Origin: Nitrospinota bacterium
Lineage (GTDB): Bacteria; Nitrospinota; Nitrospinia; Nitrospinales; Nitrospinaceae
Assembly: GCA_029879645.1 (NCBI GenBank)
Contig: JAOUPX010000013.1
Span: forward strand, 1 to 43,846
Reading direction: 5' to 3'
Length of the DNA stretch: 43,846 bases
The translations under genes were made by a program, and so were the position numbers. Of the stretch, positions 1 to 43,846 are shown piece by piece; the stretch's first letter is position 1; each line of letters opens with the position of its first letter. Below the pieces are notes generated by a model. The model was not told the DNA's origin. It was given only the letters and a program-made list of their open reading frames with translations, and searched no databases.

Positions 1-106
1 CGGCCACCCGTGCTCCGGCTTTCCCGAATGCCAGCGCCAAGGCGCGTCCGATGCCCTCGGCGGCGCCGGTGATGAGGACTTTACGGTCTTTTAAATCCAA
101 ATCCAT
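1..106 (-). CDS. Short-chain dehydrogenase/reductase, N-terminal fragment
   Basis: The gene runs off the left edge, so only about 35 N-terminal residues are visible. They read MDLDLKDRKVLITGAAEGIG and continue RALALAFGKAGARVA. The TGxxxGIG glycine-rich loop after a beta strand is the NAD(P)-binding signature of the classical SDR family (Rossmann fold, cytosolic oxidoreductases). The ATG at 106 is preceded by GGGAGA at a good distance, which supports this start. The substrate cannot be read from this fragment. It is transcribed leftward, divergent from the small membrane protein at 159. Confidence 0.85.
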   Translation of the reverse strand, partial: MDLDLKDRKVLITGAAEGIGRALALAFGKAGARVA

Positions 107-158
107 GTTAAAATTCTCCCCTTTAGATTAACTTCCCGTTCATTCCTTCAAGGTTCTT

Positions 159-515
159 ATGTTTGCCGATGTGTTTCCCCAGGTCAGCGCCTCGCCCTCT
201 TTAATATGGGTGGTGGCCGCGATAATTTTTAACATCATCAACGTTTTCCTGGGATTGTACATGGCATTCTTCAAAAAAGAACCCCGCCTGATCCGGGGGC
301 ATTTGTATCTTTATATCACGATCGTGATCTGCCTGGTATTCTTCCTGGTGATGAACGGCGTCCATTCCGAAAACACGATCTGGGAATACCTGATCGGCCT
401 CTACTTTATCACACTCGTCCCCCTGAGCCGGAAATGGGATGTGCTGATCCACGCGCTCATTAGTATCGTCGGGCTGACACTCCTGCCATTGTTGATTCTA
501 CTGCAGATGTATTAA
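159..515 (+). CDS. Small integral membrane protein of unknown function
   Basis: 118 residues, not assigned to a family. About four hydrophobic segments are visible: roughly residues 15-36 (LIWVVAAIIFNIINVFLGLY), 49-66 (LYLYITIVICLVFFLVMN), 76-89 and 96-116. They are separated by short charged loops (KKEPRLIRG, SRKWD). No catalytic motif or signal-peptide cleavage site is evident, so it is most likely an inner-membrane protein. It starts 52 bases from the divergent SDR gene and may share that promoter region. No ribosome binding site of note precedes the ATG. Coding is supported by the sustained hydrophobic pattern and by the antiparallel gene arrangement, not by homology. Confidence 0.6.
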   Translation: MFADVFPQVSASPSLIWVVAAIIFNIINVFLGLYMAFFKKEPRLIRGHLYLYITIVICLVFFLVMNGVHSENTIWEYLIGLYFITLVPLSRKWDVLIHALISIVGLTLLPLLILLQMY

Positions 516-636
516 AAACCTGGAGAAAGGGAGCAGGAAGAAAAGGGGAAAGGATTTGGCTCCCCCTTGTATTGGGTCGAAGGGATTCCTCCTCTTGCTT
601 TTTTCTGAAGAACTTTTCGGAGGGTGACGTGAATCG

Positions 637-665
637 TGTCATGCTTCGACGGGCTCAGCATGACA
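637..665. repeat. Perfect 9-bp inverted repeat (REP-like hairpin)
   Basis: TGTCATGCT and AGCATGACA form a perfect 9-bp inverted repeat around an 11-base loop containing CTTCGAC and GCTCAG motifs. It sits between the convergent small membrane protein and the ferredoxin gene, 20 bases beyond the ferredoxin stop. There is no T tract on either side, so it is not a classical intrinsic terminator. The arms and loop resemble interspersed palindromic elements found in many bacterial genomes. It could protect the 3' end of either transcript. Confidence 0.6.
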
Positions 666-684
666 GGTAAAGAATCGTGGGGAA

Positions 685-993
685 TTAAAGATCTTTAATA
701 GCGGCTTTGATGGTGATGTCGCCGTATACTTTGGCGCGGCAACCGAGTTTCTGGTTGGGTCCGAGGCGGTGGATTTTCTCGATCAGGGAGTGACCGTTGA
801 CGTTTTCAAGGGGTTCGACTTCGATCAGGCAGGTGCCGCACATACCCATGCCCCGGCAGTTAAACTGGGCGGCCATTCCCTTATACAGCACCACGTCGTT
901 GAATACGGCACCTTTGCGCAGGTTGGCACCGTAGCCTACTTTGAATTCTTTGACTTCGCCGGTATCTGTATTGTGAACGGTAATTTTTGGCAT
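685..993 (-). CDS. 2Fe-2S ferredoxin (plant/adrenodoxin fold)
   Basis: 102 residues, the usual length of a free-standing [2Fe-2S] ferredoxin. The cluster-binding pattern is visible as NCRGMGMCGTC (C-x5-C-x2-C), with the fourth cysteine downstream in KLGCRAK. The N-terminal strand pair (MPKITVHNTDTGEVKEF) and the LRKGAVFNDVVLY segment fit the beta-grasp fold. It is a soluble electron carrier, and its redox partner cannot be told from sequence. It lies 111 bases downstream of cysNC on the same strand. A role in sulfur assimilation is possible by position only; it may equally have its own promoter. Replacement of the usual CRxGxCGxC run by CRGMGMCGTC is within family variation. Confidence 0.85.
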   Translation of the reverse strand: MPKITVHNTDTGEVKEFKVGYGANLRKGAVFNDVVLYKGMAAQFNCRGMGMCGTCLIEVEPLENVNGHSLIEKIHRLGPNQKLGCRAKVYGDITIKAAIKDL

Positions 994-1104
994 CGGTATC
1001 TTTCCAAAGTTCCCTGAAATCGGCCCGCAGGCTCAAATGAAGGGGCACTTTGTCACGCCCGGAAAAAAAAGTCAACTCCCTTTTCTACGGGTGGGTTTGT
1101 CCTT

Positions 1105-2934
1105 TTAAATCGAATAGTTATGGCCGGTCAGAATTTTTTTGTCCTTCAGGTAATCGAGGATTTTTTGAACGGCGGATTCGTGTTCTGCCGCTTCATCGAG
1201 AGTCAAAATCATATCCGGCTTGCCTTTCGGGAACTTATCGCTGGTCACCTGCACTTCCACTATCGGGGCGGGTTCGATCAGCAGGCTGATGTTGGAATGA
1301 TCCTCCTGGTTGAACGCGTTAGAGGTGGAAATGACCACATGCCCGGCATCGATGAATAACTTGGCCACCTCGCCGAAACGCCGTACCGCTTCCCCGTCTG
1401 AAAAATATTGCTCCTGGTCCATATCCGCTCCCAGGCCGACTTTAATATTGCGTCCGTCGAGGAGGTAGCTCTGGAAATTCTGGTGGAACAATTTTTCCTC
1501 CAGCTTGCCCGCCAGGGAAGCTTTCCCCGCGCCTGATTTCCCGGTAATAAGAATCATGGCGGCGCGGTGACCGTAGCGATATGCCCTCATCTCCGGAGTG
1601 ACCGCGCTCTGGATCCAATGCGAATCACGGTAGCGTGCCTCGTCCCGGTATCGGTCGATTTCCGACAGGGGAGTGAAGCCGGTAATGATGCCGCCGCCGC
1701 ATACGTCATAATCGTCAACCAGCACAAACCGGCCGGTTTCAGGAATACTGGTAAACAGGTCCAGGGCAATCGGTTGCCGGGTCCGCAGTGTCAATTCGGC
1801 CACGTCGTTTTTAGCGATAAAGTCCTGGTCCGGGAGCGTTTCCAGCGTGGAGGCGTCGATGGCCTTGTTGAACCGGAGCACTTCGCATTCCACGTTTTGA
1901 GTGGTCAGTTTGATAAGGTATGACTCACCCCTTTGCAGATGTTTTTTCCCCATCCAGAACACGTTGGCGTCGAAGGTCGTGGTGACGATCGGCGGATCGC
2001 TGGCCAATGTGGCGATGTTGCCCCGCTCCACGAAGATCTGTTCGGTTAAAGTGATGCCGACGGACTGTGATGCTTCGATGGTTTGCGGTTTATTCTCTAC
2101 GCTCCAGGCTTCAATGGATTTAATGATGCCCTTTTTATTGGAAGGCGCGAAAATGACTTCGTCGCCAATTTTAGCTGTTCCGGATTCCACCCTTCCCGCC
2201 AGAATGCGCCGTTCATCAAACTTGTAAACATCCTGCAGGGGCAGGCGGAACGGCAGGTTGACCTCCGGCAGTTTGTCTTCGAACTGGTCCAGCATTTCCA
2301 GTACGGTGGGGCCCTGGTACCAAGTCATGTTTTCGGAACGGTGAGCGATGTTTTCTCCCAACTTCGCGGAGACGGGGATGTATTCCCGTGCGGTGACACC
2401 CATCGATTCAAGGAAATTCGTGTACTCGGATTTGATCTTGTAGAACACTTCGGGATCGTGTTTCACAAGGTCCATTTTGTTGACCACGACCGCCACCTGC
2501 TTCATGCCCAGCAGGCGTAGAAGATACCCATGGCGGCGCGACTGCTCCTGCACTCCCTCGTAGGCGTCGATCAGCAAAAGGGCCGCTTCCGCGTTAGCGG
2601 CACCGGTGACCATATTTTTCAGGAATTCCTTGTGGCCGGGCGCGTCGATAATCACGTACGGACGCTTCTTGGTTTTGAAAAAGATCTGCGATGTGTCGAT
2701 GGTGATGCCCTGTTCCTGTTCCTCTTCCAACGCATCCAGGAGGAAGGCAAACTCAAACGTTTTGCCTTGCTGATCGCAGATGTCTTTAACGAAATCGAGT
2801 TTGCCGGTGGGCAGGCTGTCGGTATCCGCCATCAGACGGCCCACCAGTGTGGACTTGCCGTGATCGACATGGCCGACGATGACCAACTTCATGAGTCTTC
2901 CGGAATGAGTATCTTTGTGACCGTTATTTCCCAT
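1105..2934 (-). CDS. cysNC: Sulfate adenylyltransferase subunit 1 fused to an APS-kinase-like domain
   Basis: 609 residues. The N-terminal part is the EF-Tu-like GTPase CysN: GHVDHGKST (G1, about residues 21-29), DAPGHKEF (G3) and NKMD (G4), followed by beta-barrel domains to about residue 440. With CysD it forms ATP sulfurylase, making APS from sulfate and ATP. From about residue 460 a P-loop domain with the layout of APS kinase (CysC) follows, as in NodQ-type fusions. This tail looks degenerate: the Walker A reads GKSGAGKA with alanine for the essential Ser/Thr, DGDN is DGRN, and the KARxG region is unrecognisable. The ATG overlaps the cysD stop (TAATG), so translation is coupled. A second ATG at residue 15 (position 2892) has GGAAG upstream and would place MKLVIVGHVDHGKST at the start. 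The GTPase call is sure; kinase activity of the tail is doubtful. Confidence 0.93.
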   Translation of the reverse strand: MGNNGHKDTHSGRLMKLVIVGHVDHGKSTLVGRLMADTDSLPTGKLDFVKDICDQQGKTFEFAFLLDALEEEQEQGITIDTSQIFFKTKKRPYVIIDAPGHKEFLKNMVTGAANAEAALLLIDAYEGVQEQSRRHGYLLRLLGMKQVAVVVNKMDLVKHDPEVFYKIKSEYTNFLESMGVTAREYIPVSAKLGENIAHRSENMTWYQGPTVLEMLDQFEDKLPEVNLPFRLPLQDVYKFDERRILAGRVESGTAKIGDEVIFAPSNKKGIIKSIEAWSVENKPQTIEASQSVGITLTEQIFVERGNIATLASDPPIVTTTFDANVFWMGKKHLQRGESYLIKLTTQNVECEVLRFNKAIDASTLETLPDQDFIAKNDVAELTLRTRQPIALDLFTSIPETGRFVLVDDYDVCGGGIITGFTPLSEIDRYRDEARYRDSHWIQSAVTPEMRAYRYGHRAAMILITGKSGAGKASLAGKLEEKLFHQNFQSYLLDGRNIKVGLGADMDQEQYFSDGEAVRRFGEVAKLFIDAGHVVISTSNAFNQEDHSNISLLIEPAPIVEVQVTSDKFPKGKPDMILTLDEAAEHESAVQKILDYLKDKKILTGHNYSI

Positions 2935-3737
2935 TACATGTACCCCCGTGCCCGGAGTTTCTGCATCGCGTAAGTGTCTTCCTGATCCTGCGCGCGGCCG
3001 GACCGCTCGGAGGAGGTGGTGTCCTTCAACTCTTCGATGATTTCACGGACGTTGCTGGCTTTGGACTCAATCGATCCCGTGCAGGGCGCACAACCGAGCG
3101 ACCGGTAGCGGCGGCCCTCTTCGTTAGCGAAGTACAGGTCGATGATGGGTATTTTTTCTTTCTCGATGTATTCCCACACGTTGAGCTCCGTCCAGTGCAG
3201 TAATGGATGAATACGGATATGCGTGCCTTCGGCAAAAGTGGTTTTGAACTGGTCCCACAATTCCGGCGGCTGATCCTTGAAATTCCACTCGAAATTTTTG
3301 TCGCGTGGTGAAAAATAGCGCTCCTTGGCGCGGGTTCCCTCTTCGTCGCGGCGGATGCCGAGAATGAGACCGGTGTATCCCTCCTGTTCCATAACCTGGG
3401 AGAGCCCCTGTGTCTTGAGGGCTTCACAGCAGACGATGCGGCCTTTCTCGTGGTTCATGCCCTCCGCCAGCGCTTTTTTATTTTGCCCGACGACCAGGTT
3501 CAATCCCCATTCCTGGGCGTACCTGTCGCGGTATTCGATCATCTTCGGGATTTTATAACTGGTGTCGATGTGCACCAGAGGGATCGGGCAATGCCCGAAA
3601 AACGCTTTGCGCGCGAGCCAAAGAAGTACGGTCGAGTCTTTGCCGATCGACCACAACATGGCCAGATTTTTAAAATTCTTGTACGCTTCGCGCAGAATGT
3701 AAATACTTTGGTTTTCAAGTTCGTTTAAATGGTCCAT
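2934..3737 (-). CDS. cysD: Sulfate adenylyltransferase subunit 2
   Basis: 267 residues of the PP-loop (adenine nucleotide alpha hydrolase) family. SIGKDST near residue 30 is the PP-loop. [23 protein letters not shown] and the C-terminal [14 protein letters not shown] are typical of CysD. It is the catalytic ATP-sulfurylase subunit that adenylylates sulfate, driven by GTP hydrolysis in CysN. Its length is somewhat shorter than the roughly 300 residues of enterobacterial CysD, mostly at the N-terminus, with the core intact. The last codon overlaps the cysNC start by one base, a two-gene operon. The 116 bases upstream, to the DUF2851 stop, hold no convincing promoter by eye. Confidence 0.95.
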
Positions 3738-3853
3738 ATCACTCGCAATTTTCCCAATGGGAGGGTTTGTGTACCCCCACTTTATCTTTTCAGTACAATA
3801 GAATCAAGGGTTTTGAGGGCTCAAGGGAGGAAAAGTCCGGGGAAAGTCACCCC

Positions 3854-5404
3854 TCAGGTAAAATACCGCTCGACAACGCTCGGAAATTGACAACGCAGGC
3901 AGTTATTTTGGTTCTGCGTGCAGTAATCCTGGTACACCTGCATCAATCCCTGCGTTTTCCGGTCGCTGTCCAATTCCTTCAATAACCGCTCTTTGTCCCC
4001 CAGAATGTAATGGCTCATGAACCGAACCCACTGATTGTCAGTGGCCCGGCTTTTGGTCTGAAACAGCAGTCCCAGTGCTTTTTCAAGCGATTCCGATTTG
4101 CTGGCCCGGGCATAAATCAACCCCACCGGCAGGACGATGTTAATGGTGATTTCCCGAGACCGGTCAGGACCGATAAGCTGTTGTTTTTTATTGAGCCTTT
4201 TGCCTTCGGGAGTGTAATGCCATGCCCAGTAGTCGTCCGCCTCCAGGCAGAAAAAGCGCAATATCCTGTTTCGCGAGGCCCCAGTATATCCCTTCTCCAA
4301 GGCATTGGGAAGGGTTGATTGCAGGCATTCCAGGATATCGGCGAACAGGCCGGAATCCCAATGCCGGGCAACCAGGTGGCTCAGTGCCGCGATCCGGCGG
4401 TAGGGGAAATTGGCGGGCCGCATTTTGCCGAATTTCCACTCTTTCCGGTCCATGACCCGGTCCGTGAATTTTTTATGATGCCGGTTCCAGGTGCTTTGCA
4501 GATCCGAAAAATAAGCGCCATCTCTGGAAAACTTGGCTTTCGGCGGGTCCCTCAGGTCAATGAGGCCGGAAACTCCAAACAGAAGGGCCTGAATTTGCTG
4601 CACTTTATCCTGGTACGACGATTTCCCCGGAATGAGTTGCCTGATGCTCTCCAGCGTTACCGTTTCCGCCAGGGCGCGGAAGGGTTGCTTATTGCTGGGG
4701 TAGCCCATCGCCTCAGCCACGCCTTCGTAGAACGTCTGTTCATAACCCCGGGTGATGATGCGGTCATGAAAGCGGTCCATCTTGGTGTGGATTCGTGCGT
4801 CGCCTGCGCTCTTCAAGAGTTCGGCAAACTTTTCCTGCGAAAGGCGGGTCAGCGGGTTGTGGCACAGGCCCTTGTTGAACTGGTTGAGAAGGGGGTAGCT
4901 ATCGAAATCCAATTGTTCATTCAACTGCAGAATGCCCTGCTTGAGATAATTCTTGAGCTCCAGTTCGAAGATATGCGGCCGCGAAAGATTTTTGGGCTCC
5001 ACCGCTTTATCTTGGCTGATCTGTTTCCGGCCCCGGCCTTTCCACATGTATACATGGAGAATTACGTTGTCGTACTCGTTGTTATCCGAATGACCGTGTG
5101 CTTTCCAGTCGCAACCGTAGACGTGAAGTTCGACGTCGCCTTCATGCAGTTGACCGTTCACCCGGATGGCGGCGCTTTTGAAATCCGGTCCGCTCCCGAA
5201 ATTCCAATAGCCGGGGGAAATAACTTCCAGGGATTTTCCTTCGGTGGTTTTGAGCTCGTCCTTTTTGATGAGCTGATCGTTCCACACACACCGGATGACT
5301 TTTTCCGGGATGCGTTCTTCCGGTTCCTCCTCTACCTGAGTGCGTGTGTAGAGTTGGGTGAATTTCAAATAGTGATCGCTGAAGAAGTGATCTTCGGTTC
5401 TCAT
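3854..5404 (-). CDS. DUF2851 family protein
   Basis: 516 residues from the ATG at 5404, which overlaps the cysS stop as ATGA. An upstream in-frame extension inside cysS exists but the coupled ATG is the likely start. Recognisable features of DUF2851 are the early VIRCVWNDQLI segment, SPGYWNFGSGPDFKSAAI and GDVELHV followed by DWKAHGH. The last segments suggest a nuclease-like or metal-binding fold, but no function is established. The C-terminus carries CTQNQNNCLRCQFP, a cysteine cluster (CxxC plus an upstream Cys) that may bind metal. No signal peptide or membrane segment is seen, so it is cytosolic. Its coupling to cysS is positional only. Confidence 0.8.
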   Translation of the reverse strand: MRTEDHFFSDHYLKFTQLYTRTQVEEEPEERIPEKVIRCVWNDQLIKKDELKTTEGKSLEVISPGYWNFGSGPDFKSAAIRVNGQLHEGDVELHVYGCDWKAHGHSDNNEYDNVILHVYMWKGRGRKQISQDKAVEPKNLSRPHIFELELKNYLKQGILQLNEQLDFDSYPLLNQFNKGLCHNPLTRLSQEKFAELLKSAGDARIHTKMDRFHDRIITRGYEQTFYEGVAEAMGYPSNKQPFRALAETVTLESIRQLIPGKSSYQDKVQQIQALLFGVSGLIDLRDPPKAKFSRDGAYFSDLQSTWNRHHKKFTDRVMDRKEWKFGKMRPANFPYRRIAALSHLVARHWDSGLFADILECLQSTLPNALEKGYTGASRNRILRFFCLEADDYWAWHYTPEGKRLNKKQQLIGPDRSREITINIVLPVGLIYARASKSESLEKALGLLFQTKSRATDNQWVRFMSHYILGDKERLLKELDSDRKTQGLMQVYQDYCTQNQNNCLRCQFPSVVERYFT

Positions 5405-6852
5405 TTGACTTTCCAGACAGTTCCCTCGGCAGTGTCTTCCAATACAATACCCATGTCGGTCAATGCGTCTCTGCATTCATCCGCCCTGGCCCAATCCCTG
5501 GCCTCGCGCGCGGCTTTGCGCTGGGCGATCAAGGCTTCGATCTGCTCAACGTCCAGCCCCAGAGTTTCCTTTTTGGTTTCCAAGACACGTGCCAGATAGT
5601 TTTTGGGTTCGTGGTATAGAAAACCCAGCAGTTGGCAGGCGTATTTTAGTGTCGCGGCGGCGGTATCGAACCCGGCCCAGTCGCCATTTTTCTTTTGCAG
5701 AGCGGTCATCGCCTTGTTCAGGTGACGTAATTCTTCGTTCAGGTGGGCCAGCGCCACGGCGGTATTGAAATCATCGTTCATGGCCTCTTCGATTTTCTGG
5801 ATGAACGGTTGCGACCGGATACCTTCATTGGGATCGAGGCACTCATCAAATTTAAGGTCGCCCCGTTTATCCTGTGCGGCGGCAAAAAACTCATAGAACC
5901 GATCCAGGGTTTTTTCGGCATCATTCAGGTATTGATCGGCGAAATCGATAGGGCCCCGGTAATGATGGCTCAACAGGAACAGGCGCAGGACTTCGGGGTG
6001 ATACCGTTTCAGAATATCGCGAATGGTAAAAAAGTTGCCGAGCGATTTCGACATTTTCTCTTCATTGATATTGACGAATCCATTGTGGAGCCAGTACTTA
6101 ACCGGCGGTGTACCGGAGCACCCCTGCGACTGGGCGATCTCGTTTTCGTGATGGGGAAATACCAGATCCTTGCCGCCGCCATGGATGTCGAACCGCTCTC
6201 CCAGAAAATGCCGGCCCATGGCGGAGCATTCGATATGCCAGCCCGGCCGGCCGGGGCCCCACGGACTGTCCCACGACGGTTCACCGGGTTTGCTTTTTTT
6301 CCAGAGTGCGAAATCCAGTGGATCGCGTTTGCGTTCTCCGGGTTCGACGCGCGCACCGGCCATCATGTCATCAATATTGCGACCCGACAGTTTGCCGTAT
6401 TCCGGGAAGTTTTTGATGGAGAAATAAACGTCGCCCCCCGACTCATAGGCTTTTCCCTGGTCGATGAGCGAGGACACCATGGCGAGCATGCCTTCGATGT
6501 GATCCGTGGCTTTGGGTTCGACGTTTGGTGCGGCAATGTTCAACTGCCCCATGTCTTCATAAAACGCTTCGATGTATTTTTTCGTCACGTCCTGCCAGCC
6601 GATATTCTCCTCGTTGGCGCGTTTGATGATTTTGTCGTCGATATCGGTGAAGTTGCGTACGTAGTTGACGTCGTAACCGAGGTGCTGGAGGTAGCGGTAC
6701 ACCGTGTCGAAAACGATGGCGGCACGGGCGTGCCCGACATGGCAGTAATCGTAGACTGTGACGCCACAGACGTACATGCCCACCTTGCCCGGGTTGAGCG
6801 GGGTGAAGTCCTCTTTTTGTCCAGTCAGTGTGTTGTACAGGCGGAGGCTCAT
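5401..6852 (-). CDS. cysS: Cysteinyl-tRNA synthetase
   Basis: 483 residues from the ATG at 6852 (MSLRLYNTLTGQKEDF); a GTG two codons upstream is also open. It is a class I aminoacyl-tRNA synthetase that charges tRNA-Cys. Visible signatures are the zinc-site cysteine in MYVCGVTVYDYCHVGHAR (the HIGH motif appears as HVGH), GWHIECSAMG with further zinc ligands, FPHHENE, and EEKMSKSLGN (KMSKS). The C-terminal anticodon-binding helices and DALR-like region are present to the end (LTDMGIVLEDTAEGTVWKVK). Length is normal for the family. It lies 50 bases downstream of the TPR-cupredoxin gene and overlaps DUF2851 by four bases. Confidence 0.96.
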   Translation of the reverse strand: MSLRLYNTLTGQKEDFTPLNPGKVGMYVCGVTVYDYCHVGHARAAIVFDTVYRYLQHLGYDVNYVRNFTDIDDKIIKRANEENIGWQDVTKKYIEAFYEDMGQLNIAAPNVEPKATDHIEGMLAMVSSLIDQGKAYESGGDVYFSIKNFPEYGKLSGRNIDDMMAGARVEPGERKRDPLDFALWKKSKPGEPSWDSPWGPGRPGWHIECSAMGRHFLGERFDIHGGGKDLVFPHHENEIAQSQGCSGTPPVKYWLHNGFVNINEEKMSKSLGNFFTIRDILKRYHPEVLRLFLLSHHYRGPIDFADQYLNDAEKTLDRFYEFFAAAQDKRGDLKFDECLDPNEGIRSQPFIQKIEEAMNDDFNTAVALAHLNEELRHLNKAMTALQKKNGDWAGFDTAAATLKYACQLLGFLYHEPKNYLARVLETKKETLGLDVEQIEALIAQRKAAREARDWARADECRDALTDMGIVLEDTAEGTVWKVK

Positions 6853-6902
6853 GGGCACAAAATATCACTAGAGAAGGGTAAAATCAAACAAGGCAAGAGC
6901 AA

Positions 6903-8903
6903 TCAGGGTTTTGGGTTCAGCCTCTGTTCCAATTCCTTGACGTTGTTCCGGAGTTGGGCGACAACTCGTTCAGCCTTGAATTTCAGGGATTCAGCGGTAA
7001 TTTGTTCCATGTCCCCGATGCCGGAGAGGGCCTTGCGGATTTCATCCAGGGCCTGTTCCAGCTTCAGGCTGCGCTGTTCGCTGAAACTCTTGGCGATCGC
7101 TCCCTTAAGTCCCTTGCCGTCGTAATGCTGGGTGATGGCGATGAGCATTCGCTTGCGCGGTTGGTATTTTTTACCGGCTTCCCAATCCTTGATAGCCAGA
7201 GCTATTTCTTTCTCAATGTCATCCACCACTATTTTGTAGTCGGTGGCGTCCACAAGATCGTGGATTTCGCCGGGTTTTGAGGCCGAGGCTATTTTAAAGT
7301 CGAAAGTTTCATCCCTACCCGTCAGCTTGATGCTCTTGACGTTTTTCTCGACATCTTCCGGATACATCTGGGGGTGCCAGAATTCAAGAATGTATTCCTG
7401 GCTTTTGACATCTTCGAATTGGTATTCCCCGTTGGCATTGGTCTGGGCAAAATAACCGTTGGGCACCACGAACACCGTCCCCATCATGTCCTTATGCAGA
7501 TTACAACGCAAAATAACCGGTCCGGGAGTTTCCAACTGAATCTCGCGGGACGCTCCAGCGGCCATCGCGCCCAGGTTGAACTGGTTGCCCGAGGACTTGG
7601 AATAGATATTGTGGACCTCGCGGTCATCGTTGGTGAAGGTGACTTTGGAGCCGACCATGACCACCGAATGGGCGGGCGCGAATTGCAGTTCCTTTTGAAA
7701 AATATTGATAGACTGCGCGGCTTGCTTGGGAACCTTGAGTTTGCTCTTGGTTTCCAAAATCACCACCCCGCGTCCATCCACGGGCTGGCTGTTTATGGTG
7801 ACTTTACCTTTAACGTTGGTGATGGGCTTAACGACATCGGAATCCGATCCTTCCATCTTATGGTCGGAGCCTTCGGATTTTTCCTTGGTGTCCTCGGCTT
7901 CTTTGGGGGTTTCTTTCTCTTCACCTTTTTTGGGAGAGGGTTTTAAGTTGGCTTCCTGCGGCCCGATTCCCTTTTTCTTCAAGCCCATTGCGGTGAGAAA
8001 CTGAACCACAAACGGTTTTTCATACTGTTTATCGAGTTCGATCGCGCGCGTGAAGTGCGGCGCGGCCCCTTCAAAATTCTTTTGCAGACTACGCACAATA
8101 CCCAGATTGAAATGCCCCTGCGCGAAATCATCCTTGAGTTCCACCGCTTTCAGGTAGTTTGCCTCTTCGTTGGGGTAATCTTTTTTCAGGCCGTAGCTTT
8201 TACCCAGATAATTGTAGGCCAGATGGTTTTTCGGGTTGAGCTTGAGGGTTTTCTTGAACAGGTCGATGGCGCCATCGGCGTTCTTTTCAAATAACCGGGA
8301 CATTCCCCAATTGAACACGATTTCCTCGTCTTCCGGAGCCAGCTCGTAGGCCCGTGCGAAGCGGTTGTTGGCGCCCTTAAATTTTTTCTGCATGCGCAGG
8401 GCCGCCCCCCAGATGGAAAACACTTCCGGAGAATTCGGGCTCAGGTCGGCGGCTTTTTCGAATTCCAGTTCGGCCAGTTCGAACTGGCCTTTTTCCGCCA
8501 GGTCCATGCCTTTTGAAATATGCTCCAGCGTTTCCCGGGGGAGATGGGTCGGAGGTGTTGTGGGTGGAGCCGTGACGTCTGTGGCCACTTTTGACAAATC
8601 CAGGGCGTTTTTATCGGGATCGTTCAGAGCCACTTTTTCGATAGGTTCCGGCTCCGAAGAATCACTTTCATCCCGATCCAGGTCCTCCGATTTTTGGGGG
8701 GGGTCTTCAGCCAATTCCTCTGATCCGGAAACGCTGACATCCGTCTTTTTAAATTTGCTATAAGGAACCAAGTCGCCCGGTGGCTGGAACAGGGAGAACA
8801 AGCCCCAGATCGCTCCGGCCAACAAGAGAGCGCCGATCAGAAGTTTGAAGATAGGACGGGATGGGGGAGTATGGTCAGGTACGCGAATTTTGTTCTTGCT
8901 CAT
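6903..8903 (-). CDS. Membrane-anchored TPR protein fused to a cupredoxin domain
   Basis: 666 residues with an unusual domain order. A single membrane helix lies at about 18-40 (FKLLIGALLLAGAIWGLFSLF) after a short charged N-terminus, so it is probably anchored with its bulk in the periplasm. An acidic, Pro-rich linker covers about 45-120. About five TPR units follow at 125-300 (for example KGQFELAELEFEKAADLSPN). A second Lys/Glu-rich linker leads to a cupredoxin at about 365-480 with a complete type 1 copper set: H431, C467, H470 and M473 or M474 (RCNLHKDMM). A carboxypeptidase-regulatory-like strand region (GYFAQTNANGEYQFEDV, to about 540) and a helical tail complete it. GGAAGG five bases before the ATG fixes the start. 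The domains are seen; electron-transfer or copper-binding scaffold function is inference. Confidence 0.8.
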   Translation of the reverse strand: MSKNKIRVPDHTPPSRPIFKLLIGALLLAGAIWGLFSLFQPPGDLVPYSKFKKTDVSVSGSEELAEDPPQKSEDLDRDESDSSEPEPIEKVALNDPDKNALDLSKVATDVTAPPTTPPTHLPRETLEHISKGMDLAEKGQFELAELEFEKAADLSPNSPEVFSIWGAALRMQKKFKGANNRFARAYELAPEDEEIVFNWGMSRLFEKNADGAIDLFKKTLKLNPKNHLAYNYLGKSYGLKKDYPNEEANYLKAVELKDDFAQGHFNLGIVRSLQKNFEGAAPHFTRAIELDKQYEKPFVVQFLTAMGLKKKGIGPQEANLKPSPKKGEEKETPKEAEDTKEKSEGSDHKMEGSDSDVVKPITNVKGKVTINSQPVDGRGVVILETKSKLKVPKQAAQSINIFQKELQFAPAHSVVMVGSKVTFTNDDREVHNIYSKSSGNQFNLGAMAAGASREIQLETPGPVILRCNLHKDMMGTVFVVPNGYFAQTNANGEYQFEDVKSQEYILEFWHPQMYPEDVEKNVKSIKLTGRDETFDFKIASASKPGEIHDLVDATDYKIVVDDIEKEIALAIKDWEAGKKYQPRKRMLIAITQHYDGKGLKGAIAKSFSEQRSLKLEQALDEIRKALSGIGDMEQITAESLKFKAERVVAQLRNNVKELEQRLNPKP

Positions 8904-8974
8904 GAAAGCCTTCCGAGGATAAAGCTAATTATATCAATTAATTGGCTTTAAGGTCGTTTAATGGTTCAGGGTTT

Positions 8975-9238
8975 TTAATCGTGATATTCAGATACGTGTT
9001 TCGGTATCGGCAGATTCAAAATGCTTTTCTTAGGCAACTCGTCAGCCGTTACCGGCCCCGCTTTCACGGTGCTGGGGGTTGTCCTCGGCGGAATTTTGGA
9101 GGAAAAGGACGACATTTGGTGCCGTACATTGGAAGAATTGCATTCGGAGCATACGGTTTCCTCTTTGTTTACAGAAGCCGATTGCAAAAGCGTGAACTCC
9201 TTACGGCAATCTTCACAATAATATTCGTATAAAGGCAT
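8975..9238 (-). CDS. FmdB-family zinc-ribbon protein
   Basis: 87 residues beginning MPLYEYYCEDCRKEFTLLQS, the hallmark of the FmdB/CxxC_CxxC_SSSS regulatory family. Two CxxC pairs (CEDC and CSEC) form the predicted zinc ribbon, followed by SFSSKIPP. The remaining 40 residues are low-complexity. Members are often annotated as putative regulatory proteins, but a biochemical function is not established. It lies 71 bases upstream of the TPR-cupredoxin gene on the same strand and is divergent from dcd; it may be the first gene of a minus-strand run reaching to cysNC. Confidence 0.85.
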   Translation of the reverse strand: MPLYEYYCEDCRKEFTLLQSASVNKEETVCSECNSSNVRHQMSSFSSKIPPRTTPSTVKAGPVTADELPKKSILNLPIPKHVSEYHD

Positions 9239-9269
9239 CTGAATACCTGAAAAATCCCTAAATCTAGGC

Positions 9270-9298
9270 TTGCAAAGTTTAGAATATTAGGATTTAAT
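9270..9298 (+). promoter_or_regulatory. Candidate sigma-70 promoter for dcd
   Basis: TTGCAA, a 17-base spacer and TTTAAT form a plausible -35/-10 pair about 80 bases before the dcd start. It lies in the 145-base divergent gap between fmdB and dcd. Found by eye only; a moderate match in AT-rich DNA. Confidence 0.4.
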
Positions 9299-9383
9299 CA
9301 TACCTCTAAACGGCCTGTCAATTGGATTTTAAAACCCTTCCCGACTCTTTGGCCCACTCTGGATTATCTTCGGTTCACGAAGA

Positions 9384-10589
9384 ATGAAATTCAGATCAAA
9401 TCTGCAAATATTCATGAAAAAATTAACCGCCAATTCTCTCGTTAAAAAATCCTTGCAGAACCACCTCAAGGGCAAGTCCGGATACTTGTCCGATCACTGG
9501 ATCGAGTTGGCCTGCCACCAAGGTATTATTCAAACCGCCAGCACATTGTGGGATTCCCAGATTCAACCGGTCAGTCTGGATTTGAGGCTGGGATCCAAGG
9601 CCTATCGGGTGCAAAGCAGTTTTCTTCCGGAGAAAGAAACGGTAGAAGCCAAATTGAAAGACCTCCAGCTCTATGAGGTCGACCTGCGGGACGGGGGAAT
9701 CCTGGAAAAAGGAGCGATTTACCTGATCCCCCTGCTGGAGGAACTGGATCTGCCGTCAACGGTATATGGCGTCACCAACCCGAAAAGCTCCACCGGGCGG
9801 CTTGATATGTTCACAAGGGTGATCATCGACCACGGTCACCGGTTCGACGAGATATCCCCCGGTTACAAGGGCAAACTGTACCTGGAAGTCATTTCCCGAT
9901 CGTTTCCAGTAAAGGTGAAAGAAGGGATCACCCTCAACCAATTGCGCCTGGTTCAGGGCCATCCGGATATTCCGGACCCCAAGCTGAAAGCGCTTATCAA
10001 ACGAAAACCGATCCTTTACGATGTAAAAGGGCCGCCGATTAAACCGGAAGATGTCAAAATCGATGGCGGATTGTTCATCAGTGTGGACTTGGCTGGTAAA
10101 GGCAAAAAGCCGATCGTCGCCTACAAGGCCAAAACCAACAGCAGTGTGATTGATCTGTCGAAAAAGAATTATTACAAGCCGGAAGACTTCTGGGAGCCGG
10201 TCTATCTGACCGGATCCAAAAACCGGTTGGTGCTGGAGCCGGAAAGTTTTTATATCATGATGTCGAAGGAAAAGATTTGTATTTGGCCGGATTTGGTAGG
10301 GGAGATGATCGCTTATGAACCCAACAGCGGCGAATTGCGCACCCACTACGCGGGGTTTTTCGATCCCGGCTTCGGCTGGCAAGGCACCCAGGCGGTGAAA
10401 GGGCAGGGTACCCGCGCAGTGATGGAAGTCCGGCCGCACGACGTGCCATTTATGATCGAAGACGGACAGACCTTCTGCCGGCTGAAGTTCGAGAAAATCA
10501 TCGACAAGCCCACACGGGTTTACGGTAAGAAAATCGACTCCCATTATCACTCCCAGGGACTCACCCTCAGCAAATACTTCAAAAACTGA
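9384..10589 (+). CDS. dcd: Two-domain 2'-deoxycytidine 5'-triphosphate deaminase
   Basis: 401 residues, about twice the length of single-domain Dcd, matching the duplicated form known from alphaproteobacteria. It deaminates dCTP to dUTP for thymidylate synthesis. The first domain shows IQPVSLDLRLGSKAYRV, the NPKSSTGRLD substrate loop and FDEISPGYKGKLYLEV with the catalytic Glu in LEV. The second repeats the fold with HYAGFFDPGFGW and GTRAVMEVRPHDVPFMIEDGQ. Two starts are possible: the ATG at 9384, or the ATG at 9414 (MKKLTANSLVKK). Neither has a clear ribosome binding site, and the first is used here. The gene stands alone, 69 bases before scpB. Confidence 0.88.
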   Translation: MKFRSNLQIFMKKLTANSLVKKSLQNHLKGKSGYLSDHWIELACHQGIIQTASTLWDSQIQPVSLDLRLGSKAYRVQSSFLPEKETVEAKLKDLQLYEVDLRDGGILEKGAIYLIPLLEELDLPSTVYGVTNPKSSTGRLDMFTRVIIDHGHRFDEISPGYKGKLYLEVISRSFPVKVKEGITLNQLRLVQGHPDIPDPKLKALIKRKPILYDVKGPPIKPEDVKIDGGLFISVDLAGKGKKPIVAYKAKTNSSVIDLSKKNYYKPEDFWEPVYLTGSKNRLVLEPESFYIMMSKEKICIWPDLVGEMIAYEPNSGELRTHYAGFFDPGFGWQGTQAVKGQGTRAVMEVRPHDVPFMIEDGQTFCRLKFEKIIDKPTRVYGKKIDSHYHSQGLTLSKYFKN

Positions 10590-10658
10590 GGATTTCAATT
10601 TAAATTTTGCGGTGGCTTCCCATACAGGATAAAATGACTGGAATAACGAGGACGTGTT

Positions 10659-11327
10659 GTGGACCGAGATGAATTAAAACCCATTGTCGAAAATCTCCTG
10701 CTGGCTTCCGACCAGCCGGTCAGCGCCGAGCTGTTGCGTCAGACGTTTCTGAACGGGTCCAGCAAGGAGGAGTTGCAGTCCATATTGAAGGAATTGCAGG
10801 AAGAGTATCAATCTAAGAGCCTGCAAGTTGTCGAGGTGGCTGACGGATTTCAATTGGTCACGCGTCCGGAATATTCAGAGTGGGTTCGAAAATTTCTGAA
10901 GCTGGATAAGAGCTTCAAGCTGTCACGCGCCGCGCTGGATACGCTGGCGATCATCGCGTATAAGCAGCCGTTGACGCGGGTGGAAGTCGACGAAATCCGG
11001 GGAGTGGATTCCAGTGGCGTTGTTAAGACGCTTCTGGAGAAAAAGATCATTTCTCCAGCCGGACGGAAGAACGTTCCGGGTAAACCCATGATGTTTCGTA
11101 CCACCCAGAAATTCCTCGAATACTTCGGCCTGCGCGATCTCAGCGAACTGCCGACTCTGGAAGATTTTAACGAAGAGTTGGAAGGACAGGTCGAACCCGA
11201 GCAGGGTGAATTGACATTTAGTGAAGAGGACAGCGAACTGCCGCCTCCCGATACCGATCTTTCCCAGGAACCTGTCGGCGAAGAAGCCTCCAGTGGAGCC
11301 CGTGATCCTGAAACGGGTCATGCTTGA
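10659..11327 (+). CDS. scpB: Segregation and condensation protein B
   Basis: 222 residues with the two winged-helix domains of ScpB, the subunit of the SMC-ScpA-ScpB condensin that compacts and segregates chromosomes. Diagnostic stretches are LSRAALDTLAIIAYKQPLTR followed by VEVDEIRGVDSSGVV. The C-terminal 60 residues are acidic and low-complexity (EEDSELPPPDTDLSQEP), typical of the variable tail. The start is GTG, supported by GAGGA five to six bases upstream. No scpA lies next to it here; in many genomes scpA and scpB are adjacent. It is followed after 25 bases by rluB, the common scpB-rluB pair. Confidence 0.95.
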   Translation: MDRDELKPIVENLLLASDQPVSAELLRQTFLNGSSKEELQSILKELQEEYQSKSLQVVEVADGFQLVTRPEYSEWVRKFLKLDKSFKLSRAALDTLAIIAYKQPLTRVEVDEIRGVDSSGVVKTLLEKKIISPAGRKNVPGKPMMFRTTQKFLEYFGLRDLSELPTLEDFNEELEGQVEPEQGELTFSEEDSELPPPDTDLSQEPVGEEASSGARDPETGHA

Positions 11328-11352
11328 TTGCCCAATCCCCGCGTTTGAATCT

Positions 11353-12087
11353 ATGGCTATACGTCTACAAAAAATAATTGCCAGTGCCGGTGTGGCTTCC
11401 CGGAGGGAAGCGGAGCGCCTGATTGAAGAAGGTCGCGTAACCGTGAACGGGACAGTTGTGCTCCAACAGGGTGTGCTGGCAGACCCAGAGACCGACCGGA
11501 TCATGGTCAACGGACGGCTCCTGCCCGCGGCAGAAAAAAAAATCTATATATTATTCAACAAACCCCGGGGATGTTTGACCACGGTGAAGGATGACCGGGA
11601 AAGGCCGACGGTCATGGACTTTTTCAAGGATTTGCCGGCGCGGGTTTATCCGGTGGGCCGACTCGATTTCAATACCGAAGGTTTATTGTTGTTGACCAAC
11701 GACGGTGACCTGTCCAAAAAACTGCTGGCCCCGAAATCGAAAGTGCCGCGCACTTATCTGGTCAAGGTTCGTGGCGTTCCTGATGAAAAAAACTTGAACC
11801 GCCTGCGTAAAGGGGTACGTCTGGATAACCGCCCCACCAGCCCCATGAATGTTCACGTGCAAAGGATCACCGGCAAGAACAGCATCCTGTCCATGAAGTT
11901 GACTGAAGGCAAATACCGCCATATCAAGCGGGTTTGTGAAAAGGTAGGGCACCCGGTGGTCAAGATCAACCGTATCGAATTCGGTAAGCTCAGCTTGACG
12001 GGTGTTCCGCTCGGCGCCTACCGGTTTTTAACTCCCAAAGAAATTCGTTCCCTCAATGGCCTGGTCCGCGAGAGAGTTCCTCAATGA
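11353..12087 (+). CDS. rluB: 23S rRNA pseudouridine synthase, RluB/RsuA family
   Basis: 244 residues from the ATG at 11353. An N-terminal S4 RNA-binding domain (LQKIIASAGVASRREAERLI followed by EEGRVTVNG) precedes the catalytic domain with VGRLDFNTEGLLLLTNDGDL, whose Asp is the nucleophile of the family. It isomerises a uridine in helix 89 of 23S rRNA (the RluB role) or 16S rRNA (RsuA); the position next to scpB favours RluB. The frame is open upstream into scpB, but those residues do not resemble the family. It overlaps the next gene by ATGA at 12084-12087. Confidence 0.9.
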   Translation: MAIRLQKIIASAGVASRREAERLIEEGRVTVNGTVVLQQGVLADPETDRIMVNGRLLPAAEKKIYILFNKPRGCLTTVKDDRERPTVMDFFKDLPARVYPVGRLDFNTEGLLLLTNDGDLSKKLLAPKSKVPRTYLVKVRGVPDEKNLNRLRKGVRLDNRPTSPMNVHVQRITGKNSILSMKLTEGKYRHIKRVCEKVGHPVVKINRIEFGKLSLTGVPLGAYRFLTPKEIRSLNGLVRERVPQ

Positions 12088-13136
12088 CCCAGAAGCTTTT
12101 CCGAAGACGCTTGCCCCCATTCGGCTTAAGGTTCCGCGCAGTCATGGTGTTTCTTTTCTTTTTTTGTTCTACCGGCGAGAGCCTGTGGGCCAAGGGCGAA
12201 CCCCAGCTGGTTTTTGAAACCGAAGGCAAATCCAACGTTACCGATGGAAATTATGCGAATGGTCGGATTCGTGCCGTGAATTATGCTTTCAAGGACGCTC
12301 TCGCGCTGGCCCTGCAGGAAGTTCTGGGGGAATCCTCGTATCGCAGAAAACGGAAAATGTTGGAAACTATGCTTCGGGAGCCGGAAAAATACATCAAGCG
12401 GTACCGTTTTCTGGAAATGCACGACAGCGTTGTGGAGCAAATCAGCCGGGTCAAACTGGAAGTCGTGTTTTATCCCCAAGCGATCAACCGCGAGCTCAGT
12501 ACGCTGGGGATACTGGCTTCCCTCGTCAAGCCCAACACCGCCCTGGTTCTGGTCAATGAAAAAAGTCTGTCCGTGGAAATGCCGCCGGATTTCTGGGAGT
12601 ATGTACCTATTTCAGAAGTCGCCATGTTGCAGAATTTTCTGGCGTCAGGGGTTAACGTCATTAATCGCGAAAAAATCAGCGAACGCGTAGATGAAGGCGA
12701 AGTGTATGACGCGATTCAAGGGGACCTCGACGCCGCAGTTGACATAGGCTTGAAAGCGAAAGTGGATATTGTTATCGTAGGTACGGCCGTCACCACGCGT
12801 CTGGGCGATAAAAACGCCGAGGGTCTCGTGACCATCCAGGCCAACCTGACTCTGCGCGCCGTCTCCACCACGCAGTCCACCGTAATCGCCGCCCGGAGCG
12901 ATTTTGCCACCGTACAGGCCGAGGATGAATTCAAAGGCGAACTGGAGGCTTTTCAGGTCGTGGGAAAAAAAATGGCGGATTTTTTCCTGGATACCATGAA
13001 ACGTTACTGGGCGCCCAAACCGGAATCCGTCCCGGGGATGGAAATAGATGAATTTGCAACCGACGGAGACGATACCGTCGAGCCCGCTCCTCCACCGCCG
13101 CCCAATTCAACACCATCGATGATGGAAGACCTTTGA
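12084..13136 (+). CDS. Exported protein of unknown function, faintly FlgT_N/LPP20-like
   Basis: 350 residues. The N-terminus has basic residues and then a hydrophobic run (FRAVMVFLFFFCSTGESLWAKG), a likely signal peptide with cleavage near residue 36. The mature start, GNYANGRIRAVNYAFKDALALALQEV, has the helical pattern of domains that open flagellar assembly protein FlgT and LPP20-like lipoproteins. This is only a resemblance. The middle (about 150-300) alternates strands and helices (ALVLVNEKSL, VDIVIVGTAVTTRLGD, TIQANLTLRAVSTTQ), reminiscent of periplasmic sugar- or TolB-like folds. The C-terminus is Pro-rich. The start overlaps the rluB stop (ATGA), and the AI-2E-type transporter begins three bases after its stop, so the three are probably co-transcribed. 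Function unknown. Confidence 0.7.
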   Translation: MTQKLFRRRLPPFGLRFRAVMVFLFFFCSTGESLWAKGEPQLVFETEGKSNVTDGNYANGRIRAVNYAFKDALALALQEVLGESSYRRKRKMLETMLREPEKYIKRYRFLEMHDSVVEQISRVKLEVVFYPQAINRELSTLGILASLVKPNTALVLVNEKSLSVEMPPDFWEYVPISEVAMLQNFLASGVNVINREKISERVDEGEVYDAIQGDLDAAVDIGLKAKVDIVIVGTAVTTRLGDKNAEGLVTIQANLTLRAVSTTQSTVIAARSDFATVQAEDEFKGELEAFQVVGKKMADFFLDTMKRYWAPKPESVPGMEIDEFATDGDDTVEPAPPPPPNSTPSMMEDL

Positions 13137-13139
13137 CCT

Positions 13140-14204
13140 ATGGAAGCCAAAGATAAGAAACTACTCACCACTTTCCTGATTGCTCTGGCGGTGGCGCTGG
13201 TGTTTCTTTATTTGGTGAGGCGGGTCATGACGCCGTTTTTTATCGCCTTTGCTCTGGCCTACCTGCTGGATCCTCTTGTAGACAAATTGGAAAAGTGGAA
13301 GCTGTCCCGCACACCGGCGGTCATTCTACTGCTGGCGCTGTTTTTCCTGGTAACCCTGGGTGGTACGATGATTCTGGTTCCGCTCTTTCGGGTGCAGATG
13401 GAGCATCTCGCGCACAACCTGCCGAACTATCTTCAAACACTCCAGGATTGGGGACGGCCTTTGATTGAAAATATTGCGTGGCTGGAGCCGGGTAAAATTC
13501 AGGCAGTGGCTCAGGAGGAATTGAAAAAGATGGGCGAGCTTCCGGTTAAGCTGCTCGGCAACGTAACGGAATTCCTGTGGTCCTCCCTTTCCGGCCTGTT
13601 CAATGCGATTCTGGTAGCGGTCAACCTGTTCATCATTCCCGTCGCCATGTTTTATTTGTTGCGCGATTTCGACACAATCAATACCAAAGTGGCCAACATG
13701 GTTCCTCCGCGATTGCGGGAACGCTTCGTCGATACCTTCAAGGAGATCGACCGGGTCCTGTCTCGCTTCGTACGCGGACAGTTGATGGTCGCCACCCTGA
13801 TGGCCGGGTTGTACAGTGCCGGTTTATTTGCCTGCGGTACGCCGATGAGTCTGCTTATAGGAATCCTCGCCGGATACGCCAATCTGGTGCCTTATCTCGG
13901 TCTGGTGTTCGGATTTGTGCCGGCGGCGGTGTTGACCTATCTGCATTTTCAGGAATTCAGCCCCATTCTGGGGGTGATTGCCGTCTTCGGTATCGTGCAG
14001 GCGCTGGAAGGCATGGTGATTACCCCGCGCGTCGTTGGCGATCAGGTGGGACTGCATCCGGTGGCGATCATGCTGGCGGTGCTGGTGGGTGCGGAATTAT
14101 TTGGATTGCTCGGCGTGTTCCTGGCGGTACCGGTGGCGGCGGTGATCAATGTGCTGATGCGCCGGGGCGTCGGCTGGTACAAGAAATCTCCCGCGTATAC
14201 CTGA
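13140..14204 (+). CDS. AI-2E family transporter (PerM-like membrane protein)
   Basis: 354 residues with about eight membrane segments: two near the N-terminus (about 10-50), one at 62-85, a central soluble stretch, then helices from about 155 to the end. The family signature is clear in the C-terminal block GMVITPRVVGDQVGLHPVAI followed by AELFGLLGVFLAVPVAAVIN. Members of the UPF0118/AI-2E-exporter family export small molecules or ions; the substrate is unknown here. It ends one base before the convergent mqnC stop, with no terminator between them. The start is three bases after the previous stop. Confidence 0.88.
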   Translation: MEAKDKKLLTTFLIALAVALVFLYLVRRVMTPFFIAFALAYLLDPLVDKLEKWKLSRTPAVILLLALFFLVTLGGTMILVPLFRVQMEHLAHNLPNYLQTLQDWGRPLIENIAWLEPGKIQAVAQEELKKMGELPVKLLGNVTEFLWSSLSGLFNAILVAVNLFIIPVAMFYLLRDFDTINTKVANMVPPRLRERFVDTFKEIDRVLSRFVRGQLMVATLMAGLYSAGLFACGTPMSLLIGILAGYANLVPYLGLVFGFVPAAVLTYLHFQEFSPILGVIAVFGIVQALEGMVITPRVVGDQVGLHPVAIMLAVLVGAELFGLLGVFLAVPVAAVINVLMRRGVGWYKKSPAYT

Positions 14205-14205
14205 A

Positions 14206-15276
14206 TCACACAAACTCGTATTGCATATTCCGCTTCTGCGGCGTGTGGCCGCTGTCGCTGATCAATCGGCAGATTTCCTTCTCGTCCAGGTGATAGGTGG
14301 TGCCTGCCGCCGAAACCACATTTTCCTCCATCATCACGCTTCCCATATCATTGGCACCAAAATAAAGGGCCATCTGTCCGATCTTCGGTCCCTGCGTTAC
14401 CCACGAAGACTGAATGTTGTCGATGTTGTCCAGCACGATTCGGCAAATGGCCAGGTTGCGCAGGTAATCCAGGCCGGTATTGGGTTTGGGGGCAATCTTT
14501 TGGGCCAGTTCCGTTCGCCCCGGTTGAAACGGCCAGGGGATGAAGGCGGTGAACCCTCCCGTTTTATCCTGTTGATCGCGGATGCGTAACAGATGCTCGA
14601 CTCTTTCTTCCACGGTTTCGACGTGACCGTACATCATGGTGGCGGTGGTGCGCAGGCCGAGGCGATGCGCCTGGTCCATCACTTCCAGCCATTGATCGGC
14701 GGTGCATTTATGGGGGCTGATGATTTTGCGGACGCGGTCGACCAGAATTTCCGCCCCCCCGCCGGGAATGGAATCCAGCCCTGCGGCGATCAACCGTTCC
14801 AGCGTTTCCTTCAGGGAAATTTTTGAAATTTTCGTGATATGAACGATTTCCGGCGGAGACAACGCATGCAAGTGGACGTCAAACCGTTCCTTGATGCGCC
14901 TGAACAGGTCCTCGAAGTAATCGATGCGCAAGTCTTTATGGTGTCCGCCCTGCATCAGAAGCTGGCGCCCGCCGATAGCGACCAGCTCCTCTATTTTTTT
15001 TGCAATGGTTTCGAACGGCAGGACATAGGCTTCGTCATGTCCCTCGTGGCGGTAAAACGCACAGAACCCGCAGTCGGTAACGCAGACATTGGTGTAATTG
15101 ATGTTGCGGTCAATGATGTAGGTGACGACGTTGTCGTCGGTCTCGCGTCTCATGCGGGCCAGGCGCGTCGCCACGTTGCCCAGCAGGTTCATGTCGGTGC
15201 ACGCGAATAATTGCACCGCTTCACCTGCGTCGATGCGTTGACCTCCAAGGGCCTTCTGCAAGATTTGCTCTATCAT
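14206..15276 (-). CDS. mqnC: Cyclic dehypoxanthinyl futalosine synthase
   Basis: 356 residues, a radical SAM enzyme with CVTDCGFCAF (C-x3-C-x2-C) near residue 67. It cyclises dehypoxanthine futalosine in the futalosine route to menaquinone. GLDSIPGGGAEILVDRVRK, ISPHKCTADQW and ATMMYGHVET match MqnC rather than its relative MqnE. No other mqn gene is in the window. The cell therefore probably makes menaquinone, in keeping with anaerobic or low-potential respiration. It lies 26 bases after the small parvulin gene on the same strand, so the two may be co-transcribed. Confidence 0.93.
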   Translation of the reverse strand: MIEQILQKALGGQRIDAGEAVQLFACTDMNLLGNVATRLARMRRETDDNVVTYIIDRNINYTNVCVTDCGFCAFYRHEGHDEAYVLPFETIAKKIEELVAIGGRQLLMQGGHHKDLRIDYFEDLFRRIKERFDVHLHALSPPEIVHITKISKISLKETLERLIAAGLDSIPGGGAEILVDRVRKIISPHKCTADQWLEVMDQAHRLGLRTTATMMYGHVETVEERVEHLLRIRDQQDKTGGFTAFIPWPFQPGRTELAQKIAPKPNTGLDYLRNLAICRIVLDNIDNIQSSWVTQGPKIGQMALYFGANDMGSVMMEENVVSAAGTTYHLDEKEICRLISDSGHTPQKRNMQYEFV

Positions 15277-15302
15277 AGGGATTGAAATGGATGATGGAAA
15301 GA

Positions 15303-15656
15303 TTATCGCAAACTACCCATGTGGATTCCGTCGATTCCCGTATCGCCCATCTGCTCTTCTTCGGTGATAAGAAATACGTGAAACCCGAACTTGCTTTTTA
15401 CCGGTCCTCCCACTTCTCCGCAGGGAGTGTCCATGGCGGCTTCTTCCAACTCTTTGGCGTTGGTGTTGAATTCGAGAAAGCCCAGGTCACCGCCCTTGCT
15501 CCGGGTGCCGCAGGCGCTGTATTTCTTTGCCAAACGTTCGAAGGTTTTGAACAGCAGTTCACGGTCCTCGATCTCTTTAAGCATATCGCAGATGGTGACA
15601 GCCAACTCTTCAGTGGTTAGCAGGATATGGCTGAGGCGGATGGATCGCATGCTCAT
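15303..15656 (-). CDS. Small parvulin-type peptidyl-prolyl isomerase
   Basis: 117 residues, a free-standing parvulin domain without a signal peptide, so cytosolic. Recognisable features are RLSHILLTTEE at the start, FERLAKKYSACGTRSKGGDL and then GFLEF, and GGPVKSKFGFHVFLIT near the end, the PpiC/parvulin pattern. It catalyses cis-trans isomerisation of prolyl bonds. ATG codons at 15656 and 15650 are both possible; AAGGAA upstream of the first favours it. It is followed by mqnC on the same strand. Confidence 0.87.
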   Translation of the reverse strand: MSMRSIRLSHILLTTEELAVTICDMLKEIEDRELLFKTFERLAKKYSACGTRSKGGDLGFLEFNTNAKELEEAAMDTPCGEVGGPVKSKFGFHVFLITEEEQMGDTGIDGIHMGSLR

Positions 15657-15695
15657 TAATTCGGTTCCTTTAATGAATATCTTTTGATGGGAGAA

Positions 15696-15723
15696 ATTGT
15701 ACCCTGTTTCAGCATGGAAACAA
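15696..15723 (-). promoter_or_regulatory. Candidate sigma-70 promoter for the parvulin gene
   Basis: On the minus strand TTGTTT, a 16-base spacer and TACAAT precede the parvulin start by about 40 bases. The -10 is one base from consensus. The 146-base gap between cobA-hemD and the parvulin gene holds nothing else of note. Confidence 0.45.
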
Positions 15724-15802
15724 AATTTTAAGGTATGGAAACGACGGGATTTGATGGCGTTTTTGTGGATCCAGCCTGAGAGGTTGCATAACTATTTGAA
15801 AT

Positions 15803-17356
15803 TTAGTTGGTTGGGTGGCTGCTCCGGCTTCTGAAGTGTTCCTCCAGCGCATGAATGAGACCGTCGACGGTATATTCATCGGCCATGATAGCGACGTTCA
15901 GCCCAGCTTTCTCGGCGGTTTTGGCGGTAACGGGTCCGATACAGGCGATAGGGATATTTTCAAGTTGAGGTTTGAGTTCCTCGCCGATCAGTTCCATGAA
16001 ATGCGTGACGGTAGAGGACGACGTGAAGGTAACCGCATGGACACTTCCTTCCTTAATCCGGCGTGAGAGTTCTGCCGCGTCCGTTTGCGGGCGCACCGTG
16101 CGGTAGGCGGCGGGAACGTCGATTTCTGCCCCGCGTTTTCGTAATTGGTCGGGCAGGGTTTCACGGGCGACGGCGGCGCGCGGCAATAAAAAGCGTTTTC
16201 CTTTGACGCTTTCTTTTCCCAGGCTGTCGAGCAGGGATTCGGCGACAAAATTCTCCGGCACGACATCTACCTTAATTCCCAGGGCGTTCACTTCTTTTTC
16301 AGTTTTGGAACCGATGGCGTACAGGCGCAGTCCTTTGAGTTCCCGCACGTCTTTCCCCAGATCGTTGATACGCCGCATGAAAAATTTAACGCCGTTGACG
16401 CTGGTGAAGATCAATCCGTCATAGCTGTCCAGTTTTTGAATGGCTTCGTCCAGCGGTTTCCAATCATCCGGTGGAACGGTTTCGATTACGGGAAATAGAA
16501 ACGGTTCGGCGCCGCGTTCCAGTAAGCCGTTTACAAAAGATTCCGACTGTTCCTCCGGACGGGTGATGACGATGGTTTTTCCGAATAGCGGCAGGGTTTC
16601 GTACCAGTCGGTGTGCGGTTTTAAATTAACAACTTCGCCGACAATGGTGAGTGCCGGCGGTTTGATGTTTTCCTTCGCGGCAATATCGACAATGGTGTTC
16701 AGCGTCCCGGTCCAAGTCTTCTGGCGGCTGGTCGTGCCCCACTGGATTACCGCAATCGGCGTATTGGGGTCTTTGCCGTACTTTATTAAGTTTTCAGTGA
16801 TGCGCTTCAGCTTGCGCGCGCCCATCAGGAAAATGAGGGTTCCGGAGCGGCTGGCGATTTTTTCCCAGTCGATATGCGCATCTTCCTTGCCCTGTTCGTT
16901 ACTGCCGGTGATGATCGACAGGGTCGAAGAATAGTCGCGGTGGGTCAGGGGGATTCCGGCATAGGCCGCAACGCCGATGGGGGAGGTCACTCCCGGCACG
17001 ACCACAAAAGGAATGCCCGCTGTGGTCAACGCTTCGGTTTCCTCGCCGCCCCGTCCGAAGATGAATGGATCGCCGCCTTTCAACCGTACGACGATTTCGC
17101 CAAGCTGCGCCTTTTCGATGAGCAGAGCGTTGATTTGATCCTGGGACAGTGTGACCTTACCCTCTTTTTTTCCGGCGTAGACGAATTCGGTTTCCGGTCG
17201 GCAGAAGCGCAGGAGCCGTTTGTTGGCCAGGTAATCGTAGATGACGACGTCTGCCCGCTCCAGCCATTCCCTGCCGCGCAGGGTCAGCAGACCCTCGTCT
17301 CCCGGCCCGGCGCCGACCAGGGCCACTTTTCCTGTTTTCCTGAGACGATCAGTCAT
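15803..17356 (-). CDS. cobA-hemD: Uroporphyrinogen-III C-methyltransferase / uroporphyrinogen-III synthase fusion
   Basis: 517 residues holding two enzymes. Residues about 9-245 are the SUMT (CobA) methyltransferase: VALVGAGPGDEGLLTLRG, VVRLKGGDPFIFGRGGEE and PGVTSPIGVAAYAGIPLTHR are its signatures. It makes precorrin-2 for siroheme, heme d1 or cobalamin. Residues about 255-510 are uroporphyrinogen-III synthase (HemD), with TSVNGVKFF and FTSSSTVTHFMEL. The fusion couples uro'gen III formation to its methylation and is known from several phyla. It is encoded with rsmA upstream, whose last eight bases overlap its start. Full length in both parts. Confidence 0.94.
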   Translation of the reverse strand: MTDRLRKTGKVALVGAGPGDEGLLTLRGREWLERADVVIYDYLANKRLLRFCRPETEFVYAGKKEGKVTLSQDQINALLIEKAQLGEIVVRLKGGDPFIFGRGGEETEALTTAGIPFVVVPGVTSPIGVAAYAGIPLTHRDYSSTLSIITGSNEQGKEDAHIDWEKIASRSGTLIFLMGARKLKRITENLIKYGKDPNTPIAVIQWGTTSRQKTWTGTLNTIVDIAAKENIKPPALTIVGEVVNLKPHTDWYETLPLFGKTIVITRPEEQSESFVNGLLERGAEPFLFPVIETVPPDDWKPLDEAIQKLDSYDGLIFTSVNGVKFFMRRINDLGKDVRELKGLRLYAIGSKTEKEVNALGIKVDVVPENFVAESLLDSLGKESVKGKRFLLPRAAVARETLPDQLRKRGAEIDVPAAYRTVRPQTDAAELSRRIKEGSVHAVTFTSSSTVTHFMELIGEELKPQLENIPIACIGPVTAKTAEKAGLNVAIMADEYTVDGLIHALEEHFRSRSSHPTN

Positions 17357-18137
17357 GGTTCGCTTCGATCAGGTTGGCGAGTGTGGCGAATTCTTCCAGC
17401 GTCAGGGTTTCTCCCCGACGGTCGAGTTGAATCCCCGCGTCTTCTATTTTTTTTACATCAATTTGATACGGCTTGTTCAAACCTTTCAGATTGTTCCTCA
17501 ACATTTTCCGCTTGTGGAAAAACGCCGTGTTCACGACATGATGAAAGGTTTTGAGGTTGTCGACGGATACCGGTGGTTGCTCCAGAGGCGTCAGGCGCAC
17601 CACCGATGATTGGACCTTGGGGCGCGGAAAGAATGATTCCTTGCCGACTTCGAGCAGACGCTCCACCTGGCAGTGAAACTGGGTGAATACCGACAACGAT
17701 CCATAGGCCCTGGTCTCCGGTTGAGCGACCAGGCGGTCCACCACCTCTTTCTGGAGCATCAGTGTCATGTCTATGATGTGAGCCTTATAGTGGATCAACC
17801 GCTTCATGATAGGCATGGCGGCGTAATAGGGCAGGTTCGACACTACCTGGTAACGGCTCCCTGCGCCGCTGTAGTCATATGTCATGGCGTTGGCTTCCAC
17901 CAATTCAAATTTCGGATTTTTACCGAACTGGCGGCGCAGCATTCCACACAGTCGGGGGTCGACCTCCACTGCCAGCAGGGATCCTGCCCGGTCCAGCAGG
18001 AGCTGGGTCAGGATACCTTTTCCGGGGCCGATTTCCACCACCCGTCCTTCCGGTTGGATGTGGGCCTGCTCCACAATTTCGGAAGCGATATTTAGATCAG
18101 TCAGAAAGTTCTGGCCGAGCGGTTGCTTTTTTCTCAT
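17349..18137 (-). CDS. rsmA: 16S rRNA dimethyladenosine transferase
   Basis: 262 residues, the normal length of RsmA/KsgA, which dimethylates two adenosines in the 3' hairpin of 16S rRNA. It opens with KKQPLGQNFLTD (the family start), has VVEIGPGKGILTQLLL as the SAM-binding motif and VVSNLPYYAA as the NLPY catalytic motif. The substrate-binding C-terminal domain is complete. The ATG overlaps the pdxA stop (ATGA), and its end overlaps cobA-hemD by eight bases, so pdxA-rsmA-cobA-hemD is a translationally coupled string. Confidence 0.96.
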   Translation of the reverse strand: MRKKQPLGQNFLTDLNIASEIVEQAHIQPEGRVVEIGPGKGILTQLLLDRAGSLLAVEVDPRLCGMLRRQFGKNPKFELVEANAMTYDYSGAGSRYQVVSNLPYYAAMPIMKRLIHYKAHIIDMTLMLQKEVVDRLVAQPETRAYGSLSVFTQFHCQVERLLEVGKESFFPRPKVQSSVVRLTPLEQPPVSVDNLKTFHHVVNTAFFHKRKMLRNNLKGLNKPYQIDVKKIEDAGIQLDRRGETLTLEEFATLANLIEANHD

Positions 18138-19132
18138 CGCGGCACGAGCGAGGATTGAGCCAGGGTAGCGGCCACCTTGATCGCTTCCAGCAGGCTGTTC
18201 GGTTTGGCGACGCCCTGACCCGCGATGTCGAACGCGGTACCGTGGTCCACCGAAGTGCGGATGATGGGCAGGCCCAGGGTGATGTTGACTGCGCGGTCCA
18301 TAGATGCCATTTTGATCGGGATCATGCCCTGGTCGTGATACATGGTGATCACCGCGTCGTAAGAGGCGTCATGAATCCGGCCGAATAATGCATCGGCGGA
18401 ATAGGGTCCGCTGACTTTAATATTTTCATTTTGTGCATCTTCAATGGCCGGGGCGATGGTGGTGGCTTCCTCGTCGCCGAATATACCGCCGTCGCCGCTG
18501 TGCGGGTTGAGTCCGGTCACGGCGATGCATGGATGCTCAATCCCCACCTGCGTCAGCCATTGGTGAGTCAGCCGGATGGTTTTCAGGATGCGGTCGCGGG
18601 TCAATAAATTGCGTACGGCACTCAGGGGAACGTGGGTTGTGGTCAGCACGACACGCAGACTGCCTCCTGCCAGCATCAATGCCACTTCCGGTGTGTTGGT
18701 AAAGTCCGCCAGCATCTCCGTATGACCGGGATATTTGAATCCGGCCAGATGAATGGCTTCCTTGTTGATGGGGGCGGTGGTGATGGCGTGAACCTTTTGC
18801 GCCGTTGCCAGATCAACCGCTTTGCGAATGTATTGGACCGCAGCCTGTCCCCCTTCTCTGGTGGCGTGTCCTACTTTGAGATTTTCGGGAACGTTGTGGA
18901 GGTCCAGCACATCCAGCACGCCGGATTCATGTTGCGCTTCGCTGATTTCTTTGATGGGACGAATCGAGAGTTCGGGGGCCCACAGCAATGTATTCTGCTG
19001 GAGCCACGCGGCGTCGCCGATGACGACAATACGGCAAACTTCGGGCAGTGTGGTTAAGGCCTTGACGATGACTTCCGGGCCGATCCCAGAGGGGTCACCC
19101 ATGGTGATGGCGATAAGCGGACGGTTTTCCAC
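18134..19132 (-). CDS. pdxA: 4-hydroxythreonine-4-phosphate dehydrogenase
   Basis: 332 residues. PdxA oxidises 4-phosphohydroxy-L-threonine in the DXP-dependent pyridoxal phosphate route. MGDPSGIGPEVIVKAL near the start, KYPGHTEMLADFTNTPEVAL, and the C-terminal MYHDQGMIPIKM with a metal-ligand His are family signatures. The start is a GTG at 19132, the only start in this frame after an upstream stop; GAGGGAA lies about nine bases before it. The pdxA-rsmA pair is a common arrangement. Confidence 0.95.
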   Translation of the reverse strand: MENRPLIAITMGDPSGIGPEVIVKALTTLPEVCRIVVIGDAAWLQQNTLLWAPELSIRPIKEISEAQHESGVLDVLDLHNVPENLKVGHATREGGQAAVQYIRKAVDLATAQKVHAITTAPINKEAIHLAGFKYPGHTEMLADFTNTPEVALMLAGGSLRVVLTTTHVPLSAVRNLLTRDRILKTIRLTHQWLTQVGIEHPCIAVTGLNPHSGDGGIFGDEEATTIAPAIEDAQNENIKVSGPYSADALFGRIHDASYDAVITMYHDQGMIPIKMASMDRAVNITLGLPIIRTSVDHGTAFDIAGQGVAKPNSLLEAIKVAATLAQSSLVPR

Positions 19133-19147
19133 GGTATGATTCCCTCA

Positions 19148-19171
19148 AGTCCTGTCCTGAAAGGACGGACT
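19148..19171 (-). repeat. Hairpin between pckA and pdxA
   Basis: AGTCCTGTCC and GGACGGACT pair around TGAAA with one bulged base. It lies in the 51-base gap between the pckA stop and the pdxA start, just upstream of the pdxA ribosome binding site. No T tract follows on the minus strand, so it is not an obvious terminator. It could stabilise or separate the two messages. Confidence 0.4.
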
Positions 19172-19183
19172 CGGCGGCCAGAC

Positions 19184-20827
19184 TTACTTGATTTGCTTGA
19201 TCGCGGCTTTCTTGTTGGGCGGTACCTGAGGCCCCGCGGCGATAATTTCGGGGCCGACATGGTCCTCGTATTCCTTGAAGTTCTCGATGAACTGCTCCGC
19301 AAGTTCGCGGGCTTTTTCATCATAGGCGTCCGGATTTTTCCAGGTGCCTCTGGGGTCGAGTACTTCGTCAGGAACATTGGGACAGGATTCGGGAACCTGC
19401 AGGCCGAAAATCGGGTCGGTTTTCAGTTTTACGTTTTTCAGGTCGCCATTGAGAATAGCATTGATCATGGCACGGGTGTGGGCGATTTCCATTCGGTTGC
19501 CCACTCCGTACGGTCCGCCCGTCCAGCCGGTATTGACCAGCCAGCAATCGACCTTATGCTTCGCAATTTTCTTGCCCAGCAGATTGGCGTAGACCGAAGG
19601 ATGCAGGGCCATGAACGGCGCGCCGAAACAGGTGCTGAAAATAGCCGAGGGTTCGCGGCTCATGCCCCGTTCGGTTCCAGCCACTTTGGCGGTGTATCCG
19701 GAAATGAAATGATACATGGCCTGCTCGGGTGTCAGCTTCGCTACCGGCGGCATGATGCCATAGGCGTCGCAGGTCAGCATGATGACGTTTTTGGGATGAC
19801 CGCCGCGCCGTTCGGGCACCGAGTTGCTGATGTGAGTGAGGGGATATCCCGCGCGGGTGTTTTCCGTGAAACTGGAATCGTCGAGATCCAGCCGCCGGGT
19901 GTTGTAATCCATCACCACGTTTTCCAGCAGGGTGCCAAAGCGCCGGGTGCAATCGAATATCTCCGGTTCCGCTTCCGGATTGAGTTTGATGACCTTGGCG
20001 TAACAGCCGCCTTCAAAATTGAACACTCCGTCCTCGCTCCAGCCGTGTTCGTCGTCGCCGATCAGTTTACGGGTGGAGTCTGCCGACAGGGTGGTTTTAC
20101 CGGTCCCCGACAGGCCAAAAAACACGGCGGTATCTCCCTTGTCCCCCATATTGGCCGAGCAGTGCATGGACAGAACATTGTGTTTGTGGGGAAGCAGGTA
20201 GTTGAGGATTGAGAAAACCGATTTCTTGATTTCCCCGGCATATTTGGTACCGCCAATGAGGACCAGCTGTTTGCTGAAATCCACGATGACGAAAGTTTCG
20301 GAATTGGTGCCGTCAATTTCCGGAACGGCTTTAAAGTTGGGCAACCCGATGATGGTGAATGCCGGGGTGTGATTCTCCAGCTTTTCCCGGTCCCGGATTT
20401 GAATGAACATGTTGCGGGCAAACAGGCTTTGCCAGGCGTATTCGGTGATCACTCGGATATGAAGCTGGTAGTTGGGATCGGACCCGCCCAGGCAATCCTG
20501 TACGTACAGGTCTTTCCCCTGCATGTAGGCCAGCACCCGCGCATACAGCGCATCGAACTTATCGACGGGGAACGATTTGTTGACCTTGCCCCACCAGATG
20601 TTGTCCTGGCTGGTGGGCTCCTGAACGATAAATTTATCGTTGGGGGAGCGGCCGGTATGGTCGCCGGTTTTTACGCAAATGGGACCCAGATGGGAAATGA
20701 TCCCCTCCTGCCTTCTTATAATATGTTCGTATAACTCCGGAGTGGTCAGGTTCCAGAAGATTTCTTTAACATTCTTTATGCCGTGGTGTTCCAGCCCGAC
20801 TTTATGTTTCAAGACTTTTTTTGGCAT
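19184..20827 (-). CDS. pckA: Phosphoenolpyruvate carboxykinase (ATP)
   Basis: 547 residues, the normal length of the ATP-dependent enzyme that interconverts oxaloacetate and PEP in gluconeogenesis or anaplerosis. Visible motifs are FFGLSGTGKTTLSAD (kinase-1a/P-loop), GDDEHGWSEDGVFNFEGGCY (metal-binding kinase-2 region), TGDHTGRSPNDKF and FISGYTAKVAGTERG. Nothing is missing. The ATG at 20827 is preceded by GGAG, which lies in the loop of a 7-bp hairpin. It is divergent from the spermidine-synthase-like gene and may be co-transcribed with pdxA downstream. Confidence 0.96.
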   Translation of the reverse strand: MPKKVLKHKVGLEHHGIKNVKEIFWNLTTPELYEHIIRRQEGIISHLGPICVKTGDHTGRSPNDKFIVQEPTSQDNIWWGKVNKSFPVDKFDALYARVLAYMQGKDLYVQDCLGGSDPNYQLHIRVITEYAWQSLFARNMFIQIRDREKLENHTPAFTIIGLPNFKAVPEIDGTNSETFVIVDFSKQLVLIGGTKYAGEIKKSVFSILNYLLPHKHNVLSMHCSANMGDKGDTAVFFGLSGTGKTTLSADSTRKLIGDDEHGWSEDGVFNFEGGCYAKVIKLNPEAEPEIFDCTRRFGTLLENVVMDYNTRRLDLDDSSFTENTRAGYPLTHISNSVPERRGGHPKNVIMLTCDAYGIMPPVAKLTPEQAMYHFISGYTAKVAGTERGMSREPSAIFSTCFGAPFMALHPSVYANLLGKKIAKHKVDCWLVNTGWTGGPYGVGNRMEIAHTRAMINAILNGDLKNVKLKTDPIFGLQVPESCPNVPDEVLDPRGTWKNPDAYDEKARELAEQFIENFKEYEDHVGPEIIAAGPQVPPNKKAAIKQIK

Positions 20828-20847
20828 TTGATGGCTCCATCATCAAA
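20825..20847 (-). promoter_or_regulatory. Hairpin enclosing the pckA ribosome binding site
   Basis: TTTGATG and CATCAAA (20827-20833 and 20841-20847) form a perfect 7-bp stem with a 7-base loop. On the minus strand the loop carries the GGAG Shine-Dalgarno and the stem touches the start codon. It could lower translation initiation or be a regulator site. The rest of the 229-base divergent gap is AT-rich without a strong promoter match. Confidence 0.4.
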
Positions 20848-21056
20848 AGAAGTTTCAACTTATAATTTATTGGACGCCGAAGAGAGGCTCTTCCGCTTGG
20901 ATATAAAGGAAAATACTGAAAATCGACTGATAAGGTCATGGTATCATAAGTGCCGGTAATTGGAAAAATTTTTGTATTTTTGGCCAAATATGACCTGATC
21001 CCGCCCCGAAAAGGGGGTCAAGAATCCCCCCATAAGTGCGGGAATTGAACCCGTTT

Positions 21057-21959
21057 ATGCCGACAAAAACCGAATCTTTAAGGATTCTGACCCGGTCCCG
21101 CACCCCGTTCAATGATATTTACGTCATCGAACAGGAAAACCTGAGAGAAATGTGGTTTAAGGGTGGGGGACAGTTCTATTTGCAGAGCCGCATCGCTGTG
21201 GATTCTCCAGACGATCTGGCCCTGGTGTACACGCGCCTGCTTCTTGCGCCTTTCATGTGGAACCCGAATCCTGTTCGGATTCTCCTGATCGGTCTGGGCG
21301 GCGGGGTGCTGCCACGGTTTCTGCACGCCGCGTTTCCTGAGATGGAAATCGATGTGGTGGAACTGGATCCGGGGGTCATTGAATTGGCACGGCGATATTT
21401 TCATTTCAAGGAAAGTCCTCGCCTGCGGATTTTTCAGGGCGACGGACGCGCATTCGTTAAACAAAAGACCGATGCCTATGACATGGTTTTTCTGGATGCC
21501 TTCAAAGCCGGATCGGTGCCGTATCATTTGAAGACCTGCGAATTCTACCGGGAGATCCTTCAATCCATGAAGAAGGACGGTGTGCTGGCGACTAATCTGT
21601 ACGGCAAAAGTAACTCGCTGAAGCCGCGTGACCGTAAAACCCTTGAATCGGTATTTCAGAGTGTCTCTTTATTTGATGACCCCGGCGGGGTGGCTACGGT
21701 TTGTGTGGCGCTTCTCAGCAACGAGAGCGCACCTCCGGAGGTTCTGCGGAAATTTATCATCCATCTGCCGGAAGCCGTCCAACGAAACTTGTCCTGGCTT
21801 TCAAATCGGGATATGATCGATGCCGGAAGTCCGATAGAGCCCGGCGGATCGGTGTTCAAGGATGATTTTGAGGCCTCGGAGTTTTTCAAGACAGTTCAGC
21901 GAAATAACCGGAACGATCCGTTCTTCAACCATCCCTACCCGATACGGAATTCGAGTTGA
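21057..21959 (+). CDS. Spermidine-synthase-like methyltransferase-fold protein
   Basis: 300 residues from the ATG at 21057; an in-frame GTG at 21036 is an alternative. It has the Rossmann core of spermidine/spermine synthases: ILLIGLGGGVLPRFLHAAFP (cofactor loop), IDVVELDPGVIELARRYF, IFQGDGRAFV and YDMVFLDAF. The family transfers aminopropyl groups from decarboxylated SAM, but many such stand-alone proteins are of unknown specificity and no decarboxylase gene is nearby. Cytosolic. It lies 53 bases before prfB on the same strand. Confidence 0.75.
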   Translation: MPTKTESLRILTRSRTPFNDIYVIEQENLREMWFKGGGQFYLQSRIAVDSPDDLALVYTRLLLAPFMWNPNPVRILLIGLGGGVLPRFLHAAFPEMEIDVVELDPGVIELARRYFHFKESPRLRIFQGDGRAFVKQKTDAYDMVFLDAFKAGSVPYHLKTCEFYREILQSMKKDGVLATNLYGKSNSLKPRDRKTLESVFQSVSLFDDPGGVATVCVALLSNESAPPEVLRKFIIHLPEAVQRNLSWLSNRDMIDAGSPIEPGGSVFKDDFEASEFFKTVQRNNRNDPFFNHPYPIRNSS

Positions 21960-22012
21960 TCCTGAAATTTCCAGGAAATTAAATAATGAACATTTAAGAT
22001 GAGGAGTAATAC

Positions 22013-23123
22013 ATGATAGACGAGTTGAAAAAACAGCATAAAGAAACCGCCCAACGCATAGAACGCATCCGGGGGTTTCTTTGACGTCGATAATAAATTG
22101 AATGAACTGGAAGATCTGGATAAAAAAGTAGGCGCTCCCGATTTCTGGAACGACAACGAAGCCGCCCAGAAAAGCCTCCAAACCCGCGCCAATCTTCAGC
22201 GCAGCGTGAACCTCTACAAAGATCTCGCCAAGGAAAACGAGGATCTGGAAGCCATGCTGATTCTTCTGGATGAGGAGGAAGATGACTCCCTGCTCGGCGA
22301 ATGCGAGACGATTATCGCCAGGCTGGAAAAGCAGTTGGAGGCGGCGGAGCTGAAGGCCATGCTTTCCGGTGAGAGCGACGGCAACAACGCCATCCTGGCG
22401 ATCAATTCCGGCGCCGGAGGTACGGAGTCGCAGGATTGGGCGGAGATGCTCCTGCGTATGTACATTCGCTGGGGAGAGCGCAACGAATACAAGACCGAAG
22501 TCCTCGACATGCAATATGGCGAGGAGGCCGGTATTAAAAGCGCCATGGTCAACTTCACCGGCGATTACGCCTACGGGTACCTGAAGGCGGAGATCGGCGT
22601 GCACAGGCTGGTGCGTATTTCTCCGTTTGATTCCAACAAGCGGCGGCACACGTCTTTTGCTTCGGTGTTCGTTTACCCGGAAGTGGCGGAGGATGTCGAA
22701 GTTGAAATTAATCCGGATGACCTGAAGATAGACGTCTATCGCGCCTCCGGCCCCGGCGGACAGGGGGTGAACACCACAGACTCCGCCGTGCGTATTACTC
22801 ATCAGCCGACGGGAATCGTGGTGCAGTGTCAGAACGAACGGTCCCAGCACAAGAACAAGGCTTCGGCCATGAAAGTGCTGAGGTCCCGTCTCTATGAGCT
22901 GGAGTTGGAAAAAAAAGACGAAGAGAGAAAGGCCAAGGAAAAGGAGAAGAAGAAAATCGAATGGGGCAGTCAGATCCGCTCTTACGTTCTGCATCCCTAC
23001 CGCATGGCCAAAGATTTACGGACCGGCGTGGAAGTGGGCAACGTCGATGCGGTGCTGGATGGTGACATCGACCGGTTCATCGAGGCCTATTTGCTCAAGG
23101 AAAACGTTTCCGCAACGGGGTAA
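22013..23123 (+). CDS. prfB: Peptide chain release factor 2, programmed +1 frameshift
   Basis: The product is 369 residues, made by joining 22013-22081 and 22083-23123. Reading from the ATG (GAGGAG upstream) gives 23 codons ending CTT, then an in-frame TGA at 22082-22084. Slipping one base forward at CTT T continues as DVDNKLNELEDLDKKV, exactly where RF2 should continue. GGGGG (22071-22075) just before CTT TGA C is the internal Shine-Dalgarno that drives the shift in E. coli prfB. RF2 therefore autoregulates through its own UGA. The rest is complete, with the GGQ motif in SGPGGQGVNTTDSAVR. RF2 recognises UGA and UAA. Confidence 0.96.
22071..22085 (+). promoter_or_regulatory. prfB programmed +1 frameshift signal
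   Basis: GGGGG-TTT-CTT-TGA-C: the internal SD-like run, the slippery CTT T and the in-frame UGA followed by C. It differs from the enteric AGGGGGTATCTTTGAC only in the bases between the SD and CTT and just before the G run. High RF2 terminates at UGA; low RF2 allows the shift. Confidence 0.93.
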
Positions 23124-23126
23124 GTG

Positions 23127-24134
23127 ATGAAGCCGATCTTACATCCATCGCTGGTAAACGATCCGCTGGGCGATCCCGGACTGTTCGTGCAGTTTTTGTA
23201 CGAGAAGCGGGCGTTTCTGTTCGACCTGGGCGATCTGTCGCCGCTGACCAATGCCGACCTGCTCAAGGTGACGCATGTGTTTGTCAGCCACACGCATATC
23301 GACCACTTCATCGGATTCGACCGGTTCCTGCGTATCGTGTTCGGGCGCGACAAGACGATCACCCTGTACGGCCCGGAAAACTTTATCGCCAATGTCGAAG
23401 GCAAGCTGGCCGGATTCACCTGGAATCTGGTCGACCGTTACGAGGAATCCCTGACGCTTGAAGTGGTGGAAGTGCGCCCGGATCGATTGCGTAGGGCGAC
23501 CTTCCGCGCCATTGAAAAGTTTCAGCGAAGCGATGAACGGGACGAGCCGTTCGATGGCGGGGTGATTCTCGACGAACCGGCGTTATCGGTTTCGGCGGCG
23601 ATTCTGGAGCACCGGGTGCCTTGCCTGGGATTCGCGCTGAAGGAAAAGTTCCACGTCAATATCAACAAAGACGGTTTGACGTCGATGCAACTGGAGCCGG
23701 GAGAATGGCTGAACCGGCTCAAGCAGAATATCTACGAAGGCGCCTCCGATGAAACTTCTGTTCAGGTTCCGGTGACCGTCAATGGGACGCAGGAGACTCA
23801 GGAGTTCGCGCTGGGGACGCTGAAGGAAAAACTGGTGACCATTACAGAGGGACAGAAAATCGCGTATGTCACCGACACGGTGTACACGCCGGAGAATGTT
23901 CCGCGTATCGTTGAACTTGTGCGCGAAGCCGATCTTCTGTTTTGTGAATCGCCGTTTATCGCCGAAGAAGAAGACCGCGCGCTGGAGCGGCGTCACCTCA
24001 CCACCCGCCAGGCGGGACTTCTGGCCAGGGAAGCCGGGGTCAAGCAATTACAGACCTTTCATTATTCCAAACGCCATTCCCATCAGACCGACCTGCTGGT
24101 CCGTGAAGCGCAGGAAACTTTTCGCGGGGAATAA
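23127..24134 (+). CDS. Metallo-beta-lactamase-fold hydrolase, RNase Z-like
   Basis: 335 residues from the ATG three bases after an in-frame GTG. VFVSHTHIDHFIGFDRFLRI carries the HxHxDH metal site. YVTDTVYTP, CESPFIAEE and LQTFHYSKRHSH hold the later Asp and His positions expected of the fold. The overall order resembles tRNase Z (tRNA 3' processing), but the protein has a long charged insert (about 120-230), so a different substrate is possible. It begins four bases after the prfB stop and is probably co-transcribed. Confidence 0.8.
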   Translation: MKPILHPSLVNDPLGDPGLFVQFLYEKRAFLFDLGDLSPLTNADLLKVTHVFVSHTHIDHFIGFDRFLRIVFGRDKTITLYGPENFIANVEGKLAGFTWNLVDRYEESLTLEVVEVRPDRLRRATFRAIEKFQRSDERDEPFDGGVILDEPALSVSAAILEHRVPCLGFALKEKFHVNINKDGLTSMQLEPGEWLNRLKQNIYEGASDETSVQVPVTVNGTQETQEFALGTLKEKLVTITEGQKIAYVTDTVYTPENVPRIVELVREADLLFCESPFIAEEEDRALERRHLTTRQAGLLAREAGVKQLQTFHYSKRHSHQTDLLVREAQETFRGE

Positions 24135-24159
24135 ATCCATCCTTTAAAGCTTTTCGGTA

Positions 24160-25371
24160 TTATTCGAAGAGAGCCAAAATCCGGTCGCGATAGTCCTTGC
24201 CGATCATTTCCCAGTCGTATTTCAGCACCGATTCGCGGGCCTGGTCGGAAATAAAATCGGGGTCCGCGCTGAGTCCCTTCTTAATCTTGTCTGCCAGATC
24301 TTGAGGGTCTTTGGGTTCGGCCAGGAATCCGTTGAGACCGTCGACGATCACGTCCGGCGCACCCGCGACGCGGGTGGCGACTACCGGCTTGCCACAAGCA
24401 AGCGCTTCCAGCAGGACCACCGGTAAGCCTTCCGTTTCTCCCGTTGAGTCGATGATGGACGGGACGACGACGAGATCGGACGCCTGAAAATAATTCCGCA
24501 CCGCTTCCTTACCCTGTTGTCCGGCAAAGGTGACCCGCGATTCCAGTCCCAGCCGTTGCGTTTCGCGCTTGAGAGCCTGCTCCAGCAAACCGGTTCCGAC
24601 GATCACGAGATGGCTGTCGGTCTGGCCTTGCGCAATGCTGTGAAACGCTTTGAGCAGATAGAAGACGCCTTTTTTTTCGCTGAGCTTGCCGACGTACAAA
24701 ATAATTTTGCCGGCTGGCAGGCCCAGGTCGTCGCGGAGCGATTCCGGGCTCTGTGGGTCTTCGTAATAATACGTGTCGATCCCCATCGGCAGAATCCGGC
24801 AATCCACTTTTCTGCGAACCAGTTTTTCCAGAATCTGCTGGTTGTACGAACTCACGCTGTAGATGAGGTCGGACCGGCGGACAATCTGCCGCGCCATCGC
24901 TTTTCCCAGTGGCAGTCGGCGGAGGGCGAACAGTCCCGCCGCGTGTATGGTCAGCACCTGTTTGCAGTTCAGCCTTGGAGGAAGGGACGCGATGAAGCCT
25001 TGCGGGATCATCCAATGGCTGTTGACGATATCGATCTTGTGTTTCTGAACGGTGCGGTGCAGGGCGCGCCACTGGCAGAATAAAAAAGAGGGCACTTGCA
25101 GGTAGGCGAAGGGGGTCGATTTCAAACTGGCCATCATGCCGGTGCCATAGGCCAGGCATTGTTTGGACTGTGGTATGAAGTAAGGGAAGCGGATGACCTG
25201 TATCCCGTCCAGATTTTCGGACAGGGCCGCTCCGGCGGTATGCGGTGTCAGGGCGTACACATCGAAGTAGCGGCGGAGCTCCAGGCCCAGCTCGAACACA
25301 AACCGCGGGATTTCCGTATCGTTTTCCCAGCGGGGAAAGGTGGATGCGAATAAGAGCAGTTTCTTTTTCAT
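24160..25371 (-). CDS. Glycosyltransferase, GT4 family
   Basis: 403 residues with the GT-B architecture of family GT4. The N-terminal domain starts KKKLLLFASTFPRWENDTEI. The donor-binding half shows KIILYVGKLSEKKGVFYLLKAF and STGETEGLPVVLLEALACGK with the E-x7-E motif (EGLPVVLLEA). It transfers a sugar from an activated nucleotide sugar to a lipid or polysaccharide acceptor, probably in envelope glycan synthesis. No membrane helix is seen. The ATG overlaps the methyltransferase stop (ATGA), so both are made from one message. Confidence 0.92.
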   Translation of the reverse strand: MKKKLLLFASTFPRWENDTEIPRFVFELGLELRRYFDVYALTPHTAGAALSENLDGIQVIRFPYFIPQSKQCLAYGTGMMASLKSTPFAYLQVPSFLFCQWRALHRTVQKHKIDIVNSHWMIPQGFIASLPPRLNCKQVLTIHAAGLFALRRLPLGKAMARQIVRRSDLIYSVSSYNQQILEKLVRRKVDCRILPMGIDTYYYEDPQSPESLRDDLGLPAGKIILYVGKLSEKKGVFYLLKAFHSIAQGQTDSHLVIVGTGLLEQALKRETQRLGLESRVTFAGQQGKEAVRNYFQASDLVVVPSIIDSTGETEGLPVVLLEALACGKPVVATRVAGAPDVIVDGLNGFLAEPKDPQDLADKIKKGLSADPDFISDQARESVLKYDWEMIGKDYRDRILALFE

Positions 25372-26141
25372 TTTGGGCGAGCGGGTCCCGATTTATTCAA
25401 TTGAAAAACCATGATACAGCTTCCGCATAACAGCTGGCCGACCTTTCCCATGCGCTGGATGACAAACCGTTCCGCATGGATAAATTTTTTCATCAGTGCG
25501 AAGGAATTGTCCCACTTGAAACGGCCGTAGACGAATATGGAAAACAGGCGGAACAGGGAAAAGGTCAGGGCATGGCGGGAACGGATTTTAAAATGAAATG
25601 GCCGGAGGCGTTTGATGGTGTCGCTGAAGTAAAACGATTGGACGTGCTGGACACCCTGGTAGATGGGGCGATTCAGCATTTTGCGAATCCAGCGGTTTTC
25701 CTTGAACCATTCCAGCGCTTCATCCAGCAGATTGTATTTATTGGGATGAGTGATCAGCAGGTATCCGCCGTCCTTGAGCACGCGCCGGATTTCCGTGAAG
25801 ACCCGCTCCGGCTCCAGGATATGTTCGATGACCTCGGTCATCGCCACGCAATCAAATGAATTGTCCTTGAAAGGCAGCTGCTCGCCGATTCCCAGAGCAT
25901 ATTTTCCGGGCTTCATAAACCCGGCGGTGGTGACATCCAGCCCGACGGTCTGATAATCGCTCAGCTTGTCCACGAGGATGCCCTTGAAGCAACCCAGATC
26001 GAGAATGCGCGCCGAGCGGTCGGGCATCACGCCCGAAATCAATTCCCGGTAGAAATCGGTGGCGACGGATTCGTAAGGAGTTTCGTAATCCACCTGATCC
26101 GATTTCAGGCTTTCCTGGTAAAGGGCGATGTTGGTTTTCAC
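25368..26141 (-). CDS. SAM-dependent class I methyltransferase
   Basis: 257 residues from a GTG at 26141; no ATG in frame would keep the fold complete. ARILDLGCFKGILVDKL is motif I, TVGLDV motif II, and FDCVAMTEVIEHILEPERVF followed by LKDGGYLLITHPNKYN motifs III-IV. The C-terminal third has basic and hydrophobic stretches. The arrangement suits lipid- or sugar-modifying methyltransferases in polysaccharide clusters. It lies between two GT4 genes and overlaps the downstream one by four bases, which supports a role in the same envelope pathway. The exact substrate is unknown. Confidence 0.85.
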   Translation of the reverse strand: MKTNIALYQESLKSDQVDYETPYESVATDFYRELISGVMPDRSARILDLGCFKGILVDKLSDYQTVGLDVTTAGFMKPGKYALGIGEQLPFKDNSFDCVAMTEVIEHILEPERVFTEIRRVLKDGGYLLITHPNKYNLLDEALEWFKENRWIRKMLNRPIYQGVQHVQSFYFSDTIKRLRPFHFKIRSRHALTFSLFRLFSIFVYGRFKWDNSFALMKKFIHAERFVIQRMGKVGQLLCGSCIMVFQLNKSGPARPK

Positions 26142-26199
26142 GGGGCCGATTATGGGTGGTCGGGGAAGAAAATTATTGGATTAAGGTTTTTAGACTCTT

Positions 26200-27407
26200 C
26201 TATTCAGTATATGGCTTCTTGAGGGAGTCGTAAAGGTCCATATACCGCTTCATGACGGCGTTCCACCCAAATTCGCCAAGAACCTTTTCGCGCATATGCT
26301 GACCGAATTTTTGCCGGATATCCGCGTGACCCAGTTGCAGAATCCGATCGCATATCATATCCGGATCGGCGGGGACGATGAATCCATTCTCTCCCGTCAC
26401 AACGATTTCCTTGGCAAGGCCTACGGGCGTGGAGATGATGGGCAGGCCACTGGTCCCGGCTTGCAGTAGTGTGGTCCCGGAGGTTTCGTATGCCGAGGGA
26501 TAAATGAAAATGTCGGCATCGGCATAGCATTGGCTCAACTCCTGCGGCGAAGGATTTTCCAGAATATCGATGTGGTCTTCCATGCCCAGGGTTTTGGCAA
26601 GTTTTTTCATTTCCAGAAGATAGCCTGACGAGTTCTCATCGGCCTCCAGCCTGTCGGGAGTGGCCGCAAGGATGATTCGGAAGGGCAGGGTGAGCTTGCG
26701 TGCGGCTCGCAGTAACAGTTCGACGCGCCTGGACCGGGTGACGGGACCTGCGAACAAAAGGCAGAGGTCTTTTCTCAGTCTGCCGGAGCGGTCGCTATCA
26801 ACTGTGTGTGAGTCGATTCCGTCTGGAATAATATGCAGTTTGTGTTTTCCGATTCCGAATTCCAGAGCTTCCTCAAATTCCATCACAGAGGAAACGACAA
26901 CAGCATCGGCGCGCTTTACGGCTGACTTTAAAGTCATGCCGTCATAAAGGCGGTGCAAAAAATTCCGGGGTGCAGGCGGGTGATGTTTCTGATGGCTCAG
27001 CAGAGAACCGTGAGTGCTCAGCACATAGGGTTTTTTTCGAATCGACGCAAAAAAAAAGCGCAGTCGCTCTGGAAGGTCCGATACAGGTGGCTGTGGAGGA
27101 TGTTGTACTGGCGCAGATAAGTCATCATTCCAAAGCTGATTTTATAGTTACCCAGGGTCCACTGGACCGGCACACGGATAACCCGGGCCTGCCCTATTTG
27201 CTCCTTTTGGACTGTGGAGTCTTCTGGCCGCTGAACGGTCGTGAGAATAGGGGAATGGATTCCCTTTTGCTCCAGCCGGCTGGAAATCTGCCAGGCCTGA
27301 TGGGCGGGCCCCTCAAGGTCGGGCTGGAAGGAATCGATTGTTCTTAAAATTTTCAAGAGTTCGCGGGGCCGGAAAGGTTGTGGGTTCGAGAGCGCACAAA
27401 GCTCCAA
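26200..27407 (-). pseudogene. Glycosyltransferase GT4, split by a frameshift
   Basis: Two open frames together make one GT4 enzyme. The upstream part (27407 or 27356 down to about 27018) gives KILRTIDSFQPD, then EGPAHQAWQISSRLEQKG and ILHSHLYRTFQ, an acceptor-binding N-domain. It ends in FEKNPMC and a stop. The next frame continues KPYVLSTHGSLLSHQKHHPP and carries the donor half (HIIPDGIDSH, YPSAYETSGTTLLQAGTSG) to 26200. The switch falls among two homopolymers, A7 (27031-27037, minus strand) and T9 (27049-27057). The upstream start is a TTG at either 27356 or 27407, neither with a good ribosome site. It may be a true frameshift, polymerase or ribosome slippage, or a sequencing error. The neighbours are a methyltransferase and another GT4. 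Confidence 0.75.
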
Positions 27408-27413
27408 GGGGGT

Positions 27414-27443
27414 GGATCTGGAGGCATATTCTAGCCCAGATCC
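27414..27443. repeat. Inverted repeat between the glycosyltransferase and the cNMP gene
   Basis: GGATCTGG and CCAGATCC are perfect 8-bp arms around a 14-base loop, extendable by GGG/CCC with a bulged T. It lies in the 73-base gap between the cNMP-binding gene stop and the broken glycosyltransferase. There is no T tract, so it may be an unconventional terminator or a regulator site. Confidence 0.45.
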
Positions 27444-27480
27444 CCCGCGAAGTAAACCAGATCAAATCAATGCGGTTTGC

Positions 27481-27864
27481 TTAAGACCTGCGGGCGAAAC
27501 CGGCATTGCGGACATATTTCTTTTCCTTGGTCGTCGAGCGCCGTAATCGAGCCGACATCGCTTTCACGATGGGAAACCAGGCGCGGGGGTCCTTGCGGGA
27601 CATGGCATTCAGGTCATCGCGGGAAATCAGTGTGACCTTGCTATTCTGCAAAGCCGTGGCTGTCGCCGAGCGTGGACCGCCGTCGATCATCCCGATTTCT
27701 CCAAAAATTTCATTTTGCCCCAGAATATCGATCACTTCGATATTGCCGTCTTTCCGCCGGCGGGAAACTTCCACTTGTCCGTCTTCAATGATAAAGGCGA
27801 AGTCGCTGCGGCTTCCCTCGCGGAAAATAACCTGTCCCTTTTTCATAAACTGTGTTCCTGTCAT
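27481..27864 (-). CDS. Cyclic-nucleotide-binding domain protein (CRP-like, no HTH)
   Basis: 127 residues holding only a cNMP-binding beta-barrel: FMKKGQVIFREGSRSDFAFI, IEDGQVEVSRR, ILGQNEIFGEIGMIDGGPRS followed by ATATAL. The FGEIGMIDGGPRSATATA stretch is the phosphate-binding cassette. The C-helix continues but no DNA-binding HTH follows, so it is not a classical CRP. It could act through a partner. The ATG at 27864 is preceded by GGGAGA. The 280-base gap upstream (27865-28144) has a 6-bp palindrome (CGAATA-TCAGG-TATTCG, 28025-28041) and AT-rich DNA; nothing there looks coding. Confidence 0.85.
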   Translation of the reverse strand: MTGTQFMKKGQVIFREGSRSDFAFIIEDGQVEVSRRRKDGNIEVIDILGQNEIFGEIGMIDGGPRSATATALQNSKVTLISRDDLNAMSRKDPRAWFPIVKAMSARLRRSTTKEKKYVRNAGFARRS

Positions 27865-28144
27865 GATTCATCTCTCCCGAATATGGTTTAGGCTGGGGAA
27901 TTACAAACGTCTTGGTTAGCACAGGATGCAAGACACTGGCCAACGGGAAAATGAATCGTATTTTTGAGTTTAATAACCAAAAAAACAATGAGTTTCGTCA
28001 GGTGGAGAGAAGGGGTTGGTTGGCCGAATATCAGGTATTCGTATGAAAAATTATAATCATAGAAATATATTTATAAAAAATATAACAAACCTGTGCAGGC
28101 TGCGAATTTCCATAAAGATTGGAAGAGGGAATATTTGGAGGAAC

Positions 28145-29182
28145 TTAGGTCAAGTTGCGGTTGATCCAGAGGATCATCTCATTCAATCGTCCAAAATGCT
28201 GTTTATTGAACTGAAATACCAGCCGGGGCAGATCGGTAAATTCATTATTGGCTTTTTCCGTTTCCAATGCCCCGCAGGCCTTGAAATCTCCGGTTCGTAG
28301 AATATCCCGATACTCGTGATTCAGGTAATCCACCACGGCGGGAGTAACGGCCTTTGTAAAGCGCAGGACGGTGAACTCGTTGACATAACGCAGGGAGTGG
28401 TAATAGCGGTAATAATCATCCAGGTGATGAATCGCTTCATCGACCGAATGGATAATATGGAAGAGATTCATATCTATGGAGGAAATATATCCTTTGGGCA
28501 TAAGTTCTTCCTCGAACTGGCGAATCAGGTGCGGCCAGTAGGTGCCTCCAGGGGGTTCTGCCAGTAGAATAGGCCGCGGCATGCATTTTCCGGTTTGAAA
28601 CAGGGTCAGATTTTCAAAGCCTTCATCCAGCGTCCCGAAACCTCCGGGGAAGAGGATGGTGGCGTCCGATTCTTTGATGAACATCAGCTTGCGCGTGAAA
28701 AAATACTTGAACTGCATCAACTTGGAATCGCCCTCGATAGCCAGGTTGGCACTTTGTTCCTTGGGGAGCCGGATGTTGATGCCGAAACTGTTTTCTCTTC
28801 CGGCACCCCGGTTGGCCGCTTCCATGACTCCACCCCCGGCGCCGGTAATGATCATGTGACCTTTTTCTGCTAACGCTTTTGCCGTATCAAGTGCCATTCC
28901 GTAAATCGGGTCCGATTCCGGGGCGCGGGCGGACCCGAAAATGACCACTTTCCGTTTTTCGCGGTATGGGAGGAACACCCGGTAAGCATGGCGCAATTCC
29001 TTGAGCGTATTATTGGTCAGTTTGAAATCTCCCCGATCCGTGTGTTCCCGACCCAGTTTCACGACTGTGGTCATGATTTCCTTCAGCAGATCCGGCGCCA
29101 CTTCATTGCCACATAAATCCACCAGTTCCTGAATCAATTGCTCGGCTTTGGGGTCCCCTATGCTGTAATTGGATTTAGGCAT
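28145..29182 (-). CDS. LOG family protein (TIGR00730-like Rossmann)
   Basis: 345 residues, longer than typical LOG proteins because of N- and C-terminal extensions. VVIFGSARAPESDPIYGMAL, ITGAGGGVMEAANRGA and ILFPGGFGTLDEGFE are the signature motifs: GGGxGxMEA-type nucleotide binding and PGGxGTxxE. Plant and bacterial relatives release free cytokinins or hydrolyse AMP by phosphoribohydrolase activity; many carry the outdated label lysine decarboxylase. The N-terminal 80 residues are helical (PKAEQLIQELVDLCGNEVAP). Whether it acts on nucleotides here is inferred from the family. It is divergent from the small membrane protein at 29239. Confidence 0.88.
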   Translation of the reverse strand: MPKSNYSIGDPKAEQLIQELVDLCGNEVAPDLLKEIMTTVVKLGREHTDRGDFKLTNNTLKELRHAYRVFLPYREKRKVVIFGSARAPESDPIYGMALDTAKALAEKGHMIITGAGGGVMEAANRGAGRENSFGINIRLPKEQSANLAIEGDSKLMQFKYFFTRKLMFIKESDATILFPGGFGTLDEGFENLTLFQTGKCMPRPILLAEPPGGTYWPHLIRQFEEELMPKGYISSIDMNLFHIIHSVDEAIHHLDDYYRYYHSLRYVNEFTVLRFTKAVTPAVVDYLNHEYRDILRTGDFKACGALETEKANNEFTDLPRLVFQFNKQHFGRLNEMILWINRNLT

Positions 29183-29238
29183 TGCACTTCTCCGTTGAAT
29201 CGATTATTTTTGATTCTGAGTGGATCGAGGAGCGAATC

Positions 29239-29469
29239 ATGGATGACAACAATCAGAAACCCGAACCCCCGATAAACGACAAATTACTGATTTATTCCAT
29301 TGTCGGATTGCTGGCGATCGGGTTCATCAGCGTTCTGTTTGTTGCGGTACCCTGGTTGCTCCATGACGGTTCTCCAAGCCTGAAACAGGTTCTTATCGAT
29401 GATTCCATCGTCATTGCTGTGATCGTCATGTTTGTTTACGGGTTTTACATGAATACCAAAATGCACTAA
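29239..29469 (+). CDS. Small two-helix membrane protein
   Basis: 76 residues from the ATG at 29239, preceded by GAGGAG. The frame is open further upstream but the residues there are not convincing and the ribosome site marks this ATG. Two hydrophobic segments are seen, LLIYSIVGLLAIGFISVLFV (about 16-38) and IDDSIVIAVIVMFVYGFYM (about 52-70). The N-terminus is polar. No family is recognised. It lies 66 bases before yajQ on the same strand. Confidence 0.65.
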   Translation: MDDNNQKPEPPINDKLLIYSIVGLLAIGFISVLFVAVPWLLHDGSPSLKQVLIDDSIVIAVIVMFVYGFYMNTKMH

Positions 29470-29535
29470 CCCTGCCTGATCCGCGACCGGAAACCGGTTT
29501 TCTTTCTTTCACTCATTGTACAGGACACGATACCG

Positions 29536-30033
29536 ATGGCAAAAAATTGTTCCTTTGACATTGTTTCAAACATAGACCTTCAGGAAGTAAAAAACGCCGT
29601 CAACCAGGCCACCATGGAAATTCGACAGCGGTTTGACTTCAAAGGCAGTAAAAGCGAAATCACCCTCGACGAAAAAGTCCCCGCGCTCATTCTGGTTTCG
29701 GACGACGAGCATAAAATGAAATCGGTTGTCGATATCCTGGAGAGCAAGCTGATCAAACGCATGGTATCTCTCAAGGCCCTTGATTACGGAAATGTAGAAG
29801 CCGCGGGCGGCAATACCGTCCGCCAGACAGTCAAACTGCAACAGGGCATTCCCCAGGAAAAGGGCAAGGAAATTGTCAAGGCCATCAAGGGACTGAAGAC
29901 CAAAGTTCAGGGGCAGGTGATGGACGATCAGGTGCGGGTTACCGGAAAAAGCCGGGACGACTTGCAGGCCGTGATTGCCGAACTCAAGGAAAAAGATTTC
30001 GGGATCGCCATGTCATTCACCAATTACCGGTGA
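29536..30033 (+). CDS. yajQ: YajQ family nucleotide-binding protein
   Basis: 165 residues, normal family length. [31 protein letters not shown] and the terminal [12 protein letters not shown] are almost diagnostic. The protein has two RNA-recognition-like domains. Homologues bind cyclic di-GMP (Xanthomonas, Pseudomonas), but the role here is unproven. Cytosolic. Its last 21 bases overlap the convergent CruF-like gene tail-to-tail, so no terminator fits between them. Confidence 0.95.
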
Positions 30034-30849
30034 TTCGGCGGATTCCCGCATACCCTCTGTTTGAAATACTTTGACCAGGGGAAGGGATAAAAGTAAAAGC
30101 GCCAGGCCTAATCCGCACAACCCCATCACCATCTCCCCGATATAAAAAGTCACTCCCAGGGTAAATACCAACACACCAAAATACACCGCCGGTCCAAGAA
30201 GAGCCTGTGCCGGAATCTGCCGCATGCCCATATCCCGGAACCCCCGGCGTATCAGCCAGGCCTCGATTCGCGTATAGGAGAATAGAATGGCAAATCCAAC
30301 GACAAACCAGCCGCCGAAATTGGTGAGCGGAATATTAAAATATTCTCCCTGCTCTTTATAGGTATAAATCTGTCCCAGAAACCAGCGGTCGCCCAAAAAC
30401 GAAACGGGATCGATAACCACATCCAGCAACATCATCAGTACCGCTCCCGTCAGGATAACCCGCCAGGAATGCCGGATGGCCTCCGTTTGGATGAGACGGA
30501 TATCCCAACCGCGCTGTTTCAAAGGACACCACAAGAATAAGCTCAGGGTATAGCTGACATAAGCCAGGAAGCTGAAAGAAAGGGGATCCATGAATGGGAT
30601 ATTTGAAAACCACAATTCCTGATCGCGGGTCGTCTCTATATAACTGTAAAATCCGAAAGGGAAGCCGTTTCGCGTGGAGGAATATTCCGCCGCAAATGCG
30701 ATAATGAAGGCCAATACCGTAAACAGGAGGGACCGCTTAAGGCCCATATCAAGGATGGCGATGGACAAATAACTGATGAGAAAAATAAACACATAGGGCC
30801 GCAGTAGAACGGTCCCCCACAGCAGTTCAAAGAATTCCATAAGATCCAT
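30013..30849 (-). CDS. Carotenoid biosynthesis membrane protein (DUF422, CruF-like)
   Basis: 278 residues with about seven membrane helices spread over the whole length. Features matching the family are [17 protein letters not shown], the [19 protein letters not shown] stretch and [16 protein letters not shown], with conserved acidic and aromatic residues between helices. CruF-type proteins hydrate the end group of carotenes. It is encoded three bases after hpnA and probably translated from the same mRNA, which suggests a terpenoid-lipid theme. The exact carotenoid substrate is unknown. Confidence 0.82.
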
Positions 30850-30852
30850 TGG

Positions 30853-31851
30853 TTATGGTTCGGCGGGGACTCTTTCAGTATCCCGCATCCATCGGACTGC
30901 GTCCTCCAATGCCTGCTCGACAGGATTTTGAGGCAGTCCCAGTTCGCGTACCGCCTTGGACGCATCGAAGTACATCAGATATTTCGCCATTTTCACACCC
31001 GCCAGAGGAACCGCCGGCGGCTGATGGGTAATGAAATCGGAAACCGTCTCGCATGCCCAGCCCGCCGCGTAAGCCACCCAATAGGGCATCCGGATACCCG
31101 GCGCCTTAATGCCGGTGATCTTCTCCAGGGTCAACAGGATTTCATGCAAAGACATGTTGCGGTTGCCCAGAATATAACGTTCTCCGACTTTTCCTTTTTG
31201 CTCTGCCAGGATGTGGCCCCGGGCGCAGTCGCGGACATCAATCAGGTTCAAGCCGGTGTCCAGGTAAGCGGGCATTTTACCATTGATGAAATCGAGGATG
31301 AGCTGGCCTGTGGGCGTCGGCTTGATGTCTCTCGGTCCCACCGGCGCGCTGGGATTGACCACCACCACCGGCAGTCCTTTTCCGGCGAACTCCAGCGCTA
31401 CCTGCTCGGCCTGGTACTTGGACAGTTTGTAATCGTTGCAAAGAATCGCCGGATTCAGCGGGGTCTGTTCGTCGGCGGGGCGGCCGTCGGGCCACAGGCC
31501 AATGCAACCCACCGTGCTGGTATAGACCACTTTGCCAATGGATGCGGCCTGGGCCGCCTCTAGGATGTTGCGGGTGCCCTGCACGTTGATGTCGTACATC
31601 ATTCGCTTGTCGCGGCTCCACAGGCTGTAATAGGCTGCGGCGTGGTACAGCACATCGCAACCCTTTAAAGCGGCGTCGAGTGAGGCGCGATCGCGTAAAT
31701 CCCCATGTGAGATTTCAACCTCTAGTCCTTTAATGTTGGACAGGTCGGAGTTGGGCCGGACAAGCACGCGTACCTCCCGCCCATCCGCGATCAATTCGCG
31801 TACGATGGACGCTCCGATAAAACCTGTCGTGCCGGTGATCAGTGTCTTCAT
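30853..31851 (-). CDS. hpnA: HpnA-like hopanoid-associated sugar epimerase
   Basis: 332 residues of the extended SDR family. ITGTTGFIGASIVRELIADG is the NAD-binding start, YHAAAYYSLWSRDKRMMYDI followed by NVQGTRN marks HpnA, VVYTSTVGCIGLWPDGRPAD continues, and YKLSKYQAE is the YxxxK catalytic pair. HpnA is named for clusters making composite hopanoids. The squalene-hopene cyclase and other hpn genes are not in this window, so a hopanoid role rests on family similarity alone. It lies 24 bases after the surA-like gene and 3 bases before the CruF-like gene, an apparent operon. Confidence 0.85.
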   Translation of the reverse strand: MKTLITGTTGFIGASIVRELIADGREVRVLVRPNSDLSNIKGLEVEISHGDLRDRASLDAALKGCDVLYHAAAYYSLWSRDKRMMYDINVQGTRNILEAAQAASIGKVVYTSTVGCIGLWPDGRPADEQTPLNPAILCNDYKLSKYQAEQVALEFAGKGLPVVVVNPSAPVGPRDIKPTPTGQLILDFINGKMPAYLDTGLNLIDVRDCARGHILAEQKGKVGERYILGNRNMSLHEILLTLEKITGIKAPGIRMPYWVAYAAGWACETVSDFITHQPPAVPLAGVKMAKYLMYFDASKAVRELGLPQNPVEQALEDAVRWMRDTERVPAEP

Positions 31852-31875
31852 GGAAAAGTGTTTGCGGTGGGAGGT

Positions 31876-32919
31876 TTAATAGTAAAGCTTGATCTCCGCC
31901 TGCTCGCGCATTTGAGATATCATTTTCTGGTGCGCCTCCAGTGTTTTGTCCCGCAGTAGCATGTTCATGATATCCGATTTAATTTCGTCCAGAGGGATAT
32001 GACCGGCCGGGATGATCTTCGTCCACTTCAGGATATGGTAGCCATAGGGGGAGCGGACGGGTTCGCTGAATTCATTTTGCTTCAGCTTTTTTAACTCCTG
32101 CGCCATGGCCTCCGGAAGTTCGCTCAGGGGAATGGCGCCCCAGCTCCCGCCATTTTTTCCGGTGGTGGTGTCCTCGGAGTGCTCCTTCGCCAGTTCCGAG
32201 AAGTCCGCCCCATCCTGCAATTGGCGATACAGATCTTTGATTTTTTCTGCAGCGTCTTGATCCAGCAGGGCGTTCAGCCGCTCCGCCTTTTTGCGCAGGG
32301 CTTCGTCCTCGATTTCCGAACCATGCGGTCCTTCCTGCAGGGCGGAAGTGAAAATATGGTGCGCTTCGTATTTTTCCGGGGTGCGGAGCTGATCCAGGCT
32401 TTTTTGATAAAAAGCCGCCACTTCCGGGTCGTCCACCTTCACGTGGGGAGCCACTTCCTGCCGTATGATGTTTTCTTCCATCATCTGCTTCTGGAATTTT
32501 GTTTTGAGCAGGTCCAGCGTCAGCCCTTGCATATCCAATGCCATGTGAAACATATCCTCGGAGGGGAATTGACTGCGGATCTCTTCCAACCGTTTATTTA
32601 AAAGTTCGGAGTCGATTTGAATATTTTTCTTATGGGCCTCCTGGTAAATCAATTCCTGGTCCACCAACCGGGCTAATGCCTGATGGGAAAAATCGGCCAG
32701 TTCCTGTTCCGAAAGCTCCTTATTTTTCTGCCGGTTCATAAGGCGATACACCTTGATCTCACTGATCAGCAGTTGAGAATCGAGCTCCACTCCATTGACC
32801 GAGGCCACCTTTTCGGGGATCGGCTGACCGTTTATCTTGAACGGTTCTGCAAGGGTGGCGGCGGGCAATAGAAGGGCGAGTAACAAAAATCCAACCCCAT
32901 ATAATTTCAGTCGTGTCAT
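31876..32919 (-). CDS. SurA-like periplasmic peptidyl-prolyl isomerase
   Basis: 347 residues with an N-terminal signal peptide (RLKLYGVGFLLLALLLPAATLA, cleavage near residue 24). A SurA_N-like helical domain (about 38-170) is followed by a parvulin domain (about 185-315). The parvulin domain reads YEAHHIFTSALQE, ADFSELAKEHSEDTTTGKNG followed by GSWGAIPLSELPEAM, and FSEPVRSPYGYHILKWTKII. It assists folding of outer-membrane proteins and so fits the porins nearby. It is probably the first gene of surA-hpnA-cruF. A perfect TATAAT lies 33 bases upstream and AGGA precedes the ATG. Confidence 0.9.
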   Translation of the reverse strand: MTRLKLYGVGFLLLALLLPAATLAEPFKINGQPIPEKVASVNGVELDSQLLISEIKVYRLMNRQKNKELSEQELADFSHQALARLVDQELIYQEAHKKNIQIDSELLNKRLEEIRSQFPSEDMFHMALDMQGLTLDLLKTKFQKQMMEENIIRQEVAPHVKVDDPEVAAFYQKSLDQLRTPEKYEAHHIFTSALQEGPHGSEIEDEALRKKAERLNALLDQDAAEKIKDLYRQLQDGADFSELAKEHSEDTTTGKNGGSWGAIPLSELPEAMAQELKKLKQNEFSEPVRSPYGYHILKWTKIIPAGHIPLDEIKSDIMNMLLRDKTLEAHQKMISQMREQAEIKLYY

Positions 32920-32951
32920 CGGAAGGTCCTTTAATGAGTTAACCAGTTTTC

Positions 32952-32957
32952 ATTATA
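32952..32957 (-). promoter_or_regulatory. -10 box (TATAAT) for the surA-like operon
   Basis: A perfect TATAAT on the minus strand, giving a transcription start near 32946 and a 26-base leader. No good -35 lies at 16-18 bases upstream, so an activator or extended contact may be needed. Confidence 0.45.
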
Positions 32958-33004
32958 TCGAAAATCGAGGAAGAAATGGGCCGGGAATCGGGAATAAAAA
33001 AGGC

Positions 33005-33040
33005 AAAAAAAATCCCCTGAGCCGAAGCCCAGGGGATTTT
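33005..33040 (-). terminator. Intrinsic terminator of the porin gene
   Basis: On the minus strand AATCCCCTG-GGC-TTCG-GCT-CAGGGGATT folds into a stem with a TTCG tetraloop, followed by a run of eight Ts. It begins about 22 bases after the porin stop. Confidence 0.92.
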
Positions 33041-33062
33041 GTAAAAGCTAAGAAAAACGTGC

Positions 33063-34472
33063 TTAGAACATTACATCAAACTGCACGTAGAGCCAGTCCG
33101 CATCTTCAAAGTTCTGAATGCGTGCGCCGCCGTTGTAGTTCGACAGCAGTTCATTCGAGAACATGTGAGCATAACCCAAGCTCATGACGGTGCTGGCGCT
33201 GTACTTGTGTACCAGGGTGACATCGACTTCATTACCCAGGGTGGTGGGATTGCTTCCACCAGCGGTACAGGTACCACAGCGGTCATCTTCAGCCACCTGA
33301 AACATGTGGTAATCCACTTTCAAAGTGGTGTTGGCTGTCGGCTGAACGGACGCCTTAACCGCATAGTCGATCAAACCGCCATTGGGATGACTTCCATTGC
33401 CGGTGGTGTTGTGAATGAAAAAGTCCATCAGACCGTAGTATTTATGGCCGGTATCGAACAACGTGTTAAACGTATTGTTGTCACCCACTGCCGCATCCGC
33501 AGCATCGGTACCGCTCAGGTAGTCGAACCACAGGGTCAGGCTGGGTTTCATGGCAACGTTCTTAGCGGTGTATCCGACACGCGCGCCGAACAAGAAGGCG
33601 CTCATGTCACCGTTTGCGCCACCGGGAGCGGCCAGGCCGGATTTACCCATCTGGTAGTAGAATTCACCGCGGTAGCTGATGTCACCGAAACCGCCAGCCT
33701 GGCGAGCACCGACGGTGTAAAAATCTGCGCTACCTGGGGCGGCGGGAGCACCGGCGTTCTGGTCGGCGTCTACATACACCACATAAACGGATGTGGAAGA
33801 ATTATCTCCCAGCAGGCCTTTAAAATTTCCCCACAAGACATGGGCATCAATGTCGTCAACGTCATCAGTGGAGGCACCTGGAAACGCACCGCCAGCTCCT
33901 GCGCGGCTGGATTGTTCCTGGGCTTTACTGTAAACGTACAGCAGGGTCATGTTGTCGTGGCTATGGGTCAGACGCAGGGCGTCATGAGACATCATACCCT
34001 GGGTCCACACGGTGTTACCCAACAGGCGGTGTCCATCCAGAACAACTTCCTGACGACCGATTTGCAAGTCTACCGGAGCGCCGAAAAATTTATTCAGGGT
34101 GAAATACGCTTGATGGATGCCGACATCCGTGGTGGTGTCGTTACCGCTTATCGGGTTGCTGGCCCGGTCACAAGCACCAGATACGGCTGCTGCGCCGACA
34201 CCAACTACGTTAGCAGAACAGTTTCTCTGACTACCCCAGCGGCTGTTCGCCTGGAGCTGAATGAATGCGCTGGTGTTGTCGTCGATTTTTGCTTTAGCAT
34301 CGAGACGCGTCAGCATATCGATGTACTGGGAATCGCTGTTTTGCAAGTTCCAGTACTCATACCGCGGTCGAATCCGTCCGCCAAAGGTGACATCTGCCGC
34401 ATCTGCTGTCATAGCCCCTATCATCAGAAAGGAAACCACCCCAGCAAAGGCTGTAAAAAATTTTCTTCTCAT
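33063..34472 (-). CDS. Alginate-export-type outer-membrane porin
   Basis: 469 residues from the ATG at 34472, preceded by GGAGGAGG. A clear signal peptide (RRKFFTAFAGVVSFLMIGAM, then TADA) is followed by ADVTFGGRIRPRYEYWNLQN, typical of the alginate_exp beta-barrel family. Alternating aromatic/polar strands run to the C-terminal WLYVQFDVMF with a terminal Phe, the Bam recognition feature. The segment LQIGRQEVVLDGHRLLGNTV is conserved in the family. Two pairs of Cys sit in loops (NCSANVVG..GACD, RCGTC) and may be disulfides. It forms an outer-membrane pore of unknown substrate; alginate specificity should not be assumed. Strong signals suggest high expression. Confidence 0.87.
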   Translation of the reverse strand: MRRKFFTAFAGVVSFLMIGAMTADAADVTFGGRIRPRYEYWNLQNSDSQYIDMLTRLDAKAKIDDNTSAFIQLQANSRWGSQRNCSANVVGVGAAAVSGACDRASNPISGNDTTTDVGIHQAYFTLNKFFGAPVDLQIGRQEVVLDGHRLLGNTVWTQGMMSHDALRLTHSHDNMTLLYVYSKAQEQSSRAGAGGAFPGASTDDVDDIDAHVLWGNFKGLLGDNSSTSVYVVYVDADQNAGAPAAPGSADFYTVGARQAGGFGDISYRGEFYYQMGKSGLAAPGGANGDMSAFLFGARVGYTAKNVAMKPSLTLWFDYLSGTDAADAAVGDNNTFNTLFDTGHKYYGLMDFFIHNTTGNGSHPNGGLIDYAVKASVQPTANTTLKVDYHMFQVAEDDRCGTCTAGGSNPTTLGNEVDVTLVHKYSASTVMSLGYAHMFSNELLSNYNGGARIQNFEDADWLYVQFDVMF

Positions 34473-34575
34473 GCTTACCTCCTCCAAGTAATCAACCAGA
34501 TTGGACATCTAAAAAAACTTCCTCAAATTCTTGTTCTTCGCAGGCTAACTATAAATTTTACAATATCTTGCAGAA

Positions 34576-34609
34576 AAATCTATCAAAAAACGCATTACTT
34601 TTCAGTAAT
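34576..34609 (-). promoter_or_regulatory. Candidate porin promoter with upstream palindrome
   Basis: On the minus strand TTGATA (34581-34586) is a likely -35, with TTGTAA or TGTAAA 17-18 bases on as a weak -10. Upstream, ATTACT-GAAA-AGTAAT (34594-34609) is a perfect 6-bp palindrome near -45 to -60. It may be an activator site. Because GCG and six Ts follow it, it could also act as a weak terminator for the VCBS gene. Confidence 0.4.
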
Positions 34610-34667
34610 CCGGGTTTGACCATCCGAGATATTAATTTCCAGAAAACATTTTTAACGGTATTGCCGG

Positions 34668-36524
34668 TTATTTAAGCCAATCGTAGGTATAAATTGTGCT
34701 GATCATTTTATCGCCTAAAAAACCCCCGTGGTCGGCTACAGAGGCCACATGCACCTGCCTTGGCTTTTTCCCTGCAGATTCAACTACTTGGAAGGCCGCA
34801 AGATAGCCTCTTTGCTTTTTGGTCTCGTAGGCCTTCTCGAGCCCTTCAGGGGTGATCCCCAAGATCACTAAACTGCTGTTTTTGACTATTACCAGTTTCG
34901 AAAGAAAACTGCCTGTTCTGTGGTTCCTGGGTACAAAAAGGTACTTTCGAGCGTTGTGCTGAATGAGCTGAAGCCTGCCTTTAAAGCGTACCGGCTGGGG
35001 GGTATCCGGGCTATCGATGAACGTCCCCGCGACCTGGTCTTTGAGCCCCACTTCAATAATACGAGGATCATGGCCGAAATACTCGTTCGAGCTGACGAGA
35101 AGGCGACCGCCGGGAGAATATACTCTCAAATGGTAATTTTTGTCAAGGATTATTGTTTCCTTGGATTTAGAAGGGGTTATGCTTCCCTGCGCCAGGCCAT
35201 AAAGGACCATATCTCGATAGTCCCCTACCGGCAGGGACAGTTCCGACTCCACCTGATATCCCCCATTTTTATGGTGAATTATTTGGATCCCGTCTTTAAA
35301 AGGTTTTTCGTAGCCGGGGGTTTGGGATATCAGCATAGGCGGGCCGTCGAAATCTCTCAGCACGCGGAAGTACCGGTTCACGTTTTCCCAGATGCGGGTC
35401 AGTCCCTTTTTGCCCGGAACCACTTCCAGGACGAAGGAACTCAGGGCATCTCCCTGTGAATTGGTCACGAAAACCTCATCCCGGCCGTTGCCGTTGATAT
35501 CGGCGACATCCACCGAAAGAAACTTGTTGTTGCCTTCTGGCAAGGTCACCTGCCCGACTTTTTTGAACTGGTTGTTTTGATATTTGTAAATCAGGACCCG
35601 GTGGTCATCGATGATCACAAATTCCTTGTCCCCATTGCCGGACAGGTCACCGGTGTCGAAGTCGACCAGCTCAAAATCAAAATCCTGTTTGCCGACATAA
35701 TTGAGGAGTCCCTTTTCTTCTTGGCGGAAATCGGATTGGACTTCCTGCTCCTTCGCGGGTGCTTGCGCTACTGCGGGCAGGGATTCGATCATGATCCGCG
35801 CCTGCTTCAATTCACTGCCGTCACTCGATGACACCAGGCGGTAATTTAAAACGGTTTTTCCTTTGATGGACTGGACTTGCGTGAACAGCACGGCATCCGA
35901 CGCCACCTGCGTGCGGAGCCGGGCCAGGTTTTCCTGCCTTGCCAAAGCGGGGAGGGCGATATCGTTTTCCAGCATCCACACTCCGACATCAAACGCAGGT
36001 ACTTCAAAACGGAGATTGCGGTTCACCTGCGTCTCGATTTCCCCCCTCAACGCCTGCACATCCCCGGTTGCCTCGTCGTCCGACTGCACCGGCGCGACGA
36101 GAAGTTTTAACTTCTTAAAGGCACTGCGTACGCCGTCCCCCTTTTGTGCCTGCGCGCCGGGCGTGATGATCTGTGCGATGGAATAATCCTTGCGTACTTC
36201 GAGGACTTTGATCTGGCCGAGATCGTTTTCCTCGCGTCCGACGATAGCCTTGGTGACGGGATGGGTGATGGTTTCTCCATAGCGGATCAGCTTGAGCGTC
36301 TGGCCCGGTGATACCGCCTGACCGCGTTTGAGGTCGATGGCCACCCGGTCGCCTTTTACCGAAAGCACATAACCTTCCAAAACGGGGAACAGGGTTTCGA
36401 TCTGGCTGACCATGCGTTCAATACCGGGCGAACGCTCGCCGGCCGGGGCATCCCGGTTGAGCACCATCAACAGGATAATAAAGGGAAGGAAGAGTTTGAG
36501 TAGTCGGTAACTCGTGAGGCGCAT
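34668..36524 (-). CDS. Exported VCBS/FG-GAP-repeat protein
   Basis: 618 residues from the ATG at 36524, two bases after the moeA stop; a TTG two codons earlier overlaps moeA. A signal peptide or membrane anchor (LLKLFLPFIILLMVLNRDAP, then AGE) opens it. The first half contains a mixed alpha/beta region, including LLVAPVQSDDEATGDVQALR. From about residue 275 come FG-GAP/VCBS-type calcium-binding repeats: DFDTGDLSGNGDKEFVIIDD and SVDVADINGNGRDEVFVTNS. Such repeats form beta-propeller blades. The protein is periplasmic or surface-exposed. The reason for its coupling to molybdenum-cofactor genes is not evident. Confidence 0.78.
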   Translation of the reverse strand: MRLTSYRLLKLFLPFIILLMVLNRDAPAGERSPGIERMVSQIETLFPVLEGYVLSVKGDRVAIDLKRGQAVSPGQTLKLIRYGETITHPVTKAIVGREENDLGQIKVLEVRKDYSIAQIITPGAQAQKGDGVRSAFKKLKLLVAPVQSDDEATGDVQALRGEIETQVNRNLRFEVPAFDVGVWMLENDIALPALARQENLARLRTQVASDAVLFTQVQSIKGKTVLNYRLVSSSDGSELKQARIMIESLPAVAQAPAKEQEVQSDFRQEEKGLLNYVGKQDFDFELVDFDTGDLSGNGDKEFVIIDDHRVLIYKYQNNQFKKVGQVTLPEGNNKFLSVDVADINGNGRDEVFVTNSQGDALSSFVLEVVPGKKGLTRIWENVNRYFRVLRDFDGPPMLISQTPGYEKPFKDGIQIIHHKNGGYQVESELSLPVGDYRDMVLYGLAQGSITPSKSKETIILDKNYHLRVYSPGGRLLVSSNEYFGHDPRIIEVGLKDQVAGTFIDSPDTPQPVRFKGRLQLIQHNARKYLFVPRNHRTGSFLSKLVIVKNSSLVILGITPEGLEKAYETKKQRGYLAAFQVVESAGKKPRQVHVASVADHGGFLGDKMISTIYTYDWLK

Positions 36525-36526
36525 GG

Positions 36527-37741
36527 TCAAACGTCCAGAAGTTGGACGGTCACCAACTCTCCATTTTTAAGTTCATCTTTCTCCAAAGGAAACACCAGAA
36601 GGCCGTTGGCGTTGACGGTGGATTTGAGGACGCCCGAACCCTGCTCTTCGGCGGGGGAAACGGTGTACTCGCCGCTGTCCCAGGAAACCACGGCGCTCAT
36701 GAAATGCAATCGGCCGGTTTTTTTGTGAATAGTACGGGTCAGTTTGGCCTGTACCGTTCGAGGCATGACATCATTGGCCCCCATCATCTTCTTGATGGCA
36801 GGCCGCGCGAATTGTTCAAAGGAAACAAAAGAGGAAACAGGGTTCCCCGGCAGGCCGAAGATCGGCCTCTCGCCAATTTTGCCGAATGCGAGGGGTTTGC
36901 CCGGCTTCATCGCCACTTTCCAGAACACCATTTCATTTCCCATCTTATCGAGAGTGGCCTTGACCAGGTCATAGTCGCCCACCGATACGCCTCCGGATGA
37001 GACGACGATGTCGCATTTCAGCGCCCAGTCGAATTTTTCCATCAGATCTTTTTCATCGTCCTTGGCCACGCCCAGGTAAACCGGAATACCGCCGGCGGAA
37101 CGAATCTGCGCTGCCAGCATGTAGCCGTTGCTGTTGTAGATGCATGGGCCTTCCGGGGTCTCGTCCAGTTCCATGATTTCGTCGCCGGTGGAGAGGATGG
37201 CCACCGTGGGCCTCTGGCTGACGAAAATGTTGGAACGGCCCACCACCGCCATCATCCCGATGTGCGAAGGGGTGATGGTGACGCCTTTGCGGATGACGAC
37301 ATCGCCGACTTTGACATCCTCTCCGGCGAGGCGGATATTTTCACCGACTTCGGCCCTGTCTTTGGCGAGAATGCCGGAACCGTTTTTATCGGTGTCTTCC
37401 TGCATCAATACGGCATCGGCTCCGGGCGGGATCGGCGCGCCGGTCATGATACGGATGGCCTGGTTGTTTTTCAGCGTCTTCTGCGCCACCGCTCCAGCGG
37501 CGACGTGTTCCACCACTTCCAGCTTCACCGGGTTGTCGGGCGTCGCGGACTGGATATCCGCGGCGATCACCGCGTAGCCGTCCATTGCCGAGTTGTCCAT
37601 CGGCGGGTTGTTGCGTCGCGCGACGATGTCCTCTGCCAGGATGCGTCCCAGTGCATCATTCAGGGAAACCTTTTCGACTCCCTTGGGTTCAATTTTGGCC
37701 AGGATTATTTCCCGGGCCTCGTCCACCTGGATCATAGCCAT
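36527..37741 (-). CDS. moeA: Molybdopterin molybdenumtransferase
   Basis: 404 residues, the usual length of MoeA, which inserts molybdate into adenylylated molybdopterin. NNPPMDNSAMDGYAVIAADI is the family start, IMTGAPIPPGADAVLMQEDT follows, and the MPT-binding core shows SSGGVSVGDYDLVK and FGLPGNPVSSFVSFEQFARP. The ATG directly abuts the mobBA stop (TAAATG), so translation is coupled. With MobBA it serves the final steps of cofactor synthesis for molybdoenzymes such as nitrate reductase or nitrite oxidoreductase, none of which is in this window. Confidence 0.96.
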   Translation of the reverse strand: MAMIQVDEAREIILAKIEPKGVEKVSLNDALGRILAEDIVARRNNPPMDNSAMDGYAVIAADIQSATPDNPVKLEVVEHVAAGAVAQKTLKNNQAIRIMTGAPIPPGADAVLMQEDTDKNGSGILAKDRAEVGENIRLAGEDVKVGDVVIRKGVTITPSHIGMMAVVGRSNIFVSQRPTVAILSTGDEIMELDETPEGPCIYNSNGYMLAAQIRSAGGIPVYLGVAKDDEKDLMEKFDWALKCDIVVSSGGVSVGDYDLVKATLDKMGNEMVFWKVAMKPGKPLAFGKIGERPIFGLPGNPVSSFVSFEQFARPAIKKMMGANDVMPRTVQAKLTRTIHKKTGRLHFMSAVVSWDSGEYTVSPAEEQGSGVLKSTVNANGLLVFPLEKDELKNGELVTVQLLDV

Positions 37742-38869
37742 TTAATCATCTTCCTGCTCGCGTTGGGTGCGGGCAACCTCGTATTCTTCCGGGGTGTTGA
37801 CGTTGGTGAAATGTGTTCTGTCGGATGGAGTCACGGTCACATGCTTAAACGGCAGTTCCCTGATGATACGTGTCAGGGACAACTCGCGCCGTGACAGGGC
37901 TTCAAACAGCGGCACAATAAATTTCGGTTCGTATATGGCGCACATCGGTTCCACCCCGACACCGCCTTTCTGCAAAAAGCAGGTGCCGTAGCGGAGCGGA
38001 TCGCGTTCGGCCACGATGCGCTCGATGGCGTCTTCCTGCAGAAACGGCATGTCGCAGGCGGTAATCAGCCAGGCCTTGTCGGGGTGCGTGCCCATCAGGG
38101 TGGCCAGCCCGCCCACGGGTCCGAGTCCGTAGTGCTCGTCATTGATGCGTCCGCATTGCGGCAGACCGCCGATGGTACTGAGATCCTGTTCTTCGCGGGC
38201 CGAGAGGTAGACCTGGTCGCAGAAATCAGAAAGCATGTTCACCATGCGTTCGGTTTCCGACTGGCCCTGGTAGGAGAGTGAAAACTTGGGCTGGCCCATA
38301 CGCTTGCTTTGCCCGCCGATGAACACGCCGCCGAGTAATGGGCGGGTGCAGTTGTAAAAATGATCCTTTACGAACTGATAGATATTATCGGCCTCGTCGC
38401 GGTGGAACAGGGGGATGCCGTGTTCGGTGAACGAGGTGTCCTCGACCACACCCTGGTGGATGATGGCCTTGATGCCGGGATCGTCGGCTGGGATCGGGAG
38501 TTTGCCTTCGGCGTCGAGAAAAACGATTTTGTCAAACGGCGACTTCTTGTAACCCTCTATCAGAATGCAGTCGCATTGTTCCAGGGCGTGGGTGATGGTG
38601 CGTTTCTTGAATGGGTTGTCGGCGATTACCGCGAAGTGTTCAGGGTCGTTGATGGTGACGATGCCGGCGCCCGCTTCGGCGCCTCGCTGGGTATCCTTGC
38701 CCTTTTTATCCATCTGGAACCGGTGGGCGTCGTGCTTGTAATACCCGACACGGATACGGTCCTGTTTGAACCGCCGGATCATGTGTTCCAGCAAAGTGGT
38801 CTTGCCCACGCCGGAAAATCCCGCGAAGCAGATGAAAGGGGTTTTGAATGCTTCCCAATAACGGTCCAT
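37742..38869 (-). CDS. mobBA: MobB-MobA fusion for molybdenum guanine dinucleotide synthesis
   Basis: 375 residues with two known proteins fused in one chain. Residues about 1-165 are MobB, a P-loop GTPase (FAGFSGVGKTTLLEHMIRRF) with YKHDAHRFQMDKKGKDTQRG and CILIEGYKKSPFDKIVFLD. Residues about 175-370 are MobA, the guanylyltransferase, with GGVFIGGQSKRMGQPKF (the G-rich loop with RMG) and ITACDMPFLQED (the metal-site Asp). The product would convert Mo-MPT to MGD and bis-MGD. The fusion occurs in several lineages. The ATG at 38869 has a weak, distant GGGATAAGGG. Confidence 0.93.
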   Translation of the reverse strand: MDRYWEAFKTPFICFAGFSGVGKTTLLEHMIRRFKQDRIRVGYYKHDAHRFQMDKKGKDTQRGAEAGAGIVTINDPEHFAVIADNPFKKRTITHALEQCDCILIEGYKKSPFDKIVFLDAEGKLPIPADDPGIKAIIHQGVVEDTSFTEHGIPLFHRDEADNIYQFVKDHFYNCTRPLLGGVFIGGQSKRMGQPKFSLSYQGQSETERMVNMLSDFCDQVYLSAREEQDLSTIGGLPQCGRINDEHYGLGPVGGLATLMGTHPDKAWLITACDMPFLQEDAIERIVAERDPLRYGTCFLQKGGVGVEPMCAIYEPKFIVPLFEALSRRELSLTRIIRELPFKHVTVTPSDRTHFTNVNTPEEYEVARTQREQEDD

Positions 38870-38960
38870 AAACGGAAAACCCTTATCCCTTTAAAAAACA
38901 AACAGGCGCGGTACCAGTGAGAGGTCCCGTTAACCCATTCAAATATCGGAAATTATGTGT

Positions 38961-38989
38961 ATTATTCTCAATTCGCGGGGTGCTGTCAA
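38961..38989 (-). promoter_or_regulatory. Sigma-70 promoter of the mobBA-moeA operon
   Basis: On the minus strand TTGACA (38984-38989, consensus), a 17-base spacer and AATAAT (38961-38966, 5 of 6) make a strong housekeeping promoter. It predicts a start near 38954 and a leader of about 85 bases. The 342-base gap 38870-39211 therefore holds this promoter and the separate nirK control region. Confidence 0.7.
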
Positions 38990-39050
38990 CTGGATTTATA
39001 GGAGGCGGAAACGGAGCGGGGATTCGCCTGATTTAGATTTTGTTAGTGTG

Positions 39051-39080
39051 TTGCAATATTTTATTGCAATGCTTCATTGC
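39051..39080 (+). promoter_or_regulatory. Upstream activator site of nirK
   Basis: TTGCAATATTTTATTGCAA (39051-39069) is a perfect 8-bp inverted repeat with a 3-base spacer. It overlaps a second one, GCAATG-CTT-CATTGC (39066-39080). They lie about 95-125 bases upstream of the predicted sigma-54 start, the position where enhancer-binding proteins bind. The TTGC-N11-GCAA frame recurs at the promoter of the facing regulator. Confidence 0.7.
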
Positions 39081-39147
39081 TCTTAATGCACAATTCCCTG
39101 AATATATAGCTATATGAAATATAAGGCTTTTATTTATTTGTAAGTGA

Positions 39148-39164
39148 TTGGCACGATCCTTGTA
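39148..39164 (+). promoter_or_regulatory. Sigma-54 promoter of nirK
   Basis: TTGGCACGATCCTTGTA matches the consensus YTGGCACGRNNNTTGCW except for T in place of C at the -12 GC. The -24 GG and the 10-base spacing to -12 are exact. The predicted start is near 39174, leaving a leader of about 37 bases with a strong GGAGG before the ATG. Confidence 0.8.
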
Positions 39165-39211
39165 GTAGAGGTTATCAGGGTTTTACTAACTTTAAGATTT
39201 GGAGGATTTAA

Positions 39212-40228
39212 ATGAGTAAAAAGAGCGTGCCAGCCATATTCGGCTGTTTACTGATGATATGGGGATTAGCGGGATGTGGCACTACCGCAAGCGTTGCACA
39301 GGCGGATGCGTCGGACAAAGAAGTCGGCCCACTGACCTCTGCTCCGAATGTGCCCCCGCCCATCACGCGGTCGGGTGGCCAAACAGTGGTTCTCAATTTC
39401 GAGGCGAAGGAATATATCGGTGATATCGCCGATGGCGTCAAATACAACTTCTGGAGTTTTAATGGCACCGTGCCGGGTCCGATGGCGCGTGTGCGCGTTG
39501 GGGATACCGTCGAGTTTCATCTGAACAATCCGGAGTCCAACACCCAGCAGCACAATATCGATATCCATGCAGTGAACGGTCCGGGCGGCGGCGCGGCAGT
39601 AAGTACGGTCTCCCCCGGCGAGTCGAAGGTGTTCACCTTCAAGGCGCTGTCACCGGGCCTGTTCATTTACCATTGCGCGGCGGGATCGATCGTCGATCAC
39701 ATTTCCAACGGCATGTATGGCCTGATTCTGGTAGAGCCGGAAGGTGGCCTGGCCAAGGTGGACCGAGAATTTTATGTGATGGAAAGCGAGTTCTTTGCCG
39801 GCGAGCCGGATGAAAATGGCGTGGCCGCGTTTGATATCACCAAAGGGCTGGCGGAGCATCCGACGTATGTCGTGTTCAACGGCAAGCAGGGCGGTTTGAT
39901 GGGCGACAACGTTCTGAAAGCCAAAGTGGGTGAGACGGTGCGGATGTATTTCGGTAACATCGGCCCCAATGGAATTTCTTCATTCCACATCATTGGCGAG
40001 ATTTTCGACAAGGTGTATCAGGAAGGCGGCCTTGGCGGAACCGTACATACGGGTATCCAGACCACCCTGGTGCCCTCCGCCGGTGCGACTGTAGTCGAAT
40101 TCAAAGTAGATGTGCCGGGAGCCTACACCCTGGTAGATCACAGCATCTTCCGCGTGGCCAAGGGTGCCATCGGTCAGTTGGTTGTTGAAGGACCGGAAAA
40201 CCCTGGAGTGTACCGGTCGGGGGAATAG
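39212..40228 (+). CDS. nirK: Copper nitrite reductase, AniA-type lipoprotein
   Basis: 338 residues. The signal peptide ends in LAGC (C22), a lipobox, so it is a lipoprotein facing the periplasm or outer membrane, like Neisseria AniA. Two cupredoxin domains are present. The type 1 copper ligands are H114, C155, H163 and M168 (HCAAGSIVDHISNGM). The type 2 site is H119, H154 and H310 (LVDHSIF), with catalytic D117 (HNIDIH) and H259 (SSFHIIGE). The C-x7-H spacing and stretches such as GMYGLILVEPEGGLAKVDRE are AniA/class II features. It reduces nitrite to nitric oxide. GGAGG six bases upstream supports the ATG. Control is predicted by sigma-54, and the regulator lies convergent downstream. Confidence 0.96.
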   Translation: MSKKSVPAIFGCLLMIWGLAGCGTTASVAQADASDKEVGPLTSAPNVPPPITRSGGQTVVLNFEAKEYIGDIADGVKYNFWSFNGTVPGPMARVRVGDTVEFHLNNPESNTQQHNIDIHAVNGPGGGAAVSTVSPGESKVFTFKALSPGLFIYHCAAGSIVDHISNGMYGLILVEPEGGLAKVDREFYVMESEFFAGEPDENGVAAFDITKGLAEHPTYVVFNGKQGGLMGDNVLKAKVGETVRMYFGNIGPNGISSFHIIGEIFDKVYQEGGLGGTVHTGIQTTLVPSAGATVVEFKVDVPGAYTLVDHSIFRVAKGAIGQLVVEGPENPGVYRSGE

Positions 40229-40272
40229 GTGGGGAACTTTATTTTTCCCTGACCCATCACTCTCCTCAGAGG

Positions 40273-40309
40273 CCCCCTGTGGATGCCATAACATCCGCAG
40301 GGGGTTTTT
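40273..40309 (+). terminator. Intrinsic terminator of nirK
   Basis: CCCCCTGTGGATG pairs with CATCCGCAGGGGG with one mismatch, followed by TTTTT. It lies 45 bases after the nirK stop. Confidence 0.9.
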
Positions 40310-40312
40310 AAG

Positions 40313-40484
40313 ATGATCCAATTTCTGTGTGGTCCAGGGACTTACCTGGAAGTTGATTGTGAAAAGATCCAAACCCTGGAGTGTATTGGTACGGGAGGCA
40401 GTTGAGAATTTTTGTTTCCCGATTTTTTGCTCTCTCCCTTAGGTTCCCTGCGGATGCTAGCGCGTCCGCAGGGTTTTCTTTATT
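40313..40484 (+). pseudogene. Decayed tandem copy of the nirK 3' end and terminator
   Basis: This stretch aligns by eye, in order and on the same strand, with the last 80 bases of nirK and its downstream region, 173-175 bases further on. TTCTGTGTGGTCCAGGG matches TTCCGCGTGGCCAAGGG. An identical 15-base block AAACCCTGGAGTGTA occurs at 40198-40212 and 40371-40385. The region after the stop also aligns, and CCCTGCGGATGC..TCCGCAGGG plus TTTTCTTTATTT mirrors the nirK terminator. The coding frame is destroyed by stops and small indels, although KDPNPGVYW echoes GPENPGVYR. It looks like the remnant of a tandem duplication. Confidence 0.75.
40446..40484 (+). terminator. Second nirK-type terminator (in the duplicated copy)
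   Basis: CCCTGCGGA and TCCGCAGGG form a perfect 9-bp stem around TGCTAGCGCG, followed by TTTTCTTTATTT on the plus strand. It reaches the last codon of the convergent regulator gene. It is a backup stop for nirK read-through; on the minus strand there is no T run. Confidence 0.85.
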
Positions 40485-41815
40485 TAGAGATTAAACTCCT
40501 TCAATTTGCGCCAGAGGGTGATGCGGTGCACCTTGAGGTGTTCGGCGGCGCGGGTCTGGTTGTGGTCGCATGCTTCCAGGGCTTCCTTGACGATTTTTTG
40601 GGTCAGCCACTTGCGCTTGCGTTTGACCTTATCGTTATTCTCACCGGTAAGCAGATAGGCGGGCAGGTCGCGCAATTCAATGGTCGGACCGAGGGCCTTG
40701 ATGCAGGCGTGCTCGATCGCATTTCCGAGTTCGCGTACATTGCCCGGCCAGGAGTGATCCATCAGTTGGCCCAGGGTTTCACCGGACAGGCTGTTGATAC
40801 GTTTGCGGTGCTTTGATTTCCACCGATCGATAAACCGTTCGGCCAACAGCGGAATGTCCTCTTTTCTTTGGCGCAGGGGGGGCATGTGAACCGGGAAGAC
40901 GTTCAGGCGGTAATAAAGATCCTCGCGGAACCGGCCTTCATCAACTTCCCGTTTAAGATTCTTGTTGGTGGCGGCGATGATGCGGATATCGACTTTGCGG
41001 GTTCGGTTTTCGCCGACGCGTTCGATTTCCTTTTCCTGCAGGACGCGCAGGAGTTTGACCTGGATGCCGGGACTCATGTCGCCTACTTCATCGAGGAAGA
41101 TAGTGCCGCCGCTGGCTTCTTCGAATCGGCCTATGCGGTCCTGGAGCGCTCCGGTAAACGCGCCTTTAACGTGGCCGAACAATTCGCTTTCCAGCAGGCT
41201 GTCGGAGAAGGCTGAACAGTTGACCTTGATCAGGTTCTTTCCCGCACGCGGGCTTTCGTAATGAATGGCACTTGCCACCAACTCTTTTCCTGTTCCGCTT
41301 TCTCCTTCAATAAAAACCGTGGAATCATAGTAAGCCACGTTCTGGATGGTGCCGAACACCTCTTTCATCTCCGGGCTTTTTGCCACCATGTTGCGGAATG
41401 AGTTTGTTTCTTGAAGCTCCTGTTTCAGGCGAGTCACTTCAGTGATGTCGGTTAATGACACCAGTACTTCCGTGTTGCCTTTCCCGTCCTTGTGCAGAAG
41501 GCCGGCCTGGAAATCCCCAATGCGCCGAACTCCATCCTTGCGGATAAAGGCAGAATTGAAAGTAACTTTGCTGTGTTGAGCTTGCTTGACAGACATGCAC
41601 AGGGCGCAGTTGTTCAGGCAAATACTTTGGTCGAACAGGGTGGTGCATTTTTTCCCAAGAACGTCTTCGCTGGCGTGTCCGGTGATTTTCTCTGCCGCAG
41701 CATTAAAATATTGTATTTCCATGTTCTGATCGTAGATGAAAACAGCTTCGTTCAGTGTGTTTAAAACGGTGTTTAGATAGGGAACAGGTTTTTGAGCCAT
41801 AGGTATCGCGTCCAT
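40484..41815 (-). CDS. Sigma-54-dependent PAS-AAA+-Fis transcriptional activator
   Basis: 443 residues from the ATG at 41815; an ATG at 41800 is an alternative, and neither has a clear ribosome site. Residues about 10-125 form a PAS domain (LNEAVFIYDQNMEIQYFNAA) with a cysteine motif C57-x8-C66-x3-C70-x2-C73. The AAA+ domain shows Walker A GESGTGKE (171-178), the sigma-54-contacting GAFTGA loop, and Walker B GTIFLDE. The C-terminus is a Fis-type HTH (NQTRAAEHLKVHRITLWRKL). There is no receiver domain, so it senses a signal itself through PAS, perhaps redox or NO. It converges on nirK, whose promoter is sigma-54-like, so nirK is its likely target. Confidence 0.93.
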   Translation of the reverse strand: MDAIPMAQKPVPYLNTVLNTLNEAVFIYDQNMEIQYFNAAAEKITGHASEDVLGKKCTTLFDQSICLNNCALCMSVKQAQHSKVTFNSAFIRKDGVRRIGDFQAGLLHKDGKGNTEVLVSLTDITEVTRLKQELQETNSFRNMVAKSPEMKEVFGTIQNVAYYDSTVFIEGESGTGKELVASAIHYESPRAGKNLIKVNCSAFSDSLLESELFGHVKGAFTGALQDRIGRFEEASGGTIFLDEVGDMSPGIQVKLLRVLQEKEIERVGENRTRKVDIRIIAATNKNLKREVDEGRFREDLYYRLNVFPVHMPPLRQRKEDIPLLAERFIDRWKSKHRKRINSLSGETLGQLMDHSWPGNVRELGNAIEHACIKALGPTIELRDLPAYLLTGENNDKVKRKRKWLTQKIVKEALEACDHNQTRAAEHLKVHRITLWRKLKEFNL

Positions 41816-41843
41816 TTTCAATGAATTTGGAATACAAAAATCA

Positions 41844-41885
41844 ATAATACGCCTCCCGGGGGAATGTTGCAATAAACTTACGCAA
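41844..41885 (-). promoter_or_regulatory. Promoter of the sigma-54 activator with overlapping TTGC-N11-GCAA operator
   Basis: On the minus strand TTGCAA (41867-41872), a 17-base spacer and TATTAT (41844-41849) form a sigma-70 promoter. TTGCAATAAACTTACGCAA (41867-41885) has the same TTGC-N11-GCAA frame and first eight bases as the nirK upstream site. It overlaps the -35, a position expected for autorepression. Confidence 0.6.
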
Positions 41886-42252
41886 CAATTATTTTTCAGG
41901 CCGGTTTTGATTCAGGAGGATGGTTCAGTTGGCAACGAAGCTATAAAGATAGCCACTTTTGTCTAGATACGATTATTTTGTGGTTAACGTCACAATAAGC
42001 TGAAGGGCGCTTATTAAGGACAGCCAATAAAATCAATAGGTAAGTCGAAGTGTATATAAAAAAAGACACTTTTGTGTTGAGATTGTGTGAAATTATGTTG
42101 ATTTACCTTAATTTTCCATGTTAGATTATATGTATCTTATTAATAAATTGATTCAGTCGTTTTGATTTAGCAGGACATGCATTTTCCCCAACGGAAAATC
42201 TCGCGATGCGGTATGGAGAGTGCATGAAGGTAGTGAGGAGGGACAATTAATC
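41886..42252. other. AT-rich intergenic region upstream of the MlaC-like gene
   Basis: About 370 bases without a credible gene. It holds a possible plus-strand promoter, TTGATT (42098-42103), 18 bases, TAGATT (42122-42127). A perfect 7-bp hairpin ATTTTCC-CCAAC-GGAAAAT (42181-42199) lies in the likely leader, 53 bases before the start. Nothing else was recognised. Confidence 0.45.
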
Positions 42253-42951
42253 ATGAATAAAAAAAATAAATATTCCATATTGGTTGCTACGGCGTTTTCC
42301 TTTTTTCTGATTGTTCCCCCGGCGGCTATTTCCAAAAGCGCAGGGGAATCCGAAGGGCAGGTGACCCGGAAAATTTCGCAACCGGCAAAATCCGAGCCGA
42401 TCAAAGTGGCGGCGGTAGGAACCACTGGATTTGGATTCTCCGACGCGGCGAGCGGATTGAAGATGACCGTGGATCAGGTTCTGGAAATCGTGACGGACGA
42501 AAATCTGAAAAAGGATGCTAAATCACGTCAGCTGGCTCTCAAGAATGTGATTGGGAAGCGATTTGATTTCAGGCAAATGGCGATGCATACCCTGGACAGC
42601 GACTGGGGCAGCCACTCCCGGAAAGAGCAAAAACAGTTCACCGGTCTGTTCAAAAAGCTTCTGGAAAAATCGTATTTGCACATCATTGAGAATTTCCAGG
42701 GAGGCAAGGTGCATTTCCTGAGCGAGCGGGTTAAAGGCGATTACGCCTTTATCAAAACCAATATCGTGAGTCCGGATCGAACCATCGCCATCCACTATAA
42801 ACTGAAACGGGATGGCAAGGACTGGCGGGTATATGATTTCCTGGTGCAGGGAGTCAGTATGGCCCGGAACTACCGTTTCCAGTTTTCCAAGGTCATCAGG
42901 CAGGAGTCATTTCAAGGACTGCTTAAACGGTTGAAAGAACAAACCGCCTGA
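42253..42951 (+). CDS. MlaC/Ttg2D-family phospholipid-binding protein
   Basis: 232 residues from the ATG at 42253, preceded by GGAGGG. A signal peptide (KYSILVATAFSFFLIVPPAA, cleavage near residue 27) leads to a 40-residue linker and then the MlaC domain. Typical features are LALKNVIGKRFDFRQMAMHT, WGSHSRKEQKQFTGLFKKLL followed by EKSY, and GKDWRVYDFLVQGVSMARNY near the end. MlaC is the periplasmic carrier of phospholipids between the inner and outer membranes. The other mla genes are not in this window, so it is an orphan here and may serve another lipid or hopanoid. It is followed by an intrinsic terminator. Confidence 0.88.
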   Translation: MNKKNKYSILVATAFSFFLIVPPAAISKSAGESEGQVTRKISQPAKSEPIKVAAVGTTGFGFSDAASGLKMTVDQVLEIVTDENLKKDAKSRQLALKNVIGKRFDFRQMAMHTLDSDWGSHSRKEQKQFTGLFKKLLEKSYLHIIENFQGGKVHFLSERVKGDYAFIKTNIVSPDRTIAIHYKLKRDGKDWRVYDFLVQGVSMARNYRFQFSKVIRQESFQGLLKRLKEQTA

Positions 42952-42978
42952 TATTCCCCCCAACGTCAGGCGATTTTT

Positions 42979-43018
42979 GAAAAGACCCACGAGCTTTTGG
43001 CTCATGGGTCTTTTTGTT
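42979..43018 (+). terminator. Intrinsic terminator after the MlaC-like gene
   Basis: AAAGACCCACGAGC pairs with GCTCATGGGTCTTT (one mismatch) around TTTTG, followed by a T-rich run. It lies 28 bases after the stop. With As on its other side it may also stop transcripts of the convergent outer-membrane protein gene. Confidence 0.9.
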
Positions 43019-43033
43019 TATGCAGTGGGAATT

Positions 43034-43633
43034 TTAAAACCGGAATCGTGCTCCAAACAGAAAATCATGGCTGGAATATTCTGTTTTGAAAGGTCCAGAG
43101 ACAGCCAGATTGAAACTGGGGTCAGTAGTCGTAAAATAGCGGTATCCAAAAGTCAGTGTGGCCTTGGGGGTGATATCGAAACCGAGACCGGCCATAAATT
43201 GAAACGCTGCCACCATGTCTGAGTCACTATCCGTAAATCCGAAGAAGTCTTCTTCAACTCCAACAAGCGCAAATCCCAGTCCGGCTCCGACGTAAGGTCT
43301 CAAGGGAGATTGGGTGGGGATATCGAAATATCCGTTACCCATGAAACTTACGGCGCTGAAGGTGAAATCCTGAGGAAATCCGGCCACGTCAGAGCTGTTG
43401 TAATGCAAGCCTACTTCTCCCTCGATTCGGAGAATGGGGCTCATTTCCACACCAATCGCTCCATTGACCACTAAGGCAGGATCATTGTTGAATTCGTTTC
43501 CTGAGGGTCCAGCAATATCTGAATTGGGCCGTACCCCGAACCCGAGGTTACCGGATAGATAAGCTTGCTGTGCCCAGACCGGGGCGGCCGAGAATAATAA
43601 GCTGACTAGTAAGAATCCAATGATTTTTCTCAT
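43034..43633 (-). CDS. Small outer-membrane beta-barrel protein (OmpW/opacity-type)
   Basis: 199 residues from the ATG at 43633, preceded by GGGAG. Signal peptide RKIIGFLLVSLLFSAAPVWA, cleaved before QQAYLSGNLG. About eight amphipathic strands follow, such as LRIEGEVGLHYNSS, LRPYVGAGLGFALVGVEEDF and ATLTFGYRYFTTTD, ending in HDFLFGARFRF with the terminal aromatic for Bam recognition. This is the pattern of the OMP_b-brl/OmpA-membrane-domain-like porins with short periplasmic turns. Function unknown. A paralogue begins at 43722 just upstream on the same strand, with the same C-terminal motif, so it is a tandem pair. Confidence 0.85.
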   Translation of the reverse strand: MRKIIGFLLVSLLFSAAPVWAQQAYLSGNLGFGVRPNSDIAGPSGNEFNNDPALVVNGAIGVEMSPILRIEGEVGLHYNSSDVAGFPQDFTFSAVSFMGNGYFDIPTQSPLRPYVGAGLGFALVGVEEDFFGFTDSDSDMVAAFQFMAGLGFDITPKATLTFGYRYFTTTDPSFNLAVSGPFKTEYSSHDFLFGARFRF

Positions 43634-43721
43634 AACTTCTCCCAAGGATAAGTTCTTAATATGAAAGGATCGTCAAGTTTAGGCCAGCGAAACGAACAGA
43701 GATTTTGCGAAGAAGGTGATT

Positions 43722-43846
43722 TTAAAAACGGAAACGGGCGCCGAACAGGAAATCGTGGCTTTTGTATTCCGTTTCAAAGAACCCTGGTCCCGCCAAAGCA
43801 AAATCGGGATCCGTGGTTGTGAAATAACGGTAACCAAACGTCAAAG
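43722..43846 (-). CDS. Paralogous outer-membrane beta-barrel protein, C-terminal fragment
   Basis: Only about 40 C-terminal residues are in the window: TFGYRYFTTTDPDFALAGPG, then FFETEYKSHDFLFGARFRF and a TAA at 43722-43724. They match the end of the neighbouring 43034-43633 protein at most positions, so the two are tandem duplicates. The gap between them (88 bases) contains a TTGACG-like -35 element. The N-terminus is outside the window. Confidence 0.87.
   Translation of the reverse strand, partial: LTFGYRYFTTTDPDFALAGPGFFETEYKSHDFLFGARFRF

Follow-up and report, generated by a model that had tools for sequence, protein, structure and literature searches.

Comparison of the window, the whole analysed DNA stretch of 43,846 nucleotides, with related genomes suggests that a sigma-54 enhancer-binding protein (EBP) encoded beside the copper nitrite reductase gene nirK probably uses a shared operator in two ways, activating nirK by way of sigma-54 and repressing the sigma-70 promoter of its own gene. 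The same site is found at both promoters and is kept in about 20 relatives, so that one protein very likely controls nirK and itself. Such a dual role had been proposed in the preliminary description of this DNA; conservation and co-occurrence support the proposal, and we infer binding, activation and repression from them. The two genes adjoin each other and are assigned as follows.

39212..40228, plus strand: nirK, copper nitrite reductase of 338 aa with a lipoprotein-like N-terminus (TIGR02376 equivalog, Pfam).
40484..41800, minus strand: activator gene, PAS - AAA+ (sigma-54 activator) - Fis-type HTH, 438 aa (Pfam PF13426, PF00158 and PF02954; start alignment).

NirK scored 320.2 bits on the TIGR02376 equivalog, above the cut-off of 296.3, and thus belongs to this family. 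The start of the activator was placed at the ATG at 41800, which is conserved in congeners, 41815 being an alternative start. Its N-terminal domain is PAS (PF13426, PF00989), with no GAF match in Pfam, followed by a sigma-54 AAA+ domain (PF00158, 4.1e-72) containing the Walker A motif GESGTGKE and an intact GAFTGA loop, and by a C-terminal Fis-type HTH (PF02954, 2.7e-10). The gene rpoN was found in the genome of the window (G000; PF04552, 2.9e-57). Judged by its domains, the type of its target promoter and the presence of rpoN, the activator is a sigma-54 EBP; it scored below every curated equivalog cut-off listed (NifA, NorR, NtrC, ZraR and others), including that of NifA (TIGR01817, 373.5 bits with a cut-off of 528.85), and only distant EBPs were matched in named genome records, with 38-55% identity and mostly over the AAA+ domain. 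Four cysteines in the PAS domain (C-x8-C-x3-C-x2-C, window 41585-41650) are invariant in 21/21 orthologues, while all four are kept in one, three in two and none in one of four outgroup EBPs. A PAS domain with these cysteines is a possible metal or iron-sulfur redox sensor. The recognition helix reads HR(I/V)TLWRK or LWRQ within the clade and SRTTLWRK in the outgroups. Elsewhere in the window, the 3' end of nirK and a terminator-like stem appear by eye to be duplicated as an imperfect direct repeat (40205-40312 and 40375-40480), placed between nirK and the activator gene, and two tandem, similar outer-membrane beta-barrel-like proteins are encoded on the minus strand at 43034-43645 and 43720-43846, the second running off the window.

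The promoter of the activator gene carries a dyad over its -35 box.

41865..41887, minus strand: operator of the activator gene, palindrome TGTTGC-N11-GCAACA that includes the -35 box and spans about -50 to -28 relative to the predicted start site, kept in orthologues.
41867..41872, minus strand: -35 hexamer TTGCAA, the promoter-proximal operator arm; same TTGCAA-N17-(-10) layout in 16/17 operators.
41844..41849, minus strand: -10 hexamer TATTAT; TATTAT/TATGAT kept in four congeners.

TTGC-N11-GCAA sites had been reported at both promoters, together with the activator promoter TTGCAA-N17-TATTAT, and all of them proved to be positioned exactly, with TTGCAATAAACTTACGCAA sitting at 41867-41885. 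The N11 core was right; the outer bases, which had been missed, extend it to a 23-bp palindrome, 41865-41887, with 0 mismatches. Read on the minus strand, the promoter consists of TTGCGTAAGTTTATTGCAA, 17 bases and TATTAT, the hexamers lying at 41872-41867 and 41849-41844, and it is the only sigma-70-like site in 41780-42300; a sigma-54 promoter was looked for upstream of the EBP gene and none was found. The half-site TTGCAATA is indeed shared with the nirK site. As a minor correction, because the activator lies on the minus strand, this half corresponds to the arm nearer the promoter (ATTGCAA, which includes the -35), and the two sites agree at 15/19 positions in the other orientation versus 13/19 in the one originally used.

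Across the 3.2-Mb genome, no other site matches TGTTGCAW-N7-WTGCAACA as well as 41865-41887, which has one mismatch; the nirK site and three further sites have two. The three further sites were rejected as extra targets, being located within coding sequence (C76, C185) or between convergent genes (C202), which leaves the activator and nirK promoters as the candidate targets.

Activator and nirK orthologues were collected from related genomes and their upstream regions were read for dyads, giving TGTTGCA-N7..11-TGCAACA as the conserved operator. Dyads matching a fixed consensus were counted in 250 bp upstream, the spacing between the arms being allowed to range from 7 to 11, against a shuffled null. 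The operator was present at 18/22 activator orthologues with at most one mismatch (null mean 0.00) and at 20 of the 22 with at most two (null mean 0.13). It persists down to about 60% protein identity, and the same count with at most one mismatch gave 0/7 for more distant EBPs. Upstream of the activator in four congeners, 18/23 operator columns are invariant, versus 15/153 upstream and 3/16 downstream of it. No other block of this region is strongly conserved, and apart from the operator only the -10 stands out. The location on the -35 box, as originally claimed, recurs in relatives with its 17-bp spacing: in 16/17 clear activator operators a promoter-proximal TTGCAA is followed by exactly 17 bp and a -10-like hexamer. 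Since this layout is kept while the arm spacing drifts, from N11 to N13, the -35 overlap can be argued to be under retention.

Variants of the arrangement were observed as well. In genus g11, the activator gene of several relatives carries two dyads in tandem. In genus g8 (L109, L110, L156), the dyad upstream of the activator has degenerated or given way to near-direct repeats of TGCAAC that lie closer to the start codon, and the recognition helix is HRVTLWRK instead of HRITLWRK; the exact operator architecture is therefore not universal. The activator of G047 is split across two contigs, with the operator upstream of the N-terminal piece. In G031 (L230:3020-3120), the activator occurs a second time with a perfect operator; this copy breaks off in a stretch of N, beyond which the sequence reads as a dehydrogenase gene, and it was left uncounted as a probable assembly join.

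As in negative autoregulation, the gene of the regulator has a conserved operator that overlaps its core promoter. It is unlikely that the same EBP acts with the opposite sign, activating its own promoter from about -39 in a class II-like positive feedback, or has no effect there. The operator centre at about -39 is near the binding place of class II activators, as is generally known, and the -35 TTGCAA matches the consensus at only 4/6 positions. However, nearly all relatives have an operator arm that doubles as the -35 hexamer and stands at the optimal distance of 17 bp from a good -10, and with the arm itself serving as this hexamer, polymerase and an EBP dimer would compete for the same bases. 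Moreover, EBPs with an intact GAFTGA loop act via sigma-54, the promoter type that was not found upstream of the EBP gene. Autorepression is thus the preferred reading at the activator gene, and it would be paired with activation at nirK, where the following elements were found.

39051..39069 (23-bp form 39049-39071), plus strand: nirK upstream site, dyad TTGCAATA-TTT-TATTGCAA, centre at about -114 from the predicted sigma-54 start site; block kept in congeners.
39064..39082, plus strand: second, overlapping weaker dyad TTGCAATGCTTCATTGCTC, 2 mismatches; third half-site 13 bp on; TTTCATT kept in congeners.
39149..39164, plus strand: sigma-54 promoter of nirK, TGGCAC-N5-TTGTA (-24/-12); 17/19 columns identical in four congeners.

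The site upstream of nirK, TTGCAATATTTTATTGCAA, sits at 39051-39069. The nirK half-sites lie about 100 bp upstream of the sigma-54 promoter, an element absent from the preliminary description, and about 114 bp upstream of the start site is the usual enhancer distance for the sigma-54 EBP class. In the four congeners, conservation amounts to 24/38 columns in the half-site cluster, 17/19 in the sigma-54 promoter and 24/71 between them.

At nirK, the combination of operator and sigma-54 promoter is almost confined to cases in which the activator is present. The dyad, with at most two mismatches, was found at 24/27 nirK genes of the activator group (null mean 0.26) versus 1/29 other nirK genes, and sigma-54 boxes at the chosen score at 26/27 versus 0/29. 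The 27 genes include nirK of G016 and G020, incomplete assemblies in which no activator was found and whose congeners have one, and both of these carry operator and sigma-54 promoter; the unlinked second nirK copies in G008 and G017 are left out. Under a strict genome-based label, activator, operator and sigma-54 promoter are combined in 22 of the 55 nirK rows, 25 have none and 8 are exceptions, the rows sharing ancestry. Phylogenetically independent pairs on the NirK tree gave about 2.8/7 concordant and 0.4 discordant, so that the concordant direction prevails, the roughly seven contrasts being too few for significance. Second nirK copies in genomes that have the activator (L155 in G008, L158 in G017 and the second copy, L166, in G026) are without operator and without sigma-54 promoter, indicating that the regulation belongs to a single copy, in most cases the linked one, and not to nirK as such. 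In G021, nirK and the EBP gene lie on different contigs, and the only exact GTTGCA-N9..11-TGCAAC of that genome is just upstream of nirK, which makes mere neighbourhood hard to accept as the explanation. Genera g4 and g14 include relatives that lack the activator and have exact matches; these matches have mixed-composition centres, with none listed at nirK, and were judged to be chance or unrelated. Of two that were examined, one stands before an amine-oxidase-type gene, and the other is on a short contig where no clear gene follows.

The co-occurrence also bears on the proposed identity of the operator-binding protein. Another regulator, for instance of the Rrf2 or CRP/FNR type, could bind both sites and co-regulate nirK and the EBP gene, with the EBP acting at nirK via other sequence; NsrR, DNR, NnrR and FNR are the known nirK regulators elsewhere (PMC1274295). 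We regard this as improbable, because the operator tracks the EBP across genomes, no further clear promoter target was found in the genome of the window, and the nirK operator stands at a typical enhancer distance from the sigma-54 promoter, with no other block as strongly conserved. That two unrelated TTGC...GCAA sequences arose by chance or composition in AT-rich intergenic DNA is scarcely credible: the loose TTGC-N11-GCAA pattern is at chance level both in the window (2 versus 1.01 expected; 25/100 shuffles as high) and in the 3.2-Mb genome (54 versus 39 for the reversed control, a count that was dropped as evidence), but across genera and families the extended palindrome keeps its position, its phase and its overlap with the promoter, with a null near 0, and this comparative conservation already contradicts a chance reading. 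The significance of the operator comes from the longer palindrome and its conservation in relatives, not from the loose pattern. The preliminary description had named random frequency combined with lack of conservation as what would speak against it; random frequency was indeed seen for the loose pattern, whereas conservation is clear.

For the circuit in which the EBP governs both promoters, the observed sites, promoters, domains, conservation and co-occurrence lead us to infer binding by the EBP, opposite effects at the two sites and a response to a signal. The Fis-type HTH would let EBP dimers recognise TGTTGCA-N9-TGCAACA. At nirK, the enhancer would consist of the pair of overlapping dyads, situated about 114 bp before the sigma-54 start site, and from there the AAA+ ring would reach and open the sigma-54 polymerase complex. 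At the EBP gene, a single dyad would cover the -35 of the sigma-70-type promoter, and bound EBP would exclude RNA polymerase, its own level staying low and steady. The PAS domain with the invariant C-x8-C-x3-C-x2-C probably senses a signal, which may be redox, NO or oxygen. On balance, we lean slightly towards a broader picture of a hitherto undescribed, lineage-specific EBP family, with a four-cysteine PAS domain maybe holding an iron-sulfur cluster, which would serve as a dedicated switch for nitrite reductase, controlling nirK alone through sigma-54 in addition to its own gene by autorepression; the operator would likewise be lineage-specific, with drifted arm spacing and a retained -35 overlap, and the lineage would be that of marine nitrite oxidisers.

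NirK is found in most sequenced nitrite oxidisers, where its role is unresolved (PMC3578206, PMC6606698, PMC4585252). If the genome, presumably one of Nitrospinota, belongs to this group, a dedicated regulator with a defined operator would offer a direct handle on the role of NirK, and the signal freeing or activating the EBP would tell when the cell wants NirK. With the conserved operator, nirK regulation can also be recognised in any genome or metagenome from this group.

In other nitrogen-cycling bacteria, nirK is regulated by NsrR, DNR and NnrR (PMC1274295). These are Rrf2 or FNR-type proteins that do not act via sigma-54, whereas nirK here has a sigma-54 promoter. No paper describing sigma-54 control of nirK was found in the open-access full-text literature, an absence that is weak evidence, and the Nitrospinota genome papers found there report nirK and no regulator for it; the regulator-operator pair and the sigma-54 control of nirK appear unreported in that literature. 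The arrangement resembles that of NorR and NorR2, which serve the nitric-oxide response in Proteobacteria, in having a dedicated sigma-54 EBP beside a nitrogen-oxide gene. Tandem NorR2 sites lie upstream of a sigma-54 promoter at the target, and norR2 itself is preceded by one site and no sigma-54 promoter, which was read as negative autoregulation (Rodionov et al. 2005, PMC1274295). The sensor of NorR is a GAF domain (PMC2941729), unlike the four-cysteine PAS domain here. NorR operators are GT-N7-AC or GATGT-N7-ACATC as opposed to TGTTGCA-N9-TGCAACA; tandem GT-N7-AC operators were not found, the conserved element being TGTTGCA-N7..11-TGCAACA. The targets of NorR are norVW, norAB, hmp and hcp rather than nirK, and the activator scored 343.2 bits on the NorR equivalog (NF003451), below its cut-off of 476. 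By score, sensor domain and operator, the activator is placed outside NorR. NtrC combines activation through sigma-54 with repression of the sigma-70 promoter of its own gene. It differs in its receiver domain, operator and global regulon from the PAS-containing activator with its local two-promoter circuit, which scored below the cut-off of the NtrC model. With NorR2 and NtrC as precedents, the circuit type itself is already known.
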